NCBI RefSeq assembly: GCF_014844135.1
Contig: NZ_CP041403.1
Location: forward strand, 124,001 to 188,000
Origin: Arcobacter sp. FWKO B
Lineage (GTDB): Bacteria; Campylobacterota; Campylobacteria; Campylobacterales; Arcobacteraceae
Length of the DNA: 64,000 nucleotides
Reading direction: 5' to 3'
The notes beneath the pieces are model-generated. The model saw only the letters and a program-made list of their open reading frames with translations, ran no database searches and was not told where the DNA came from. Of the stretch, positions 1-64,000 are shown piece by piece (position 1 is the stretch's first letter; each line of letters begins with the position of its first letter). Position numbers and translations under genes: made by a program.

Positions 1-49
1 CCACATTTTCCAAGTTTTCTTTATTGAATACTGATACTACTAAAAACAT
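1..49 (-). CDS. 5' end of a gene running off the window (unidentified)
   Basis: An ATG at 49-47 on the minus strand is preceded by a good ribosome binding site (AGGAG, six bases upstream) and opens a frame that continues out of the window. The visible residues are MFLVVSVFNKENLENV, too few to identify a family. It lies downstream of nifN-nifX-DUF269-flavodoxin on the same strand, so it may belong to the nif cluster, but 88 bases containing a heptamer array separate it from the flavodoxin gene. Confidence 0.55.
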   Translation of the reverse strand, partial: MFLVVSVFNKENLENV

Positions 50-61
50 TTTTGACTCCTT

Positions 62-140
62 TTAGTTAGGTTGTAGGTGTTAGTTTGTAGGTAGTAGAGA
101 AGAAAAATTCTACCCTCTACCCTCTACCCTCTACCATCTA
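62..140. repeat. degenerate heptanucleotide array, copy A
   Basis: The gap between the flavodoxin gene and the next gene is built from 7-base units. Read on the plus strand there are purine-rich units GTTGTAG, GTGTTAG, TTTGTAG, GTAGTAG (70-97), a core AGAAGAAAAAT, then TACCCTC three times (111-131) and TACCATC (132-138). The last unit abuts the flavodoxin stop codon. The order purine heptamers, AGAAGAAAAAT core, then CTCTACCATCTA is seen again near 3561-3644. Confidence 0.7.
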
Positions 141-653
141 AATCTCTTTCCCAAGACTCTCAATCCAACTCTCAACCCTATCACCCGTTTTGTCGCTTTC
201 ATTATGCTCATCTATAGCAAGACCACAAAATTTACCATCCATTAGAGCTAAAGAGCCTTCAAAATCATACTCACTAGCGTCTACAAACCCAATAGCCTTG
301 GCACCTTTTGCAGTAAATGATTTGTAAAGCTTTCCTAAAGCACTACAAAAATGCTCCCCGTGCTTCTTGGCATCACCTGCACCAAAAAATGCTACTTTTT
401 TACCACTGAAATCCATATCACTCTCATCAAGTTCCAAAAGTATATCAACCCAACCATACTGAACATCACCTTGACCCCAAGTAGAACTTCCAAGAAATAA
501 AATATCATATTGCTCAAACTGTTCTAACTCATCAAAATCTTCTTCAATATTTATTGCATCACTATCATCTATATCAAAAGCTTCTTGCAAAGCATCAGCT
601 ACTATTTTCGTAGTTCCACCACATGTTCCGTAAAATATACCATATTTAGGCAT
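138..653 (-). CDS. nif-cluster flavodoxin
   Basis: A 171-residue long-chain flavodoxin, an FMN-binding one-electron carrier; in nif clusters such proteins (NifF type) donate electrons to nitrogenase reductase. The FMN-phosphate loop at residues 9-15 reads GTCGGTT instead of the usual S/T-x-T-G-x-T. The 50s loop GSSTWGQGD (55-63) carries the flavin-stacking Trp59, and FCGLAIDEHN near 142-151 matches the C-terminal FVGLxxDEDN motif of this group. In the 90s loop the usual GDQxGY is replaced by GDAKKHGEH. The start has an AGGAGGT ribosome binding site and overlaps the upstream DUF269 gene by 8 bases, so the two are probably translationally coupled. Fold assignment is firm; nitrogenase as partner is inferred from position. 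Confidence 0.9.
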   Translation of the reverse strand: MPKYGIFYGTCGGTTKIVADALQEAFDIDDSDAINIEEDFDELEQFEQYDILFLGSSTWGQGDVQYGWVDILLELDESDMDFSGKKVAFFGAGDAKKHGEHFCSALGKLYKSFTAKGAKAIGFVDASEYDFEGSLALMDGKFCGLAIDEHNESDKTGDRVESWIESLGKEI

Positions 654-1089
654 TGTTCACCTCCTTGAAAGAATTATAAATTTTTATTCCATTTTCCAAA
701 AACTTCTCACCAGCTATCTCTAAATCTTCTATAGTTCTATACCCAAATCTATGAGCATCTTTGAAGAATTTATCAACTACTACGATTTTGTCAGCTATTA
801 CTACAACTCTACCAAAACCTTCATGACTCATCTCCATTACTACATTGCACATTACACCAGTTGCGGTTTCGAAAGCAAGAGCAAGGGCTTGGAAAATAAG
901 TCTTATATCTTTTGTTTGTACATCATCAATATCTGCTATGATTGGGATGCTTTTTAAATCTTCTTTTGTTTTGATATATTTCATAGTAAAAAGTTCATCA
1001 TCACTTTTCATATCCCAAGAACCAAACTGATCCAAAGCTCTAATTTGACCAACTAATGCTTTTTTGAATAACTCTTTTAAATTTTCCAT
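646..1089 (-). CDS. NifX-associated nitrogen fixation protein (DUF269)
   Basis: A 147-residue protein of the NifX-associated family (DUF269, TIGR02935 type), found almost only in nif clusters beside nifX; its biochemical role is not settled. The diagnostic segment is MSHEGFGRVVVIADKIVVV followed by HRFGY, with IRALDQFGSWDMKSDDEL near the N-terminus. The gene starts on the last base of the nifX stop codon (1089) and overlaps the flavodoxin gene by 8 bases, giving an operon nifN-nifX-DUF269-fld. Length agrees with the family. Confidence 0.92.
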   Translation of the reverse strand: MENLKELFKKALVGQIRALDQFGSWDMKSDDELFTMKYIKTKEDLKSIPIIADIDDVQTKDIRLIFQALALAFETATGVMCNVVMEMSHEGFGRVVVIADKIVVVDKFFKDAHRFGYRTIEDLEIAGEKFLENGIKIYNSFKEVNNA

Positions 1090-1502
1090 TATAAACCTTT
1101 ACTTTCCACTATTTTTTTGATGAAAGGTGGAGGATTTGAGCCTAGCATAGTTGTGAGTTTGTTCACTTCTTGCTCGATAGATACTATCTCTTTGTATTTG
1201 ATAGGAAATATCTTGTTATTTATCACTTTTGCAGCAGCAATTGGACCAATATCAAGAAAATAAACTATATCAATACCTTTTAAGGCACTTATGATATTGG
1301 CAGTTTTATCTCCATCTTTCCCTTTTTCTTCTTTTGTATTTATGATTCCACTTAATTCATAACCATCTTTAGACACATCATATACCGAAAATTTGTTACA
1401 TGAACCAAAATGTGCATCTATGTTTTCCATGTCATTTGTAGCAAATGCTATTTTGAGACCAATTATATTTTTTGTTCCAGATATTTTGATATTTGTATTC
1501 AT
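1089..1502 (-). CDS. nifX: NifX, nitrogenase cofactor biosynthesis/carrier protein
   Basis: A 137-residue single-domain member of the dinitrogenase iron-molybdenum cofactor-binding family (NifX/NafY/NifB-C type), which in known systems carries NifB-co or FeMo-co precursors between NifB, NifEN and apo-nitrogenase. Typical features are the opening LKIAFATNDMENIDAHFGSC (residues 17-36), with HFG and a Cys, and the later IVYFLDIGPIAAAKVIN. Its ATG overlaps the end of nifN by 4 bases. The neighbours (nifN upstream, DUF269 downstream) are the standard nif arrangement, which separates it from other NifB-C-like proteins. Confidence 0.92.
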   Translation of the reverse strand: MNTNIKISGTKNIIGLKIAFATNDMENIDAHFGSCNKFSVYDVSKDGYELSGIINTKEEKGKDGDKTANIISALKGIDIVYFLDIGPIAAAKVINNKIFPIKYKEIVSIEQEVNKLTTMLGSNPPPFIKKIVESKGL

Positions 1503-2785
1503 TTGTGTTCCTTTGTGTGTTCTTGGTGATGAATTATTGTATTTGCTACTTCAAACAAAAAATAGCAACTACCCTCATACAACAAATCACTTTTAAGACT
1601 ATTTCCAACCTCTTCGTAGTTTGGATATCCTCTTAAAACTAATCCTTTATTATAGTTTCTTGCAATTTGTATTCCGTGGAAATTTGTAATCAAAATTTCA
1701 TACTCATTTTCATATTTTTCCAAATCATAAAAATCCCCAACTATTACATTTGTAGCTTTTATTTCACTATTTATTGGTGATTTTTCAGATACTATTGCGA
1801 CACTTACTCGACCACCAGCTTCACTTAAAAGTTCACAAATGCTATGTACTTCATCATTTTGTCCAACTACAGCAAATTTCGTACTCCCAAGTGCAAAATG
1901 TGTATCAAGAAGTGCATCTTGAAGCCTTTTTCTCCATTTGATTATCTTTGGATGAGGGGTTGAGAGGTTTTTAAACTCCAATATTTCTTTATAAAACCCA
2001 TCACTATTGATAAGCCCAGACAATGAATCAAAATGCAAATGTTTGGTATGTGGATTTATATTTGAGACAAAACTCACCCCACAATCTTTGACACTAGAGC
2101 CTATAGTGATAATCAAGCTACTATCTCCTAGCTCATAAATATCACAAAGCTCAATCCCACCACTAGAAAGTGTTGATGGTTTTTCATCCAAGTGACCATC
2201 TAGTGAGAGGCTAATATCAGGTAGTGCAAATGCCAAAAATCCAAAAAGCTCTAATTCTTCTTTGATTTTTTCTATCTCAAGAGGTTTTAGATTGGCGTTT
2301 GGGATAATAAGTGCTTTTTGATTGTTTATGGTTGTTTTTGGGATAATAAGCTGTTTTATCATAGCCGATACCGCTTTTGAAAACCCACTTTCAAATCCAC
2401 CTTCAAAATCAGGCGTATTTACCCAAACAATAGGTTGCTCATCTCGTATAAGCTCACTAACTGCTCTTATATCATCACCTTTTGTTTCAGTTAGCCCTGT
2501 AGTATGAAGCCCTATAAGAGCTGGAGTTACTTTTGCTGTGATGTTTTTGATACTCTCCAACACTCCCCAATGCCCACCATCTATGACTGCTGTGATATCA
2601 TTTACCGCTGTAGTTTGCATCGCTATTGGGTCATTGAAATGTCGTGTAAAAAATACCTTAGTAAAACTAGCACATCCCAAAGCCCCATGCATCAAAGGCA
2701 TACAGCTTTTCACACCCAAAAAAGCAAGAGTCGCTCCCATAGGTTGAGATAGTTTAGTAGGATTTATCTGAAGTGGTTTTTGCAT
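1499..2785 (-). CDS. nifN: NifN, FeMo-cofactor scaffold subunit
   Basis: About 428 residues of the nitrogenase component-1-like family. NifN pairs with NifE to form the scaffold on which FeMo-cofactor is matured. The N-terminus SQPMGATLAFLGVKSCMPLM followed by HGALGCASF, and the later ETKGDDI segment, are characteristic of NifN. I place the start at the ATG at 2785, which has GAGG seven bases upstream. The frame extends to a TTG at 2812, but that codon lies at or before the transcription start expected from the sigma-54 promoter at 2836-2821. nifE is not adjacent here: nifN is promoter-proximal, and a toxin-antitoxin module lies upstream. Confidence 0.94.
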   Translation of the reverse strand: MQKPLQINPTKLSQPMGATLAFLGVKSCMPLMHGALGCASFTKVFFTRHFNDPIAMQTTAVNDITAVIDGGHWGVLESIKNITAKVTPALIGLHTTGLTETKGDDIRAVSELIRDEQPIVWVNTPDFEGGFESGFSKAVSAMIKQLIIPKTTINNQKALIIPNANLKPLEIEKIKEELELFGFLAFALPDISLSLDGHLDEKPSTLSSGGIELCDIYELGDSSLIITIGSSVKDCGVSFVSNINPHTKHLHFDSLSGLINSDGFYKEILEFKNLSTPHPKIIKWRKRLQDALLDTHFALGSTKFAVVGQNDEVHSICELLSEAGGRVSVAIVSEKSPINSEIKATNVIVGDFYDLEKYENEYEILITNFHGIQIARNYNKGLVLRGYPNYEEVGNSLKSDLLYEGSCYFLFEVANTIIHHQEHTKEHK

Positions 2786-2820
2786 TTTGCTAACCTCTGT
2801 TTTTATATACAAAGGTTAAT

Positions 2821-2836
2821 TGCAATTAGTATTCCA
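2821..2836 (-). promoter_or_regulatory. sigma-54 (-24/-12) promoter of nifN operon
   Basis: On the minus strand the 16-mer TGGAATACTAATTGCA has GG and GC separated by exactly 10 bases and ends TTGCA, matching the RpoN consensus TGGCAC-N5-TTGCA. It sits 36 bases upstream of the nifN ATG. Three other copies with the same GGAA core precede plus-strand genes of this locus. A perfect 13-base palindrome TTGAAATTTTCAA lies about 52 bases upstream (2888-2900). No clear NifA site TGT-N10-ACA was found. Confidence 0.8.
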
Positions 2837-2925
2837 CGGATGTCACTTGTTTTATTTATTGAAATATATTCTATAATCAATTGTCGTTTGAAATTTTCAA
2901 GAACAAACTTATAAAAAATAAAAAT

Positions 2926-3195
2926 CTATTTAAAAAGTTGAGAATGTGAACCTAGTCTAATAAGTTCTAAAGTATCATCTATAATCCTATAAATTAATAG
3001 TAAATCACCACTTATGTGTAATTCTCTAAAATCACAATATTCACCCTGCAAAGGATGGTCTAAAGCTTCTTTTGGAAGTTCTTCTTCTTTTATTAAGCAT
3101 GATACATATAAAATAAATTTTGTATAGTGTTGTTCGCTTATATTTGACTTTGCCATATCTTTGACAAAGGTTTTATGTCGCTTAAGCTTTAGCAT
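2926..3195 (-). CDS. yafQ: YafQ-family mRNA interferase toxin
   Basis: An 89-residue RelE/ParE-superfamily toxin of the YafQ branch; YafQ cleaves mRNA in the ribosomal A site. The residues known for E. coli YafQ line up with a constant offset of three: His47, His60, Asp64, His84 and Phe88 here correspond to His50, His63, Asp67, His87 and Phe91. The Trp68 equivalent is Leu65. The C-terminal GSHSQLF and the middle DHPLQGEYCDFRELH are family hallmarks. It starts one base after the antitoxin stop codon (TAAATG). The module is lodged between two divergent nif promoters. Confidence 0.92.
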   Translation of the reverse strand: MLKLKRHKTFVKDMAKSNISEQHYTKFILYVSCLIKEEELPKEALDHPLQGEYCDFRELHISGDLLLIYRIIDDTLELIRLGSHSQLFK

Positions 3196-3465
3196 TTATT
3201 TTTTGCTTATTTCATTTGTTAGGTCTTTTAGTGTTACAGATTCCATATTGTGACCACTTCTAGCATCTTTAATAGCTTTTACAGTGGTTTTGTTTGGGAT
3301 TTTTATTTCAAATGGAATCCCTTTTTCTAAAACAGATTGAGTCAAAAAAATATTAAATGCTTCACTTAGCCCCAAGCCATACATTTTAAATATTTCTTGA
3401 GCTTTTTCTTTTGTAGTTGCATCAAGATATACATTTGTTCTAACTTTTTGTGATAGTGCAGTCAT
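3196..3465 (-). CDS. dinJ: DinJ/RelB-family antitoxin
   Basis: An 89-residue antitoxin of the DinJ family: an N-terminal ribbon-helix-helix DNA-binding region (VRTNVYLDATTKEKAQEIF, then GLGLSEAFNIFL) and a C-terminal toxin-binding tail. It precedes yafQ directly, the normal order. DinJ proteins neutralise YafQ and repress their own promoter. A nested inverted repeat that could be its operator covers the likely promoter at 3478-3513. Confidence 0.92.
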   Translation of the reverse strand: MTALSQKVRTNVYLDATTKEKAQEIFKMYGLGLSEAFNIFLTQSVLEKGIPFEIKIPNKTTVKAIKDARSGHNMESVTLKDLTNEISKK

Positions 3466-3477
3466 TACTTATCCTTT

Positions 3478-3513
3478 TTGACAATTTTAACACATATTGT
3501 GTGTTTTTGTCAA
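3478..3513 (-). promoter_or_regulatory. dinJ-yafQ promoter with nested operator palindromes
   Basis: An outer inverted repeat TTGACAA (3478-3484) / TTGTCAA (3507-3513) encloses an inner near-palindrome CACATATTGTG (3491-3501). On the minus strand the outer arm gives a -35 box TTGACA, followed after 17 bases by TTAAAA as the -10. An operator between and over the promoter boxes suits autorepression by the ribbon-helix-helix antitoxin. Binding is inferred, the symmetry is seen. Confidence 0.6.
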
Positions 3514-3523
3514 GGGTTTTCTA

Positions 3524-3539
3524 CGGAATACCTTTTGCA
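3524..3539 (+). promoter_or_regulatory. sigma-54 (-24/-12) promoter of the plus-strand nif accessory operon
   Basis: CGGAATACCTTTTGCA keeps the GG-N10-GC spacing and shares GGAATAC with the nifN promoter at 2836-2821. Transcription would start near 3551, about 110 bases before the first gene (the 31-codon reading frame at 3660). The long leader contains a heptamer-based inverted repeat. Confidence 0.75.
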
Positions 3540-3563
3540 TACTCTCTTATAAATATGTAGTTT

Positions 3564-3644
3564 TTAGGTGTTAGAGGGTAGGTTGCAAAGAAGAAAAATA
3601 CAAATTCTCTTACTACTCTCTACCATCTACAACCTACCACCTAA
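3564..3644. repeat. heptamer-built inverted repeat in leader, copy B
   Basis: The left arm consists of TTAGGTG, TTAGAGG, GTAGGTT, G (3564-3585). The right arm CAACCTACCACCTAA (3630-3644) is complementary to the left arm without its middle heptamer. The intervening sequence holds AAGAAGAAAAAT and CTCTCTACCATCTA, as in copy A at 62-140. In RNA the arms could pair just before the ribosome binding site of the downstream peptide gene. The arms differ by exactly one heptamer, which suggests slippage. Confidence 0.65.
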
Positions 3645-3659
3645 TAAAAGGAGTGCAAG

Positions 3660-3755
3660 ATGGAAGTATGGTATTCAATAGGATTAGCAACAGTTGCTTA
3701 TTTGGTTTTATTTGTTTCGTTGGCGGTTCACTCTGAAAAAAGAAGTGCGGAGTAG
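3660..3755 (+). CDS. 31-residue single-span membrane peptide, nif operon
   Basis: An ATG at 3660 with a strong ribosome binding site (AAGGAG, six bases upstream) opens a 31-codon frame: MEVWYSIGLATVAYLVLFVS, then LAVHSEKRSAE. Residues 4-23 form one hydrophobic segment and the C-terminus is charged. The aldo/keto reductase starts three bases after the stop and its ribosome binding site lies in the last codons, so the peptide is the first cistron of the operon driven by the sigma-54 promoter at 3524. I do not recognise the family. Small single-span proteins of this kind often assist a membrane enzyme, but here that is only a possibility. Confidence 0.7.
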   Translation: MEVWYSIGLATVAYLVLFVSLAVHSEKRSAE

Positions 3756-3758
3756 ATT

Positions 3759-4877
3759 ATGATAAAAGGTTTTGCAACAGCTGAAGGAACTCTTGAATAT
3801 GCACAAAAATTTCGTGATTCAAAAGAGTTTTATATCAAACATAATGATATAGTATTTTCAAAACTAGGTCTTGGAACTTTCAATAAAGAGCCATATAAAG
3901 AGGAAAACTATCTATTTAATTATGTGGACTCAGTAAAATCAGCATTGCAAAATGGTATCAATTTAATTGATACTGCGATAAATTATAGGTATCAACAAAG
4001 CGAAAAAGAAATAGGCTATATCTTGGGTGAAATGATAGAAAATGGTGAGATAAAAAGAGAAAATATCATCATAGCATCAAAAGGTGGTTTTATACCATTA
4101 GAATACCCTTTCCCAGACAATCCATATCATTGGATAAAAGACAATATGATTCTTCCTAATCTTTGCCAAGAGAGTGACATAGAGCTAGACCAGCACTGCA
4201 TAAGTGATAAATTTTTAGAATACTCACTCAATAAAAGCTTGGAAAATCTAGACTTAGAAACCATAGATATATATTTCTTGCACAATCCAGAAGTTCAGCT
4301 TGGTACAAAAACAAAAGAAGATTTACTAGAAGCTATCAAAAAAGCTTTTATAGTATTTGAAAAAGCGGTAATTGATGGCAAAATCAAAAGTTATGGGGTA
4401 GCTACTTGGAATGGCTTTATCAATGAGCAAGGTTTTATTGAGTATTTGAGTCTTAGTGATATTTATGGCGTAGCTTTGAGTGTAGCTGGAGATAATCACC
4501 ATTTTAAATATATTCAAGTACCATTCAATCTAGGAAAAACGCATATTTACACAATGCCAACACAAACATATCAAGGTGAAGAATACACAGTGGTAGAACT
4601 TTCTCATAAATTAGGGCTTGGAGTGATAAGCTCATCATCACTGCTACAGATGAATTTGTTCAAAAAATCTTTTAATACAAATGTGGGATATATTTTGGAT
4701 AAGGATATGAATCTCAAAAGCGATATTCAACTAGCTCTTCAGTTTGTGAGATCAACTCCAAATATCATTTCATCACTATTTGCAAGTAAAAACCCAGAAC
4801 ATATATTGCATAATCTTGAAATATCCAAAATCAAAGCAACACCTAAAAAGCTTTATGATTTGATGTATAAGGTGTAG
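3759..4877 (+). CDS. aldo/keto reductase family protein
   Basis: A 372-residue aldo/keto reductase with the TIM-barrel motifs: LGLGTF (36-41), NLIDTAINY (68-76) and the catalytic tetrad Asp71, Tyr76 or Tyr78, Lys108 (ASKGG) and His175 (FLHNP). Such enzymes reduce carbonyls with NADPH. The substrate is unknown. It is co-transcribed between the small membrane peptide and an aspartate-oxidase-like flavoprotein under a sigma-54 promoter, so it is probably expressed with nitrogenase, perhaps in redox or cofactor metabolism. The C-terminal third (about 230-372) is longer than in minimal members. Confidence 0.85.
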   Translation: MIKGFATAEGTLEYAQKFRDSKEFYIKHNDIVFSKLGLGTFNKEPYKEENYLFNYVDSVKSALQNGINLIDTAINYRYQQSEKEIGYILGEMIENGEIKRENIIIASKGGFIPLEYPFPDNPYHWIKDNMILPNLCQESDIELDQHCISDKFLEYSLNKSLENLDLETIDIYFLHNPEVQLGTKTKEDLLEAIKKAFIVFEKAVIDGKIKSYGVATWNGFINEQGFIEYLSLSDIYGVALSVAGDNHHFKYIQVPFNLGKTHIYTMPTQTYQGEEYTVVELSHKLGLGVISSSSLLQMNLFKKSFNTNVGYILDKDMNLKSDIQLALQFVRSTPNIISSLFASKNPEHILHNLEISKIKATPKKLYDLMYKV

Positions 4878-4880
4878 GCA

Positions 4881-6533
4881 ATGATTTATGATGTAATAGT
4901 AGTAGGAAGTGGAATATCTGGACTAATGTCAGCTATAGAAGCCAAAAAAAATGGTTCAAAAGTAGCAATAGTAACCAAAAATAATCCACTCAAATCAAAC
5001 TCATTTATGGCAAGTGGTGGGATAAATGCAGTATTATCAACCCAAAGCAAAGAGCTTGATTCTCATATCGAAGATACCGTCAAAGGCTCAAGAGGTTTAA
5101 GCGATGTCAAAACAATAGAATATATGTGTACTAATGCAAAAAGAATTATATACAAACTCAAAAGCTATGGTGTGCAGTTTGATAGTGATACAAACGATAA
5201 TCCAAAACAAAGACCTTTTGGTGGAGGAAGTATCCAAAGAACTTGTTTTGTGGGCGATAAAACAGGAAGTGCTATCATATCATCACTTTTGAAAGAGGCA
5301 AAACACTTAGGTATAGAATTCTTGACCAATAATTTTGCTCTTAGAATCATCACTCACCAAAACCAAGTATCAGCACTTGCAGTACTACGCAAAGCAGATA
5401 GTAATGTGGTTTTATACCCTACAAAAGCTATTATTTTAGCTGGTGGTGGATACGCAGGTATTTACAAAGGACATACTACAAATGCCCCTGATTGCACAGG
5501 AGATACTTTGGCATTGGCTCTAAAAGCAGGGATAAGAGTGGTTGATATGGAGTTTGTTCAGTTTCACCCAACAGGCTTTGAAAAAAGTGGCTATTTAGTG
5601 AGTGAAGCAGCAAGAGGTGAGGGTGGATACCTTGTCAATAGTGATGGTGAGAGATTTGTAGATGAGCTTGCCACTAGAGATGTGGTAGCTATAGAAATAT
5701 ACAAACAAATCAAAAACAAAAAAAGAGTATTTATAGACCTAAGACACCTAAGCAGTGAACAAATAGAACAAAGACTTCCAAGTCTATACAAATCAGCTCA
5801 TATTCAATCAGGTGTGGACATCAAAACAGAGCTTTTACCTATCAAACCAGTGGCACATTATACTATGGGTGGTATTGAGGCTAATATGGTGGATACTGAA
5901 ATATCAGGACTTTTTGTATGTGGTGAAAATAGTTTAAATATGATTCACGGTGCAAACCGCCTTGGTGGAAACTCTTTACTTGAGGGGGCAGTTTTTGGTG
6001 AACTTGCAGGTGTAAAAGCTTCAATGCTAGCTAAAAAAACAGATTTACTTCCAATAGATTACAATCAAGTTATACCTGATATTAGGATGATAGATAGATT
6101 GTTTGAAGGTGAAAGTACCAAAAACTTCAATGCCCTTCGTACAAGCCTTGGAAATGTGATGTTTGATAAAGTGGGAATAATAAGAGATTATAAGAGTTTG
6201 TATGAAGCACTAGATTATGTCAAATATCTAAGCACCCAATCAGCCCAACTTTACACAGTAGATAAATCCAAATCAAACAATGTAGAAGTAAGTTCTATTT
6301 TGGAGCTAAAAAATGCGTTGCTTATATCTGAAGCTGTGATACTTAGTGCAATAAAAAGGGAAGAATCAAGAGGAAGCCACCAAAGAGATGATTTCAAAGA
6401 ACTTGATACAAAGCTCAACAAACACATATCTATAAGACTCGTAGGTGGCAAACTCCTAAAAGAAGAGTTCAAGGTAAACAATGTGTTTTATAATATATTA
6501 CAAAAGGTTAGAGGGCTTATTATCAATAAATAA
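4881..6533 (+). CDS. FAD-dependent oxidoreductase, L-aspartate oxidase / fumarate reductase flavoprotein family
   Basis: A 550-residue flavoprotein of the NadB/SdhA/FrdA family. The FAD-binding start VVGSGISGLMSA is at residues 7-18. QFHPTGF (227-233) supplies the active-site His, SEAARGEGG (241-249) and LATRDVV (263-269) the substrate-binding Arg residues, and HGANRLGGNSL the C-terminal FAD contact. NadB oxidises aspartate to iminoaspartate for NAD synthesis, but no nadA or nadC is nearby. Three bases separate it from the aldo/keto reductase, and nifT follows under its own promoter. A role in nitrogenase-linked redox or nitrogen metabolism is therefore as likely as NAD synthesis. NadB-like is the safest call. 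Confidence 0.82.
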   Translation: MIYDVIVVGSGISGLMSAIEAKKNGSKVAIVTKNNPLKSNSFMASGGINAVLSTQSKELDSHIEDTVKGSRGLSDVKTIEYMCTNAKRIIYKLKSYGVQFDSDTNDNPKQRPFGGGSIQRTCFVGDKTGSAIISSLLKEAKHLGIEFLTNNFALRIITHQNQVSALAVLRKADSNVVLYPTKAIILAGGGYAGIYKGHTTNAPDCTGDTLALALKAGIRVVDMEFVQFHPTGFEKSGYLVSEAARGEGGYLVNSDGERFVDELATRDVVAIEIYKQIKNKKRVFIDLRHLSSEQIEQRLPSLYKSAHIQSGVDIKTELLPIKPVAHYTMGGIEANMVDTEISGLFVCGENSLNMIHGANRLGGNSLLEGAVFGELAGVKASMLAKKTDLLPIDYNQVIPDIRMIDRLFEGESTKNFNALRTSLGNVMFDKVGIIRDYKSLYEALDYVKYLSTQSAQLYTVDKSKSNNVEVSSILELKNALLISEAVILSAIKREESRGSHQRDDFKELDTKLNKHISIRLVGGKLLKEEFKVNNVFYNILQKVRGLIINK

Positions 6534-6539
6534 CCCAAG

Positions 6540-6555
6540 CGGAATGAAACTTGCA
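6540..6555 (+). promoter_or_regulatory. sigma-54 (-24/-12) promoter of nifT
   Basis: CGGAATGAAACTTGCA has GG-N10-GC spacing and a TTGCA -12 element. It lies just after the preceding stop codon and 32 bases before the nifT ATG, implying a leader of about 20 bases. Confidence 0.75.
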
Positions 6556-6587
6556 TTAAGTTTAAAAACCAATACAAAGAAGATAAA

Positions 6588-6794
6588 ATGGCAAAAGTAA
6601 TGTTAAGAGAAAATGAAGGCAAAATCTACTTTTATATAGCAAAAAAAGATATGGAAGAGATAATCGATACTATAGAGTTTGAGTCTGATGAAAAATGGGG
6701 TGGCGAAGTAGAGCTTAGCAACGGTGAGAGCTGGTGGATAGAGCCAGGGGCAAAAAATCTTCCAAAAGAGGCAGTGTGCAAAAAGCTTTCATAA
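6588..6794 (+). CDS. nifT: NifT/FixU family protein
   Basis: A 68-residue member of the small NifT/FixU family, found in most nif clusters, with no essential function demonstrated. The matching pattern is VMLRENEGKIYFYIAKKDME, then W-GG-V-L-NG near residues 30-46, followed by the acidic/hydrophobic tail. It has its own sigma-54 promoter immediately upstream. The next gene (GNAT) begins inside its last codons in another frame. Confidence 0.85.
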   Translation: MAKVMLRENEGKIYFYIAKKDMEEIIDTIEFESDEKWGGEVELSNGESWWIEPGAKNLPKEAVCKKLS

Positions 6795-7228
6795 AAAAAG
6801 CAACATACAAAGAGATACCTTATATTGCCGAATTATTAGTAGAATTATTTTCGATAGAAAAAGATTTTACTATAGATAAACATCGTCATATAAATGCACT
6901 AAAAATACTCCTTGATGAGCCTTTGGCTATAGCTATAGTTGCAGTAATTGATGAACAAATAGTTGGCTTTGCATCTATGCAAAGAGTCATATCTACAGCA
7001 ACAGGTGGATATAGTGGGCTGATTGAAGATGTGATTATCAAAAATGATTTCAGGTCACACGGTATCGGAAATATGCTTATTGATAGGTTGATTAATGAAG
7101 CAAAAAAACTCTCATACAAAAGAGTTCAACTCCTATGTGATATGTCCAACCACAACGCCCAACAATTCTACTTCAAAAAATCTTTTGTCCAAAGTTCTAT
7201 GCAAGGATATTATTTAACCCTCCCATAA
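6776..7228 (+). CDS. GNAT family N-acetyltransferase
   Basis: About 150 residues with a complete GNAT fold: an N-terminal KKATYKEIPYIAELLVELF, a central strand VGFASMQRV and the acetyl-CoA loop FRSHGIGNMLIDRLINEA (the RxxGxG motif), ending in the FYFKKSF segment. The frame is open upstream inside nifT, where an ATG at 6734 exists. The domain, however, begins right at the end of nifT, and a GTG at 6776 preceded by AAGAGG fits better, giving a 19-base overlap with nifT and probable coupling. GNAT proteins recur in nif clusters next to nifT; their acceptor is unknown. Confidence 0.8.
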   Translation: MQKAFIKKATYKEIPYIAELLVELFSIEKDFTIDKHRHINALKILLDEPLAIAIVAVIDEQIVGFASMQRVISTATGGYSGLIEDVIIKNDFRSHGIGNMLIDRLINEAKKLSYKRVQLLCDMSNHNAQQFYFKKSFVQSSMQGYYLTLP

Positions 7229-7243
7229 GGAACACTTATTGCA
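7228..7243 (+). promoter_or_regulatory. sigma-54 (-24/-12) promoter of the unknown 187-residue protein
   Basis: AGGAACACTTATTGCA has GG-N10-GC spacing and TTGCA, and matches the GGAA-x-AC core of the nifN and peptide-operon promoters. It starts at the last base of the GNAT stop codon and is 32 bases upstream of the ATG at 7276. Confidence 0.75.
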
Positions 7244-7275
7244 GATGTAAAGATATACTAAAATAAGGATATCAA

Positions 7276-7839
7276 ATGTCAGCAGTATTAGGATACATAA
7301 AAGAAAATAGCCTTGATTGGCAACCATCATTCAACGGTGAGTTAAAAGATGGTCGTTTTGGATACAGAGGAAGCTTGATAGTAGAAGCTGGAAAACAATT
7401 AAGCCCAGATAGAGTATTACCTCCAAAAATCCAAGCAAAACAAGTTATTATGGTTACAAATGATAAAACGATAGAGTTTTTCGCATGTGAGCTAGAGTCT
7501 TTTGAACATTTTATTCCAATGTTTGAAAAATACAAAGATTTTTTTTCAAAAGATAGCAAAAATCTTCTTTTTGTGATAGATTTAAATGAAAGTGGAACTT
7601 TTGAATATGAAGGAATTACTTTCAACGCTTTCGTACTTGATGAAAGTTCAGTTTGGAATGAAACACTAGATATGCTAAACCTTGAAAAAGGTGACCTCAA
7701 AAAAGCATCTCCATCAGAAAAAATCGAAGCAGTTTATGACGAATCACAAACAAGTGACCTATCAGCAAAATCAAGAACTTATGATGAAATGATGGCACTA
7801 AAAAGCAATACTAAAAAAGTACTAATGGGAGCGGTTTAA
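7276..7839 (+). CDS. unknown protein in its own sigma-54 (nif) transcription unit
   Basis: A 187-residue soluble protein without signal peptide, membrane segment or cysteine cluster. I do not recognise the family. It is acidic/lysine-rich with an aromatic N-terminal half (YIKENSLDWQPSFNGELKDG) and a hydrophilic, probably disordered tail from about residue 140. The ATG has an AAGGAT ribosome binding site. It stands alone between a sigma-54 promoter and an intrinsic terminator that overlaps its stop codon, so it is a single-gene unit of the inferred nif regulon. The function is open. Confidence 0.85.
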   Translation: MSAVLGYIKENSLDWQPSFNGELKDGRFGYRGSLIVEAGKQLSPDRVLPPKIQAKQVIMVTNDKTIEFFACELESFEHFIPMFEKYKDFFSKDSKNLLFVIDLNESGTFEYEGITFNAFVLDESSVWNETLDMLNLEKGDLKKASPSEKIEAVYDESQTSDLSAKSRTYDEMMALKSNTKKVLMGAV

Positions 7840-7848
7840 ACCGCTTTT
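7830..7848 (+). terminator. intrinsic terminator ending the nif unit
   Basis: The perfect palindrome AGCGGTTTAAACCGCT (7830-7845) is followed by a short T run. The TAA stop codon of the preceding gene lies in its centre. Confidence 0.7.
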
Positions 7849-7974
7849 CATTAAGATTTGAATTTATTAATTAACACCTTACAAAACCTGCGGTAATAAA
7901 ATCCCAATCTATATTTTCAGCTTATATTAGTCAATATTATGCTATATTTGTATATTAATTTTAAAGGGAAAGTT

Positions 7975-8814
7975 TTGAATAAAAATTTAGAAATAGGGCA
8001 TATCAATAGGCTAAAAATATATAGAAGAACAGATAATGGATACTATCTACAAGCACTAAACGAAGAAGAAGTGTTGATGCCAAATCAATACATTGAATAT
8101 GATATGAATGAAGATGATGAGATAGATGTATTTGTATATACAGATTCAGAAGACAGATTGGTTGCCGTAACCAGATATCCAAAAGCAATAGTTGGGGAAT
8201 TTGGATATTTTGAAGTAGTTGATGTTGCCCCTTTTGGAGCTTTTGTGGATTGGGGGCTGCCAAAAGATTTATTTGTACCAAAATCAATGCAAAAAATTCC
8301 TTTTAAAGTAGGAATGAAAACTGTTCTTATGGTTTGTATTGACGAAGAAACTGGTCGAATAGTTGGAAATCATAAATATGCAAAACTTTTAAATAAAGAT
8401 ATAAAAGAGCTTGTAAAAGGTCAGGAAATAAATTTTATAGTATATAAACAAACTGAACTTGGATATAAAGTAATCGTCAATAATCAATTTGATGGGTTGT
8501 TGTTTTCTAGTGATGTTTTTGAGCATATAGAAATTGGTGATATTAAAAAAGGATACATAAAAAATATTAGAGAAGATGGCAAAATTGATATTTCTCTTAG
8601 ACCAGCAGGTGAAGCAAATGAAAACCTTGCATGTGACAAAATCATAGAAGTCTTAAAGTCAAATGATGGCACTTTAAACTTTACATATAAAAGCACACCA
8701 GAACAAATAAAAGATACTTTTGGGCTAAGTCGTAAGATTTTTAAAAAAGCACTTACATCTCTAAGCGAAAGCGGAAAAATCAATATAAGCGAAAGTGGGA
8801 TAAGCTTAAAATGA
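7975..8814 (+). CDS. CvfB-family S1-domain RNA-binding protein
   Basis: About 280 residues of the CvfB/YitL family: tandem S1-type OB folds (the second around GEFGYFEVVDVAPFGAFVDW, then a third near YKQTELGYKVIVNNQFDGL) and a C-terminal winged helix (TFGLSRKIFKKALTSLSESG) preceding the stop. These proteins bind RNA and affect gene expression and virulence in Firmicutes. I prefer the TTG start at 7975, with AAAGGGA six bases upstream. The in-frame ATG at 7939 has no ribosome binding site and lies next to a likely -10 box. The stop overlaps the next start (ATGA). Confidence 0.85.
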   Translation: MNKNLEIGHINRLKIYRRTDNGYYLQALNEEEVLMPNQYIEYDMNEDDEIDVFVYTDSEDRLVAVTRYPKAIVGEFGYFEVVDVAPFGAFVDWGLPKDLFVPKSMQKIPFKVGMKTVLMVCIDEETGRIVGNHKYAKLLNKDIKELVKGQEINFIVYKQTELGYKVIVNNQFDGLLFSSDVFEHIEIGDIKKGYIKNIREDGKIDISLRPAGEANENLACDKIIEVLKSNDGTLNFTYKSTPEQIKDTFGLSRKIFKKALTSLSESGKINISESGISLK

Positions 8815-9557
8815 GTGAAGTCATAGCAAAGTCATTTAAAGATTTTTTATCTCCTAGAATTTTTATGACAAGCATTAGTAGTTTGGGTATTACTATTTTT
8901 ATTGTATTATTATCTTTATACTTTGCTTTTGATGGATTCAGTGCTATTAAAAATGAAATTATGCTTGTATTTAAAGAGGGGCATTGGCTCTTTTTTGAAG
9001 ACTTTAAAGATAGTTTTATTGTTGATTTTTTAATCAAGCATGCCATATTTTCTATAATGTTAAATTTTTTATTTATACTAGGATTTGGGCTTGTTATATA
9101 TTATATTTTTTTTATGATTTATTCTTTTGTGATAGGATTTTTTAGTGGAGTTGTTATTGATGATATTAAACAAAAATACTATGCAGACATAGAACTAAAT
9201 GGATTAAGTATTAGTGCTACTATTTGGTTTTATATAAAAACTATTTTTATTGCTGTGGTTTTGTTTTTACTATTGCTACCTTTTTATTTTATTCCTGTTT
9301 TAAATCTCTTAATTTTTTTGCCAATGTATTACTTTTTTCATAAGACTTTAGTTTATGATGTAAGTAGTATTATTAATACCAAAGATGAGTATAAAAGTAT
9401 TATTCAAACCAATTGGATAGGGCTAAAAATAAAAACTTTTCTTTGTTTTATGATTGCTCTTATTCCTATTATTGGCATAATACTTTATCCTTTTTATATA
9501 GTATATATTAGTCATTTTATTTTTGAGCAAACAAAATTATTGAGGCAACCTATTTGA
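8811..9557 (+). CDS. EI24 domain-containing membrane protein
   Basis: A 248-residue integral membrane protein with four or more hydrophobic spans (about 20-45, 78-108, 140-170 and 205-230) in the EI24/CysZ-like arrangement common in Campylobacterota. No enzymatic motif is seen. CysZ relatives import sulfate, but without cys genes nearby that role cannot be assigned. It is translationally coupled on both sides: ATGA with the CvfB-like gene and TTGA with the HAD gene. Confidence 0.8.
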   Translation: MSEVIAKSFKDFLSPRIFMTSISSLGITIFIVLLSLYFAFDGFSAIKNEIMLVFKEGHWLFFEDFKDSFIVDFLIKHAIFSIMLNFLFILGFGLVIYYIFFMIYSFVIGFFSGVVIDDIKQKYYADIELNGLSISATIWFYIKTIFIAVVLFLLLLPFYFIPVLNLLIFLPMYYFFHKTLVYDVSSIINTKDEYKSIIQTNWIGLKIKTFLCFMIALIPIIGIILYPFYIVYISHFIFEQTKLLRQPI

Positions 9558-10195
9558 AAAAATATTTATTATTTGACAATGATGGTGTTTTAGTTGATAC
9601 TGAAATGTGGTATTATGAGGCAAATTGTATGGCATTAGGTGAGCTTGGCTTTGGATTGCCGTTTGAAAAATATATGTATATGATGGCACACGGTACTACT
9701 GTGTGGGAAGAACCCTTAAGACAAGGGATTTCGCAAAGTATCATAGATAAGGCTAGAGAAAAAAGAAATACATATTATCAGCAATTTATCCAAACAAAAG
9801 ATTTAATAATAGACGGAGTAGAAGATACTCTAAAAGAGTTATCATATAAATATAAGATGGCAATAGTTACCACATCAAGAAGAGTTGATTTTGAGCTAAT
9901 TCATTCAAGAACTAATCTTCTAAAATATATGGATTTTGTATTGTGTGAAGAGGATTATCCAAGAGCAAAGCCGTATCCAGACCCATACTTAAAAGCTATA
10001 GAAATTTTTGGTTGTAAAAAAAATGAAGCTTTAGTTATCGAAGATTCACAAAGAGGGCTTAGTGCAGCTGTAAGTGCAAATATAGAATGTGTAACAGTCA
10101 AAAATGAGTTTACCCAAACCCATGACTTTTCAAAAAGTACCTATAAAATAGATTCAATAAAAGAGCTAACTAAACTTTTAGAAGAGATGAATTAA
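9554..10195 (+). CDS. HAD-superfamily hydrolase (beta-phosphoglucomutase-like subfamily)
   Basis: A 213-residue HAD phosphatase. Motif I is FDNDGVLVDTE, with nucleophile Asp8 and acid/base Asp10. Motif II is the Thr/Ser in VTTSRR, the Lys is in RAKPYPDPY, and motif IV is VIEDSQRG. The cap is of the C1 helical type. The substrate is not predictable; sugar phosphates and phosphoglycolate are usual for the group. The start is a TTG overlapping the upstream stop, with GAGG eight bases before it. The stop codon overlaps the stop of a convergent acidic reading frame by two bases. Confidence 0.87.
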   Translation: MKKYLLFDNDGVLVDTEMWYYEANCMALGELGFGLPFEKYMYMMAHGTTVWEEPLRQGISQSIIDKAREKRNTYYQQFIQTKDLIIDGVEDTLKELSYKYKMAIVTTSRRVDFELIHSRTNLLKYMDFVLCEEDYPRAKPYPDPYLKAIEIFGCKKNEALVIEDSQRGLSAAVSANIECVTVKNEFTQTHDFSKSTYKIDSIKELTKLLEEMN

Positions 10196-10362
10196 AACTC
10201 ATCATCTTCATAAAAATCTTCGTCTTCATCATTAGATTCATCATCAAAACCATTTATTCCATATAGCTCATCTTCTTCATCTTCAAACTCTTCATCACTA
10301 TCAAAAAAACCATCCAATTCATCTTCTTCTAGAAAATCATCATCAAATTCATCTTCAAACAT
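10192..10362 (-). CDS. ultra-acidic 56-residue protein at the end of the folP operon
   Basis: An ATG at 10362 preceded by AAAGG (six-base spacing) opens a 57-codon frame whose product is almost entirely Asp, Glu and Phe with a few Gly, Leu, Ser and Asn. 33 of 56 residues are acidic, nine are Phe, and there is no Lys, Arg or His. It follows folP by 45 bases on the same strand and ends against the HAD gene. I know no named family. The charge pattern would suit a disordered acidic partner of a basic protein or a DNA mimic, but this is inference only. The GAA/GAT-rich composition could also be low-complexity drift, though the start signals and intact frame argue for a gene. Confidence 0.7.
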   Translation of the reverse strand: MFEDEFDDDFLEEDELDGFFDSDEEFEDEEDELYGINGFDDESNDEDEDFYEDDEF

Positions 10363-10407
10363 TGTAAACCTTTATAAAAAAATATGCTTTAAGCGTGTGC
10401 AATTATA

Positions 10408-11544
10408 TCATATTTCATCAATTTTTTGCAAAACTTTTAGTGCTTGATGGTGTTCTTTAACATCGTGGCATCTTATTATGCTTGCACCATTTTTAATCCC
10501 CTCAATATGAATAGCTAGTGTACCACTTAGTCTTTCTTCAATTGTTGATGGGACTATTTCACTTATCATAGATTTTCTACTTGCACCTAGCAAAAGCTCA
10601 TATCCAAAGTGTCTAAAAGTATCAAGATGTTTGATTAGTTTCAAATTGTGCTCTAGTGTTTTGCCAAAACCAATTCCAACATCTAGTATAATATCTTTGA
10701 CTCCATATTCTAATGCAGTTTCTATTCTTGTGGCAAAGAATTGATCTATTTCGAGTACAACATCTTCATAAATAGGGTTATCTTGCATATTTGTTTGATT
10801 GCCTTGCATATGCATTATGACAACACTTGCATTATATTTTGATGCAAGTTGTGCTAGTTTCGGGTTACTTAATCCTGTTATATCATTTACAATTCTAAAA
10901 CCACACTCAAGAGCATATTCTACAACTTTTGGAGAGAAGGAATCTATACTAAAGTCTATTTTTTGGTAAAGTTTTTCTTCTTTTATAGTGAGTAAAATAT
11001 CCTTTACTCTTAAAAGTTCTTCATCTTCACTAATGCCGATACTTCCAGGTCTACTTGATACACCACCTATATCAATGATATCTGCTCCGTCATTTATCAT
11101 AGTCATTATTTTACTTATTGTATCATTTGTACTAAATCTACTTTTTGCAAAAAAACTGTCATCATTTGCATTTAAAACACCCATAATTTTTGTTTTAAAT
11201 TTATTTGGTTTTATATATGATTGTAAATGAATAGCTAGTTCTTTTAGCCCAAAAGGCTGAGATAACTCTTTTTTTGAGAGTATCTCAAAATGCTTAGTAT
11301 TTCCAATTAAGATAGCATCTATATATTTATCGCTTCCTATCACTGCACCAGCTGGAACAACAAGTTCAGCACCAATAGATAAAGCATCTTGTTTTAAAAT
11401 ATTTGCACCACCAAAATGCATATTTTTTATATATAGCATATGAATTTTGGCTTTTTTTTCCATTATTTTGGCACCAATTTTATCACATCCTATATCTAAA
11501 AAATCTCTTAAGTGATTTGTTGAATTAATCTTATAAAAATCCAT
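10408..11544 (-). CDS. folP: dihydropteroate synthase
   Basis: A 378-residue FolP, which joins p-aminobenzoate to 6-hydroxymethyl-dihydropterin diphosphate in folate synthesis. The catalytic barrel begins near residue 118 with IMGVLNANDDSFF (usually MGILNVTPDSFS) and continues GADIIDIGGVSSRPGS (153-168), DSFS, NDITG and LLGASRKS. An N-terminal extension of about 115 residues precedes it, as is usual for Campylobacterota FolP but not for E. coli FolP. The substitution of Thr-Pro by Asn-Asp in the first loop is notable, because this loop contributes to sulfonamide binding. Start coincides with the end of holB. Confidence 0.93.
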   Translation of the reverse strand: MDFYKINSTNHLRDFLDIGCDKIGAKIMEKKAKIHMLYIKNMHFGGANILKQDALSIGAELVVPAGAVIGSDKYIDAILIGNTKHFEILSKKELSQPFGLKELAIHLQSYIKPNKFKTKIMGVLNANDDSFFAKSRFSTNDTISKIMTMINDGADIIDIGGVSSRPGSIGISEDEELLRVKDILLTIKEEKLYQKIDFSIDSFSPKVVEYALECGFRIVNDITGLSNPKLAQLASKYNASVVIMHMQGNQTNMQDNPIYEDVVLEIDQFFATRIETALEYGVKDIILDVGIGFGKTLEHNLKLIKHLDTFRHFGYELLLGASRKSMISEIVPSTIEERLSGTLAIHIEGIKNGASIIRCHDVKEHHQALKVLQKIDEI

Positions 11545-12170
11545 TATTTCTTCCTTTTATGGAGTATAGTCAGAAGGATTACAGATAATATATTTACAGG
11601 TCTTGAGTTAAGCTCAACTAGTTTTGAAGCATTTGAAAAAGTTTCAAGTTCTTTTTCTGTAAATTTTATTTTTTGTTTTGTCGCTTTATAAAATATAGTT
11701 TCTATTAAATTTTTTGCATCAGGTTTTGAAATTCTTTGATTTTGTTTTAAAAACTCATATATTTCTTTAATCGTGATTTTATTTAAATCCATAGGGAAAT
11801 CAGGGATTGTTTTTTTTGTTTTTAGATATCTATAAGACATCCTAGACATAATTGTAGGCAATAAAGATGTTTTTGAGGTGGTTATTAAAATAAATAAAAT
11901 ATTTTTAGGGGACTCTTCTAAAATTTTCAATAAGGAGTTTTGTGCCTCTTTTCTAAAGAAGGTACCACATAATAAAATATATTTTGTTTCATTTGAGGCA
12001 AGATAGGCTTCTTTAATAGCTAATTGTGAATGGGCTATTAAAAACTCATCTTTTGATTTGTCTTCATTTCGTATAATTCTTGTAAAATGCTTTGGAAGAG
12101 TGGGAACCAAACTATCCAAAAACTCATCAATATCATTACATACAAATATTATATTACTGTTTATTTGCAT
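11544..12170 (-). CDS. holB: DNA polymerase III delta-prime subunit (short form)
   Basis: A 208-residue HolB of the short Campylobacterota type, a clamp-loader subunit. The recognisable core is FFRKEAQNSLLKILEESPKN, then ILFILITTSKTSLLPTIMSR, equal to the AANALLKxLEEPP...LLPTIxSR region of DnaX/HolB proteins. No Walker A motif is present, as expected for delta-prime. It is coupled to hobA upstream and folP downstream by one-base junctions. The order rppH-lysC-hobA-holB-folP matches Helicobacter HP1228-HP1232. Confidence 0.88.
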   Translation of the reverse strand: MQINSNIIFVCNDIDEFLDSLVPTLPKHFTRIIRNEDKSKDEFLIAHSQLAIKEAYLASNETKYILLCGTFFRKEAQNSLLKILEESPKNILFILITTSKTSLLPTIMSRMSYRYLKTKKTIPDFPMDLNKITIKEIYEFLKQNQRISKPDAKNLIETIFYKATKQKIKFTEKELETFSNASKLVELNSRPVNILSVILLTILHKRKK

Positions 12171-12721
12171 TATGCCTCAATGCTTATCTCACCAAAAAGT
12201 GTTGCATTTATGGTTTTGTTGTAAAGCCTGAACATTTGTAAAAGTTTCATATCTAGTGCATCATCATTGCTTTTTAGATTGAAAGCATCTTGTCTCTCTT
12301 CGTCAAATAGCCACAAAAAGGAGTGCTTTTCAACTTTTGGTAAAATTGCTCTTATATGTTGACTTCTACCAATGTACCAAAAAACAAAACCATTTGGAAA
12401 AGATATGCTTAACATATCTTTAATAAGTGCTGCTTCATCGTCAGATTTAATATTGTCTATTTGCTTATAAAATGATCTAAAGTCATAAAAAGGCAAATAC
12501 GGCCTATTGTTTTTTGAAGAGTTTATATTTGTTAAAATATATTCCAGCAGCCATTCTCTTTCATTATCTGTTACAATTAAAACAGATACTCCATGGTCAA
12601 AAAGCCCCTGAAGTGATTTGGCAACAAGAGGAGTCCATTCGTATTTTTTCTCCTCCAGCCAGCTACCAAGTAGCTTATCTTCTCTTATGGTATCAATTGT
12701 CCAGTTTAAAAACTCTTGCAC
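12170..12721 (-). CDS. hobA: HobA, DnaA-binding replication initiation factor
   Basis: A 183-residue HobA, a Campylobacterota-specific protein that tetramerises and binds DnaA domain I to organise the initiation complex at oriC (functional counterpart of DiaA). The call rests on sequence character (LNWTIDTIREDKLLGSWLEE at the start, then WTPLVAKSL and FWYIGRSQHIRA) and on its fixed position between lysC and holB. Length agrees with Helicobacter HobA (about 180). There are three bases between lysC and hobA. Confidence 0.88.
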   Translation of the reverse strand: MQEFLNWTIDTIREDKLLGSWLEEKKYEWTPLVAKSLQGLFDHGVSVLIVTDNEREWLLEYILTNINSSKNNRPYLPFYDFRSFYKQIDNIKSDDEAALIKDMLSISFPNGFVFWYIGRSQHIRAILPKVEKHSFLWLFDEERQDAFNLKSNDDALDMKLLQMFRLYNKTINATLFGEISIEA

Positions 12722-12724
12722 TTT

Positions 12725-13933
12725 TTATTTATCCAATTCGTAAGCATCATGAAGTGTTCTTACAGCCAATTCACTGTATTTTTCATCTATTACCATAGAA
12801 ATTTTTATTTCACTTGTGCTTATCATAGAAATATTTATGTTTTCTTTTGCTAATGAACCAAATGCTTTACTTGCAACTCCACTATGAGACTTCATTCCAA
12901 CACCTACAATTGATACCTTTGCAATAGAGTTATTATAGTCAATATTTTCAACATCTTTGTCAAAAGTAGACATTACTTTTTTTGCTTTTTCCAGCTCTGT
13001 TTTAGGCACCGTAAAGTCTAGGTCTGTTTTGCCATCTTTACCTATAGTTTGAACTATCATATCTACATTTATATTTGCATCAGCTAAAGATGTAAATATA
13101 TTTGCAGCCATACCTGGCTTATCTGTAACACCATACATACCTATTCTTGCTTGATTTTTATCTAAAGCTATTCCACTAACGATTGGTTTTTCCATTATGT
13201 TTTCTTCCTTTGTGATAAGAGTACCTGGTACATCAGGTTCAAAACTACTTCTTGATATTAGATTTACATTTAATTTTTTTGCCATTTCTACAGATCTATT
13301 TTGTAATACCTTTGCTCCCAAAGAAGCAAGTTCTAACATTTCATCATAAGAGATCTTTTCTAGTTTTTTTGCATTTGATACAATTCTTGGGTCTGTTGTA
13401 TATATACCATCTACATCTGTATATATCTCACAAACATCAGCTTTTAAAGCACCTGCAAGAGCAACAGCAGTTAAGTCGCTTCCACCTCTACCAAGAGTTG
13501 TTACTCTTCCATCAGTAGTAACCCCTTGAAAGCCTGCAACAACAATAACCTTTCCTTCATCTAGAGCTCTTTGCATGTGATCAGTGTTGATAATTTCGAT
13601 TCTTGCTTTTGTGTGGCAATCATCTGTAACTATACCTGCTTCTCTACCACTCATTGAAGTCGCTTTGTATCCTTGAGCGTTCAATGTGATTGATAATAAA
13701 GCTGAAGTTACTCTTTCTCCTGTGCTTAGCAACATATCGAGTTCTCTATCATCAGGAGTTTTTGTATAAAATTCAGCATATTCGATAAGCTTGTTTGTTT
13801 CTCCACTCATTGCTGATACTACAACTACGACTTTATCGCCATTATCTACCATATTTTTGACAATATTGGCAACATTTGATATCCTATCTAGTGTGCCAAC
13901 ACTAGTACCACCAAATTTTAAGACTTTTAGCAT
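12725..13933 (-). CDS. lysC: aspartate kinase
   Basis: A 402-residue monofunctional aspartokinase, the first step of the lysine/threonine/methionine pathway. Kinase motifs are KFGGTSV (6-12), VVVSAMSGETN and GRGGSDLTAVAL. The C-terminal 140 residues hold two ACT domains (IGMYGVTDKPGMAANIF; VSIVGVGMKSHSGVAS) that usually bind lysine and threonine for feedback control. Start overlaps the end of rppH within two bases, placing it second in the operon. Confidence 0.96.
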   Translation of the reverse strand: MLKVLKFGGTSVGTLDRISNVANIVKNMVDNGDKVVVVVSAMSGETNKLIEYAEFYTKTPDDRELDMLLSTGERVTSALLSITLNAQGYKATSMSGREAGIVTDDCHTKARIEIINTDHMQRALDEGKVIVVAGFQGVTTDGRVTTLGRGGSDLTAVALAGALKADVCEIYTDVDGIYTTDPRIVSNAKKLEKISYDEMLELASLGAKVLQNRSVEMAKKLNVNLISRSSFEPDVPGTLITKEENIMEKPIVSGIALDKNQARIGMYGVTDKPGMAANIFTSLADANINVDMIVQTIGKDGKTDLDFTVPKTELEKAKKVMSTFDKDVENIDYNNSIAKVSIVGVGMKSHSGVASKAFGSLAKENINISMISTSEIKISMVIDEKYSELAVRTLHDAYELDK

Positions 13934-13934
13934 T

Positions 13935-14420
13935 TTAAATATATCCTTCTTTTCTAAAGTATTTTAAGACTTGTTTATATACAGTCCGTTTAAAATATGT
14001 AACATGTTCAAAAATCTTACCGATAGGAACAAATTTATACTGACTAAATTCAGCATCTTTTCCTTTACTGATATTGATTTTTGCACCTTGTTTTAGTTTA
14101 ACTAAATAATATCTTTGTATTTGTCCATCATATGGCTTCATTTTCTCTGCAATAGCAGGTGGAAAATCGTAGCTTACCCACTCTGGATACTCAGCTATTA
14201 TCTCTATTGCATCAGTTCCAATCTCTTCTCTAAGTTCTCTAAATAAAGCTTCTTTTGGCTGTTCGCCTTTGTCTATACCGCCTTGTGGAAATTGCCAAGC
14301 ATCCTCTACATCTGTTCTTGATGCTATAAAAACATCACAAGTTGCAGGATATTTTGGTGACATCACAATGGCAGCTACATTTGGTCTATAGTGCTTTTTC
14401 TTTTTAGTTTTATCTTCCAT
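13935..14420 (-). CDS. rppH: RNA pyrophosphohydrolase (Nudix)
   Basis: A 161-residue RppH/NudH that converts 5'-triphosphate RNA ends to monophosphate and also cleaves dinucleoside polyphosphates. The Nudix box spans residues 47-68 (GGIDKGE, then REL-REEIG) and is intact. YRPNVAAIV near the N-terminus and YFKRTVYKQVL near the C-terminus fit RppH. First gene of the lysC-hobA-holB-folP operon; diverges from hemW, with a probable -10 box TATAAT in the gap near 14436. Confidence 0.93.
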   Translation of the reverse strand: MEDKTKKKKHYRPNVAAIVMSPKYPATCDVFIASRTDVEDAWQFPQGGIDKGEQPKEALFRELREEIGTDAIEIIAEYPEWVSYDFPPAIAEKMKPYDGQIQRYYLVKLKQGAKINISKGKDAEFSQYKFVPIGKIFEHVTYFKRTVYKQVLKYFRKEGYI

Positions 14421-14475
14421 TAAACAAAAATCCTTATAATTTGAATTGAGATTGTAACAAAAAAGGGTTTAAAAA

Positions 14476-15540
14476 TTGCTTTTATTATATATACATATAC
14501 CATTTTGCGATAGCAAATGTTTTTATTGTTCTTTTAATTCTTATGTAGATAAATTCCACTTAAAAAGCCATTATATGGAAGTTTTGACAAGAGAATTAGA
14601 ACATGAGCTACAAATATTAAAAAATAATAATCAAAAACTATCTACGATATTTATAGGTGGAGGTACCCCAAGTAGTATAAATTATGCAAGTTATGCACAA
14701 ATGTTTAAACTATTAAAGGGGTATATAAACGATACAACAGAAGTCACAATTGAAGCAAATCCAAACAGTGCAACCATAGATTGGCTAAAGGCCATGAAAG
14801 ACTATGGAGTAAATAGAGTTAGCTTTGGGGTACAAAGTTTTAATGATACTAAATTATCTTTTCTTGGTCGCTCGCATAACAGTAAAAGGGCAATAAAGGC
14901 TATACAAGATGCACAATGTATAGGGTTTAATAGTATTAATTGTGATATTATTTATGCTTGTGCTAATGATACAAAAGAGTTAATATCAAGTGATTTGGAT
15001 ATGGCAAATAAGCTTGGTGTAGAGCATATAAGTAGCTATAGTTTAACTCTAGAAGCAGGTACAAAATTCTGGACCATGAAAGATGTTAGTATAGATGATG
15101 AAGAGTTAAGTGAATTTGTAATAAATTATCTAAAAAGTCTTGGCTATCATCAGTATGAAATATCAAATTTTGCAAAAAATAACAAATTTGAATCAAAACA
15201 CAATAAAGGATATTGGGAATATAAGGAGTATCTAGGAGTAGGATGTGGTGCAGTTGGAAGAATTGGCTCAAATAGATATTATTCTTTAAGTGATATAGAA
15301 AGTTATTTACGCAATCCATTACATAAAGAGATAGAAATTTTAGAAGAAAAGGATATGAAAATAGAAAAAATATTATTGGGATTACGCTCCAATGTTGGCT
15401 TTGATTTATCCTTACTTGATGTCAATAATGTTGAAAAAGCTCACTATCTAGAAAAACTAGGCAAGATTAAAATTGAAAATTCAAAAATTTACAACAAAAA
15501 TTACCTTCTTGCAGATGAAATAGCACTATATTTATCATGA
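14476..15540 (+). CDS. hemW: HemW-like radical SAM protein (coproporphyrinogen oxidase family)
   Basis: A 354-residue radical SAM protein of the HemN/HemW family. The cluster motif is Cys11-x3-Cys15-x2-Cys18 followed by SF, and GGGTPS and the later GVQSFND are intact. The first residues (LLYIHIPFC) and length match HemW, a haem-binding/haem chaperone protein, rather than oxygen-independent HemN (about 450 residues), so I call it HemW-like. The TTG start has AGGG upstream. Confidence 0.87.
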   Translation: MLLLYIHIPFCDSKCFYCSFNSYVDKFHLKSHYMEVLTRELEHELQILKNNNQKLSTIFIGGGTPSSINYASYAQMFKLLKGYINDTTEVTIEANPNSATIDWLKAMKDYGVNRVSFGVQSFNDTKLSFLGRSHNSKRAIKAIQDAQCIGFNSINCDIIYACANDTKELISSDLDMANKLGVEHISSYSLTLEAGTKFWTMKDVSIDDEELSEFVINYLKSLGYHQYEISNFAKNNKFESKHNKGYWEYKEYLGVGCGAVGRIGSNRYYSLSDIESYLRNPLHKEIEILEEKDMKIEKILLGLRSNVGFDLSLLDVNNVEKAHYLEKLGKIKIENSKIYNKNYLLADEIALYLS

Positions 15541-15558
15541 TTTTGGTAGAATTGTCAT

Positions 15559-16386
15559 ATGAAAATAAAAGATATTATTAGTAAAAACTTATCAGTATTA
15601 AAAGAGGTAACAGATATTCCACAAAAAGAGATATATATTTTTTTGGGATTTATTTTAGAGAAAGATTTTATTTGGCTCACTCTAAACCAAGATTATGAGC
15701 TTAGCTTTTCACAGTTGCAAAAGATTAATGATTGTATAAAAAAACGAGCTACACACTATCCAGTTGAATATATTACAAATAGGGTATCATTTTATGGTGA
15801 AGAGTTTAATATATATGATGGAGTGCTCATTCCTAGACCAGAAACAGAGTTGCTTGTTGATAAAGCATATGATATTTTAAAAGAGATAACAAGTCCAAAT
15901 ATTGTAGAAATAGGAACAGGAAGTGGGATTATCTCAACAATGCTTGCAAAAAAAATAGAAAATATCAATATAACTGCTGTTGATATCAATCCAAAAGCAC
16001 TTGAGCTTGCAAAACTAAATGCCTCAAAACATAATGTATCTCATAAAATAGATTTTGTATTGTCAGATTTATTTACAAATGTAAAAGATGCACAATATCA
16101 TATGATAGTATCAAATCCACCATATATTGCAAATGATTTTGAGTTACCAAAAAATGTCTTATACGAGCCAAAAGAAGCACTGTTTGGCGGAAATAAAGGT
16201 GATGAGCTTATAGTAGATATTGTTAATATTTGTATCAATAAAAATATAAAATACTTTTGTTGTGAAATGGGATATGATCAAAAAGAACCATTAAGTAAAA
16301 TATTTGATCAAAATGGATGGGTATATGAATTTTATAGTGATTATAGTGGATTTGATAGGGGTTTTATATTAAGGCTTAAGGAGTGA
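15559..16386 (+). CDS. prmC: peptide chain release factor N5-glutamine methyltransferase
   Basis: A 275-residue PrmC/HemK that methylates the Gln of the GGQ motif in release factors. The SAM-binding EIGTGSGIIS is at 117-126 and the catalytic NPPY at 186-189. The N-terminal substrate-binding helical domain (ending PVEYITNRVSFYG, IPRPETE) is present. The stop overlaps the GTG/ATG start region of the following lipoprotein protease. Confidence 0.94.
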   Translation: MKIKDIISKNLSVLKEVTDIPQKEIYIFLGFILEKDFIWLTLNQDYELSFSQLQKINDCIKKRATHYPVEYITNRVSFYGEEFNIYDGVLIPRPETELLVDKAYDILKEITSPNIVEIGTGSGIISTMLAKKIENINITAVDINPKALELAKLNASKHNVSHKIDFVLSDLFTNVKDAQYHMIVSNPPYIANDFELPKNVLYEPKEALFGGNKGDELIVDIVNICINKNIKYFCCEMGYDQKEPLSKIFDQNGWVYEFYSDYSGFDRGFILRLKE

Positions 16387-16391
16387 GGATT

Positions 16392-17150
16392 ATGAAAAAA
16401 TATTTGGTACTTTTAGTAGTACTTTTTTTATTAGGTGGTTGTGCTATTAGCAAAACACCTGTTACAAATAGAACTCAGCTTATTTTGATATCATCAGAAC
16501 AAGAGTTGGCATTAGGTGAACAAAGCTTCAAGCAAACATTACAAGAGATGAAGATAAGTAATGATTTATCACAAACAAAAAGAGTAGAAGATATTGGAAA
16601 AAGGCTTGCTAGTGTTGCTCAAAGAGATGATTTTAAGTGGGAATTTGCACTTGTAGAAAATGACCAAGTAAATGCTTTTTGTTTACCAGGTGGTAAAATT
16701 GTTGTTTATACTGGAATATTTAAAGTTGCAAAAAGTGATGGTGCATTAGCTACTGTAATTTCACATGAAATAGGGCATGCAATAGCAAGACATGGTGCTG
16801 AAAGAATGAGCTTAGGGCTTGTAAGTTCTGCTATCCAAGTAGCTGCAAATGTTGCTTTGGCAACTTCTCATCCAGAATCGTTGCAAACTTTCAACATAGC
16901 TTATGGACTCGGAGCAAATTACGGGGTTATACTTCCTTATAGTAGAATGCAGGAGTTTGAGGCAGATCAAATAGGTGTTGACTTGATGCATAAAGCAGGA
17001 TTTAATATAGATGAGGCTCTTATTTTTTGGAATGATATGAAAAAACTTTCAAGTGGAAAAAGTGTTCCAGCATTTGCATCTACTCACCCAAGCGATGAAG
17101 CAAGAATATCAAACTTATACAAAGTAATTCAAGGGTACAAAAACAAATAA
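16392..17150 (+). CDS. M48-family metalloprotease, predicted lipoprotein
   Basis: About 252 residues. The N-terminus (KKYLVLLVVLFLLGGC) is a lipoprotein signal with lipobox LGGC and acylated Cys17, so the protein should be anchored in the periplasm. The zinc motif HEIGH (125-129) and a downstream Glu in EFEADQIGV define the M48 family. BepA/LoiP-like enzymes act in outer-membrane protein quality control. A GTG nine bases upstream is also open, but the ATG at 16392 has GGAG at the right distance. It overlaps or abuts prmC and is probably co-transcribed. Confidence 0.88.
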   Translation: MKKYLVLLVVLFLLGGCAISKTPVTNRTQLILISSEQELALGEQSFKQTLQEMKISNDLSQTKRVEDIGKRLASVAQRDDFKWEFALVENDQVNAFCLPGGKIVVYTGIFKVAKSDGALATVISHEIGHAIARHGAERMSLGLVSSAIQVAANVALATSHPESLQTFNIAYGLGANYGVILPYSRMQEFEADQIGVDLMHKAGFNIDEALIFWNDMKKLSSGKSVPAFASTHPSDEARISNLYKVIQGYKNK

Positions 17151-17165
17151 CAAAAAGGGTCAAAG

Positions 17166-17621
17166 ATGGGCGAACTCACAACAAAAGATTTAGAGTTTTT
17201 AAATATTGCTTACAAAGAAGCAAAACAAGGATATGAAGAAGGTGGCGTTCCTGTGGGTTCAGTGATGAGCTGTGATGGAGAACTGCTATCAAAAGGTCAT
17301 AACAAAAGAGTTCAAGAAGGCAACCCTATAGCTCATGGCGAGATGGATTGTATCCAAAAAGCAGGAAGAAGAGCCAATTATCATGGTGTGACACTTTACA
17401 CTACTCTTAGTCCTTGTATGATGTGTTCAGGAACTATAGTTCAGTTTGGTATCAAAAGAGTTGTTATAGGTGAAAACAAAAACTTTGATGGGAATATAGA
17501 GTTTTTAAGACAAAATGGAGTAGAAGTTCATCTTGTGGGTGATAAAGCTTGTGAAAATCTTATGGATCAATTTATCAAAGAAAAGCCAGAGCTTTGGAAT
17601 GAGGATATAGCACAAGATTAA
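17166..17621 (+). CDS. cytosine deaminase of the yeast Fcy1 type (nucleoside deaminase fold)
   Basis: A 151-residue zinc deaminase of the cytidine-deaminase-like superfamily with His57-x-Glu59 (HGEMD) and PCMMC (Cys84, Cys87). The C-terminal half (GIKRVVIGENKNFDG, then NLMDQFIKEKPELWNEDI) closely follows the pattern of yeast cytosine deaminase Fcy1, not bacterial TadA or CodA. Cytosine to uracil is therefore the likely reaction; guanine or other base deamination cannot be excluded. It ends four bases inside the convergent YhiN-like gene. Confidence 0.85.
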   Translation: MGELTTKDLEFLNIAYKEAKQGYEEGGVPVGSVMSCDGELLSKGHNKRVQEGNPIAHGEMDCIQKAGRRANYHGVTLYTTLSPCMMCSGTIVQFGIKRVVIGENKNFDGNIEFLRQNGVEVHLVGDKACENLMDQFIKEKPELWNEDIAQD

Positions 17622-18865
17622 CCCTGTGCTATATCTTGGGCTACCATATATCCGCTAGCCCAAGCAAAAGCGAAGTTATAACCACCTCTTTGCCCTACAA
17701 TATCCAAAACTTCACCACAAAAATAGAGATTTTTTTGCTTTAGTGACTCAAATGTTTTTGGGTTTATCTCTTTTGTATCAACTCCACCACCACTTACTTC
17801 TGCATGGCGAAAACCATGTGTATCTTTGACCTCAAATCTCCAATTAAGCATACCGTTTGCTATTTTTTTGATTAGTTTTGTATGTATATCATTGCCTTTT
17901 ATAGTATGGACAATCTCCAAATCTTCTAGTAAACTCATAGCTATTTTGATAGGAATAAGACCTATTAATATATCAAGTATAGTAAAATCAGCCATTTCTT
18001 TTGCAATGTGAGAGATATGAGATGATAGTTTTTGTGGGTTGAAATTTGGCAATAGGTTGATGCTTATACTAACATGGTCATAATTCATCAAAGATACACT
18101 AGCTCTTTGTGAAATATCCAAAATAGCAAATCCAGAAATCCCATAGCTAGTAAAGAGTATATCACCAAAGCAACTAGAATCTTTTTTGCCATTTATAAGT
18201 AGTGTCACTTCAGCGTTTGTTTTTGCACCAGATGTTTTGGTTGCTATGGTAGAGTCCAAATGAAGCTGTACAAGGGATGGATAAGTAAGTATGATATTGT
18301 GTGAAAATTCTTGTGCAAATTTCATCCCATCATCACAACCTCCAAGATGTGACGCTGCTTGTGAGCCAGTTGCTACTACTACAAAGTCATATTTTGACAT
18401 CAAATCTTTGATATTTGCTACTTTTTGGTTGGTGAGTATATTTACACCTAGATTTTTGGCATGGTTTATAAGTAGTGTTGCTACACTTTTTGCTTCGTTG
18501 CTATATGGATAGACTCTTCCATCATCTTTGACATCAAGTAAAAGCCCTATACTCGAAGCAAATTTCTCAAACTCATCAAATCCAAAGTTTTTGATAGCAT
18601 ATTCTACAAAGGAATTATCTTCACCAAAGAAATTATCTTTTGAGATGTGTTTATTGGTGATATTGCATCTTCCATTGCCTGATACTAGGATTTTTTTGGC
18701 ACATTTGTCGTTTTGTTCGTAAATATCTACGCTTAGTGATTTTCTAGCACAAAAGATAGCACATATTAGTCCAGATGCCCCACCGCCTATGATTGCTACT
18801 TTTTTGGTTTTTGATTTATTTGTTTTTATTGTTTGCTCTTTTTGTATTAATTTTTCACTAAGCAT
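17618..18865 (-). CDS. YhiN/HI0933-family flavoprotein
   Basis: A 415-residue NAD(P)/FAD-dependent oxidoreductase of the HI0933-like family. The FAD motif VAIIGGGASGLICAIFCA lies at about 24-41 after a basic leader, with NGRCNITN, then GGVDTKEINPKTFESL and GEVLDIVGQRGGYNFAFAWA near the C-terminus. The family is widespread and its substrate unsettled. A TATAATTATG at the start places a -10-like box directly before the ATG, so leaderless or downstream initiation is possible. Convergent with the deaminase. Confidence 0.87.
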   Translation of the reverse strand: MLSEKLIQKEQTIKTNKSKTKKVAIIGGGASGLICAIFCARKSLSVDIYEQNDKCAKKILVSGNGRCNITNKHISKDNFFGEDNSFVEYAIKNFGFDEFEKFASSIGLLLDVKDDGRVYPYSNEAKSVATLLINHAKNLGVNILTNQKVANIKDLMSKYDFVVVATGSQAASHLGGCDDGMKFAQEFSHNIILTYPSLVQLHLDSTIATKTSGAKTNAEVTLLINGKKDSSCFGDILFTSYGISGFAILDISQRASVSLMNYDHVSISINLLPNFNPQKLSSHISHIAKEMADFTILDILIGLIPIKIAMSLLEDLEIVHTIKGNDIHTKLIKKIANGMLNWRFEVKDTHGFRHAEVSGGGVDTKEINPKTFESLKQKNLYFCGEVLDIVGQRGGYNFAFAWASGYMVAQDIAQG

Positions 18866-18891
18866 AATTATAGCAACAATTCACTTTTGAA

Positions 18892-19164
18892 CTATTTTTT
18901 ACTGATGTCATATATAAAGCTAAAAATCTCTGCTACAGCCTTATAAAGTTCATTTGGTATCTCTTGGTTTAGTTCAAGTTGTGATAGTAGTTCTACCATA
19001 TCTGGGTCTTTTTTGATTGGTATGTTGTTTGCCATTGCTATTTCTATGATTTTGCTTGCAACTTCTAATTTCCCTTTTGCTAGAAGTTTAGGGGCATTAT
19101 CTACACCCATTTCATACCCAAGTGCTGCTGCTTTTTTGATAAATGGTTTGTTGCTATTTGTCAT
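18892..19164 (-). CDS. FlhX, free FlhB C-terminal-domain-like protein
   Basis: A 90-residue protein equal to the cytoplasmic domain of the flagellar export protein FlhB (PFIKKAAALGYEMGVDNAPK, then KIIEIAMANNIPIKKDPDM). There is no membrane part and no NPTH autocleavage motif. FlhX proteins of Campylobacterota can partly replace the FlhB C-domain in flagellar export. Start overlaps the end of the FliK-like gene by four bases. Confidence 0.88.
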   Translation of the reverse strand: MTNSNKPFIKKAAALGYEMGVDNAPKLLAKGKLEVASKIIEIAMANNIPIKKDPDMVELLSQLELNQEIPNELYKAVAEIFSFIYDISKK

Positions 19165-20144
19165 ATTTTTATACCAACATTGTCTTGGTTTTGTGTATTG
19201 TTGTTTTGGTATGGATTTGATGATGCTTTTTGTCTATCTATTATTTTGACTCCCATTAGGTTTAGGTCCGCTTTATTTATATTGGCTCTTAAAAGCTTAA
19301 GATTGTCTTGCAAAAGAGTTTTTAATTCACCATTTTGGATAGAAAAAGATATATCTATAGTATCTTTGCCAAACAAGGAGAGCATTACTCTTATGTTTCC
19401 ATAGCTTTGAAGCTCCAAATCAATCTCACAATATGTCTTATCCTCATCTTTTCGTGTATAAATAGTACCACCAACCAAATCTTCCCAATAAAAAGGCATA
19501 TAAAAATAGTTTCCATTCCCATACAGCGATAAAAGTTGAAAATATTCCACTTGGGCAATAAGCTTTTCTGTTTGGTTTAATATATTTTGATTTTGTTGTG
19601 ATTGATTTTGTGGTTGTTCGGCTATTTTGGCTAAGATTTCATTTTTTAATTGATACAAAACAGCCTTTATGTCCTTAGTAAGGTCTTGAATCCCCAAGTC
19701 CCCTAAAGCCATTTTTAGTAGATTTGACTCTAAAAAAATCCCACTATTCAAAAGTGAATTTTGTAAAACTTGAGGTTGGAGATTTTGAATATGGGTCAAA
19801 AGATTGTTTACATTTTGTGAGTTTTGTGTGGGGTTTTGACTAAGCATTTTAATAAGTTCTTGGATATTTTCTCCAAAAGTACCGCTATTTTTGATGGTTG
19901 GGTTGTTTTTAAGCATCTCAAAAATAGCATTTTGTGACATATCGCCATTTTTTATAATCTGAAATATATTTTTCAAAAAATCACTAGGGTTTAGAGTGTT
20001 TAAAGATGTGTTTTGAGACCCTAAGGATTGATTGTTTTGCATAAGTGCATCTAGTATTGGATTGGCTTTTTGGTTTAGTATATTTATTAGTTGAGTAGTT
20101 GAATTTAATTGTGGTGAAGTTTGAGTATTGGTCTGTAAAATCAC
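19161..20144 (-). CDS. FliK-like flagellar hook-length control protein
   Basis: A 327-residue protein with a Gln/Asn-rich low-complexity N-terminal half (about 1-190) and a folded C-terminal domain (from YFYMPFYWEDLVGGTIYTRK, through VMLSLFGKDTIDISFSIQNG) resembling the FliK C-domain that switches export specificity. It is coupled to flhX, as in Campylobacter (Cj0849c-Cj0848c). The start is a GTG within the stop of an upstream small membrane protein. The family call is moderate, since the N-half is not conserved. Confidence 0.7.
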   Translation of the reverse strand: MILQTNTQTSPQLNSTTQLINILNQKANPILDALMQNNQSLGSQNTSLNTLNPSDFLKNIFQIIKNGDMSQNAIFEMLKNNPTIKNSGTFGENIQELIKMLSQNPTQNSQNVNNLLTHIQNLQPQVLQNSLLNSGIFLESNLLKMALGDLGIQDLTKDIKAVLYQLKNEILAKIAEQPQNQSQQNQNILNQTEKLIAQVEYFQLLSLYGNGNYFYMPFYWEDLVGGTIYTRKDEDKTYCEIDLELQSYGNIRVMLSLFGKDTIDISFSIQNGELKTLLQDNLKLLRANINKADLNLMGVKIIDRQKASSNPYQNNNTQNQDNVGIKI

Positions 20145-20311
20145 CTAAAGCCCCTATAAAAAATATAAAACCCTATCCCTAAAAGCATAAAAATAGCAAT
20201 AGTTTTTCTGATTTCAAGTATTCCAAAATAGTCTATAATCAAAGCTACAACTATAATAAATGCATAAAAAAGTATGGTTTTTGGATTGCGTGTATCAAAT
20301 ATAAAAAACAT
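20141..20311 (-). CDS. 56-residue two-span membrane protein coupled to the FliK-like gene
   Basis: An ATG at 20311 opens a 57-codon frame with two hydrophobic segments (about residues 12-29 and 38-52) separated by DYFGILEIRK, ending YRGFR. Its TGA overlaps the GTG start of the FliK-like gene (GTGA), a normal sign of translational coupling. No clear Shine-Dalgarno is seen. I do not recognise a family. Position implies expression with flagellar export genes. Confidence 0.6.
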   Translation of the reverse strand: MFFIFDTRNPKTILFYAFIIVVALIIDYFGILEIRKTIAIFMLLGIGFYIFYRGFR

Positions 20312-20360
20312 ATGCTATTTTACATTAAAAATAAAAATAAATCAAATTTTTGTGTTAAAA

Positions 20361-21374
20361 TTAGCTATCTTTCATAATATAATTAATCAGCTCAAGCCTT
20401 TGTTTGTATGTATTCAAATAAAATTCCTTTGCATTGTCACTTAGAAAAGAATTTATAACTTTTTTTTCAATCTTATCCAAAGATTCATTTGCTAATTTAA
20501 AAATCTTTTCTACTCTTATTTGAGGTAGTTCAATCAGTTTTGCAAAATATACAAAGTCAGCATATGTATAATACCCTACCACTTCAAAAGTAGGAGTATA
20601 ATAATCCTCAATCAAAGACAAAGCCATATCACCGTATTTTTCATTTATATGATACCTAGTATTTAATAAGTCATAATTTGGTGTTAAAGTATATTCGTTG
20701 CTATTTGGCTTACTGTATAAGGAGAAATTTTTAAGATGAGCATCACCGTTTGCTATAAGATAATTTAAAAGTACCCTTTTAAAAAAATCTTCTACAGTTA
20801 TTTTATGACTGGCTACAAAGTTTTTAATCAACCTTGAACACCCCAAATAGTCAGAAGCGTCATATTTATAATCTTTGCCGTGAGTTGATGGTGTTATATT
20901 CATTAGTGATGCAAAATCTTCTTGGTCATATTTTTTACCGTCGCTATCATAATCAAATCTTTTGGTAATATATGCCAACTCACCGTCACTAAACTCAACA
21001 ATCCCACAATGAGCCGTATTTATCTTAAATATCTCTTTTGAAATAAGCATAGACAAATGTTCATTTGCTGGTATATCTTCCAAATTTAAGGCATTATCGT
21101 GTATTGGTATAGGCTTTAAAATATATTTACCGTTTTTTGCCGTCGGTATTAAATTTTTGCTAGAATCAAAAGCCAATGATATTTTGTCTTGTACCCCTGA
21201 TATTGACATTTTGTCTGACATTTCAGCTCTTTTATTTATGAACTCTTTTCGGTCAAATGTGAGCTTATTTGGCACTGTGTTATCAAAAAGTTCACTGATA
21301 CATTTTGGGCAATAATTATTCTTTAGATTGTTGGTCTCTTTTAAACAAGCATAACATTTCGATTTGAGTGGCAT
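20361..21374 (-). CDS. hipT: HipT-like toxin kinase of a tripartite hipBST module
   Basis: A 337-residue Ser/Thr kinase of the HipA family that lacks the HipA N-terminal subdomain, which is encoded separately upstream. Residues 57-59 are Ser-Ile-Ser in KMSISGVQDK; E. coli HipT carries its regulatory autophosphorylation serines at the same numbers. ATP-binding Lys87 (ILKP), catalytic Asp211 (ANGDAHLKN) and Asp235 (PNYDLL) are present, so it looks active. An N-terminal zinc ribbon Cys7-x2-Cys10...Cys22-x2-Cys25 is absent from E. coli HipT. Known HipA/HipT kinases inactivate aminoacyl-tRNA synthetases (GltX, TrpS); the target here is unknown. It is preceded by hipS after two bases. Confidence 0.88.
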   Translation of the reverse strand: MPLKSKCYACLKETNNLKNNYCPKCISELFDNTVPNKLTFDRKEFINKRAEMSDKMSISGVQDKISLAFDSSKNLIPTAKNGKYILKPIPIHDNALNLEDIPANEHLSMLISKEIFKINTAHCGIVEFSDGELAYITKRFDYDSDGKKYDQEDFASLMNITPSTHGKDYKYDASDYLGCSRLIKNFVASHKITVEDFFKRVLLNYLIANGDAHLKNFSLYSKPNSNEYTLTPNYDLLNTRYHINEKYGDMALSLIEDYYTPTFEVVGYYTYADFVYFAKLIELPQIRVEKIFKLANESLDKIEKKVINSFLSDNAKEFYLNTYKQRLELINYIMKDS

Positions 21375-21376
21375 TT

Positions 21377-21703
21377 TTATACCTTTATCGGTTCAATAGT
21401 GACAGAACCTATAGTGTTTTCTTTTGTGGTCAGTAAAAGTCTTGAAAAATCATCATTCATATCAATTCTGAGAGTTTTGCATTGTATCTCTTTGAGTGTT
21501 CCTTCGCTTAACATATTGAAGAAAAAAGGGAAAAGATTTTGTGATATGAAAGGCTCTTTTTGTAGTCTTAAATTAGGGCTTATGGCTTTAGCTTCTTTGG
21601 AGTTAATGTATTGTACATCGTATTCAAATATATATTTATCCTCATTTTCTTTTGATAGTAGTCCTATATAAACTCCGTTTCTATATACTTTACCTTGTTG
21701 CAT
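21377..21703 (-). CDS. hipS: HipS-like protein (HipA N-terminal subdomain)
   Basis: About 108 residues equal to the first subdomain of HipA (GKVYRNGVYIGLLSKE, then FEYDVQY, ISPNLRLQKEPF and LFPFFFNMLSEG). In the E. coli hipBST module HipS is the antitoxin that blocks HipT. I start at the ATG at 21703 because AAAGGA lies at the correct distance; an in-frame ATG at 21727 lacks such a site. It overlaps hipB by 14 bases and is followed after two bases by hipT. Confidence 0.86.
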   Translation of the reverse strand: MQQGKVYRNGVYIGLLSKENEDKYIFEYDVQYINSKEAKAISPNLRLQKEPFISQNLFPFFFNMLSEGTLKEIQCKTLRIDMNDDFSRLLLTTKENTIGSVTIEPIKV

Positions 21704-21908
21704 TTTTATCCTTTGTGATGACGACAAGTTCTAGACCTAGAACATCTAAAATTTTCTCTATAGTCTTAATAGTAGGATTTGATTTCCCGTTTTCTATATT
21801 TGAAAGTCTCGGGATACTGATATTTGAATAGTCTGCTATATCAGACATTTCAAGGTTAAGCTCTTTTCTTCTTTGTTGTATATCTTTACCAAGTTTTTTG
21901 ATAGTCAT
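21690..21908 (-). CDS. hipB: HipB-like XRE transcriptional repressor
   Basis: A 72-residue helix-turn-helix protein of the XRE/HipB family (LGKDIQQRRKELNLEMSDIA, then ISIPRLSNIENGKSNPTIKT). It is the first gene of hipB-hipS-hipT and should bind the three TTATCTTATAAGATAA-like operators upstream. The ATG at 21908 has GGGAG six bases before it; a GTG at 21914 is less likely. Confidence 0.9.
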   Translation of the reverse strand: MTIKKLGKDIQQRRKELNLEMSDIADYSNISIPRLSNIENGKSNPTIKTIEKILDVLGLELVVITKDKNATR

Positions 21909-21922
21909 TGCCACTCCCTAAG

Positions 21923-22060
21923 TTATCTTATAAGATAAATAATAAACCATTTTGTCTATTTATACTTATTTGAAGCTTATATATTACTTTATAGGATAAA
22001 TAAGTAGTATTTTACAGTAGCTATTATTAATCTATGCTTATATTTTATGTTATAAGATAA
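21923..22060. promoter_or_regulatory. three phased hipB operators
   Basis: Three 16-base palindromes lie upstream of hipB: TTATCTTATAAGATAA (21923-21938, perfect), TTACTTTATAGGATAA (21984-21999) and TTATGTTATAAGATAA (22045-22060). Their starts are exactly 61 bases apart, and the sequence after each (GATAAATA, later GCTTATAT in the first two) suggests diverged 61-base tandem repeats. The period is about 5.8 helical turns. Repression by HipB is inferred. Confidence 0.72.
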
Positions 22061-22223
22061 ATATGTTATGTTTTGTAATATTTATTGATTTTAAATTTAA
22101 TAAAAACAATCATAAAAAATCAACCAAAAAGTTACATATTTTGTACGCCTTTTTTGATATAATTTTTATTTTATTATTAAGTAATGCTATAGCTTACTAA
22201 AGATGGTGGAAATATTCTCTTCC

Positions 22224-22339
22224 ACTCGTTCCAAATGTCCTCATTGGGAACGCATATAATAGCACGAATGTAGAGAGTGTATAATGATAATTAGAAGAGA
22301 CAAAAGTATGTATTCCCAAGCTGGGGCTTTGGAACGAGT
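22224..22339. repeat. MITE/REP-like element with 12-base terminal inverted repeats
   Basis: ACTCGTTCCAAA (22224-22235) and TTTGGAACGAGT (22328-22339) are perfect inverted repeats bounding 116 bases. Each end also forms its own hairpin: CGTTCCAAATG-TCCT-CATTGGGAACG (22227-22252) and TTCCCAAGC-TGGG-GCTTTGGAA (22313-22334). No coding content lies between. It is inserted directly after a helicase gene remnant. GTTCCCA...TGGGAAC hairpins are a common intergenic repeat type in bacteria. Confidence 0.65.
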
Positions 22340-22342
22340 AAA

Positions 22343-22496
22343 AACTTGACCTGAGCATCGGAGTATTTTCATCTAAAAAATCAACAGCGATACACTCTTG
22401 CCTATCTCTTCCGATTCTACCAAGATATTTAACTATCCTTCCCCAATATGATACTGGCATAGTAAGAACAATAGTATCAAAATTAAAAGACCGCAT
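22343..22496 (-). pseudogene. remnant of a superfamily II helicase C-terminal region
   Basis: The minus-strand frame from 22496 encodes FDTIVLTMPVSYWGRIVKYL, then GRIGRDRQECIAVDFLDENTPML, the pattern of the last helicase motifs (LxMPVSWKGxxxQYxGRLHR, YDYxD..VPML) in DEAD/DEAH proteins. Only about 50 residues remain, the frame then runs into the repeat element at 22339, and upstream it abuts the SMR transporter stop codon. It is a fragment left by deletion, not a working gene. An in-frame stretch of 99 codons exists only because it reads through the repeat. Confidence 0.6.
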
Positions 22497-22814
22497 CTAT
22501 GTATGTTGAAGCTTCAACATAATAGTCCCCAATATAATCAAAGAGATAGCTATTATTTTTTGTACACTCATCATCTCTTTAAAAATCAACCAACCCAAAA
22601 TGGTTATTGTAGCAGTACCAAATCCTGCCCAAATAGCATATGCTGTTCCTATCTCAATTTTTTTAACTGCAAATGTTAATAGTGAAAATGAGATAACATA
22701 AAAAACCACAACCGCACCGACCCAATAGTTGTTGTTTGAAAGTGTCGTTTGCTTTATAGATAATGTACCTAAAACCTCAAAAATTATCGCTCCAATTAAA
22801 TATATCCAATGCAT
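22497..22814 (-). CDS. SMR-family (EmrE/QacC-like) multidrug efflux protein
   Basis: A 105-residue four-span small multidrug resistance protein. Glu13 in the first helix (IIFEVLGTLSIK), the AIWAGFG segment of helix 3 and GWLIFKE are the family hallmarks. Such dimers exchange protons for quaternary ammonium compounds or other cations. It follows a TetR regulator after two bases, and the TetR gene has twin operators upstream, so induction by a drug-like ligand is likely. Flanking remnants of mobile DNA suggest horizontal acquisition. Confidence 0.9.
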   Translation of the reverse strand: MHWIYLIGAIIFEVLGTLSIKQTTLSNNNYWVGAVVVFYVISFSLLTFAVKKIEIGTAYAIWAGFGTATITILGWLIFKEMMSVQKIIAISLIILGTIMLKLQHT

Positions 22815-22816
22815 TT

Positions 22817-23401
22817 TTATCCTTTTTGTACAAAGTTGGCAATATCATAAAGATATTCTGATAAACTGTGTTGCAGGTTAAAATCACTATCTGCCAAAGA
22901 GCGAAAATACATCCCATCGGCTGTGGCTGAAATAGATTTGATAATATCAGCTGAAACCAAATTCACATCATACTTTTGAAATATTTCTATGAGCTTTTCA
23001 TCTAACCATTCATACATCTTTTGATTATATTGTTTGATTTTTTCATCATTTGAATTGATATAGATATGCAAAGTATCAAACATTAACTTTCTTAAATCGC
23101 TAAAATATTTATCCTCACAAATATAAAACTTAAAAAGAATTTGTAAATCTTGGAATAAATTATTTGACTTTTGAAGTTCATCTTCTGATTTTGCTACAAA
23201 CTCTAAAGTTTTTTTTGAAACTACTTGAAAAATCAACTCCTCTTTTGTTTTGAAATAATGGTAAAACTGTCCCTTAGAGATACCAATATTTGTGATTAAT
23301 TGATTGAGTGAAATACTTTCAATCCCATTTTGGATAAATTCATCATAGGCTTTTTGACAAATTTGTTCTATTTTTTCTTCTTGATTTACGACAATTGGCA
23401 T
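22817..23401 (-). CDS. TetR/AcrR-family transcriptional repressor
   Basis: About 194 residues: an N-terminal TetR helix-turn-helix (IEQICQKAYDEFIQNGIESI, then NQLITNIGISKGQFYHYFKTK) and a ligand-binding C-domain. The ATG at 23401 has AAAGGAG six bases upstream; a frame extension to 23419 starts inside the operator. First gene of the tetR-smr pair. Two identical-type palindromes flank its promoter, so it should repress itself and the pump. Confidence 0.9.
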   Translation of the reverse strand: MPIVVNQEEKIEQICQKAYDEFIQNGIESISLNQLITNIGISKGQFYHYFKTKEELIFQVVSKKTLEFVAKSEDELQKSNNLFQDLQILFKFYICEDKYFSDLRKLMFDTLHIYINSNDEKIKQYNQKMYEWLDEKLIEIFQKYDVNLVSADIIKSISATADGMYFRSLADSDFNLQHSLSEYLYDIANFVQKG

Positions 23402-23417
23402 AAACAACTCCTTTAAC

Positions 23418-23477
23418 ATAAACTGTTGGTTTATTATAGAAATATTCAGCTTAAAAGTTAATAAACTAGTGGTTTAT
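23418..23477 (-). promoter_or_regulatory. tetR-smr promoter flanked by two TetR operators
   Basis: The minus-strand promoter has -35 TTAACT (23461-23456), a 17-base spacer and a perfect -10 TATAAT (23438-23433). Operator 1, ATAAAC-TGTTG-GTTTAT (23418-23434), touches the -10 box. Operator 2, ATAAAC-TAGTG-GTTTAT (23461-23477), touches the -35 box. Both are perfect 6+6 palindromes with five-base spacers and start 43 bases apart. Confidence 0.78.
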
Positions 23478-23518
23478 ATTGCTTTATCCAAACAATACAA
23501 TAATCAATAACAATAATG

Positions 23519-23867
23519 AGGTACAATTAAACAATTAAATATTAATAAACTAAGAAAAAATTAAAAGGTAAAACACAATGCCAAGAGTAGCAAGAGGGTT
23601 AGTGGATAACCAAATATATCATATAATAAATAGAGGTAATAGAAGAGAGAGGGTATTTGCCAAATGATTGGAGTAAATATATAAATGATGAAGAAAATAA
23701 AACAGATGTCGATTGTATAAGGAATTCTATAGAGAGACAAGCTCCTCTAGGAGATGAATTTTGGCAGTTGAATATGGTAAAACAATGTGGCTTAGAATCA
23801 ACATTAAATCCAATAGGAAGACCTAGGAGGAGAGATGGTATATAAGTGGAATAAATTAATTGTACCT
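23519..23867. mobile_element. REP-associated transposase element remnant with inverted ends
   Basis: AGGTACAATTAA (23519-23530) and TTAATTGTACCT (23856-23867) are perfect 12-base inverted repeats around a decayed REP-associated tyrosine transposase (RAYT). Downstream, TCCCAATTAAC occurs three times as direct repeats (23869-23879, 23887-23897, 23898-23908). RAYT genes are known to sit between REP-type repeats, which fits. Confidence 0.65.
23578..23845 (+). pseudogene. truncated REP-associated tyrosine transposase (internal deletion)
   Basis: Residues MPRVARGLVDNQIYHIINRG, then NRRERVFAK (23578-23667), match the N-terminus of RAYT/Y1-transposases. A different frame (23657-23845) encodes their C-terminus: LPNDWSKYIN, then IRNSIERQAPLGDEFW, then GLESTLNPIGRPRRR. 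The middle of the protein, with the HUH metal-binding motif and catalytic Tyr, is missing, and the two parts overlap out of frame. This is a deletion derivative that cannot be active. Confidence 0.8.
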
Positions 23868-23998
23868 GTCCCAATTAACAAATTAATCCCAATTAACTCC
23901 CAATTAACTGAGCGTGAGATAAATAAATGCTTTTTAGATAGATTCAAAGATTTTTTGGATAAAATATGCTTATATAGTAATAGTTGAAGGATTGTAAC

Positions 23999-24217
23999 AT
24001 GAAAACGGCAAAAGAATTGGATTTTTTAGAAAGCTATATACCAGAACTAGCAAATAGTGCAGTAAGAAAAGCCTATTTAGATGCTTTGAGTTCTGGTAAT
24101 AGTGTAACCGAAGTTATTCAAAACAAAATATATGAGATTTTCCCAGATGGCTCAAAAAAATATATCAAAGATATAGAACCAGCTATTAAAATAGAAAAAA
24201 AAGTATTTATGATATGA
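23999..24217 (+). CDS. small antitoxin-like protein paired with zeta-type toxin
   Basis: A 72-residue protein (KTAKELDFLESYIPELANSA, then VRKAYLDALSSGNSVTEVIQ, ending with an IEKKVFMI tail). The ATG at 23999 has AAGGA seven bases upstream. Its stop overlaps the zeta-toxin start (ATGA), the typical arrangement of an antitoxin followed by toxin. It does not resemble the classical epsilon antitoxin in length pattern that I can recall. The antitoxin role is inferred from size and coupling. Confidence 0.75.
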   Translation: MKTAKELDFLESYIPELANSAVRKAYLDALSSGNSVTEVIQNKIYEIFPDGSKKYIKDIEPAIKIEKKVFMI

Positions 24218-24945
24218 ATTTAGAGATACCAAGACTTAGAATGTTTGCAGGACCAAATGGTAGTGGCAAAAGTACTATCAAAGATGTAATCAATCAAGAA
24301 TTGCTTGGTATTTACATAAATCCAGATGAAATAGAAAAAGAAATAAAATATTATGGTTTTATAGATTTTTATAACTATGGTTTTGAATCTGACAAAAAAG
24401 AAGTTTTAGATTTTTTTCATAATTCAACCCTATTAAAATCTGTAGATTTACTAGAAGAGGCTTCATACTTAAAATACAATGATAATAAGTTAATTTTTTC
24501 AGATGTGAGTGTAAATTCTTATTTTGCTTCAGTATGTGCAGATTTTGTTAGAAAAAAACTACTAGAAGCTAGAAAATCATTTACATTTGAAACAGTAATG
24601 AGCTCATACGATAAAATAGAGTTATTGAAATTGGCTAAAAAATTAGGGTATAGAAATTATTTGTATTATATAGCTACAAGTGACCCTATTATTAATATTT
24701 CAAGAGTAAAAAACAGGGTGTCATTGAATGGTCACAATGTACCAGAAAATAAGATAATAAGCCGTTATTATCGTTCTTTAGATTATTTGAAAGATGCTGT
24801 TAAGTTAAGTGATAGGTCATATGTCTTTGACAACTCTTCTTGTGAAAAAACATGGATATGTGAGATAACTGATGGGACAAAAGTGGATATGAAAGTAGAT
24901 ATTGCTCCAAAATGGGTACATGAGTATTTGCTAGATAAAAAATAA
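24214..24945 (+). CDS. zeta-toxin family UDP-GlcNAc/nucleotide kinase
   Basis: A 243-residue P-loop kinase of the zeta-toxin family: Walker A GPNGSGKST at residues 13-21, INPDEIE (metal/substrate Asp), and FETVMSS in the middle, followed by the Arg-rich lid region SRVKNRVSLNGHNVPENKII. Zeta toxins phosphorylate UDP-N-acetylglucosamine and block cell-wall synthesis; some relatives act on other sugar nucleotides. Coupled to a 72-residue gene upstream. It sits in an accessory strip rich in TA modules. Confidence 0.87.
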   Translation: MNLEIPRLRMFAGPNGSGKSTIKDVINQELLGIYINPDEIEKEIKYYGFIDFYNYGFESDKKEVLDFFHNSTLLKSVDLLEEASYLKYNDNKLIFSDVSVNSYFASVCADFVRKKLLEARKSFTFETVMSSYDKIELLKLAKKLGYRNYLYYIATSDPIINISRVKNRVSLNGHNVPENKIISRYYRSLDYLKDAVKLSDRSYVFDNSSCEKTWICEITDGTKVDMKVDIAPKWVHEYLLDKK

Positions 24946-24998
24946 AACTATTAGTGACAATATTTATATGCATTGTCATTCACAACAAACAATTTTCT

Positions 24999-25013
24999 TT
25001 GCAAAATGCAATA
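24999..25013. promoter_or_regulatory. 15-base site shared with the S24 repressor operator
   Basis: TTGCAAAATGCAATA upstream of rsuA is identical (opposite strand) to 49056-49070 in the long palindrome before the S24-type repressor gene. It contains the near-symmetric TTGCAAAATGCAA. Just downstream lies the likely rsuA promoter with TATGCTACAAT near 25036-25046. Regulation by the S24 protein is a hypothesis. Confidence 0.4.
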
Positions 25014-25075
25014 CTTTTCTTTTTTATATGTGATTTATGCTACAATCTTATTAATAAAAACAAAAAAAGGTAAAT

Positions 25076-25774
25076 ATGCGTTTAGATAAGCTTCTATCAA
25101 GTCTTGGGTATGGTACTAGAAAAGATATTGAGTTTTTTGCACGAAGAGGATACATAAAGTACAAGGGTGAAATCTGTAAGGATGCTACAAAAAAAGTTGA
25201 GCATGAAGATGTATTGTTTGATAATGAGCCACTTGACCATCCGCATGGTATGATAATAGCTATGAACAAACCAAAAGGGTATATCTGTAGTCATGAAGAT
25301 AGTGGGAGGCTTATTTATTCTTTGCTTCCTGATAGATTTGCTAGTAGGAATCCAAAGCTTTCTACCATAGGAAGACTTGATGTGGATACTAGTGGGATTA
25401 TCCTTTTTAGTGATGATGGCAATATCAATCACTCCCTAACAAGCCCAAAAAGACATATCCCAAAAGTTTATGAAGTGACACTAAAGCATCCCTTAAGAGG
25501 TGATGAGCAAAAAGTCTTTGCAAGTGGTACTTTGATGCTAAATGGTGAAGAAAAGCCGTTGCTCCCTGCAAAACTAGAAATTATCAATGATACACTTGTA
25601 CATCTTAGTATTGATGAGGGTAGGTATCATCAGGTCAAAAGGATGTTTGCAGCTGTAGGAAATAGGGTAGAAGCCTTGCATCGTATCAAATTTGGCAATA
25701 TTGGACTTGAAGGACTAGAAGAGGGTGAGTGGAGATATGTTTCTATGGATGATGTTTTGGGTAGTGAGTCGTGA
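25076..25774 (+). CDS. RsuA/RluB-family pseudouridine synthase
   Basis: A 232-residue RNA pseudouridine synthase: an N-terminal S4 domain (RLDKLLSSLGYGTRKDIE, FFARRGYIKYKGE), then NKPKG and GRLDVDTSG with catalytic Asp102, and RYHQVKRMFAAVGN near the C-terminus. Closest in pattern to RsuA, which modifies 16S rRNA position 516, so a 16S target is likely; RluB/RluE-type 23S activity cannot be excluded. The stop codon lies inside a heptamer array. Confidence 0.9.
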   Translation: MRLDKLLSSLGYGTRKDIEFFARRGYIKYKGEICKDATKKVEHEDVLFDNEPLDHPHGMIIAMNKPKGYICSHEDSGRLIYSLLPDRFASRNPKLSTIGRLDVDTSGIILFSDDGNINHSLTSPKRHIPKVYEVTLKHPLRGDEQKVFASGTLMLNGEEKPLLPAKLEIINDTLVHLSIDEGRYHQVKRMFAAVGNRVEALHRIKFGNIGLEGLEEGEWRYVSMDDVLGSES

Positions 25775-25819
25775 GTCGTAAATCGTGAGTCGTTAGTAGA
25801 GAGAAGAGAAAAGAGGAGT
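25764..25819. repeat. degenerate heptanucleotide array, copy C
   Basis: Eight contiguous 7-base units: GTGAGTC, GTGAGTC, GTAAATC, GTGAGTC, GTTAGTA, GAGAGAA, GAGAAAA, GAGGAGT. The first units form the last codons and stop of rsuA; the last supplies the ribosome binding site (GAGGAG) of the next gene. Confidence 0.75.
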
Positions 25820-25823
25820 TGGG

Positions 25824-26183
25824 GTGAAAGTGAATGATAAGACAGGAAGAATTAGGTATATACGAGTTGTCGATAAATTTATATCCAGAGTTTTTTCTCT
25901 TGCAAAGTCTGATGATATGGACTTTGAAACTTTTTGTATTAAGGTTAAGAAGTTTTATGATGAATTTAAAAAAACACCAAAAGTAGAGCTTCATAGCTCT
26001 TATTGTGATATGCAAGATAGACTAATAGAGCTAATATTGCGTATTGCAAATAGTGATGGTGAAGACTTTGAAAATGACAAGGCAAGAATACTAAAAGAAG
26101 CCAATTTACTAGACAAGCACAAAAACCAAACAACTTACAAAAAAGAAAAACACAAAAACAAAAAGTTTGATGATGGATATTGA
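25824..26183 (+). CDS. unknown small basic protein between rsuA and recD2-like
   Basis: A 119-residue hydrophilic protein starting at a GTG with AGGAG seven bases upstream. Predicted helical (RYIRVVDKFISRVFSLAKSD, then FCIKVKKFYDEFKKTPKVEL), ending in a Lys-rich tail. I do not recognise a family. It overlaps the start of the RecD2-like helicase gene by about 14 bases, which suggests co-translation. Confidence 0.75.
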   Translation: MKVNDKTGRIRYIRVVDKFISRVFSLAKSDDMDFETFCIKVKKFYDEFKKTPKVELHSSYCDMQDRLIELILRIANSDGEDFENDKARILKEANLLDKHKNQTTYKKEKHKNKKFDDGY

Positions 26184-28485
26184 AGTCAAAGAGACAGTAA
26201 GACTTAGTGGAGTTTTGAAAAAAGTCTTATATCAAAACAACGAAAATGGTTATATAATAGGGGTGTTGTCTAACAATGAAAAAGTTTGTGGGCAATATTT
26301 TGACACAGATATTCAAAAGCTAGTGGATGAAGAGTTGGTTTTTTGTGGTAACTGGACTACACACAAAAAATATGGTGTTCAATTTGAGTTTGAAAAAATA
26401 GAACTCAAAGAGTCTGAGCTGTTTTTCTTTTTAAGTAAAGTAGTAAAAGGTGTAGGTAAAAGTATAGCCAAGAAATTGCTTGATACTTATAGTGATGAAG
26501 AACTTATACAAATAATAGAACAAGACCCAAATAAACTTTTGCAAATACAAGGGATAAAAGAAAAAAAGCTTACTTTGATAGTGCAAAGTTGGAAGCAGTA
26601 TTCTCATCTAAGGGAGCTTGGTTCGTTTTTGTCAAAATTTGGTGTTACAAATAACCTGATAAATAAAATCTATGAAACATTTGGAGAAGTTGATGATTTG
26701 ATAGGCAAAATCCAACAAAATCCATATATTTTGACCAAAATTAAAGGTGTAGGGTTTAAAAGGGCTGATGAGATAGGGTTGTCTTTGGGGCTTGACTTAA
26801 AATCACACTTTAGAATCGAATCCTGTATTAGCTATACACTCAAAGAATATTGTGAATCAAATGGAAATAGTTCTATATCAAAAGCAAAACTTTTTGAACT
26901 ACTTATTAACGCACTTAAATTTGAAAAAACAGATGAAAATAATGAGTTGCTAGAAAAATCACTTCAAGAACTTGTAAATAAAGAAGAACTTTACGAAACT
27001 TCACCAAATAGATACAGCCCTAGAATGTTATATTTTGCAGAAAAAAAGATTATTGAGTTTTTCCAAAAAAGAGCAGAGCAAAAAAATATCAAAAAGATTG
27101 TTTCAAATTTTAGTGAATATATAGAAAAAAAGCAAAAAACATTAGGGTTTAACTTGAGTGATGAGCAAAAAAAGGCTGTAGAACTTATCAACAACGGTCA
27201 CAATACTATTTTGCTTATAGGTTATGCTGGTACTGGTAAATCGACATCATCAAGGGCAGTTTTGGAGCTTTTGGAAGAGGTTTTTTGGTATGATGATATT
27301 ATGTGTATAGCACTTAGCGGTATAGCAAGTCAAAGAATATCAGACACTACAGGATACAAAAGCTCTACAATACAATCTTTGCTTATGTCATCTAAGGAAA
27401 AAGATTATTTTCCATATAGAGTAATACTTCTTGATGAAGCTTCTATGGTTAATTCTAGTACATTTTACCAAATTACATCCAAAATATCAGATGATGCGGT
27501 GTTTATAATAGTAGGAGATGATGGGCAACTTCCTGCTATTGGAGCTGGCAATATATTGGCTGATTGTATAAAATACGAACTAGCACCTATTTGTAAGCTT
27601 ACTAAGATATACAGACAAAGTGAAAATCAAGCCATTGCACTAATAGCAAATGAAATAAGAAATGCCAGCGTACCTGATTTTCTAAATGAAACATATCAAG
27701 ATTTTAAATTCTTTGATGTATCTATATTTAACCATTATGCTATCAAAAACAGTGTAAGTGACAATGAATTTTCATCAATAAGGCAAGATAATACACAAAA
27801 AATACTTCATAATATACTTAATATTGGATGCAACTACCTCAAAGAATCATACAAGCTAATAAAACAAAAAGAGATTTCAAAATTTCTAACTCTTTTTCAG
27901 GTGATAACCCCTATGAAAAGTGGTATTTTGGGTGCACAAAACTTAAATATAGAGCTACAAAAACTTTTCAACCATAACAAAGGTGCATCAAAAGAGGGAA
28001 AATTCTATGAGTATAAGCTAGGTGATAAAGTAATACATATAAAAAACGAAAATATGAAAACCAAAACACTTGATATGTACAAAAGAGGGGATGATAATTT
28101 TGTAGAAAAAAGGGTGTTCAATGGACAGTTGGGGCTTATTATTAAGCTAGATTTTGAAGATGAAAAAATACTAGTCCTTTATCCAAATGATGATATGGTG
28201 GTGTATTATGATTTTGATGGGATAGATTATATACTAGCTTTAGCATATGCATTGACCATACACAAAACCCAAGGTATGGAATATAGTGTGGCATTGATAC
28301 CTATGACATTTTCACACTATATTATGCACAACACTAAACTACTATATACAGCCATCACAAGAGCAAAAGATATGTGTTTTGTGGTTGGAGAAACAGAAGC
28401 ATTTAAAGCAGGATGTAAAAAGATAGAAACTACCAAAAGGCAGAGTGTTATCAATGATTTGTTGGGTGAAGAAAATCAACAATAA
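26170..28485 (+). CDS. RecD2-like superfamily 1 DNA helicase
   Basis: A 771-residue SF1B helicase of the RecD2/TraA type, a 5'-3' DNA helicase working without RecBC. An N-terminal OB-like region and helix-hairpin-helix repeats (FLSKVVKGVGKSIAKKLLDT; LLQIQGIKEKKL; ILTKIKGVGFKRADEIG) precede the motor. Walker A LLIGYAGTGKS is near residue 350, Walker B LLDEASMV near 420, and the last motifs are YALTIHKTQGMEYS and YTAITRAK. Of three adjacent possible starts (TTG, ATG, ATG) I take the first ATG. Probably co-transcribed with the preceding unknown gene. Confidence 0.88.
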   Translation: MMDIEVKETVRLSGVLKKVLYQNNENGYIIGVLSNNEKVCGQYFDTDIQKLVDEELVFCGNWTTHKKYGVQFEFEKIELKESELFFFLSKVVKGVGKSIAKKLLDTYSDEELIQIIEQDPNKLLQIQGIKEKKLTLIVQSWKQYSHLRELGSFLSKFGVTNNLINKIYETFGEVDDLIGKIQQNPYILTKIKGVGFKRADEIGLSLGLDLKSHFRIESCISYTLKEYCESNGNSSISKAKLFELLINALKFEKTDENNELLEKSLQELVNKEELYETSPNRYSPRMLYFAEKKIIEFFQKRAEQKNIKKIVSNFSEYIEKKQKTLGFNLSDEQKKAVELINNGHNTILLIGYAGTGKSTSSRAVLELLEEVFWYDDIMCIALSGIASQRISDTTGYKSSTIQSLLMSSKEKDYFPYRVILLDEASMVNSSTFYQITSKISDDAVFIIVGDDGQLPAIGAGNILADCIKYELAPICKLTKIYRQSENQAIALIANEIRNASVPDFLNETYQDFKFFDVSIFNHYAIKNSVSDNEFSSIRQDNTQKILHNILNIGCNYLKESYKLIKQKEISKFLTLFQVITPMKSGILGAQNLNIELQKLFNHNKGASKEGKFYEYKLGDKVIHIKNENMKTKTLDMYKRGDDNFVEKRVFNGQLGLIIKLDFEDEKILVLYPNDDMVVYYDFDGIDYILALAYALTIHKTQGMEYSVALIPMTFSHYIMHNTKLLYTAITRAKDMCFVVGETEAFKAGCKKIETTKRQSVINDLLGEENQQ

Positions 28486-28557
28486 ACATATTAAATATTA
28501 TTAAGTTTATAAAAAGTTGATATTTGGTACAATCAATGAAATAATTAGGAGGCTGCA

Positions 28558-28779
28558 ATGTACTCTGTAAGATTAGAAATAAGCGATAAGATTGCTGATA
28601 AAGTTATGTTTTTCTTGAATAGTATCCCCAAAACAGATATAAAAATACAAGAAATTGATGATTCGACAAAAGTACCCAACAAGAACTCCTTAACTGATTT
28701 TTTCCGCTCAAGCCCATTGGTAGGGGAAATTGATATAAAAAACGATAAAGAATACTATAATGATAGGATTAAATTTTGA
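28558..28779 (+). CDS. VapB-like antitoxin
   Basis: A 73-residue small protein (YSVRLEISDKIADKVMFFLN, then FFRSSPLVGEIDIKND) with an AGGAGG ribosome binding site. It is immediately upstream of, and coupled to, a PIN-domain toxin by a TTGA overlap. The toxin-binding tail SSPL-x-EIDI resembles other VapB/Phd-type antitoxins. The DNA-binding fold is not evident from the sequence alone. Confidence 0.8.
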   Translation: MYSVRLEISDKIADKVMFFLNSIPKTDIKIQEIDDSTKVPNKNSLTDFFRSSPLVGEIDIKNDKEYYNDRIKF

Positions 28780-29195
28780 GATATTTACTGGATACAAATA
28801 TTGTATCTGAGCTTATTTCAAAGAAACCAAATGAAAATGTATTGAATTTTTTAAATACATTAAGTGAGGAGGATGTTTTGTTGTCCGTGCTTACAGTAGG
28901 TGAAATTAAATCAGGTATTGAGAATTTACAAGATTCTGTAAAAAAAGAAACACTTACTCTATGGTTAAATAATGATTTATTAAATCGTTTCAAAAATAGA
29001 CTGCTAGACATAGACTTGAATATTATGCTTGTATGGGGTGAAATTATTCAAAAAAATAAAAAAATAGGCAGTCCTCTTCCTATAATAGATTCCTTGATAG
29101 GTGCTACTTGCATAGTAAATAATCTAACTTTGGTTACCAGAAATGAAAGTGACTTCAAAAATTTAGATATTAATATCATTAATCCTTTTCTTTAA
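28776..29195 (+). CDS. vapC: VapC/FitB-type PIN-domain ribonuclease toxin
   Basis: A 139-residue PIN domain: YLLDTNIVSELI (Asp6), VGEIKSGIE (Glu43 region), PIIDSLIGATC (third acidic site) and TRNESDFKNL (fourth) supply the Mg-binding acidic tetrad. VapC toxins cleave tRNA or rRNA. The start is a TTG inside the antitoxin stop. It ends in NPFL, a common FitB-type terminus. Confidence 0.9.
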   Translation: MRYLLDTNIVSELISKKPNENVLNFLNTLSEEDVLLSVLTVGEIKSGIENLQDSVKKETLTLWLNNDLLNRFKNRLLDIDLNIMLVWGEIIQKNKKIGSPLPIIDSLIGATCIVNNLTLVTRNESDFKNLDINIINPFL

Positions 29196-29300
29196 ATAAA
29201 AATTGCCATAGATGTAGAGAAAATATTGCTCAATCCATAAAACTAATCAAACTTATGGTATAATACGCGAAAATCAAAGAAGTTATTTATTGGAGAATTT

Positions 29301-30896
29301 ATGTTACAAGTTGTTAATTTAAAAAAATCTTTTGGACCTAGAGTTCTTTTTGCTGATATCAATCTAAAGCTTGATGCGGGGAAAAGATATGGTCTTATTG
29401 GGGCAAATGGAGCTGGAAAAACTACATTTTTAAAAATATTAAGCGGTGAAGAAGATGCAACAGAGGGTGAAATACAAATAGCTGGTGGTAAAAAAGTCGG
29501 TACTCTTAGTCAAAATCAATATGCTTATGAAGAGTTTACTATTTTTGATACTGTTTTATATGGAAACAAAAGACTATTTGATGCTATCAAAGAAAAAGAA
29601 AAGCTTTATATGTCTGAAGAGTTTACTGATGAGATAAACAACCGTTTAGCAGAGCTTGAAATAGTATGTTGCGAAGAAGACCCTACTTATGAGTATGATG
29701 TAAAAATCACGAAAATACTTGAAGATTTGGGCTTTCCTTCATCACAACATACAGAACTAATGAGTACCATTACTGGTGGAGATAAATTTAAGGTACTTCT
29801 TGCACAAGTTTTATATCCAAAGCCTGATATTTTATTCCTTGATGAGCCTACAAATAACCTTGATATTGAAACTATCGGATGGCTTGAAAATCAACTTCAG
29901 CATCACGAAGGTACTATGGTAGTTATCTCACACGATAGACACTTCCTAAATGCTGTATGTACTCATATTTTAGATGTTGACTTCAAACAAATTAGAGAAT
30001 TTAGCGGAACTTATGATGATTGGTATATAGCTTCAACAGTTCTAGCAAAACAAGCCCAAACAGATAGAGATAAAAAATTAAAAGAAAAAGCAGAATTAGA
30101 AAAATTTATCGCTAGATTTAGTGCTAATGCTTCAAAAGCAAAACAAGCAACAAGTAGACAAAAACAACTTGATAAACTTGATGTTCAAGCTATAGCAGTA
30201 TCGAGTAGAAGAGATCCTAGTATAGTATTTAAGCAAAAAAGAGAAGCTGGAAAAGAGGTTCTTGAGGTTAAAAATATCTCAAAAAGCTATGATGGAGAAA
30301 AGGTGCTAGATAATATCTCTTTTATGTTTGACAAAGGTGATAAGATAGCACTTATTGGTCATAATGGTGTAGGTAAAACTACTCTTTGTGAGATTTTAAT
30401 AGGCAATGTTAAACCTGATAACGGAGAAGTGAAATGGGGTGCTACAATAGCACCAAGCTATTTTCCTCAAAATACAACAGATATTATAAAAGGTGATTTT
30501 ACCCTTTATGATTGGTTAAGAAATTTTGATAGGGATGCTGATATTAGTGAGATTAGAAATTGCCTTGGAAGGATGTTGTTCAACGGACAAGAGCAAGAAA
30601 AACTTGTAAAAAGTTGTAGTGGTGGAGAAAAACACCGTATGATGCTTAGTAAAATCATGCTAGAACAAGGTAATTTCTTACTTCTTGATGAACCTACAAA
30701 CCACCTTGACTTGGAGGCAATTATAGCTTTGGGTGAAGCACTTTATAATTATGATGGTGGATGTATTTGTGTTTCTCACGATAGGGAGCTTCTTGATGCA
30801 TTTGCAAATAGAATTATAGAAATACAATCTGATGGGACTATTATTGACTTCAGAGGAACTTATGAAGAGTTTGTTGAACACAAAAACAACATGTAA
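29301..30896 (+). CDS. ABC-F family ATPase, YbiT-like
   Basis: A 531-residue protein with two ABC domains and no membrane part. First Walker A GANGAGKTT (about 34-42), signature STITGGDKFK, Walker B LFLDEPTNNLD; second Walker A GHNGVGKTT, signature KSCSGGEKHR, Walker B LLLDEPTNHLD. A linker with charged coiled coil (about 245-310) joins them. The length and the phrase NNLDIETIGWLE point to the YbiT group of ABC-F proteins, which act on the ribosome. The likely promoter has TATGGTATAAT near 29258. A strong terminator follows. Confidence 0.92.
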   Translation: MLQVVNLKKSFGPRVLFADINLKLDAGKRYGLIGANGAGKTTFLKILSGEEDATEGEIQIAGGKKVGTLSQNQYAYEEFTIFDTVLYGNKRLFDAIKEKEKLYMSEEFTDEINNRLAELEIVCCEEDPTYEYDVKITKILEDLGFPSSQHTELMSTITGGDKFKVLLAQVLYPKPDILFLDEPTNNLDIETIGWLENQLQHHEGTMVVISHDRHFLNAVCTHILDVDFKQIREFSGTYDDWYIASTVLAKQAQTDRDKKLKEKAELEKFIARFSANASKAKQATSRQKQLDKLDVQAIAVSSRRDPSIVFKQKREAGKEVLEVKNISKSYDGEKVLDNISFMFDKGDKIALIGHNGVGKTTLCEILIGNVKPDNGEVKWGATIAPSYFPQNTTDIIKGDFTLYDWLRNFDRDADISEIRNCLGRMLFNGQEQEKLVKSCSGGEKHRMMLSKIMLEQGNFLLLDEPTNHLDLEAIIALGEALYNYDGGCICVSHDRELLDAFANRIIEIQSDGTIIDFRGTYEEFVEHKNNM

Positions 30897-30912
30897 TAAT
30901 CTTTGATTTTCG

Positions 30913-30946
30913 AGTGTTTCAAGATTTACCTTGAAACACTTTTTTA
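30913..30946 (+). terminator. intrinsic terminator after ABC-F gene
   Basis: A perfect 11-base stem AGTGTTTCAAG / CTTGAAACACT with loop ATTTAC is followed by a run of seven T. Confidence 0.9.
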
Positions 30947-30960
30947 TAAATTTAAAGGGT

Positions 30961-31914
30961 TTATTTTAATGAGTTTATATTTGATCTAAGTGCTAAATCT
31001 TTTGGATATGGTGAGAAAAATTTTTGATTTTTTAGATAAATACAATTATGCTTATTTATAAACATCTGTAAAATTGATAGTGGTAATATTAGTGGAACCA
31101 ACTTGTCTCTAAAATTATCCAAACTTTCAAAAAAACTCTCTTTTTCAACATCAGAAATATCATTTTTTATATATCCATAGCAATGCTCCAAAACATTTAT
31201 AGTTTTTTTGATAGAACTTTTTGTATCGATTGTTACCTTGAATTCTACTTCATAGCTTTCTAAAACTTTTTCAAAAGGGAGCTTATCTCTATTGGCTACA
31301 ATATTTCCAAGTCTTTTATATGCCTCATTACTTTTTGACATTATTAAATACTTGTAACTTGTGTGGAATTCTACTAGTTTGCCCATTGATGGATTATTGT
31401 TCTTAAAAAGTTCAAAATCGTTGTAAGCATAAATTTGCATAACAAAGTTTTCTCTTAGCCATGGGTCAATCAATCTATTGTTTTCTTCAATTGGAAGCAA
31501 TGGAAAATATTTTTTTAACTCCTTGGTGAGTATTCCCATATCTGGCTTAATATCTGGAATGCCACTTGGCATATATACTTTGACTCTTTCCATTCCACAA
31601 GTTGGGGATTTTGATTTAAGTATTACACCACAAATATCATTATTGTGTTTTATTTGCTCTATTATTTTTTGTGATTCACTTACTAACTGATCTGTAAAAT
31701 CTATAGAGTTTTTATTTGAAATAACTCTAATATTCCCTTCAAAATTCACCAGCCTGACAGTTTCTCTAGGAGCGCCTAATATATTTACCTCTGGACAAAA
31801 ATGAAAAAATTCAAAGTGTTTATTAAGATATTTTCTTATAAATTCATCATTATTGTTGCTTGCGCTAAAAGTGCAATTTTCCCCATTTAAACATGCTGAA
31901 ATAGCTAACTTCAT
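30961..31914 (-). CDS. DUF523-DUF1722 protein (TudS/YbgA-like)
   Basis: A 317-residue two-domain protein. The N-terminal DUF523 part (LAISACLNGENC, FCPEV, KSKSPTCGMERV) carries three conserved cysteines known to bind a [4Fe-4S] cluster in thiouracil desulfidase TudS. The C-terminal DUF1722 part (from about residue 175, FHTSYKYLIMSKS) matches YbgA. A role in sulfur chemistry of thiolated nucleobases or RNA is plausible, but unproven for the fusion. Start overlaps the end of thiE by four bases. Confidence 0.85.
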   Translation of the reverse strand: MKLAISACLNGENCTFSASNNNDEFIRKYLNKHFEFFHFCPEVNILGAPRETVRLVNFEGNIRVISNKNSIDFTDQLVSESQKIIEQIKHNNDICGVILKSKSPTCGMERVKVYMPSGIPDIKPDMGILTKELKKYFPLLPIEENNRLIDPWLRENFVMQIYAYNDFELFKNNNPSMGKLVEFHTSYKYLIMSKSNEAYKRLGNIVANRDKLPFEKVLESYEVEFKVTIDTKSSIKKTINVLEHCYGYIKNDISDVEKESFFESLDNFRDKLVPLILPLSILQMFINKHNCIYLKNQKFFSPYPKDLALRSNINSLK

Positions 31915-32531
31915 TTATAGCCTTTTATTAGATTTGTATATTCATTTGTTTGATGCATTATATCATTATTGTTCCATATATCACTAATTACACTTATCAT
32001 ATCTACATTTTGATTTAGCAATAAAGGTGCATTTTCAATGGTGATGCCACCTATTGCACATACTGGAACTTTGAGAAGCTTTTTAGCATTAGATATTGTA
32101 TCCAATGGAATTATAGTTGATTCTGGTTTTGTTGGAGACTTAAAAAAAGAACCAAATGCAACATAATTTGCACCGAGTCTTTCCATCTCTAAAGCATATT
32201 TTATATTTCCATAACAAGAAACTCCAATTATCATATGCTTTAAATAATATCTTATTTCTTTTAATTTACTATCAAATTTTCCTATATGAACACCATCGCT
32301 ATCAATTCTTTTTGCAAGCTCAACTCTATCATCTATAATAAAGGTTGCATTGTACTGTTTTGCCAAATTTTTTATTTCTAATGCTAATGGCATAATTTCA
32401 TCATCTGTTGCATATTTATTTCTAAGTTGAATTATATTTGCTCCAGATTTTAAAACCTGTTCAATTCTAGTTAGATTTTCATTATTAGCATCTTTTATTT
32501 CATTTGTTATTACATATAATCCTTTTAGCAT
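31911..32531 (-). CDS. thiE: thiamine-phosphate synthase
   Basis: A 206-residue ThiE that couples HMP-diphosphate and thiazole phosphate to give thiamine phosphate. Motifs: QLRNKYATDD, FIIDDRVELAKRIDSDGVHI (diphosphate-binding), YVAFGSFFKSPTKP and VCAIGGITIEN. It overlaps thiD by seven bases. No TPP riboswitch is seen upstream of the pair. Confidence 0.92.
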   Translation of the reverse strand: MLKGLYVITNEIKDANNENLTRIEQVLKSGANIIQLRNKYATDDEIMPLALEIKNLAKQYNATFIIDDRVELAKRIDSDGVHIGKFDSKLKEIRYYLKHMIIGVSCYGNIKYALEMERLGANYVAFGSFFKSPTKPESTIIPLDTISNAKKLLKVPVCAIGGITIENAPLLLNQNVDMISVISDIWNNNDIMHQTNEYTNLIKGYK

Positions 32532-33310
32532 AAAATACTCCTTATATTATGCATTACAGGACCATTTCCGTGTCCAAGATTTGGTGCTTTTAAAATGGTT
32601 TTATATATAAAATCTTTTGCTGATGAAATAGAATTTTGTAGAGATAATCCATTTGCAAGATTGCAAGCAATTGCGGTTGAAAAACTACAACCTGTGCCAT
32701 TTGTATTTTTTGAATTGACAAATACAGAACTATACTCTTCAACAAAATTATCACCAAAAAGTGTATCTATACTGTTTGTATTTGATCTTGGAAGCTGTTT
32801 TATTAATATGTTTGTTTTATAATTCTCAACGAATAAACTAGCTTTGTTATAAATTTCATTAGTTGAGCTATCGTTACACTTTAAAAGTAATAATGACTCA
32901 TAAAAATTTGGAGTAACTACACTAGCTATTGAAAAAAGTTTAAAATACTCATCTATAGCATCATCAAGTAAGAGTTTATCCCCACTTCTTGATACACATA
33001 CAGGATCAATCACTAATGGTATATCTTTATCTTTCAGGATATCATAAACAACACTAATTATCTCTTTGTTGTATAACATACCTGTTTTAATTGCAGATAC
33101 TTCATAGTCTTCAAAAATAGCATCTAGTTGATTTTTAATAAAATTAGTATCAATTGGGTTTATATTTTTTACGCCAACTGTATTTTGTGCAGTTAAAACC
33201 GTAACACAAGTGGTACTAAAACAACCAAAGTACTCAGCAGTTTTTATATCAGCTTGTATTCCAGCACATCCACCACTATCGCTACCAGCTATAGATAATA
33301 TTACTTTCAT
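32525..33310 (-). CDS. thiD: hydroxymethylpyrimidine/phosphomethylpyrimidine kinase
   Basis: A 261-residue ribokinase-family enzyme of thiamine synthesis. Motifs: LSIAGSDSGGCAGIQADIKT at the N-terminus (pyrimidine binding), KTGMLYN, VIDPVCVSRSG and the catalytic C-terminal GTGCSFSTAIAC with its Asp position replaced by Ser (usually GTGCTLSAAIA). Catalysis in ThiD relies on a Cys in this loop, which is present. Operon thiD-thiE-TudS-like. Confidence 0.93.
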   Translation of the reverse strand: MKVILSIAGSDSGGCAGIQADIKTAEYFGCFSTTCVTVLTAQNTVGVKNINPIDTNFIKNQLDAIFEDYEVSAIKTGMLYNKEIISVVYDILKDKDIPLVIDPVCVSRSGDKLLLDDAIDEYFKLFSIASVVTPNFYESLLLLKCNDSSTNEIYNKASLFVENYKTNILIKQLPRSNTNSIDTLFGDNFVEEYSSVFVNSKNTNGTGCSFSTAIACNLANGLSLQNSISSAKDFIYKTILKAPNLGHGNGPVMHNIRSILC

Positions 33311-33378
33311 TTTTTAAAGCCCTTGTTTAGTTTTAAAAATTTTATCTAAAACAAAAGGCTTTTTGTGTAACTATTTTG

Positions 33379-33885
33379 TCAATTAATAGTATCAAATCTT
33401 TTTTTGTAAGCATTAATTGCAAGCATAAGTGCAGATATCATAATGATAGCAAAATCTATCTCACTAGCTTTGTGAAATGCTTCAAAAAGCTCAATGTTTT
33501 CATTTATCCAAAGTTCACCTTTATAAATAAATGACATTACACCTTCTGTAAAATAAAAACTAAACAACAAAGAACTGATTGCAAAAATCACATAAAATAC
33601 AATTGTACTAAAAGAACTTAAGAATTGTTTGTATTTATATGTATGATAAAGCGTTACAAATAATAAAACAATATTCAATACAATAGAAAATCTCCTAAAA
33701 ATTTCACTCATTAGTAGTCCATTATCAAATCTTGTAAGAAATATTTCATTTAAGTACAAGCTACTATTAAAGACAACAGGAGCAACAATTGCACCCAAAA
33801 TAAGTGCACCACTCACAACAAACAACAACGATACGATATAAAAAAAGTCTAAGACTTCATTGAATTTATTTTTATGTTTACTCAT
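33379..33885 (-). CDS. DUF4149 membrane protein
   Basis: A 168-residue membrane protein with four hydrophobic spans (about 12-37, 66-85, 91-113 and 143-160) and the family-typical FHKASEIDFAIIMISALML near the C-terminus. DUF4149 proteins are common in Campylobacterota; their function is unknown. The gene is transcribed away from the cytochrome c peroxidase gene. Confidence 0.8.
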   Translation of the reverse strand: MSKHKNKFNEVLDFFYIVSLLFVVSGALILGAIVAPVVFNSSLYLNEIFLTRFDNGLLMSEIFRRFSIVLNIVLLFVTLYHTYKYKQFLSSFSTIVFYVIFAISSLLFSFYFTEGVMSFIYKGELWINENIELFEAFHKASEIDFAIIMISALMLAINAYKKRFDTIN

Positions 33886-34067
33886 GAGAGTATTTTATCA
33901 TAAAACCGCTTAGTCTACTAAAAATAAATTACAATCAAGTAATAAAAAAAACTTTTGGAAAAAAATTATCATATTTTAAGTTTTATTAAAAGATTTATAT
34001 TGTACAATTTTCAATATAGATGTTATTTATAACAACTATAATATAAAATAATAAAAAAGGAGACACT

Positions 34068-35096
34068 ATGAAAAAACTTAGTGTAGTTGTAAGTGGTTTA
34101 TTGTTAACAGGTTCTTTTGCAATGGCAAATGATGCAGCTCTTATCAAGCTAGCAAAAGATTCTGGACTAAAAGCTATTCCAGAAAGCCAAACAGAACTTT
34201 TCAAGTTAATTGATGATGTAAACAATCCAATAACTCCAGCAAAAGTAGAGCTTGGTAAAAAATTATATTTCGATCCAAGACTTTCTAAAAGTAATCTAAT
34301 CAGCTGTAATACTTGCCATAACCTTGCACTTGGTGGTGCTGACGGTGTAAGTGCTGCTATTGGACATAAATGGACTGTTAATCCTCATCATTTAAACTCA
34401 CCAACAGTTTATAACTCTGTATTAAATGCTGTACAATTTTGGGATGGTAGAAGCCCACACTTAGAAGATCAAGCTCAAGGTCCAATTGAAGCAGGTCCAG
34501 AAATGGCAGCTCCAGCAGAACTAGTTGTTGCTAGAATTACTTCTATTCCAGAATATGTAGAAGAATTTAAAAAGGCTTATTCTCCTAATGTAAAAATTGA
34601 TTTTAAACTTATAGCAGATACAATAGGGAACTTTGAAAGAACTCTAGTTACTCCATCAAGATTTGATGCATATTTAAATGGACACACAGATGCTTTAACA
34701 AAAGCTGAAAAAGAAGGTCTTAAACTATTTATTGACAAAGGATGTACAGCTTGCCATACTGATATAGGACTTGGCGGTACAATGCAAGCATTTGAAATCC
34801 ACTCTAAATACAGCTTTGCTAAAGGTGACTTTACTGGTGACGAAAACGGCATGGTAAAAACTCCAACTCTTAGAAATATCCAAGAAACAGCGCCATATTT
34901 CCACAATGGAAATATATGGAGTCTTAAGGATGCAGTAAAAGAAATGGGAAGCGTTCAATTAGGTATTAAAATATCTGATAAAGATGCTGATAAAATCGTA
35001 ACATTCTTAAATGCTTTAACAGGTGAGAAACCACAAATTGTTTACCCAATTTTACCACCTAGTACAGATAAAACTCCAAAACCAGATATGAACTAA
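34068..35096 (+). CDS. di-haem cytochrome c peroxidase
   Basis: A 342-residue periplasmic peroxidase that reduces H2O2 with electrons from cytochrome c. The signal peptide (MKKLSVVVSGLLLTGSFAMA) ends at AMA-ND. Two haem c sites, Cys80-Asn-Thr-Cys-His84 and Cys226-Thr-Ala-Cys-His230, match the low- and high-potential haems, with PTVYNSVLNAVQFWDGR between. A probable -10 (CTATAATAT) lies about 30 bases upstream, and a GTTATTTATAAC palindrome at 34022-34033 overlaps this region. Confidence 0.94.
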   Translation: MKKLSVVVSGLLLTGSFAMANDAALIKLAKDSGLKAIPESQTELFKLIDDVNNPITPAKVELGKKLYFDPRLSKSNLISCNTCHNLALGGADGVSAAIGHKWTVNPHHLNSPTVYNSVLNAVQFWDGRSPHLEDQAQGPIEAGPEMAAPAELVVARITSIPEYVEEFKKAYSPNVKIDFKLIADTIGNFERTLVTPSRFDAYLNGHTDALTKAEKEGLKLFIDKGCTACHTDIGLGGTMQAFEIHSKYSFAKGDFTGDENGMVKTPTLRNIQETAPYFHNGNIWSLKDAVKEMGSVQLGIKISDKDADKIVTFLNALTGEKPQIVYPILPPSTDKTPKPDMN

Positions 35097-35103
35097 TATC
35101 TGT

Positions 35104-35130
35104 ATAAGAATCCCTTATTGGGGTTCTTAT
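35104..35130 (+). terminator. hairpin after cytochrome c peroxidase gene
   Basis: ATAAGAATCCC / GGGGTTCTTAT with loop TTATT makes an 11-pair stem including one G-T pair. There is no long T run, so termination strength is uncertain. Confidence 0.55.
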
Positions 35131-35138
35131 GTTATATC

Positions 35139-36443
35139 CTAGTTATGAGTTATTGAATTAATCAAATTTATCTTATATGATGTCAACTCTCTTTTTATAA
35201 TATCATTTGTAATCGGTCCAAGTAATGGTGGCAATTTTTCAGATAATATGACCCCTTTTATATTTTTCTTTTTAGTATTCATATATGTATAAAATAGTAA
35301 TATCCCAGCACCTACGCCTGTTGGATAGGAGATATATGTAGAACCTGAATATGGTGTTTTTATCAATTCTGGATATTTATTAAAAGCAATACCTATAGAT
35401 TCTATGCTTTTTATTTTCTTTTGTGTCTGAGGATATAATATTTCAAGATAAATATCAGCTACAGCTGAAAATTCAGCATATTTTATTGTTTTATCTTTTA
35501 CATATTCTTCAATTACTTCTGGTGTTTTCATCTTTGGAATAACATCTTTAATAATGCTATTTATAGATATTTCAGAATTCTCATACCCATAACAGTACTT
35601 ATTTGAAAGTAAATTAAGCTGATATAAGTTTTTCATTAATTCAATTTCATTACCACCAACAAACATCCTAATATCTTCGATATCACCAAAACTTTGTTTT
35701 AATGATATTATTTCTTCTTGAAATACAGGATAGATTTCCACAAAGTTTCTAAAATATGGAAACTTATATGTTTTTGTTTTTGAAAAAGGCTCAATGGTTT
35801 TTATCTTATTTTTTTTGAAAAATATTGGCTTATAAGATATCTCTTCAATTGCAACATTAGGTGACCAAGAAAATATAAGTTGCTTTGAATGTATCTCTTC
35901 CAATAGATTAATCTCTATTTTTGTGACTTTTGTTTTATATGGAAGATTAGTAAAAGCATAAATTCTTTCACCAATTAAAAAGTTTGTAACCCCAGGTGAA
36001 ATACCAAGATTTATAAGAGCAAAAAGATTTTGTTCCATAAAGCTCTCATTTAAACTTTGTTGTTCAAATTCCAATGTCGTTAGTATTTTATCATTATAAA
36101 TATCACTAGCCAAATCAGCATAATTAGCTTTATACTCTAAAGATAATTTCATAATTGGCAAATTAAACTCTGGGACAGAAGAGTTTATAAAAATTGAAGA
36201 TTTTTTTAACTCTTTTTTGTATTCTTGATGTTTTTCAAAAATTTCATTAAAATTGTCAACTTCAATAAACTTAGAAATCATTAAAATTTCTTGATTTCTA
36301 AAAAAATGCTTTTTTGCTTTTTTTTCATCTCTAACAAAAAAAACAAATTCTAAATCATCGGAAAAACTTTTTTCACTAAGTTCGTATATGACCCTAGCCA
36401 TAACACTGCTTACAGCACCTACACCAAAAAATACTATCTTCAT
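35139..36443 (-). CDS. saccharopine-dehydrogenase-like NAD(P)-binding protein
   Basis: A 434-residue protein with an N-terminal Rossmann fold (MKIVFFGVGAVSSVMARVIY, GxGAVS) and the saccharopine dehydrogenase arrangement: a strand INSSVPEFNLPIM, YADLA (about 127), and GISPGVTNFL (about 169-178). The C-terminal part differs from LYS1/LYS9 and from carboxynorspermidine dehydrogenase, so the substrate is unknown. It diverges from trpB. Confidence 0.78.
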   Translation of the reverse strand: MKIVFFGVGAVSSVMARVIYELSEKSFSDDLEFVFFVRDEKKAKKHFFRNQEILMISKFIEVDNFNEIFEKHQEYKKELKKSSIFINSSVPEFNLPIMKLSLEYKANYADLASDIYNDKILTTLEFEQQSLNESFMEQNLFALINLGISPGVTNFLIGERIYAFTNLPYKTKVTKIEINLLEEIHSKQLIFSWSPNVAIEEISYKPIFFKKNKIKTIEPFSKTKTYKFPYFRNFVEIYPVFQEEIISLKQSFGDIEDIRMFVGGNEIELMKNLYQLNLLSNKYCYGYENSEISINSIIKDVIPKMKTPEVIEEYVKDKTIKYAEFSAVADIYLEILYPQTQKKIKSIESIGIAFNKYPELIKTPYSGSTYISYPTGVGAGILLFYTYMNTKKKNIKGVILSEKLPPLLGPITNDIIKRELTSYKINLINSITHN

Positions 36444-36552
36444 GAGGTAAGCCTTTTTTTAATTTATTATTGAGGTATTGTACTATTTATAATCACAATT
36501 TTTAATTAATCATATGTTATTATTTGCAAATATTAATGAATAAGGGTTCAAA

Positions 36553-37764
36553 ATGCAAAAACAAAAATCATATTTAGAAAGTATGCCTAACTCCAAAGGA
36601 TTTTTTGGAAGTTTTGGTGGAGCTTTTATACCACCTCAGTTAGACAAACCTTTTGCTGAAATTAATGAAGCTTACGAAAAATTATCAAAATCTTTTGATT
36701 TTATTAGTGAATTAAAAAAAATAAGAAAATATTACCAAGGAAGACCAACACCAGTAACATATTGTAAAAACTTGTCTGAATATGTAGGTGGTGGGCAAAT
36801 ATATTTAAAAAGAGAGGACTTAAATCATACTGGTGCACACAAACTAAATCATTGTATGGCAGAAGCATTGCTTGCAAAATATCTTGGCAAAAAAAAACTT
36901 ATTGCTGAAACTGGTGCTGGACAGCATGGAGTTGCTCTTGCTACAGCAGCAGCTTATTTTGGATTAGAGTGTGAAATCCATATGGGTGAAGTTGATATTA
37001 AAAAAGAACACCCTAATGTTGTAAGAATGAAAATATTGGGGGCAAAAGTTGTGCCAGCAACCCATGGACTAAGGACTCTTAAAGAAGCTGTTGATAGTGC
37101 ATTTGAAGCATACTTGAAAGATACAGATACTCAAATGTTTGCTATTGGTTCAGTTGTAGGACCACACCCTTTTCCAAAAATGGTAAGAGATTTTCAAAGC
37201 ATTGTTGGTATTGAAGCAAAAGAACAATTTTCTGAAATGACTGGTAAATTACCAGATATGGTTAGTGCTTGTGTTGGTGGAGGAAGTAATGCTATGGGAA
37301 TTTTTAGTGCTTTTATTGAGGATCCTGTTAAACTATATGCTGTTGAGCCTGCAGGCAAAGGAGATAAGCTTGGAGAACATAGTGCAAGCTTAACCTATGG
37401 AAGTGAAGGGATAATGCATGGATTCAATTCTATCATGCTAAAAGATTCAAGTGGTAATCCAGCACCAGTTCATTCAATAGGGAGTGGAATAGATTATCCT
37501 TCAGTGGGACCAGAACATGCTTATTTACATAGCACAGGAAGAACAAATGTAGGACTTTGTAATGATGATGAAGCAGTTGATGCATTTTATAAATTGTCTC
37601 AATATGAAGGGATTATTCCTGCATTAGAGTCTGCACATGCTCTTGCATTTGCAATGAAATATGCAAAAGAAAATAAAAATGAATCAATATTGGTAAATCT
37701 TAGCGGAAGAGGGGATAAAGATATTGATTATGTTATAGAACATTACCCAATACCTAAAAAGTAA
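36553..37764 (+). CDS. trpB: stand-alone tryptophan synthase beta-like protein
   Basis: A 403-residue PLP enzyme of the TrpB family. The PLP lysine is in [10 protein letters not shown] (about residue 97), the catalytic Glu in AETGAGQHG, the phosphate loop is GGGSNAMG and the C-terminal motif GRGDKDI. Several normally invariant spots differ: HKINN is HKLNH, and the MGxxDxxRQxxNV segment reads [13 protein letters not shown]. No trpA or other trp gene is next to it, so it may be a second TrpB copy working alone or on another indole-like substrate. PLP beta-synthase chemistry is secure; tryptophan synthesis is likely but not proven. Confidence 0.85.
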
Positions 37765-37768
37765 TACA

Positions 37769-37853
37769 TGGTACCTGTGGTCGGACTCGAACCGACAAGC
37801 CGTGAAGCGGCAGATTTTGAATCTGCTGAGTTTACCAATTTCTCCACACAGGC
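37769..37853 (-). tRNA. tRNA-Leu (CAA)
   Basis: The minus strand folds as a class II tRNA. Acceptor GCCTGTG pairs with CACAGGT (first pair G-U), the D-arm contains TTGGTAAA, the anticodon stem CAGAT/ATCTG encloses TTCAAAA (anticodon CAA), the variable arm is long (CCGCTTCACGG) and the T-arm is GTCGG-TTCGAGT-CCGAC. The CCA end is encoded. A plus-strand reading frame across it is spurious. Confidence 0.93.
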
Positions 37854-37855
37854 AT

Positions 37856-37882
37856 TAAAAAACCCATCCTTAAAGGATGGGT
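37856..37882 (-). terminator. intrinsic terminator of the HU gene
   Basis: Read on the minus strand, ACCCATCC-TTTAA-GGATGGGT is followed by six T. It lies between the HU stop codon and the tRNA-Leu gene. Confidence 0.88.
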
Positions 37883-37910
37883 GGGATTATAAAACAATAT
37901 TGCTTAATAA

Positions 37911-38186
37911 TTACTTAGCAACTGCGTCTTTTAATGCTTTTCCAACTTTGAATTTTACAACTTTTGTTGCTGGAACCTCTACTTTTTTACCTGTACCTGG
38001 AACAGTAGCAGTTCTAGCAGCTCTTGCTACAGAAGAAAATGTACCGAAACCAATAAAGCTAACACCGTCACCTTTTACTAAACTTTCAGTTAATGTTTCT
38101 AATACTGCATCAACTGCACCTTTAGAATCTTTTTTTGATAGGCCTGTCTTAGCGGCAACTGCGTCTATAAATTCAGCTTTGTTCAT
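37911..38186 (-). CDS. hup: HU-family nucleoid protein
   Basis: A 91-residue HU/IHF-type DNA-bending protein (MNKAEFIDAVAAKTGLSKKD, then GDGVSFIGFGTFSSVARAAR). The beta-arm carries the sequence ARTATVPGTGKKVEVPATKV; the usual RNP motif tip is shifted to VPGTG. The gene has an AAGGAG ribosome binding site and its own terminator. It is probably highly expressed. Confidence 0.94.
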   Translation of the reverse strand: MNKAEFIDAVAAKTGLSKKDSKGAVDAVLETLTESLVKGDGVSFIGFGTFSSVARAARTATVPGTGKKVEVPATKVVKFKVGKALKDAVAK

Positions 38187-38279
38187 CGAAAACTCCTTGT
38201 TAAAATTAAAACTTATAGAACTTTATAATATTAAACCTTTAAAAAAGATAAAAATTAAGCTATTTTTATAAAAAAAATA

Positions 38280-38855
38280 TTAAAAAAGTTCTTTTATGCT
38301 TAACAATCTGCAACTATTTTCCAAAATTGCAACTTTTTTGACAAGTTCGTGTATATCTCTATCATAAACATATACACCAATTCCTTTTATAACCATAATA
38401 TGATGGGGTGATTCTTTGAGGAATTTTGTTACCTCTAAAGAGTTTCTACTATACCATGTGTCAAACTCACCTGGGTCATATACAGGAATGCTACCATAAA
38501 GTGTTTTACCAAAATAATCAAGACATTCTATAGAATCATGATTTAGTGTATATGCTGTTGTGTATGGAGGCATTCCAAAGGCAATATATTTTGCTTCATG
38601 TATATGATTATATATAGAAGCGTGTATATCAGCTTCTATACTAGCAACTTTCCATCTATAATCTTTATTTATAGTTGCGAGCTTACATAATGTTTTAGAA
38701 TCAATTCTGTCAAAAATAGCATCACTTGTGTTGATTACAAAATTAGTATAGTCAAGTTTTGCAGATATAGCTCCATGGTATATCCCAAAAAAATTTTTTC
38801 TAAACAATGTTAAAGAAATATTAGACAATAAATCTTCAATACTTTTATCCACCAT
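38280..38855 (-). CDS. class II aldolase/adducin-like protein
   Basis: A 191-residue protein of the class II aldolase/adducin fold: GIYHGAISAKLD near the N-terminus (GNxSxR equivalent), EADIHASIYNHIHEAKYIAF in the middle and HHIMVIKGIGVYVYDRDIHE near the end. In canonical enzymes HxH plus a later His bind zinc and PPYTTA would carry HxH. Those ligands are not evident here, so catalysis is doubtful. Such divergent members are conserved in Campylobacterota without known role. It diverges from rsmH across a symmetric promoter region. Confidence 0.7.
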   Translation of the reverse strand: MVDKSIEDLLSNISLTLFRKNFFGIYHGAISAKLDYTNFVINTSDAIFDRIDSKTLCKLATINKDYRWKVASIEADIHASIYNHIHEAKYIAFGMPPYTTAYTLNHDSIECLDYFGKTLYGSIPVYDPGEFDTWYSRNSLEVTKFLKESPHHIMVIKGIGVYVYDRDIHELVKKVAILENSCRLLSIKELF

Positions 38856-38880
38856 AATACATTTACCTTCTAATTTTAAT

Positions 38881-38897
38881 TATGGTATAATACCATA
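38881..38897. promoter_or_regulatory. palindromic promoter between the aldolase-like gene and rsmH
   Basis: TATGGTATAATACCATA is a 17-base palindrome with an A centre. It contains an extended -10 box (TGGTATAAT) on the plus strand toward rsmH and lies 26 bases from the divergent gene. The same TATGGTATAATAC occurs before the ABC-F gene (about 29258), so part of the symmetry may simply be promoter sequence. Confidence 0.5.
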
Positions 38898-38913
38898 AAT
38901 TACTTAAAAGGTT

Positions 38914-39822
38914 TTGATTTTGCAAGCCCCACATATTCCTGTATTACTAGATGAAGTTATTGATGCATTTAAAGACATTAAAGATGGCTATATTATTGAC
39001 TGTACGCTTGGCTATGGTGGACATTCTGGTGCTTTACTAAAAGCTAAGCATAATATTAAAATAATCGCAAACGACCAAGATGACGAAGCTTTAGAATTTT
39101 CAAAAAATAGATTAAAAGAATATGAAGATAGAATCATATTTAATAAAGGAAATTTTAAAGATGTATTTAAAAAATTTAAAGATTTACCAATTAGAGGTAT
39201 TTTGGCAGACATTGGAGTGTCATCTCTTCAACTAGATAAGCAAAGTAGGGGATTTGGATTTGATAGCGATGTACTTGATATGAGAATGGATACAAGTGAG
39301 CCGTTTAGTGCCAGTGATGTTGTAAATCACTATTCACAAATCGAACTTGAAAGAATTTTTAGAGATTATGGGGAAGTAAAAGAGTACAAAAAAGCAGCTT
39401 CTTTGGTTGTCAAGAATAGACCATTTAATAGCACTAAAGAGCTATCTGATATGTTTATGAAAAATTTTTACAAAGGAAAGATACATCCAGCAACATTACC
39501 ATTTCAAGCAATAAGAATTGAAGTAAACAAAGAGCTTGATGTATTATCTGAACTTTTTGAGAGTATAGAGCAAAACAAACCAACCAATACTATAGTGGCT
39601 ATCATAAGTTTTCACTCTCTTGAAGACAGGATAGTAAAAAATTACTTTAAAAAATGGTCAAAAAATTGTATTTGTCCGCCAGAGGCCTTTAGATGTACTT
39701 GTGGCAATAATAATGCAATTGGAAAAGTTGTAACAAAACAGCCAATTACTGCTTCTAACAAAGAACTAAAAATAAACCCAAGAAGTAGAAGTGCTAAATT
39801 GAGGATTTTTAAGATTGATTAA
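38914..39822 (+). CDS. rsmH: 16S rRNA (cytosine-1402-N4)-methyltransferase
   Basis: A 302-residue RsmH/MraW. Motifs: HIPVLLDEV (7-15), DCTLGYGGHSGALL (SAM loop), LADIGVSSLQLD, RGFGFDSDVLDMRMD, and the C-terminal RIVKNYFKKWSK with SRSAKLRIFK. The start is a TTG (38914 or 38920) with AAAAGG upstream. It precedes an FtsL-like gene, keeping the mraW-ftsL order of the division cluster, but without the rest of that cluster. Confidence 0.93.
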   Translation: MILQAPHIPVLLDEVIDAFKDIKDGYIIDCTLGYGGHSGALLKAKHNIKIIANDQDDEALEFSKNRLKEYEDRIIFNKGNFKDVFKKFKDLPIRGILADIGVSSLQLDKQSRGFGFDSDVLDMRMDTSEPFSASDVVNHYSQIELERIFRDYGEVKEYKKAASLVVKNRPFNSTKELSDMFMKNFYKGKIHPATLPFQAIRIEVNKELDVLSELFESIEQNKPTNTIVAIISFHSLEDRIVKNYFKKWSKNCICPPEAFRCTCGNNNAIGKVVTKQPITASNKELKINPRSRSAKLRIFKID

Positions 39823-40075
39823 TTTTACTTCAAAACAGGCTATCTTGATAGTTGGGATAATATTTGCAACTATTCTTGGCTTATACTTGCCAAAAATATA
39901 TATAAAAAACAATATTTACTATACAAGTAGAGATATAAATAAGCTATACTCCCACTATATATCACTAAAAGAAGAGAATAAAGCACTTTCTCAACAATTA
40001 GAAGATATGAAGTTTAAAAACCAAATTTTAGACACAATAATACTTCAATACAAAATGAATGAGGAAAAATGGTAG
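39815..40075 (+). CDS. FtsL-like cell division protein
   Basis: An 86-residue bitopic protein: a short cytoplasmic start, one membrane span (about 8-27, QAILIVGIIFATILGLYL) and a periplasmic coiled coil (about 40-75, INKLYSHYISLKEENKALSQ). This topology, the size and the position directly after rsmH indicate FtsL, which links FtsB to FtsWI in divisome activation. Start TTG overlaps the rsmH stop; its end overlaps the RND pump start by seven bases. Confidence 0.72.
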   Translation: MINFTSKQAILIVGIIFATILGLYLPKIYIKNNIYYTSRDINKLYSHYISLKEENKALSQQLEDMKFKNQILDTIILQYKMNEEKW

Positions 40076-43000
40076 AAAAACTTGTAGAATTTGGTTTAAA
40101 AAAACCAATACTTAACCATATGCTACTATTATTTTTATTTGTTGTTTCCATTTTTTCTTATATAAATATTCCAAAAGAGATATTTCCACCATCAAAACTT
40201 GATTCAATTTCTATAAGTGGAAACTACCTAGGTGCAAGCTCTGATATTCTTGATAAAATTGCTGTTAGTAAAATAGAAGAAAACCTAATCAATCTAAACA
40301 GTACAGCAAAGATTACATCAACAATAAGTAATGGATATTTTTCTATTATTGCTGAATTAAAAGATGGTTACAATGCAAAAGATGTAATTGATGATGTCAA
40401 AAATATAGTCACCTTAACTAGAGTTAATCTTCCAAACGATATGGACGAACCCATAGTAAAAGCAATAGAATATACATTTCCTTTAATTACTGTTGCACTA
40501 TATGGGGACAGAACATTTTCGCAAATGCTTGATATTGCAAATATCTTAAAGAATGATCTTATAAAAAAAGAGGATTTAAGTGAGGTAATAATAAGAGGTG
40601 ATGGTGATGAAGAGGTTGTTATAGATATAAACAATTCAAAACTTGAAGCACTCGGCATTGACAAAGTATCTTTAATTAATGCTATTAACAATATATCCAC
40701 CATAAACCCAATTGGTACCATTAAAGAACAAGATACTCACTATTACCTTAGTACAAGCAACGGAACTACCAATATTGATGAATTAGAAAATACACTTATT
40801 AAAGTAGGGGAAACATCATTATACCTAAAAGATATTGCTACTATTGAATTAGGTTACTCACAACCAGATACTATTTCTAGATTTAATTCCAATAGAAATA
40901 TATCAATAAGCATCAGTAAAGGTGAAAATGGTGATTCCATCGAACTAGTAAAAGAAATCAAGAACTTATTAAAAACATATGAGTCTAAATACCCAGATTT
41001 AACATTTGATACATATACTGATACTTCTATTTGGATCAAAAATAGGCTTAATAATGTAGTTTCTAATATTTTATTTGGAATAATACTTTTGTTTTTGGCA
41101 TTATTTTATTTTATTAATATAAGAATAGCAATAGTTGTTGCTATAGGTATTCCGACTAGTTTTATGATTGGACTTATTGGTGCAGAGCAGTTTGGTTTTA
41201 GTCTTAATATGCTTACTTTATTAGGGGCACTTATTGCTCTTGGTATGCTTGTTGATGAGGCTATTGTTGTTGGAGAAAATATATATAGACATATGGAAAA
41301 TGGCAAAGATCACTTAAATGCAGCGATTGATGGAACAATAGAGATGTATCCAGCGGTTCTTACTGCAACTGCAACAACAATTTTTGCCTTTTTGCCTATT
41401 TTAATGATGACTGGACAAGTTGGTAAATTTATGCAAGTATTACCAATAATGATAGCTATTCTTTTATTTAGCTCATTATTAGAAGCTTTTTTCTTTTTGC
41501 CACTACACGCAAAACAAATCTTTAAAGTAAATAAAGAAGTTAGAAAATCAGATATGATTTGGGAAAAGAATAAAAAAATCTATATGTATGTATTGAATAA
41601 AATCTTAAGTAAAAGATTAATATCTCTGTTTTCAATAGTTTTATTGATTATTATCGCAACTTTTATCCTTTTTAAAAATATGAAATTCCAGTTTATGCCT
41701 AATTTTGATACTACTCAAGTATATATAAGTGGTTCAGTAGGAACTGGAAATACACTTGAACAAACAGAAGAAAAAGTTAAGCTTATTGAAGATTTAATAA
41801 TGAAGAATATTAAATTTGGCAACGACATTAGCTCAATTAGCTCGATTGTTGGACTTAAGCTTGATGGGCAAAATCAACCGATGCTTGAAGAGTTTTATTT
41901 TCATATATTTGTAAACTTACGAGAAAAAGCACCAAGTAATTTTGTAGAAAGATTTATAACACCATATCTATCTCCCAAATATGATGCAACTGATATGGTA
42001 AGAGAAAAAACAGCTTTAGAGATTAAAGAAGAGGTTCTTCAAGCTATTACTCCATTACTTAGTGGCACTTTTGATGAATTAAAAGTATTTGTACCTCAAA
42101 CTGGAATTGTTAAAAACGATATTGAAGTAGCATTTAGTGGCAAGGAAGCCCAAGTATATGAAGGGGTTAAACTACTAAAGCAATCATTGGCTTCAATAAA
42201 TGGTGTAAGCAATATAGATGATGATTTACTTGATGGCAATGTAGAATTAAAGCTTAAACCAAATCAATATGGACAAATGCTGGGAATAAGCGAAGGTTAT
42301 TTACTTCAAGTATTAAAACCTCTTTATTTCAAAGGTGAATATGCAAAAATGATAAGTCAAAATGGCATTGTAAAATTAAAACTTCAATCACATACAAAAG
42401 ATAGTATCACTAACTTTGAGCAATACAAAATACAAATACCAAATAGACCTCAAATGGTTCATCTTGTGGATGTTGTTGACATTTATGAATCACCAGCATA
42501 TTCTCAAATATACAAAGAAAATGGAATTAAAATCAATTCTGTTACAGCAGTACTTGATGGTAAAAAAACATCTCATGAAGTATTTCTGGAGCTTGAAGAT
42601 GCCTTTAAGCAAATGCCATTTGGTATTAATGTTGAAATTAAAGGGGAAGAGCAAGAGGGGCAAAAAGTAAAAAAAGAGATGCTGCGAGCTTTTTTAATTT
42701 CCATACTTCTAATCTTTATTGCACTTATTTGGATGTTTGATTCTGTAGTTAAGTCATTAATAGTTTTAAGTACAATTCCACTAAGTGTATTTGGTGTATT
42801 ACTCGGACATTACATAATGGGCTTAAATATAAGTATGACTACATTAATAGGTATTGTTGGACTTGCTGGTGTTATCGTAAATGATGGTGTAATTATGATG
42901 GATTTTATAAAAAAAGCGAAAAATATCGAAGAAATAAAAGAGTATGCACTTTTAAGACTTAGACCGATTCTAATAACTTCAATAACGACTTTCTTGGGAT

Positions 43001-43146
43001 TATTTACTTTAATATTTTTTGCTTCAGGGCAAGCACTTATTCTTCAACCATTGGCAGTAGCATTAGGATTTGGATTGCTTTGGGCAACTATTTTAAATCT
43101 ATATTTTGTGCCACTAGTTTACAGTTTAGTCTATTTTAGAAAATAG
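40069..43146 (+). CDS. RND-family efflux permease
   Basis: A 1025-residue inner-membrane RND transporter with 12 spans in two repeats: a first span at about 14-32, a large periplasmic loop, spans 2-6 (about 325-480, including ALGMLVDEAIVVGEN with the proton-relay Asp), a second loop, and spans 8-12 from about 870 (TTLIGIVGLAGVIVNDGVIM). It belongs to the HAE-type AcrB relatives. No membrane-fusion or TolC gene is adjacent, and the gene is coupled to an FtsL-like gene, which is an unusual context. The substrate is unknown. Confidence 0.88.
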   Translation: MVEKLVEFGLKKPILNHMLLLFLFVVSIFSYINIPKEIFPPSKLDSISISGNYLGASSDILDKIAVSKIEENLINLNSTAKITSTISNGYFSIIAELKDGYNAKDVIDDVKNIVTLTRVNLPNDMDEPIVKAIEYTFPLITVALYGDRTFSQMLDIANILKNDLIKKEDLSEVIIRGDGDEEVVIDINNSKLEALGIDKVSLINAINNISTINPIGTIKEQDTHYYLSTSNGTTNIDELENTLIKVGETSLYLKDIATIELGYSQPDTISRFNSNRNISISISKGENGDSIELVKEIKNLLKTYESKYPDLTFDTYTDTSIWIKNRLNNVVSNILFGIILLFLALFYFINIRIAIVVAIGIPTSFMIGLIGAEQFGFSLNMLTLLGALIALGMLVDEAIVVGENIYRHMENGKDHLNAAIDGTIEMYPAVLTATATTIFAFLPILMMTGQVGKFMQVLPIMIAILLFSSLLEAFFFLPLHAKQIFKVNKEVRKSDMIWEKNKKIYMYVLNKILSKRLISLFSIVLLIIIATFILFKNMKFQFMPNFDTTQVYISGSVGTGNTLEQTEEKVKLIEDLIMKNIKFGNDISSISSIVGLKLDGQNQPMLEEFYFHIFVNLREKAPSNFVERFITPYLSPKYDATDMVREKTALEIKEEVLQAITPLLSGTFDELKVFVPQTGIVKNDIEVAFSGKEAQVYEGVKLLKQSLASINGVSNIDDDLLDGNVELKLKPNQYGQMLGISEGYLLQVLKPLYFKGEYAKMISQNGIVKLKLQSHTKDSITNFEQYKIQIPNRPQMVHLVDVVDIYESPAYSQIYKENGIKINSVTAVLDGKKTSHEVFLELEDAFKQMPFGINVEIKGEEQEGQKVKKEMLRAFLISILLIFIALIWMFDSVVKSLIVLSTIPLSVFGVLLGHYIMGLNISMTTLIGIVGLAGVIVNDGVIMMDFIKKAKNIEEIKEYALLRLRPILITSITTFLGLFTLIFFASGQALILQPLAVALGFGLLWATILNLYFVPLVYSLVYFRK

Positions 43147-43152
43147 ACTAAA
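43125..43152. terminator. perfect 13-base hairpin across two convergent stop codons
   Basis: TTTAGTCTATTTT-AG-AAAATAGACTAAA spans 43125-43152. It includes the last codons and stop of the RND gene (43146) and the stop of the opposite gene (43148), so it can form in both transcripts and probably ends both. No separate T run is present beyond the stem. Confidence 0.6.
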
Positions 43153-43633
43153 CCTCTGCAATAAGTTGTTTTAATAGTTCAAAATTTCTTTGAATTTTCG
43201 TTATATTACTTTTATATTTTTCTTGATTTTCTTGATAGTATTTTGACTCTATCAACTTTTCAAATTCTGTATATTGTTTTTCAACTGTTTGTGCTTTTAT
43301 ATCATCATTTTGGATTTGCATTATTCTTGATACATCATTTAATTCAAGCTTATTTAATCTATAATCAAAAAGATATTTATTATCTGACTCAATTTTTAAA
43401 ATCTCACAAGTTTTATTATAAACTTCCTCTATGCTACTGTCATAATGTTTATATATTTTTCCAGCAAAATCATTAAGATATCTCAAATACAATGGATAAT
43501 TACAAAGTGTACCTTCAATATCATTTATTTCATCATCAAGCTTATAAAGCTTCTTAAGCATATGCTCAACGCTCAAATAAGTAATAGCATCTGATTGCTC
43601 TTTGAAATTGCTTAAGAATTGACTAAGAGTCAT
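43148..43633 (-). CDS. unknown coiled-coil protein
   Basis: A 161-residue, helical, charged protein without membrane span or motif I recognise (KEQSDAITYLSVEHMLKKLY, then ESKYYQENQEKYKSNITKIQ). The heptad-like spacing of Leu/Ile/Tyr suggests coiled coils over most of its length. AAAGG precedes the ATG. It is a single gene between a converging RND pump and pckA. Confidence 0.7.
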   Translation of the reverse strand: MTLSQFLSNFKEQSDAITYLSVEHMLKKLYKLDDEINDIEGTLCNYPLYLRYLNDFAGKIYKHYDSSIEEVYNKTCEILKIESDNKYLFDYRLNKLELNDVSRIMQIQNDDIKAQTVEKQYTEFEKLIESKYYQENQEKYKSNITKIQRNFELLKQLIAEV

Positions 43634-43680
43634 AGTAAACCTTTATTATGGTATTTAAAATATTATTTTATTGTAAGACA

Positions 43681-43711
43681 TTATACCATCTAAATAAGTT
43701 AGATGGTATAA
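43681..43711 (-). terminator. strong hairpin after pckA
   Basis: TTATACCATCTAA / TTAGATGGTATAA form a perfect 13-base stem with loop ATAAG just downstream of the pckA stop (43724). The T run on the minus strand is weak. Confidence 0.65.
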
Positions 43712-43723
43712 CTAATTTGTCAG

Positions 43724-45304
43724 TTAAAGCTGTGGTCCTGCTTTTGTATAGTCAAAATGTGAGTCAACTTTTAGATATTTTTTAAAGTTTTCTATATACA
43801 TACCAGCAAGTTTTTTTGCTGTTGCATCATATTCTTCTTTATTTGCCCAAGTATTTCTTGGATTTAGTACTTCTGTGTCAACGCCATGTAAAGTTTTAGG
43901 AATAGAAAGATTAAATACTGGTAAAGTATCAAATTCGCTATCATTAATAGAACCATCTAAAATTCCATTTATACAAGCACGAGTATTTTTAATACTCATT
44001 CTTTTTCCAACACCATAACTTCCACCGCTCCATCCTGTATTTACAAGATAAACATTCACATTGTGTTCATCAATCTTTTTACCTAATAAGTCAGCATACA
44101 CAGTAGGGTGTAGTGGTAAAAAAGCTTCACCAAAGCATGCGCTAAATGTTGCAACAGGCTCCGTTATTCCTCTTTCTGTTCCAGCGACTTTTGCTGTATA
44201 ACCACTTAAGAAATAATACATTGCTTGCTCTTTTGTAAGTTTGGATACTGGAGGAAGTATACCAAATGCATCAGCACTTAAAAAGATTATATTTGTAGGG
44301 TGTCCACCTTTTAAATCTCTTTTATGATTTTCTATATGTGTAATAGGGTATGAAACTCTAGTGTTTTCAGTTTTGCTTCCATCTGTATAATCAACATTAC
44401 CTTTACCATCATGCCCAACATTTTCTAATATTGCCCCTTCTTTTATGGCTGCAAATATTTCTGGCTCACTTTTTGGATCAAGATTGATAACTTTAGCATA
44501 ACATCCACCTTCAAAGTTAAATACTCCTTTACTGTCCCAACCGTGTTCATCATCACCTATTAAATGTCTATTTGGATCAGTTGAAAGTGTAGTTTTACCA
44601 GTACCACTTAAACCAAAGAATAATGCAGTATCACCTTTATCACCAATATTTGCACTACAATGCATTGGCAAATTACCATCAAGTGGCAACCAATAGTTCA
44701 TCATAGAAAAAACACCTTTTTTCATTTCACCAGCATACCATGTTCCGCCAATAATTGCTTTTTTCTCTTCAATATTAAATACAACAAATACATCTGAATG
44801 TAGTTTATGTTCTTGCCATTTAGGATTAGTAGTTTTGCAAGCATTATAGATTGTAAAATCTGGCTCAAAATTTTCAAGTTCAGCTTCTGTAGGCATGATA
44901 AACATATTTTGTATAAAATGAGCTTGCCATGCTACCTCAGTAATAAATCTTATTGATCTTCTGCTGTCTAGACTAGCTCCACAAAAAACATCAGTCACAA
45001 ATAAATCTTTTGAACTAAGTTGTTGTTTTGATAATTCAAGCAAATCATTATAAACATTTACATCAACAGGGAAATTTACATTTCCCCAAGCTATATATTT
45101 ATTAGATGGGTCTTGATTAACAAAAAATTTATCTTTTGGACTTCTACCAGTAAAAATACCAGTATCAACAATCAAAGCACCACTAGATGAAATACTTGCA
45201 CCTTCATTTCTTACTGCTAACTCTCTTAGAGTTTGAATATCTGTATTTCTTGATACAGATTTTACATCATTTAATTCAAGCTTATTACTTATATCAGATG
45301 ACAT
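43724..45304 (-). CDS. pckA: phosphoenolpyruvate carboxykinase (ATP)
   Basis: A 526-residue ATP-type PEPCK, converting oxaloacetate plus ATP to PEP and CO2 for gluconeogenesis. Hallmarks: [29 protein letters not shown], the kinase loop [20 protein letters not shown] and the later NTRVSYPI. It lies directly after oadB (eight bases), so oxaloacetate-consuming enzymes are grouped: the Na+-pumping decarboxylase and PEPCK share a substrate. Confidence 0.96.
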
Positions 45305-45312
45305 TTCGATCC

Positions 45313-46665
45313 TTATTTAAAAATTGATAATAATACACCAGCAGCGATTGCTGAACCTATAACTCCAGATACATTTGGACCCATAGCATGCATTAAAAGA
45401 ATATTCGAAGAGTCTTCTTTTTGACCCTCTTTACTTACAACCCTAGCTGACATCGGAACAGCTGAAACACCTGCTGCACCAATAAGTGGATTTATTTGGT
45501 TATCTTTAGAGCTAAACTTATTCATAATTTTAGCCATAATCACACCACCTGCAGTTCCAAGTGCAAAAGCAACAAGACCTATAATCATAACCCCAAGAGT
45601 TTCGACCGCTAAGAATTGTTCTGCTGCAAGTTTTGAACCAACAGCAAGTCCTAACATAATAGTTACAATATTAATTAGAGCATTTTGCATAGTGTCACTT
45701 AATCTATCTACAACACCAGACTCTTTTGCAAAATTACCAAAACAAAGTGCACCAACAAGAGGTGTTGCATCTGGTAAAATTAAAAGCGTAATCACAAGAA
45801 CAGTAATAGGGAAAATAATCTTCTCTATTTTAGATACTTTTCTAAGTGTTGGCATTTTAATCTTTCTCTCTTCCTTTGTTGTTAAAGCTCTCATTATAGG
45901 AGGTTGAATAACAGGAACAAGTGCCATATATGAATATGCAGCAACCGCAACAGCCCCTAAAAGTTCAGGTGCTAAAGCATTTGCTATAAAAATAGAGGTT
46001 GGTCCATCGGCACCTCCAATAATAGCTATAGCTGAAGCTTGCTCAAGAGTAAAGCTAAATACATCCGTATATTGTGAAAGCATCATTGCGCCAACAAGTG
46101 CACCAAATATACCAAATTGAGCAGCTCCACCTAGTATAGCAGTTTTTGGATTAGCCAAAAGTGGTCCAAAGTCCGTCATAGCACCAACACCCATAAATAT
46201 TAGTATTGGAAACAATCCATTAGAAATACCTGCATCATAAATAATTCCTAAAAACCCATTAGGACCAGCAATATCGGCAATTGGAATATTTGCCAACAGT
46301 CCACCAAAACCTATAGGTAAAAGCAATAATGGTTCAAAATTTTTCTTAATTGCAAGATAAAATAATGTAAAACAAACCAATATCATTATAATTCTACCAA
46401 AACTTTGCGTAAACTTACTCATTTCATGTCCATGAGAATCCATTACACCATCTTTAGGGCTCAAAAAAGCATTTAATCCAGTTTTATTAAAAAATGAAAC
46501 TAAAAGTTCTTGAATGCTTTTTGAATGGTATCCGCTCGGTGCAACACTTTCTTCAGCTATTTGTGCAATAGGATTATCATGTATTACCGCTTCTTGAGCA
46601 TTAGCATTCACTCCTAAGACTAAAAAGTAAATAAATACCAATAAAAAAGAGAGACTTTTTTTCAT
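45313..46665 (-). CDS. oadB: oxaloacetate decarboxylase beta subunit (sodium pump)
   Basis: A 450-residue polytopic protein of the Na+-transporting carboxylic-acid decarboxylase beta family. Hallmarks: [34 protein letters not shown] with the conserved Asp, [10 protein letters not shown], and [18 protein letters not shown]. An N-terminal signal-like segment ([21 protein letters not shown], a 21-residue stretch ending in A) and a soluble stretch of about 60 residues extend the usual form. It decarboxylates the carboxybiotin on OadA while exporting Na+. Confidence 0.94.
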
Positions 46666-46686
46666 ATATTACCTTTTAAATTTTAT

Positions 46687-47052
46687 TTAGCCAATTATAG
46701 CTAATACTTGCCCTTCTTCGACAGCATCATTTGGAGCAGTTTTAATAGCTTTTACCACACCATCTTTAGGAGCTTTTATATCTATCTCCATCTTCATTGC
46801 TTCTAAAATAATAATAGTTTGATCCTCAACTACCTTATCACCTTCTTTAACTAATATTTTCCAAACATTACCATTTACTGATGCAGGAATTTCAATCCCA
46901 CCTGTTACTGATTGTGTTTGAGCTGGAGCACTTTCAGTTGCTGTTGTTTCTTGAACAGGAGTTACTTTAATATCAGCTCCACCTTCAGCTACTGTTACAT
47001 TAAATTTTTGACCATCTACTATAACTGTGTAATTACCAGTTGCGTTACTCAT
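46687..47052 (-). CDS. possible internally initiated biotin carrier protein within oadA
   Basis: Inside the oadA linker, in frame, an ATG at 47052 is preceded by GAGGAGAATAAAGGT, a much better ribosome binding site than chance codons would give. Initiation there would yield a 121-residue product (SNATGNYTVIVDGQKFNVTV, then the biotinyl domain), equal to a free biotin carrier or gamma-like subunit. The signal may also be a relic of a gene fusion. Only the sequence pattern supports this. Confidence 0.35.
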   Translation of the reverse strand: MSNATGNYTVIVDGQKFNVTVAEGGADIKVTPVQETTATESAPAQTQSVTGGIEIPASVNGNVWKILVKEGDKVVEDQTIIILEAMKMEIDIKAPKDGVVKAIKTAPNDAVEEGQVLAIIG

Positions 47053-48513
47053 ACCTTTATTCTCCTCAGATTTATTTGTTTTTTCACATTTAATATCGTC
47101 ACAATCAGAATTTTTTCTTACATTTAGTTGACTTTCGCCCTTTAAGAATGCAATCCCTTTTTCATCGCAAGCAGCTGCGATAAAAATATTTTCATCACTT
47201 ACTTCTAGACCCTCTTTTTGAAGTCTTTCTGTCCAACATGCTATACTTTTGATTGGATCTGCATCTGCAAAATCAAGAGGATTTTGAGTTGTAGGTTCAA
47301 GTTTTAATTTTTCACTAGCAAGTTTGATTATTTCTGGATCTGCCTCAACTGGAGTTTTTCCAAAATATCCAAGAACCATTCTTCCATATCCTGGAGCTAT
47401 TTGTTTCCAAGGGCCAAACATCACATTTGCATATGCTTGTTGCCAATAAAATTGACTTACAGGTGTGACAGAAGTTCCATATCCTCCACGCTCTACAACT
47501 TCTCTCATAGCTTTGATTACTTCTGGGAATTTATCCAAAGTCCCATTGTCTCTCATCATCTGAGTATTAGCCGTTAGTGCACCACCTGGCATAGGCGAAA
47601 ATGGTATAAGTGGTGATACTTGAGTAGCTTCAGGAGGCATAAAATAATCTTTTAGACAATCATTTAATACTTCTTCATATTTTAATATTTTGTCAATCTC
47701 AAGTCCACCAAGATCATAATCTTTACCTTTTACAGCATGAAGCATTGTAAGGATATCTGGTTGACTAGTTCCTCCGCTTACTGGGCTTGCTGCTAAATCA
47801 ATACCATCTACACCAGCTTCAAGTGCTGCTAAATAACATGCTACTGATACACCAGCTGTTTCATGAGTATGAAGTCTAATATGTACACTATCTCCAAGTA
47901 ATCTTCTTGCCATTTTTATTGTGTCATATACTTTTTGTGGGCTACTCGTACCACTTGCATCTTTAAAACAAACACTATCAAATGGTAAGCCACTATCAAG
48001 TATATTTCTTAATGTTTTTTCATAAAAAGGTACATCATGAGCACCCACACACCCTGGTGGTAAATCCATAAGTGTTACAACCACTTCGTGTTTTAATCCA
48101 TATTTTTTAATACATTGTGCCGAAAATTCAAGATTGTTTACATCATTCAATGCGTCAAAGTTTCTGATAGTTGTAGTACCGTGCTTTGCAAAAAGTTTTG
48201 CATGAAGGTCAATCATCTCTCTACTACCTGTATCAAGCATAACTGTATTGATACCACGAGAAAGTGTTTGTAGGTTTGCTTCAGGTCCAACGATAGATCT
48301 AAATCTATCCATCATCTCAAAAGCATTTTCTTGTAAATAAAAAAAGAGGGACTGAAATCTTGCCCCTCCACCAAATTCAAAATGCGTTAGTCCAGCTTCC
48401 TTGGCAGCTTCAACGGCAGGAAAAAAGTCATTCATTAAAACTCTACCACCAAATACTGATTGAAAACCGTCCCTAAAAGTTGTATCCATTATATCAATAT
48501 ACTTTTTTGACAT
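46687..48513 (-). CDS. oadA: oxaloacetate decarboxylase alpha subunit, biotin-containing
   Basis: A 608-residue carboxyltransferase (HMGL-like barrel, about 1-300: MDTTFRDGFQSVFGGR, VVVTLMDLPPG, HTHETAGVS, DLAASPVSGGTSQPD), a PYC/OAD helical domain (to about 470), a linker rich in Lys/Glu then Ala/Thr/Pro, and a biotinyl domain with the biotin Lys in EAMKMEI near the C-terminus. OadB and OadG neighbours make oxaloacetate decarboxylase more likely than pyruvate carboxylase subunit B. A possible internal start at 47052 would give the biotinyl part alone. Confidence 0.93.
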   Translation of the reverse strand: MSKKYIDIMDTTFRDGFQSVFGGRVLMNDFFPAVEAAKEAGLTHFEFGGGARFQSLFFYLQENAFEMMDRFRSIVGPEANLQTLSRGINTVMLDTGSREMIDLHAKLFAKHGTTTIRNFDALNDVNNLEFSAQCIKKYGLKHEVVVTLMDLPPGCVGAHDVPFYEKTLRNILDSGLPFDSVCFKDASGTSSPQKVYDTIKMARRLLGDSVHIRLHTHETAGVSVACYLAALEAGVDGIDLAASPVSGGTSQPDILTMLHAVKGKDYDLGGLEIDKILKYEEVLNDCLKDYFMPPEATQVSPLIPFSPMPGGALTANTQMMRDNGTLDKFPEVIKAMREVVERGGYGTSVTPVSQFYWQQAYANVMFGPWKQIAPGYGRMVLGYFGKTPVEADPEIIKLASEKLKLEPTTQNPLDFADADPIKSIACWTERLQKEGLEVSDENIFIAAACDEKGIAFLKGESQLNVRKNSDCDDIKCEKTNKSEENKGMSNATGNYTVIVDGQKFNVTVAEGGADIKVTPVQETTATESAPAQTQSVTGGIEIPASVNGNVWKILVKEGDKVVEDQTIIILEAMKMEIDIKAPKDGVVKAIKTAPNDAVEEGQVLAIIG

Positions 48514-48516
48514 TCA

Positions 48517-48768
48517 TTAACCCTTGATATTTTTATGATGCTGTACTGCTGCTATAATAGCTGCAATCTTACTAGCTTTATCATTACTTTTAATTACCGA
48601 TGGTTGCCATTGTTTAGTAACAACCTTCTCCTCTTGCGGAAAATATCTTTGTAAAATCTTAGCTTGAAGCTTAAGTATAAACACAAGCAAAATTAGAAAA
48701 ACAAAAACTATCCCCATACCTAAAGCCATAAACTTTAAAGCTTCAGAGACTAAGTTTACCTCTTCCAT
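48517..48768 (-). CDS. oadG: oxaloacetate decarboxylase gamma subunit
   Basis: An 83-residue single-span protein: an N-terminal membrane segment (about 10-33, MALGMGIVFVFLILLVFILK) and a charged C-terminal tail, as in OadG, which stabilises the decarboxylase complex and binds zinc in known cases. The ATG at 48768 has GGGAG six bases upstream; a TTG at 48774 is less likely. First gene of oadG-oadA-oadB-pckA. Confidence 0.85.
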   Translation of the reverse strand: MEEVNLVSEALKFMALGMGIVFVFLILLVFILKLQAKILQRYFPQEEKVVTKQWQPSVIKSNDKASKIAAIIAAVQHHKNIKG

Positions 48769-48899
48769 TAACAACTCCCATTTGGTTTATTAATACAAGC
48801 GTATTTTATAATAATTAAGCTTTAGGTGATATTTATTTTTAAATTAATATCGTAAAAAATACAACTTTTTAACAAAAAATATCATCAAATTGATTAATT

Positions 48900-48992
48900 T
48901 TAGAACAAAGTTTTACCAAATTTATATATATACATATCTATAGTTTCAATAAATCTTACAATTTTGCTAGTTTGTTTTTTAAGTCTTACCAT
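48900..48992 (-). CDS. possible 30-residue basic peptide upstream of oadG
   Basis: An ATG at 48992 preceded by AAAAAGGG (seven bases) opens MVRLKKQTSKIVRFIETIDM, then YIYKFGKTLF and a stop. The peptide is basic and amphipathic. It has a plausible ribosome binding site but no known relative. It could be a leader peptide of the oad operon or chance. Confidence 0.35.
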   Translation of the reverse strand: MVRLKKQTSKIVRFIETIDMYIYKFGKTLF

Positions 48993-49047
48993 AATTTGCC
49001 CTTTTTATTGATTGATTGTAAAATTTTAATATATTTTGTACAAAAAA

Positions 49048-49086
49048 CTAAAAAATATTGCATTTTGCAATGTTTTTTAGTATAAT
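49048..49086 (+). promoter_or_regulatory. S24 repressor promoter and 33-base operator palindrome
   Basis: The sequence from 49048 to 49080 is an inverted repeat with 15-base arms (CTAAAAAATATTGCA / TGCAATGTTTTTTAG, one mismatch) around TTT. It contains a -35 box TTGCAT (49058-49063), and 17 bases later lies the perfect -10 box TATAAT (49081-49086). The overlap with the promoter suggests autorepression by the downstream HTH-S24 protein. Confidence 0.7.
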
Positions 49087-49117
49087 TCATTTTATTTAAG
49101 TTCGCAGGAGTTTTCAA

Positions 49118-49768
49118 ATGATAGTTGTTTTTGAGATAATTGAGAAACTAAAAGACATAATAAGTAAAGACGGGAACAATAAAAAAGTATTTGATAAAGA
49201 TGTGGCACAAGAGCTTGATATTAGCCAAGTAAATTTCGCTACTATGAAAAATCGAGGAAAAATACCATATGATAAAATACTCGATTTTTGTGCAAAGAAA
49301 AAAATATCAATAAATTGGCTTTTATACAATCAACACCCTGGATCATTGGTGGATACAACAGATAAGTACTGGGTGAGATATTTTCCTGATGTCAAAGTTA
49401 GTGCAGGTGGAGGAAGTTTTGAAGGAAATGATGATTTTAATCAACTTGATATTCCTGAATATTTTGTTAAATTTCTTGGGGGAGTACAAAATATCAAAAA
49501 TATTGAAGCCATCAATGTAGTAGGGGATTCTATGGAACCAACACTTCAAAATGATAGTATTATTTTTATAGACACCTCAAAAAAAGAGATAAACAACAAC
49601 TCAGTATATGCCTTTTTGTATGAAGATACACTATATGTAAAAAGGGTTCAAAAAATCAATAATGGATTTAGAATGATTTCCGATAATGATATATATGATG
49701 ATATGATTTGCAGTATAGAAAATACAAAAATTTATGGGAAAGTGCTTTCTACTTTCAATTCAATATAA
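49118..49768 (+). CDS. LexA/CI-like repressor with S24 peptidase domain
   Basis: A 216-residue protein: an N-terminal CI-type helix-turn-helix (about 5-70, VFDKDVAQELDISQVNFATM), the Ala96-Gly97 bond in VSAGGGS as putative self-cleavage site, and a C-terminal S24 domain with nucleophile Ser138 (GDSMEPT) and Lys175 (YVKRVQ). Such regulators are cleaved with RecA help or act as stress/phage repressors. No phage genes are adjacent, so it is a chromosomal regulator. Start ATG has GGAG eight bases upstream. Confidence 0.87.
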   Translation: MIVVFEIIEKLKDIISKDGNNKKVFDKDVAQELDISQVNFATMKNRGKIPYDKILDFCAKKKISINWLLYNQHPGSLVDTTDKYWVRYFPDVKVSAGGGSFEGNDDFNQLDIPEYFVKFLGGVQNIKNIEAINVVGDSMEPTLQNDSIIFIDTSKKEINNNSVYAFLYEDTLYVKRVQKINNGFRMISDNDIYDDMICSIENTKIYGKVLSTFNSI

Positions 49769-49781
49769 AGAATTTAAAAAA

Positions 49782-50780
49782 TTAATCAAATAATGAGTCT
49801 TGTTGTAAGGGCTTTTCTAAAATATCAATAATTTCTTGATTAGATGAGCCTATAATGTATAATAGGTTGTATTGAAGATTTTTTATATAAAACTCAAGGT
49901 CTTCAATATTTTCAAAAATGGTACTATTTTTTAAACTTTTTGCATATTTTGAACTTACAAGTATAGTAACTTTACCATAAGTGTAATTTTGTTGAATATG
50001 CAATAGTTGCTCCATTGCGTATTCAAAAGTTTTTGTAGTAATTATAAACCTGTCACTTTTTCCGAACTCTATAGGCTTGTAGGTTTTATTAATAAAAATA
50101 GGATTTAATAAATTCCATTTTCTTATTCCAACAATATCATGCCCATCTTGAATTTTTAGATAGCTTAACACACTCAAAAAAGTATCCACTAAATAAAATG
50201 GAACTTTTGTTCGAGCATACAAGATACCGTTATGACTAAAAGTTGTTTCAAAAATTGAGTGAATTGTAATATTTTCTAAATTATATTGTTGAATATTAAA
50301 TATTTCAAAAGTAGGGTAAACATCTTTTAAAATGCCTTTATTAGCACATAAAATTGTATGTTTGTTATATATATTTTGTGCTTTAAATAAATTTAAATAA
50401 ATATTATCATCAAAAATTGAGTATGTATTTTGTTCAGTAGACGATAGTTTAATAATATCTATAGTACTTAATTTTGCATAGAATACTTTTATGTCTAAAT
50501 TTGCAAGAAGATATCTTGTAAGTTTTACAATAGCATTTTCAATATTTTTGACTTTAATCCATGCAATTTCTTTATCACAAATATTAATAAAATCGCTTTC
50601 GTATACTATTGCAAAAGCACCTATTGATACAGCTTTATTTATTTGTGATTGTTCGTTAGAGATAAATAAATCACCATTTTTTAACTTATTAATATCAGTA
50701 TGAAACTGGTGAACAAATGATATTGATGGTGGATTTTTAAGTTCACCATCAATAAGCTCAACTAGCGATGTTATATTCAT
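49782..50780 (-). CDS. MurF-like protein lacking the ATP-binding loop
   Basis: A 332-residue protein. Residues about 1-90 (FHTDINKLKNGDLFISNEQS, then KAVSIGAFAIVYES) resemble the Mur-ligase N-terminal domain of MurF/MurE, which binds the UDP-muramyl part. The Walker-type GTxGKT loop of Mur ligases is absent; the middle and C-terminal parts are AT-rich and divergent, ending with IDILEKPLQQDSLFD. It may bind cell-wall precursors without ligase activity. It abuts metG on the same strand (two-base gap). Confidence 0.6.
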   Translation of the reverse strand: MNITSLVELIDGELKNPPSISFVHQFHTDINKLKNGDLFISNEQSQINKAVSIGAFAIVYESDFINICDKEIAWIKVKNIENAIVKLTRYLLANLDIKVFYAKLSTIDIIKLSSTEQNTYSIFDDNIYLNLFKAQNIYNKHTILCANKGILKDVYPTFEIFNIQQYNLENITIHSIFETTFSHNGILYARTKVPFYLVDTFLSVLSYLKIQDGHDIVGIRKWNLLNPIFINKTYKPIEFGKSDRFIITTKTFEYAMEQLLHIQQNYTYGKVTILVSSKYAKSLKNSTIFENIEDLEFYIKNLQYNLLYIIGSSNQEIIDILEKPLQQDSLFD

Positions 50781-50782
50781 AT

Positions 50783-52741
50783 TTATTTAATTTGAGTTCC
50801 AGCAGTTGTTGGTTTGCTTGGTCTTATTAGACATAAGCCGTTTTCGTCTTTTGCTGCCAAAACCATTCCTTGACTAAGCATCCCCATAAGTTTTGCTGGT
50901 TTTAGGTTTGCCACTATACACACCTGAGTCCCGACCAAATCAGTTGGACTATAATACTCTTTTATTCCAGCGATTATTTGTCTATTTTGCTCTTCACCAC
51001 AGTCTACTTGAAGTTTAAGAAGTTTTGAACTTTTTGGAACTTCTTCAGCTTCCACAACTGTAGCTACTTTTAATGTAACATTCATAAAAGCATCTATTCC
51101 TATTAGTCCATCTTCACTAATTTGTGGTTCATTTTCTTTTACAACAGTTTTTTTACATTCTTGTTTTTCTTCTACCGCTGGTAAAACTGGTGAAGCTAGT
51201 AACTGCTCTTCAATTCTTGGAAATAATGGTTCTATTTTTGAAATTGTTGTATCATTAAGAAGCTCTTTATTTACTATAAGTTTATTGTAAGAATCTGTAT
51301 TGATACTAAAACCCAAAGAAGTTGCAATTTTTTCTATTTTATGTGGCATTACTGGATATAAAAGTACTGAAACTTTTGCCAAAATATTCACCACAAGCGC
51401 AACCAACGCATTTGCTTCATCAATTTTGCCATCTTTTATTTTTGCCCAAGGCTCATAATCACCAATTGATTTATTTGCAATAAAAAGGAGCTTCCAAAGT
51501 TCTTCTAAGTATCTATTTAGTTGCATATCATATATTAGTTTTTCTATATTTTCAAGTACTTCATTTACTTGGACTATCTCTTTTTGATGGTATGTTAGCA
51601 CATCTTTAGATGATACATTAAATTCACTATATTTTCCACTCATACCTATGATTCTATTTAGAAGATTACCTAAGTCATTACCTAGTTCACTATTTATTCT
51701 ATCAATCAAAGCTTTTTGTGAAAAATCTCCATCCTGCCCAAAAGGAACTTCCCTAAGCATAAAATATCTAAACGCATCAAGTCCATAAGCATCTGCTACT
51801 TCTTTTGGGTTTACAACATTTCCTTTGCTTTTGCTCATCTTTTGACCATCTCTTGTCCACCAACCATGAGCTGCAATATGATCTGGAAGTGGCAAATCAA
51901 GACTCATCAAAAATGCTGGCCAGTAAATAGCATGAAATCTTAATATATCTTTACCTACAAGCTGAACTTTTGCTGGCCAATATCCCATATTTTCTTCGCC
52001 ATTACCATATCCAAGAGCAGTGATATAGTTCATCAAAGCATCAAGCCACACATACATAACATGCTTTTCATCATTCATTTGTTCTGGAAGTTTTACACCC
52101 CAATCAAATGAAGTTCTACTTATTGATAAATCTTTTAGTCCACCTTCTACAAAGTTTACTATCTCATTTCTTTTTGATTTGGGAAGGATACACTCAGGAT
52201 TATTTTTATACCACTCTAAAAGCTTATCTTGGTATTTACTTAGCTTAAAAAAATAACTCTCTTCTTTGACTATCTGAGTAGCTCTTCCACAATCAGGGCA
52301 ACCTTCACCATCTATTAGTTGTTTTTCCATAAAAAAAGTTTCACAGCTTACGCAATAATACCCCTCATACTCACCTTTGTAGATGTCACCTTTATCATAC
52401 ATTTTCATAAAAGCTTGCTGAACACCTCTTTTATGTTCTTCATCTGTTGTTCTAATAAATTTATCATAAGTAATATCAAACTCATCCCAAAGTTTTCTAA
52501 ACTCACCACTTATTTTATCTGCATACGCTTTTGGGCTTTGACCTTTTGCTGTTGCACTTTGTTCTATTTTTTGCCCATGTTCATCAGTTCCAGTTAAGAA
52601 AAAAGTATCATATCCCACAAGTCTTGAATATCTAGCCAAAACATCAGCTATAATAGTCGTATATGCATGCCCAATATGTGCAACATCATTTACATAATAT
52701 ATCGGGGTTGTTATATATATTTTTTTACACTTATCACTCAT
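50783..52741 (-). CDS. metG: methionine-tRNA ligase
   Basis: A 652-residue MetRS: HIGHAYTT near residue 23, zinc-binding CVSC and CPDC (CP1 knuckle), KMSKSKG (about 300), an anticodon-binding helical domain, a Glu/Lys-rich linker and a C-terminal tRNA-binding OB domain (ATVVEAEEVPKSSKLLKLQV). I use the ATG at 52741, which has an AAAGGTGAT ribosome binding site; the frame is open to 52771. Followed by the MurF-like gene. Confidence 0.96.
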   Translation of the reverse strand: MSDKCKKIYITTPIYYVNDVAHIGHAYTTIIADVLARYSRLVGYDTFFLTGTDEHGQKIEQSATAKGQSPKAYADKISGEFRKLWDEFDITYDKFIRTTDEEHKRGVQQAFMKMYDKGDIYKGEYEGYYCVSCETFFMEKQLIDGEGCPDCGRATQIVKEESYFFKLSKYQDKLLEWYKNNPECILPKSKRNEIVNFVEGGLKDLSISRTSFDWGVKLPEQMNDEKHVMYVWLDALMNYITALGYGNGEENMGYWPAKVQLVGKDILRFHAIYWPAFLMSLDLPLPDHIAAHGWWTRDGQKMSKSKGNVVNPKEVADAYGLDAFRYFMLREVPFGQDGDFSQKALIDRINSELGNDLGNLLNRIIGMSGKYSEFNVSSKDVLTYHQKEIVQVNEVLENIEKLIYDMQLNRYLEELWKLLFIANKSIGDYEPWAKIKDGKIDEANALVALVVNILAKVSVLLYPVMPHKIEKIATSLGFSINTDSYNKLIVNKELLNDTTISKIEPLFPRIEEQLLASPVLPAVEEKQECKKTVVKENEPQISEDGLIGIDAFMNVTLKVATVVEAEEVPKSSKLLKLQVDCGEEQNRQIIAGIKEYYSPTDLVGTQVCIVANLKPAKLMGMLSQGMVLAAKDENGLCLIRPSKPTTAGTQIK

Positions 52742-52754
52742 TGTATCACCTTTA

Positions 52755-52958
52755 TTAAAATTCAAATCCACCCATTGAGCCTTTGCTCATGCTCTCGTAA
52801 ACAGCTTTTACATACTCTTTTCGTAAAATACATTCTAATGTCAAATTGCATTTAAAGCAACTATCTACATTTTTGCTATTTTGACAACTTTGTAGCTCAT
52901 TTAACTTTGCTTCAAGAGCTTTTTGCCAAACATCAAGTTCTTTAGACCCTTCAGCCAT
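52755..52958 (-). CDS. small four-cysteine protein between metG and fbp
   Basis: A 67-residue hydrophilic protein with four Cys ([21 protein letters not shown]-x8-C-x2-C-x5-C), suggesting a zinc or Fe-S site. The same position in Campylobacter jejuni (Cj0839c, between metS and fbp) holds a small hypothetical gene, so it is conserved. Its ATG (52958) overlaps the fbp stop by eight bases. Function unknown. Confidence 0.75.
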
Positions 52959-53790
52959 TATATGCACTTGTTACATACACAAGTTCACTTACTGAACCAA
53001 AAAAACAAGGACTTGTGTCGTGTATATGCAAAGTTTTAGCTTCTAAAACTCTGTTTTGTCCATCGATAGCACCACCACCTGCACACTCAAAAATAAGAGC
53101 AAATGGAAATACTTCAAAAAGCTGTCTTAACTTTCCTTTTGGTTTGTCACTAGCTCCAGGGTAACTAAAAAGTCCACCACCTTTTACTAATATCTGATGC
53201 AAATCAGGCACCATGCCGCCAGAGTATCTAAGCTTATATCCAGACTCAAACATATCATCAACCATCTTTTTGTGATGTGGATACCAGCATTGTTGTGTTG
53301 AGCCAGTTGCTACAAATTTTCCAGATGGATTTAACTTAATATCTTTCAAAAATACAAAGTGGTTGTTTCTTAATCTATAAAGTTTTGAAACTTTACCATC
53401 ACAAAATACCAAATCAACATTTGGACCATATACTATATATGCTGATGCCTTTAGGTTTGAGCCTGTAAAATCATTTTCATATATTCCATAAATCGTCCCA
53501 ACACTAAGGTTTACATCCACAAGACTTGAGCCATCAAGTGGGTCATATGCTATCAAATATTTGCCATCAGGGTTAATGGTGAAAATCTCATCTTTTTCTT
53601 CACTAACTATTTGCTTAACACTTGGTATTTTGCCAAATATCTCTTCGATAACCAAATCACTTGCAATATCAAGTTTAAGCTGAGTATCACCAGTTGAGTT
53701 TGAGCTATCACTTTTTGATGAGTCACCCATTTCTATAATAGTTTTTATTCTTTTTGCAGATTCTTTTATAGCTTCAAAAATTTCGATCAT
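52951..53790 (-). CDS. fbp: fructose-1,6-bisphosphatase class I
   Basis: A 279-residue class I FBPase of gluconeogenesis. Metal and substrate motifs: [10 protein letters not shown] (Glu), [20 protein letters not shown] with Asp-Pro-Leu-Asp, [13 protein letters not shown] and [12 protein letters not shown]. It is shorter than E. coli Fbp, as in Campylobacterota. Lies between mobB and the small Cys gene; with pckA it completes a gluconeogenic capacity in this window. Confidence 0.94.
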
Positions 53791-54282
53791 TTAAACTCTT
53801 TTTGCATTTTTTTCTATCCACTCAATTACAGCTTCTGGATTGTTTAAATCCAAATATCCCATACCTTGAGGAATCATAGTTTTATCAATAGTATCATCAC
53901 ACGCTATCACATCGGTTACTTCATAGTAATTTTCATCAAGCCTATCTCTAAAGATAGCAATTCTTGGTAAATCAAGGGTTTTTAAACCCTCAACAAGAAG
54001 ATAATCAAAATCCACAAACATAGCTATCATTTCATCTATACAAGAAGTGGTTTTTTTAAAATATGTTGTCTTGTTTGGGGACACCACAGCAACATCAGCA
54101 CCAGTTTGTGAAAACTTGAAGCTATCTTTACCTTCTTTATCAAAAGATGCTTTATCTTTTGGGTCATGCTTGATTATTGCCACCTTGTGACCCATATCTT
54201 GTAAGATATTCGCCACTTTTACTATCAATGTAGTTTTACCGCTATTTGACGGTCCTGTAAATGCTATTGCTAATCTTTTCAT
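53791..54282 (-). CDS. mobB: molybdopterin-guanine dinucleotide biosynthesis adapter MobB
   Basis: A 163-residue P-loop GTPase-like protein: GPSNSGKTTLIVKV (10-23), VAIIKHDPKDKASFDKEGKD, and VEGLKTLDLPRIAIF. MobB supports MobA in making bis-MGD cofactor. It is coupled to fbp with no gap, as in Campylobacter (Cj0841c-Cj0840c). Confidence 0.93.
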   Translation of the reverse strand: MKRLAIAFTGPSNSGKTTLIVKVANILQDMGHKVAIIKHDPKDKASFDKEGKDSFKFSQTGADVAVVSPNKTTYFKKTTSCIDEMIAMFVDFDYLLVEGLKTLDLPRIAIFRDRLDENYYEVTDVIACDDTIDKTMIPQGMGYLDLNNPEAVIEWIEKNAKRV

Positions 54283-54308
54283 AAAGCTGATTTTAGCTAA
54301 AATAAGCT

Positions 54309-54357
54309 TGAATAATGTTGAATTGTAAATGTTGAATTATGAATGTCAAATTCAAAA
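54309..54357. repeat. degenerate heptanucleotide array, copy D
   Basis: Seven contiguous units: TGAATAA, TGTTGAA, TTGTAAA, TGTTGAA, TTATGAA, TGTCAAA, TTCAAAA, all starting with T and ending AA. It fills the gap between mobB and the divergent oxidoreductase gene and ends 15 bases before its start codon. Confidence 0.65.
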
Positions 54358-54371
54358 ATAGTAAGGAATTT

Positions 54372-55532
54372 ATGAAATCATATGAATATATAATCATAGG
54401 TGCGGGAATAGCTGGATGTAGTGTGGCACACTTTTTATCAAAATCAAGCAGTAGTGTTTTACTTATTGATAGAAATGATAAGGTAGCTAGTGAAGCTAGT
54501 GGAGCTGCTGGTGCATTTTTGTCACCACTTCTTGGTAAACCAAATGATTTTAAAGATTTAGTTACAAAATCTTTAAAATTTTCTACAAATTTTTATAAAA
54601 AAAATTTTCCAGATTCTATTATAAATAATGGTGTATTAAGAATTCCAAAAGATGATTTAGATAAGGAAAAATTCCAACACTATGAACATGATTTTAATTT
54701 TTCTCACAAAGATGATGGATATTTTTTTCCTATAGGTTCTTTAGTTAGTTCATCTGAGATTTGCTTAAAATTATCAACAAATGTAGAAAAACTTTTTAAC
54801 TTTAATGTTAAAATGATACAATATCGTTCTGATTTATGGGTATTAAATGATACGCTTAAGTGTAAGAATTTAATTTTATGTACTGGTGCAGATACTCAAT
54901 TTTTGCCAAAGTATATAGATATTAGAGCAGTGTGGGGGCAAAGAATTGTATGTAAAAGTTCTTTATTGTTATCACACAACTTTCACAAAGAGTGTTCAAT
55001 ATCACTAAGTCTTAAAAATACTTTTGATAATGATAAGAAAAAACCATATCTCATATCAATAGGTGCGACGCACCATAGAATTACAGAGAAAAAACTTTCT
55101 TGTACTGAAGATATTGGTCAAAAAAAGTCTATTAGTTTTGTTGGTTGTAACAATTGTGAAACTGGTTGTATTGAAGATACAAAAAAATTACTATTGCTTG
55201 CAAACGATATTATAAAGCTTGATGATTTGGAAGTCGTCAAAACATATGCTGGGGCTAGAGCTTCAAGTATTGACTATTTTCCTATAGTTGGCGACATCGT
55301 AGATGAAACGAAAACTTTAGATGATTTTCCGTATTTAAAAAGTGGTACCCATGTAAAAGAAGAGCGATTTACAAGATTCAATAATCTGTATATCTTAAAT
55401 GGTGTAGGTGGGAGAGGATTTGTTTTGAGTCCATATCTAGCGTCAAATCTTGTAGATTTTATTCTAAACAAACAAGATTTACCTCAAAATATCAAAACCG
55501 ATAGATTATTTAAAAGGTGGGTTAAAAAGTGA
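54372..55532 (+). CDS. FAD-dependent oxidoreductase resembling the MnmC C-terminal domain
   Basis: A 386-residue DAO-family flavoprotein: IIIGAGIAGCSVAHFLSKSS (FAD loop), SEASGAAGAFLSPLLGKPND, TYAGARASSIDYFPIVGDI and NGVGGRGFVLSPYLA. The SGAAGAFLSP and GARxSSxDYFPIVG patterns are those of the MnmC oxidase domain, which removes the carboxymethyl group from cmnm5(s2)U in tRNA. The methyltransferase half of MnmC is missing here. The ATG at 54372 has AAGGA five bases upstream; the open frame to 54339 runs into the heptamer array. Confidence 0.78.
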   Translation: MKSYEYIIIGAGIAGCSVAHFLSKSSSSVLLIDRNDKVASEASGAAGAFLSPLLGKPNDFKDLVTKSLKFSTNFYKKNFPDSIINNGVLRIPKDDLDKEKFQHYEHDFNFSHKDDGYFFPIGSLVSSSEICLKLSTNVEKLFNFNVKMIQYRSDLWVLNDTLKCKNLILCTGADTQFLPKYIDIRAVWGQRIVCKSSLLLSHNFHKECSISLSLKNTFDNDKKKPYLISIGATHHRITEKKLSCTEDIGQKKSISFVGCNNCETGCIEDTKKLLLLANDIIKLDDLEVVKTYAGARASSIDYFPIVGDIVDETKTLDDFPYLKSGTHVKEERFTRFNNLYILNGVGGRGFVLSPYLASNLVDFILNKQDLPQNIKTDRLFKRWVKK

Positions 55533-56110
55533 AGACAAATATATTAAAGATAGCATTTCTAACAATTCTGGGACTTGGGCTAATAACATATATAACAGCA
55601 CCTAGTCCAAAAAAGATTGAAGTTGCACAAGGCGAGCTAAATTTGGCTGTTTTACCAAAAGAACTTATGATTGTTGGTTCACAAAAACCTGTTGATATTA
55701 ATAGCATCATTAAAAAGAACATAAAAAATCTTTTGATAGTAGTGAATCATGACTCAATAGCAGTTATGAAAGATTTAAAAAAATATGCACAAGATATTGA
55801 TTTCAATCCAATACTTGTAGCAAATATTTCCGCAGCTCCTTGGTTTATTAAAAAATGGGTAATCCCATCAAAAATGGAAGAGCTAAATAAAGATTCACAA
55901 ATGGTGATGATATATGATGAAGATGGAATGATGCAACATATTTTAAATGTTACCAACAATGATAAAACTCATTTCGTAGCATTTATAATAAACCTTGATG
56001 GAACTATCTCTAAAGTATATGAAGGTGATGTAAAAGCCGATGCATTAGAGGGTTCTATGAATGAAGAAGAAATTGAAGAGTTTATAATAGATTTTATATC
56101 TAATATATAA
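55529..56110 (+). CDS. membrane-anchored thioredoxin-fold-like protein
   Basis: A 193-residue protein with an N-terminal signal anchor (about 5-24, ILKIAFLTILGLGLITYITA) and a periplasmic domain whose strand pattern (NLLIVVNHDSIAVMKDLKKY, VANISAAPWFIKKWVIPSKM, FVAFIINLDGTISKVYEGD) recalls a thioredoxin fold. There is no Cys pair. GTG start overlaps the oxidoreductase stop (GTGA). Function unknown. Confidence 0.7.
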   Translation: MKTNILKIAFLTILGLGLITYITAPSPKKIEVAQGELNLAVLPKELMIVGSQKPVDINSIIKKNIKNLLIVVNHDSIAVMKDLKKYAQDIDFNPILVANISAAPWFIKKWVIPSKMEELNKDSQMVMIYDEDGMMQHILNVTNNDKTHFVAFIINLDGTISKVYEGDVKADALEGSMNEEEIEEFIIDFISNI

Positions 56111-56148
56111 AATCTTGACATATTTTATAATCAAAAGGAGAAAAAACA

Positions 56149-57336
56149 ATGATATTTACAAAAGAAGAATTTAAAGCACAAGTTGAGTCTATACAGTCTC
56201 AAGGTTGGTATAAAAATCCAATAGGTTTTGGTATAGCAAGAGTAAATAGAGGTCAGTTAAATCAAAATAAAATACTTCAAGCAACCTTTCCAGTAGTAAA
56301 CTGGAATGAAAACTTTGGAAGTGCTGCAATTTTCATGGATGCCATCATAAAAAGTGGCGAAAAAATTGATACTACTCAAAGTGAGCAAATCTTTAATGTT
56401 AGTGATGAGTTCTTAACAAATTGTATTGAATCGTTTAGACCATTTATTCCAGAGGCAAAAGGTGAAGCACATAAAAATGTACAGTTAATATCTCAGTTAT
56501 CAACTCTTCCAAGGGATTTAGGACTAGGGGCAGAGGATTTTAAAGTTGTGTTTTTATTTGAAGATAGTGCACCCTTAAGTGTAGAGGCTGTTTATCTAAA
56601 ACTTTATGCATTAAGTCTTAAAAAAGCACCACTTAGAAGTCTAAACCTAAATGGCGCATTTGGAAAACTAGAAAATGTTGCATGGGTAGGAAACAATCCA
56701 ATAGAATTAGAATTTTTAAGAGCAAATGAAATAGCTTTAAAACTAAGTGGCAAATATCCAGTAATTGATATGGTTGATAAATTCCCAAGATTCTTGGCAC
56801 ATGTTATTCCTGAAGATAATACAAGAATCCTTGATACAAGTAAGGTTAGATTTGGTGCACAACTTGCTGCTGGAACAACTATTATGCCAGGAGCTTCTTA
56901 TGTAAACTTTAATGCTGGAACACTAGGACCAGTTATGGTTGAAGGAAGAATTAGTTCAAGTGCAGTTGTTGGAAGTGGAAGTGATGTTGGGGGTGGAGCT
57001 TCAATACTTGGAGTATTAAGTGGAACAGACGGAAATCCTATCACAATAGGAGAAAACTGTTTACTTGGGGCAAATAGTGTAACAGGCATTCCTTTAGGTA
57101 ATGGTTGTATTATTGATGCTGGTGTTGCTATTCTTGCTGGAACGAAGATTTTTATATCTGATGACCAAATTATAAAACTTCAAGAAGTTAATCCAAAAGC
57201 TGAACTTAGAAACAATGTAAAAGGAGCTGAGCTAGCTGGATTGAATGGTATTCATTTTAGAGTAGATTCTACAAATGGTCAAATTGTTGCAAGAAGAAGT
57301 ACAAAAGAAGTTAAACTTAATAGTGATTTACACTAA
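56149..57336 (+). CDS. dapD: tetrahydrodipicolinate N-succinyltransferase (Campylobacterota type)
   Basis: A 395-residue DapD of the long form, with an N-terminal domain (to about 215) and a left-handed beta-helix built from hexapeptide repeats (LAAGTTIMPGASYVNFNAGT, then SAVVGSGSDVGGGASILGVL). It makes N-succinyl-2-amino-6-oxopimelate in lysine/meso-DAP synthesis, linked functionally to lysC earlier in the window. AAGGAG ribosome binding site; terminator follows. Confidence 0.93.
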   Translation: MIFTKEEFKAQVESIQSQGWYKNPIGFGIARVNRGQLNQNKILQATFPVVNWNENFGSAAIFMDAIIKSGEKIDTTQSEQIFNVSDEFLTNCIESFRPFIPEAKGEAHKNVQLISQLSTLPRDLGLGAEDFKVVFLFEDSAPLSVEAVYLKLYALSLKKAPLRSLNLNGAFGKLENVAWVGNNPIELEFLRANEIALKLSGKYPVIDMVDKFPRFLAHVIPEDNTRILDTSKVRFGAQLAAGTTIMPGASYVNFNAGTLGPVMVEGRISSSAVVGSGSDVGGGASILGVLSGTDGNPITIGENCLLGANSVTGIPLGNGCIIDAGVAILAGTKIFISDDQIIKLQEVNPKAELRNNVKGAELAGLNGIHFRVDSTNGQIVARRSTKEVKLNSDLH

Positions 57337-57363
57337 TTATATAAAACTTTAAAAACGCTTTTA

Positions 57364-57397
57364 AAAAGGGTGTTCCAAAGTTGGAACACCCTTTTTT
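57364..57397. terminator. bidirectional intrinsic terminator
   Basis: GGGTGTTCCAA-AG-TTGGAACACCC (57368-57391) is preceded by A5 and followed by T6, so it can end both dapD and the opposing GGDEF-EAL gene. Confidence 0.92.
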
Positions 57398-57408
57398 ATT
57401 GAGATATA

Positions 57409-59985
57409 TTATAACTTATCACTATCACAAGGCTTAGCAAATAAATATCCCTGAAAATATCTACATCCCATTTGCTGAAGTTCATTAAATTGTTCTTTTG
57501 TTTCAACGCCTTCAGCTATAATATCAAATTCAAATTCATGCCCCATTGTTATTATTGTTTTTATAATAGTTCTATCTGAGGGGCTTTGTAAAAATGTAGA
57601 TACAAATGACTGATCAATCTTAAGCTCTTCAATTGGAAGGTGCTTTAAATATGATAAGCTTGAGTATCCAGTCCCAAAATCATCAATCGAAATACTTATA
57701 CCAAACTGCTTAAGTTGTTCAATTTTTTGTGTAGCCTTTTCTTTATTGAATATCAATATTCCTTCTGTTAATTCTATTCTTAATAAAGAAGGATTGATTT
57801 GTGCTTGTATAACCATATCTTTAATGGTATCAACAAAATTGTCTTCTTTAAACTGTAAAGGACTTACATTAACTGATACCCTCCAGCTCTTTCTAATATC
57901 ATTTTGACTCCAAATTCTAAGCTCATTAATAGCCTCTTGCATAACCCATTTGCCAAGGTCACCAATCAATCCAGACTCCTCTGCCAAAGGAATAAATTCA
58001 ACTGGTGATATAAGTCCTAAATGGGGATGTTGCCATCTTAAAAGTGCTTCAACTCCTACTACATTAGCATTCATATCAACTTGCTTTTGATATAGTACAA
58101 AAAATTGATTATTTATAAATCCTTCTTTTAGATTTTGTATCATAAGAGATCTTGATCTAGTCATTTGTTGTAACGAAGAGTCATAAAATCTTATTGTACC
58201 TTTCCCTTCATCTTTTGCAGTATGCATAGCATTTTCAGCATAACTAAGTAGGCTTTCAGCACTGATTTTATCATCATTATATAATACTATCCCTACACTC
58301 AATGTCAAATAAAAAGCTTGTCCATCAACAACAAAAGGCTCCTTGACTAAAGTTAAAATATCTTGTGCAATTTTTTGAGCTATAATTGCGGCTTGATCTT
58401 TGGTAGATGAGATATCTTCTAGTAAAACCAAAAACTTATCTCCCCCAAATCTTGATATCATTGTTGACTTGTAAACATTTGAAGTTAGCCTCTGTGTAAT
58501 ATTTTTTATAACTTCATCGCCACCATCACGCCCTTTTACATCATTTACCATTTTGAAGTTATCAATATCTACAAACAAAATAGCCCCATATCTAAAAGTT
58601 GAAGTTGATTCTATAATTGCTTGAGACAAATGCATAATAAACAATTTTTGATTTGGTAGATTTGTCAATGGATCATAATAAGAAAGCTGATTAATTGCAT
58701 CTTGTTGATAAAATGAATTTATTGCAAATCCCATATCACCAGCTAGTTCACTTACCATGTCTTGTTCTTGTTTATTTAATCCTTTTTTTTCTGTTGTACA
58801 AATTGTAATTACACCAAGAGCTTTTTTTGCATAATGATCTTTTCTTAAAGGAATACAATAAACCTCGGTGATATTATGCCTTTGAACTTTTTCTAAAAAC
58901 ACTTTTGGTAATTTTTCATCAAAGCTTTTTATAAAAACATATCTATTTTGTTCAAATGCTTCTTGTTCAAGTGGATACACATCGTATTCCTCATCTAGTC
59001 CAATCGATGTTTTTACTACAAGCTTACCATTTTCAACTATAGCAATTTTTATGGCATCAAATGCACTATTTGAATGGATAGATATGGCAGTTTTTTCTAT
59101 TAGTTCATCTAAATTTTCAGCCGTTATTAAAATCTGATTGCAATCAGCAACAGTTCTTAATATAGAAAAAAGGTGTTCTTGCTGTGCATTAGCTGCTTGA
59201 AGCTCTAGTGTTTGATTTTGCAAATCTATAGTTTTTTTTGTTACTTCTTCTTGAAGTAGTTTTTTTGTTTCTACATCTTTTTTTGTAAGCTCTCTTATTG
59301 CATAATACACCATTGCAAGTAAAAATATTATAATTAACCAACTAAAAGTTGCTTCTTTAATAAAAATGCTCATAGTTTGTTCAGTAATTACTTTTTTAGG
59401 AACTTTAATACTTGTAATTCCTCTAATATCATCTATTTCATAGTCATATGCTGTATCATATTTTTTTGCAACATATGATAATACTTCATCTTTTTTACCA
59501 TGACAACTTAAGCAATATGCTTGAATTTTAAGGGGTGAAGAATAGAAAAATATTTCATCGCCATTTTGTTTTATAGTTTTTAAAAGATACTTTTCGTCTG
59601 GATTTTTTGAAAAATAATCCATAGCTTCTTCTTCAAATTTATCAGCCTTGTTTGTTGCATTTCTAGGTCTATCAGTAACATTTCTTATTGTTGTACCATC
59701 ATTCATAGCTCTTGCAAACTCATCACTAATCAATGCTGAAGCATGAGCTGGTAGAAACCCTACTGTTTTATCATCTATCTCAAAGCCACTTTTTAAAAAC
59801 TGTTGATGATATACAAAACGCATAGAGACAAAATAATTCTGAAGGGCTTCAGCTTTTGAAATGGCACTGGATTCAACCATATTTTGTGTTTGTTTATATA
59901 AATATATTGTTAGAAATATATTAGCAACTATTATAAATGAAGCTACTATCCAAAAAAGCTGTTTTGTTAATGTTAGTTTATACAT
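57409..59985 (-). CDS. c-haem-sensing GGDEF/EAL cyclic-di-GMP protein
   Basis: An 858-residue membrane protein. Span 1 (about 10-30), a periplasmic DUF3365/Tll0287-like sensor with a covalent haem site Cys158-Leu-Ser-Cys161-His162, span 2 (about 213-232), a coiled coil, a GAF domain (about 280-430), a GGDEF domain and an EAL domain. The GGDEF signature reads GGDKF, so cyclase activity is doubtful. The EAL domain keeps GVEALLRW, ELTEG, DDFGTGYSSL, LKID and AEGVET, so phosphodiesterase activity is likely. It probably senses redox or ligand state (NO, O2) through the haem and lowers c-di-GMP. Confidence 0.9.
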   Translation of the reverse strand: MYKLTLTKQLFWIVASFIIVANIFLTIYLYKQTQNMVESSAISKAEALQNYFVSMRFVYHQQFLKSGFEIDDKTVGFLPAHASALISDEFARAMNDGTTIRNVTDRPRNATNKADKFEEEAMDYFSKNPDEKYLLKTIKQNGDEIFFYSSPLKIQAYCLSCHGKKDEVLSYVAKKYDTAYDYEIDDIRGITSIKVPKKVITEQTMSIFIKEATFSWLIIIFLLAMVYYAIRELTKKDVETKKLLQEEVTKKTIDLQNQTLELQAANAQQEHLFSILRTVADCNQILITAENLDELIEKTAISIHSNSAFDAIKIAIVENGKLVVKTSIGLDEEYDVYPLEQEAFEQNRYVFIKSFDEKLPKVFLEKVQRHNITEVYCIPLRKDHYAKKALGVITICTTEKKGLNKQEQDMVSELAGDMGFAINSFYQQDAINQLSYYDPLTNLPNQKLFIMHLSQAIIESTSTFRYGAILFVDIDNFKMVNDVKGRDGGDEVIKNITQRLTSNVYKSTMISRFGGDKFLVLLEDISSTKDQAAIIAQKIAQDILTLVKEPFVVDGQAFYLTLSVGIVLYNDDKISAESLLSYAENAMHTAKDEGKGTIRFYDSSLQQMTRSRSLMIQNLKEGFINNQFFVLYQKQVDMNANVVGVEALLRWQHPHLGLISPVEFIPLAEESGLIGDLGKWVMQEAINELRIWSQNDIRKSWRVSVNVSPLQFKEDNFVDTIKDMVIQAQINPSLLRIELTEGILIFNKEKATQKIEQLKQFGISISIDDFGTGYSSLSYLKHLPIEELKIDQSFVSTFLQSPSDRTIIKTIITMGHEFEFDIIAEGVETKEQFNELQQMGCRYFQGYLFAKPCDSDKL

Positions 59986-60058
59986 ATTTTACCTTTTAAA
60001 AGGTCTTTTTGAGTTTTTAAATCAAAATAACTACAATTTTATCTAATTATAAATTAAA

Positions 60059-60274
60059 TTAATCTTTTTTTGTTTTTTCGTACAGTTCATCAAACCATTC
60101 TATGGTTTCTTGTTTTAAATAAATCTTTTTTCTAAGCAGTTCATCTCTAATAGATATCAAATCCTCAATCTCAAGATATCTGAGATATTCTTTATTAATA
60201 AAAGAACTATTTCCATCATAGCTCATAAGCTCTTCTATTTCTCTTAAGAGCTCACTTTTTTCTATATTATTCAT
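60059..60274 (-). CDS. unknown 71-residue acidic helical protein
   Basis: A small protein (NNIEKSELLREIEELMSYDG, then NKEYLRYLEIEDLISIRDEL) with three predicted helices. It overlaps the end of the BFD-like gene by eight bases, so the two are coupled. ATG at 60274 is assumed; a TTG two codons upstream is also open. I do not recognise a family. Confidence 0.75.
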   Translation of the reverse strand: MNNIEKSELLREIEELMSYDGNSSFINKEYLRYLEIEDLISIRDELLRKKIYLKQETIEWFDELYEKTKKD

Positions 60275-60494
60275 TTGCAATCTTTTTTAAGATATCAACA
60301 AGATACAAATCAAGTTTTTCTTCACCAATATCATCATTTTCACAAACACAAGAGCCACAAGCTGTCCCTGCATCTGTAATATTTTGAAGTTTTTCTAAAG
60401 TGTTAGCATTTTTTTCTTTAATAGCATAAAGTATCTCACCAAGGCTTACATGTTTACATTTGCATACTTCATAATCCATAGGATAACTTGCCAT
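60267..60494 (-). CDS. BFD-like [2Fe-2S]-binding protein
   Basis: A 75-residue BFD/fer2-BFD domain protein: Cys11-x-Cys13 and Cys46-x2-Cys49 bind a [2Fe-2S] cluster as in bacterioferritin-associated ferredoxin and in the middle of NifU/NirB. A further Cys51 follows. It is coupled to a DjlA-like gene upstream (one-base overlap) and to a small acidic protein downstream. Partner unknown; iron release or redox signalling is possible. Confidence 0.85.
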   Translation of the reverse strand: MASYPMDYEVCKCKHVSLGEILYAIKEKNANTLEKLQNITDAGTACGSCVCENDDIGEEKLDLYLVDILKKIANE

Positions 60495-61252
60495 TATATA
60501 CCCCTTTGCTTTTTAATAATCTCATATGCCTCATTTATCTCTTGAAGTTTCTTTGTAGCTTCTGCAATACTTGCTTCATCACCACCTTTTCCAGTGACAA
60601 TATCAGGATGATGCTTTCTTACAAGGTTTCTGTATTTTTTCTTAATATCATCATTAGAATCACTCTCGTTTGCTTCTAGTATACTATAAGCATTTTCAAG
60701 TGTATTAATTTTATGCATTTTTTGCTCTTGATGAAATCTTTCAAATCTTTTTATTAACGCTTCTAAATCTATTTTATTAATTTGCATAGCATTTGAAATG
60801 TCTTCCACAATCATAAATTCTGTTTCACTAAATTCACCATCAATAAAAGCAATATTCAATAAATACTCAAGAACTTTTAACCTCTTGTCATAATCTCTTT
60901 TTGTAAGCTTTAAATATTTTTGTGCCAGTAATACAGTATTATCAAAGCTTTGTTTTTCTAGATTGTATATCTCTTTTAATTGTGCTTTTATTTCTTCGCT
61001 ATTTTCAAAATGTGATGCTATATCATTAAATGTGTGTCCGAGTAACTCTGCTTCAAGTTCACACACTTGCCCATCAGCTTTGGCTACTTTTGCCATAAGT
61101 GCTACAAGCAAGCCTGCTTCATGATCTTTTAAATCTCCAATTAACCTTTGTTTTGTACCTATTTTAATATTTTGAAAATCTTCAGTTTTATAATTTCTTG
61201 CTATAATATAAAGTACCACTCCAACAAAAAGTAAAAAAACTACTTTTTCCAT
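60494..61252 (-). CDS. DjlA-like membrane-anchored TerB-DnaJ protein
   Basis: A 252-residue protein with an N-terminal membrane span (about 4-20), a TerB-like domain (about 40-170, LLVALMAKVAKADGQVCELE, then NIAFIDGEFSETEF) and a C-terminal J domain with HPD in VRKHHPDIVTGKG. This is the DjlA architecture; DjlA recruits DnaK at the inner membrane. It diverges from tatB. Confidence 0.88.
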   Translation of the reverse strand: MEKVVFLLFVGVVLYIIARNYKTEDFQNIKIGTKQRLIGDLKDHEAGLLVALMAKVAKADGQVCELEAELLGHTFNDIASHFENSEEIKAQLKEIYNLEKQSFDNTVLLAQKYLKLTKRDYDKRLKVLEYLLNIAFIDGEFSETEFMIVEDISNAMQINKIDLEALIKRFERFHQEQKMHKINTLENAYSILEANESDSNDDIKKKYRNLVRKHHPDIVTGKGGDEASIAEATKKLQEINEAYEIIKKQRGI

Positions 61253-61340
61253 TAAAACCTCTCAAATTTAATTTATTTTGAGGGTAATTTTATCTAAACT
61301 TAGGTAAAATTATCGCTTAATATTGAAATAAAGGCTTATA

Positions 61341-61739
61341 ATGTTTGGTATGGGATTCTTGGAGATTACTATAATTGCTATAGTTGCCATAATCGCTCTT
61401 GGACCTGAAAAACTTCCAAGTGCAATGGTAGATATTGCAAAATTTTTCAAAAAATTAAAAAGTGGTATTGATGATGCAAAGTCAACTCTAAATAATGAGT
61501 TAAAAATTACAGAACTTAAAGCTGAGGCTGAAAAATATAAATCTCAAGTTGAGAATCTTCAGTCATCAATTAATATTGAAAATATATTAAACGATGAACC
61601 TGCCCAAAAAGAACAACAAACTCAAAATACAGAAAACAAGCAAGAAGCTGTACAACAAACGCAAGAAACAAAAGAACCATTAAGACAAAAAGTTTCTTTT
61701 GGAAATAAAAACAAAGTTCAAAATAGTGAGAGTATATAA
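61341..61739 (+). CDS. tatB: twin-arginine translocase subunit TatB
   Basis: A 132-residue TatB: an N-terminal span FGMGFLEITIIAIVAIIALG followed by PEKLP and an amphipathic helix (VDIAKFFKKLKSGIDD), then a charged Gln/Glu-rich tail. Length and the adjacent tatC point to TatB rather than TatA. Stop overlaps the tatC ATG. Confidence 0.92.
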   Translation: MFGMGFLEITIIAIVAIIALGPEKLPSAMVDIAKFFKKLKSGIDDAKSTLNNELKITELKAEAEKYKSQVENLQSSINIENILNDEPAQKEQQTQNTENKQEAVQQTQETKEPLRQKVSFGNKNKVQNSESI

Positions 61740-62461
61740 TGTTTGAAGATTTAAAACCCCATTTAGCAGAACTAAGAAAAAGACTAGTTACATCAATTAT
61801 AGCTGTTGCTATAGGTTTTTTTATATGTTTTTTCTTTTATGAACCAATTTTAGAGTGGATGATGGTTCCAGCCAAAGAAGCATTACCTGCACATTCTCAA
61901 ATGGTAGCTGTTGAAATACAAGAGACATTTTTTACCGCATTAAAAGTTGCTTTTTTTGCAGGTTTTATCTTGACACTACCTGTTGTTTTGTGGCAATTGT
62001 GGCTTTTTTTAGCTCCTGGATTATATGATAATGAAAAAAAACTTATTATCCCTTTTGTATTTTTTGCTACATTAATGTTTTTAATAGGGGCTTCTTTTGC
62101 ATATTACATTGTTGTCCCAATAGGTTTTGATTTTCTTATCAATTTTGGTAATACAGTTGTTACAGTCTTACCGAGTATTGGAATGTATGTTGGTTTCTTC
62201 ACAAAGCTTCTTATTGGTTTTGGTGTAGCTTTTGAAATGCCTGTTATAACTTTTTTCTTGGCTAAAATAGGTCTTGTTGATGATAGAATGTTAAAAGATT
62301 TTTTTAAATATGCAATTGTCTTGATTTTTATTTTAGCTTCTTTATTAACACCACCTGATGTTATTACACAACTTTTGATGGCTGGACCACTTACTATATT
62401 ATATGGTGTATCTATTTATATTGCAAAAGTATTTAATCCTGCACCAAAAGATGAAGAATAA
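61739..62461 (+). CDS. tatC: twin-arginine translocase subunit TatC
   Basis: A 240-residue six-span TatC that binds twin-arginine signal peptides. HLAELRKRL (8-16) at the cytoplasmic N-terminus, EIQETFFTALKVAFFAG, FALTPGLYDNEKK-like LAPGLYDNEKK, and SLLTPPDVITQLLMAGP are typical. Coupled to tatB upstream and overlaps queA downstream. Confidence 0.95.
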   Translation: MFEDLKPHLAELRKRLVTSIIAVAIGFFICFFFYEPILEWMMVPAKEALPAHSQMVAVEIQETFFTALKVAFFAGFILTLPVVLWQLWLFLAPGLYDNEKKLIIPFVFFATLMFLIGASFAYYIVVPIGFDFLINFGNTVVTVLPSIGMYVGFFTKLLIGFGVAFEMPVITFFLAKIGLVDDRMLKDFFKYAIVLIFILASLLTPPDVITQLLMAGPLTILYGVSIYIAKVFNPAPKDEE

Positions 62462-63482
62462 TAATTTGAATATTTCAAAAACCTCAAGCTATGATTTTTT
62501 CCTACCAGAAAATCTCATCGCTTTATATCCAGCAAATCCAGCTGATAGCGCTAAACTACTTATATATGATAGAAAAACAAATACAATCACCCATGAAGTT
62601 TTCCGTAATTTGGGTAACTATCTTGAAAATCACACCATAATACTTAATGATACAAAAGTAATAAAAGCAAGAATATTTGGATACAAACATACTGGTGGTA
62701 AAATTGAATTACTTTTAAATAAACCATTGCCTGATAATAAATTTTTATCATTTATTAGAGGTAAGGTAAAGATAGGGGATATTTTAAATTTTGAAGATTT
62801 AAGGGCAAAGGTAATTTCCCTTAATCCAGATGGAAGTAGGGTAGTTGAGTTTTATGACAGTAATGATATATCTATTGACTTTGATCAATTAGTCAATATA
62901 CTTGAAAATATTGGGCATATTCCTCTTCCTCCATATATAAATAGAGAAGACAACAAGCAAGATGAAAGAGACTATCAAACACTTTTTGCCAAAAAAGATG
63001 GTTCAGTAGCTGCACCAACTGCTAGCTTGCATTTTACAAAAGAGATGCTAGATAAGCTTAATAAACAATTTGGTACAAGTTTTATTACTCTACATGTTGG
63101 TGCTGGTACATTCAAGCCTGTTGAATGTGAAGATATAAGTGAGCATAAAATGCACTCTGAATATTACCATATAGATAATGATACTATCAATATTATAAAC
63201 TCAGATAAAAAAATATTAGCTGTAGGCACAACGGTAACAAGAACAATAGAATATTACTATAGAACAAAAAAACAAAATGGAGAATGTGATTTATTTTTAA
63301 ATCCAAACAATCCTCCACAAAGAGTAAATGCCATACTAACTAATTTTCATCTCCCAAAATCAACTCTAATAATGCTTGTAGCATCATTTGTTGGTATTGA
63401 AAAAACTATGGAACTTTATAGTGAGGCTATTAAAAATCACTATAGATTTTATAGTTATGGCGATGCAATGCTGATTTTGTGA
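62451..63482 (+). CDS. queA: S-adenosylmethionine:tRNA ribosyltransferase-isomerase
   Basis: A 343-residue QueA, which makes epoxyqueuosine in tRNA. TSSYDFFLPENLIALYPANP near the start, LNDTKVIKARIFG, GAGTFKPVECEDISEHKMHS (substrate site), and TNFHLPKSTLIMLV. The open frame reaches back to 62403 inside tatC; family alignment places the start at the ATG 62451 (MKNNNLNISKTSSYDF), overlapping tatC by 11 bases. Confidence 0.94.
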   Translation: MKNNNLNISKTSSYDFFLPENLIALYPANPADSAKLLIYDRKTNTITHEVFRNLGNYLENHTIILNDTKVIKARIFGYKHTGGKIELLLNKPLPDNKFLSFIRGKVKIGDILNFEDLRAKVISLNPDGSRVVEFYDSNDISIDFDQLVNILENIGHIPLPPYINREDNKQDERDYQTLFAKKDGSVAAPTASLHFTKEMLDKLNKQFGTSFITLHVGAGTFKPVECEDISEHKMHSEYYHIDNDTINIINSDKKILAVGTTVTRTIEYYYRTKKQNGECDLFLNPNNPPQRVNAILTNFHLPKSTLIMLVASFVGIEKTMELYSEAIKNHYRFYSYGDAMLIL

Positions 63483-63516
63483 AAATCTTGAGTTGATTGA
63501 AAAAGGAGCAAAATAA

Positions 63517-64000
63517 ATGAGTAGTTATATTTTATTTGATACAGAAACTACAGGTGGAAATGAAGAAGATAGGATTATTCAAGTAGGTGGTATAGTGCTT
63601 TCAAATGGGTCTAAACCTTTAGTTTTTGACGAACTTTGTAGCTCAGAAGTCCCAATAAAAATTGAAGCGATGGAAGTTCATAATATAACTCAAGATATGC
63701 TTATGGGAAAACCTAGTTTTTTACAAACTAAATTTTATAATATGCTTCAAAAACACAATCAAAAAGAAAACTACCTAATAGCACATAATATTAATTTTGA
63801 TCTTGGAATGCTTATAAAAGAGGGCTTTGTATGTAATATGCAAATAATAGATACACTAAGATGTGCTAGGCATCTGCTTGATGAACTACCATACCATAGG
63901 CTACAATATCTAAGATATGCTCTTGATTTATACAAAATAGAAAAAGATGAAGCAATGAAGCTAAATATTGAAATAAAAGCCCACGATGCCATAGGAGATG
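63517..64000 (+). CDS. DnaQ-like 3'-5' exonuclease, 3' part outside the window
   Basis: An ATG at 63517 with AAAGGAG at good distance opens a frame that stays open to the window end (161 codons). DEDDh exonuclease motifs: FDTETTGG (Asp8, Glu10), AHNINFDLGML, and the final KAHDAIGD with His/Asp. The protein could be the proofreading epsilon-like subunit or an RNase T-like exonuclease; its C-terminus is not visible. Confidence 0.85.
   Translation, partial: MSSYILFDTETTGGNEEDRIIQVGGIVLSNGSKPLVFDELCSSEVPIKIEAMEVHNITQDMLMGKPSFLQTKFYNMLQKHNQKENYLIAHNINFDLGMLIKEGFVCNMQIIDTLRCARHLLDELPYHRLQYLRYALDLYKIEKDEAMKLNIEIKAHDAIGD

Follow-up and report, generated by a model that had tools for sequence, protein, structure and literature searches.

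Background

Naturally occurring sigma-54 activators that are free of DNA binding are few, the known cases being such proteins as FlgR of Helicobacter pylori and CtcC of Chlamydia, which are classed as type Ic activators without a DNA-binding domain; FlgR has been reported to be enhancer-independent (PMC3162934, PMC9696931, PMC7482065). Both proteins carry input domains other than GAF, and serve flagella or development. In the proteobacterial nitrogen fixation system, the activator NifA (TIGR01817) combines a GAF with an AAA+ domain, is encoded in the nif cluster, and acts with -24/-12 promoters that precede the nif genes. For the Campylobacterota, mapping of transcription start sites in Campylobacter jejuni yielded the sigma-54 consensus GGaa-N6-tTGCTt (PMC3847290). 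Here, we describe a nif locus of Arcobacter sp. FWKO B that has predicted promoters of this type and the GAF and AAA+ activator of the proteobacterial system, and whose NifA resembles FlgR and CtcC in having no DNA-binding domain. The window is the stretch of 64,000 nucleotides that was analysed; positions are those of the window unless prefixed with C1.

Predicted promoters of the nif cluster

A sequence-only reading had proposed four sigma-54 promoters in the window, at 2836-2821 on the minus strand (TGGAATACTAATTGCA) and at 3524-3539 (CGGAATACCTTTTGCA), 6540-6555 (CGGAATGAAACTTGCA) and 7228-7243 (AGGAACACTTATTGCA) on the plus strand. Direct reading confirms this observation: all four 16-mers are in place and contain GG-N10-GC, GGAA and TTGCA, three of the four continue as GGAAYAC as had been claimed, and all four lie between genes, the last beginning on the final base of the upstream stop codon.

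The minus-strand site (2821..2836), with its first -24 G 50 nt from the first nifN ATG, would head a run of minus-strand genes consisting of nifN (1499..2812, probable ATG start 2785; TIGR01285, 356.6 bits, above cut-off), nifX (1089..1502; TIGR02663, above cut-off), a NifX-associated DUF269 protein (646..1089; TIGR02935, above cut-off; PF03270) and a nifF-like flavodoxin (138..653; TIGR01752, above cut-off). The same-strand run goes on outside the window, where it takes in a PII-like gene, nifW, nifZ and two ferredoxin genes and ends with rpoN (C1:120813-122075). On the plus strand, motif and placement make the site at 3524..3539 the putative promoter of an operon that encodes a 31-aa microprotein with a single membrane span (3660..3755), an aldo/keto reductase (3759..4877; PF00248) and an FrdA-like flavoprotein of the fumarate reductase / L-aspartate oxidase type (4881..6533; TIGR01812 below cut-off; PF00890). 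Similar small ORFs sit before the aldo-keto reductase gene in relatives, where the gene order from the reductase through FrdA to nifT is also kept. The site at 6540..6555 lies 47 nt from the ATG of nifT (6588..6794, plus strand; TIGR02934, 64.7 bits against a cut-off of 41), which is overlapped by a GNAT acetyltransferase gene (6782..7228, plus strand; PF00583). At the same distance of 47 nt, the site at 7228..7243 precedes a plus-strand gene for a 187-aa protein (7276..7839) of an uncharacterised nif-linked family with an LDESSVWNE motif. Homologues of this protein are 42-63% identical, and searches of Pfam and NCBIfam gave no match; a single-sequence structural model was poor, and an alignment-based model (pLDDT 89.7) had no usable fold match in the PDB (best Foldseek E 0.013, no Z above 3.5).

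Loose GG-N10-GC matches are common, with 186 in the window, and one might suppose that the sites are chance matches in AT-rich intergenic DNA. This is very improbable, however, because the extended core is enriched, intergenic, located 47-54 nt from most gene starts, and found before the same genes in relatives. GGAAN6TTGCA has five matches in the window where 0.81 are expected, and none of 100 dinucleotide shuffles reaches five. The fifth match, at 1661-1675 on the minus strand, lies inside nifN and was set aside as a chance match. The GG-N10-GC sites thus carry a -24/-12 consensus upstream of genes, and the four look like real sigma-54 promoters of nif genes, although their activity is predicted from the sequence.

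Pattern searches and stretches of the genome provided the genome-wide counts. GGAAYRN5TGCA has 25 matches in the whole genome, and its reversed-pattern control has none. Nine of the ten matches in C1:59-132 kb are intergenic and precede nif-cluster genes, whereas elsewhere almost all matches are intragenic, with 2 of 15 between genes (Fisher p=2.4e-4), one of these two separated from a start codon by just 10 nt. Put differently, nine of eleven intergenic matches fall within 3% of the genome (p=2e-12). The nine-site set spans 73 kb of this Arcobacteraceae genome and precedes nifV, nifH, a NifX-like gene, the nifB/E block, nifN, the aldo-keto reductase/FrdA operon, nifT and others. The proposal that these are the nif promoters of this organism is therefore supported, but a nif accessory regulon is too narrow a description, as nifH and nifB are among the genes that the sites precede; the regulon probably takes in the nif genes generally, together with rpoN and the nifA run.

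Nor is the -24 element lineage-specific, as had been suggested, because GGAA-N6-TTGC matches the C. jejuni consensus (PMC3847290) and precedes nif genes in many of the Campylobacterota loci examined. The two systems share the GGAA -24 and TTGC -12 elements; they differ in that TGC is followed by T at the flagellar genes of C. jejuni, and by A at the nif genes here. A flagellar regulon was considered and rejected, no site being noticed upstream of any flagellar gene among the matches classified. No flagellar link is expected, since in Arcobacter RpoN and FlgRS are reported to have dropped out of the control of flagella (PMC9321776).

A NifA without a helix-turn-helix

Having recognised no NifA enhancer, the sequence-only reading suggested that the activator may differ. 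The activator is in fact a NifA homologue, but one without a DNA-binding domain. The gene lies outside the window (C1:101940-103298) and encodes 452 aa. It shares an ancestor with full-length nifA and has the same nif synteny, yet its product matches TIGR01817 over profile positions 3-439 of 534 only, at 486 bits, below the curated cut-off of 528.85. An N-terminal GAF domain (PF01590) and an AAA+ domain (PF00158 Sigma54_activat, 262 bits, plus the AAA lid) are present, with Walker A GETGTGKE and Walker B FLDEIGD intact. In contrast to proteobacterial NifA, there is no recognisable upstream activating sequence (UAS) at its promoters, the C-terminal Fis-type helix-turn-helix (HTH_8), which is present in a relative's NifA, is absent, the gene ending right after the AAA+ domain, and GAFTDA replaces GAFTGA; the same G5-to-D change is known for epsilon FlgR. 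A sequencing error at the stop is not evident: the short form recurs in a separate assembly (L036), other frames hold no HTH, and the next gene begins at once. No natural HTH-less NifA was found in the open-access literature searched.

The HTH is absent in 11 Campylobacterota NifAs, which require four changes on the tree (a single HTH-less clade is rejected, p=0.0066), and so, in a departure from FlgR and CtcC, it has apparently been lost several times in related lineages. Such losses might mark a decaying circuit, in which a poorly activating NifA accompanies nif genes on their way out, and nifH and rpoN are indeed undetectable in two genomes of the same genus. We regard decay as quite unlikely, given that the HTH-less NifAs retain their AAA+ motifs and are 90-93% identical within the window's clade, that the nif genes are open, and that the nifH promoters of the UBA6211 clade (a genus placed within Arcobacteraceae; PMC11265409) keep the TTGC form.

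The genome encodes sigma-54 and a competent activator. Besides NifA, a single protein matches PF00158 at E<=1e-12, and its motifs are degenerate; judged by these motifs, NifA is the only competent sigma-54 activator in this genome, a further likeness to FlgR and CtcC as sole or near-sole activators. Outside the window's clade, all eight HTH-less genomes tested have NifA as the only activator (E<=1e-12). Counting against this pattern, one HTH-less MAG (G002) has an FlgR-like protein as a second activator and two copies of rpoN, and another HTH-less MAG (G015) gave no rpoN match. Across Arcobacteraceae, rpoN is found in 30 of 30 nifH-bearing genomes and in 3 of 74 without nifH (p=5e-23), and because it occurs almost only with nif, sigma-54 looks nif-dedicated in this family. 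In light of these 30 genomes, the absence of RpoN from Arcobacter, as described in the literature, needs qualifying.

Upstream DNA and the mode of activation

The canonical NifA UAS, TGT-N10-ACA, was sought and discarded as an explanation, as most promoters have none at sensible positions, in HTH-less and HTH-bearing groups alike. At nifH, most HTH-bearing relatives do share a conserved block ~125 nt upstream, a putative NifA enhancer, so upstream elements occur in the family; this enhancer would be visible only at nifH, because no dyad shared across each genome's nif promoters rises above shuffles, HTH-bearing relatives included. Among HTH-bearing core relatives, the nifH upstream DNA has a median z of 4.35, with 53% of pairs at z>4, versus 0 of 69 pairs between the HTH-less UBA6211 clade and that core, and 0 of 6 within the clade. 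The HTH-less comparison comprises few pairs (20), one of which, G011-G038, is strongly conserved. Genus g16 lacks the block and has an altered NifA recognition helix. Two HTH-bearing relatives (G090 and G092) also lack the motif, which counts against the explanation favoured below.

The block in HTH-bearing relatives lends some weight to the idea that an enhancer exists here too, which NifA contacts in an unrecognised way or to which a different DNA-binding protein binds, with upstream DNA still needed. We consider this doubtful, since the block is absent in both the UBA6211 clade and genus g16, and TGT-N10-ACA occurs within 300 nt upstream of just one of eight TTGC-type nif promoters in this genome, at -197.

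Somewhat less likely still is that NifA is split in genus UBA6211, such that the HTH-less NifA supplies the ATPase and a second protein, NifA2 (C1:241330-242853), the DNA tether of a mixed oligomer. NifA2 consists of a GAF domain, a degenerate AAA domain that has lost the GAFTGA loop and normal Walker A and B motifs, and an intact Fis-type HTH. The defects of the two proteins are complementary, HTH_8 being absent from NifA and present in NifA2, and the NifA2 recognition helix, RQIGYKIKKY, is that of the HTH-bearing Arcobacteraceae NifAs. The proposal is weakened because NifA2 persists in two genomes of the genus (G148 and G149) with no detectable rpoN, nifH or NifA; moreover, NifA2 was not detected in HTH-less genomes outside the genus, and the UBA6211-clade nifH promoters have no common upstream element.

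The explanation that we favour, and hold to be probable, is a self-contained circuit of sigma-54, NifA and nif genes, with NifA acting independently of an enhancer, like Helicobacter FlgR. RNA polymerase with sigma-54 would form closed complexes that wait at strong GGAAYR-N5-TGCA promoters, and NifA, with only its GAF sensor and complete AAA+ ATPase, would open these complexes from solution, with no upstream docking. Loss of the DNA-binding end would explain the missing enhancer, and a NifA of this form probably fires the promoters directly. Specificity would come from a sigma-54 whose promoters are nearly all nif promoters, and from NifA as the sole competent activator. The circuit is also probably self-reinforcing, because the 2821-2836 site heads the run that ends with rpoN, and a promoter site at C1:105306 lies upstream of nifA; both would be autoregulated from within their own cluster.

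Implications

Repeated loss of the HTH in close relatives offers a natural experiment on the conditions under which a promoter can do without its enhancer; one such condition may be a sigma-54 devoted to a single regulon and a single activator. A self-contained sigma-54/NifA/nif cassette of this kind would be of interest for the transfer of nitrogen fixation between hosts.

Putative promoter sites of the nif region

Read directly, the four putative sigma-54 sites of the window (2836-2821 on the minus strand, 3524-3539, 6540-6555 and 7228-7243) match exactly the description of the sequence-only reading, which gave them a shared GGAA, GG-N10-GC spacing and TTGCA. The window contains five matches to GGAAN6TTGCA, where 0.81 would be expected, and no shuffle has as many; four matches are the reported 16-mers, and the fifth lies within nifN. 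A clustering of such sites before nif genes, which that reading had proposed to look for, is present in the genome (2.24 Mb, one contig, C1, with the window at C1:124001-188000), where GGAAYRN5TGCA has 25 matches against 0 for a control pattern. At C1:59-132 kb, 9 of 10 matches are intergenic and stand ahead of nif-cluster genes, namely nifV, nifH, a 129-aa NifX-like gene (PF02579), a 153-aa gene preceding ferredoxin-nifB-nifE, nifB itself (in the ATGC form), nifN, an operon of a microprotein, aldo/keto reductase (AKR) and fumarate reductase-like flavoprotein, nifT-GNAT, and a 187-aa gene. The distance from site to start codon is 47-54 nt for most of them, a range that includes the nifN site if the first ATG (2785) is taken as the start. 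Outside this region, 13 of 15 matches are intragenic; the p-values for intergenic placement in the nif region versus elsewhere (2.4e-4) and for clustering of intergenic matches there (2e-12) are somewhat optimistic, because the patterns were chosen after the sites were known. Among the genome matches, GGAAAAGGATTTGC recurs many times (for example in stretches L020 and L027), and is probably a repeated gene segment, since the two copies read (844921 and 362257) lie within large ORFs.

Several other features accompany these sites. The putative promoter at 3524 is followed first by an ORF (3660-3755) for a 31-aa single-span microprotein, and similar small ORFs precede the AKR gene in relatives (genomes G100, G103, G131 and G126; loci L039, L040, L044, L048, L049 and L050). 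The 187-aa protein (7276-7839) belongs to a conserved nif-linked family with the motif LDESSVWNE; it has no Pfam or NCBIfam match, and its predicted structure is confident (pLDDT 89.7) but resembles no PDB entry clearly. Genes for a YafQ-like toxin and a RelB-like antitoxin (2926-3465) separate the nifN promoter from that of AKR. The two arms of a 42-nt inverted repeat, 98% complementary to each other, lie in different intergenic gaps within the nif region (L013:430-471 and L013:10897-10938).

A NifA without a DNA-binding domain

The genome has two strong sigma-54 activator-domain matches, the first being a 452-aa NifA (C1:101940-103298). The sequence-only reading had supposed that the activator may differ; it is in fact a NifA homologue, but one lacking the C-terminal Fis-type HTH, as it aligns to TIGR01817 over profile positions 3-439 of 534 only and a domain search found no HTH_8. 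The protein consists of GAF, Sigma54_activat and AAA lid domains and ends directly after the lid; the gene 3' of nifA begins immediately, and other reading frames at the nifA end contain no HTH. In HTH-containing relatives, nifA is longer by some 60-100 codons, extending into the HTH. Engineered NifA without its DNA-binding domain can activate from solution. Searches of open-access PMC returned no natural NifA that lacks the HTH. GAFTDA in place of GAFTGA is common to every intact Campylobacterota NifA read, a substitution also described in epsilon FlgR.

NifA2, a second NifA-like protein beside moeA (C1:241330-242853; L015:5330-6853), possesses a GAF domain and an intact HTH, but its AAA domain has neither GAFTGA nor normal Walker motifs. 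That it supplies an obligate partner for NifA seems unlikely, because NifA2, with orthologues detected only within the genus, is present in genomes G148 and G149 of that genus, where nifH, rpoN and NifA were not detected; a sigma-54-independent regulator would be the likelier role.

Apparent repeated loss and upstream DNA

The window genome's genus, UBA6211, is assigned to Arcobacteraceae, with Arcobacter sp. FWKO B as its single cultured member (PMC11265409). Eleven HTH-less NifAs occupy four places on a tree: the window genome with L036 and L037; L046, L052 and L053; L041 and L043; and L048, L050 and L080. A careful tree likewise needs four changes and rejects a single HTH-less clade (p=0.0066); several deeper branches are weak, and horizontal transfer or regain may account for the distribution instead of repeated loss. 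In another genus (G126, G128 and G129) the tail is kept with an altered recognition helix, EQIN or DEIH for RQIG. Genome G147 and that of L036 have nifA and nifH at identical coordinates, and the genome of L037 (G002), a MAG labelled Helicobacter cetorum, has rpoN in two copies as well as a further activator that is FlgR-like, and is possibly mixed or misnamed.

A block ~125 nt upstream of nifH is common to most HTH-containing Arcobacteraceae. The upstream regions of HTH-containing core genomes resemble one another with a median z of 4.35. Against this core, 0 of 69 pairs exceed z 4 for the HTH-less UBA6211 clade, and 0 of 69 for the altered-helix genus. Of the 23 core genomes, 18 carry a simple motif that was defined after the alignment was inspected; it is absent from all three altered-helix, three UBA6211-clade and seven other HTH-less genomes, but also from both HTH-containing genomes of genus g8. 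At nifH, HTH-containing family genomes have a weak -12 element (TTGC in 1 of 28), as against TTGC at 30 of 31 other nif promoters in six such clusters (p=1.6e-14); the UBA6211 clade has TTGC at nifH in 3 of 3. These promoter sequences fit a pattern of enhancer with weak core versus no enhancer with strong core, though at nifH most HTH-less genomes beyond the UBA6211 clade retain ATGC.

An apparently nif-dedicated sigma-54

The rpoN gene (C1:120813-122075; TIGR02395, above cut-off) closes a series of genes on one strand, nifN-nifX-DUF269-nifF-PII-like-nifW-nifZ-two ferredoxins-rpoN, in which no gap exceeds 89 nt; if this series is one operon, the site at 2821-2836 would drive sigma-54 itself. 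Among 104 family genomes, nifH is found in 30 and rpoN in 33, including all 30 with nifH; the others are G066, an incomplete genome carrying nifA, G095, whose copy is short and lies on a small contig, and G096, with a 61-aa fragment. Arcobacter reportedly has neither RpoN nor FlgRS for its flagella (PMC2147049, PMC9321776), so sigma-54 appears to be dedicated to nif in this family. Helicobacter pylori FlgR is the established parallel for enhancer-independent activation (PMC9696931), and Chlamydia CtcC is a second activator without a DNA-binding domain (PMC7482065). The sequence evidence favours one reading, which is fairly probable: that the HTH-less NifA would activate transcription independently of enhancers, within a sigma-54 system devoted to nif.
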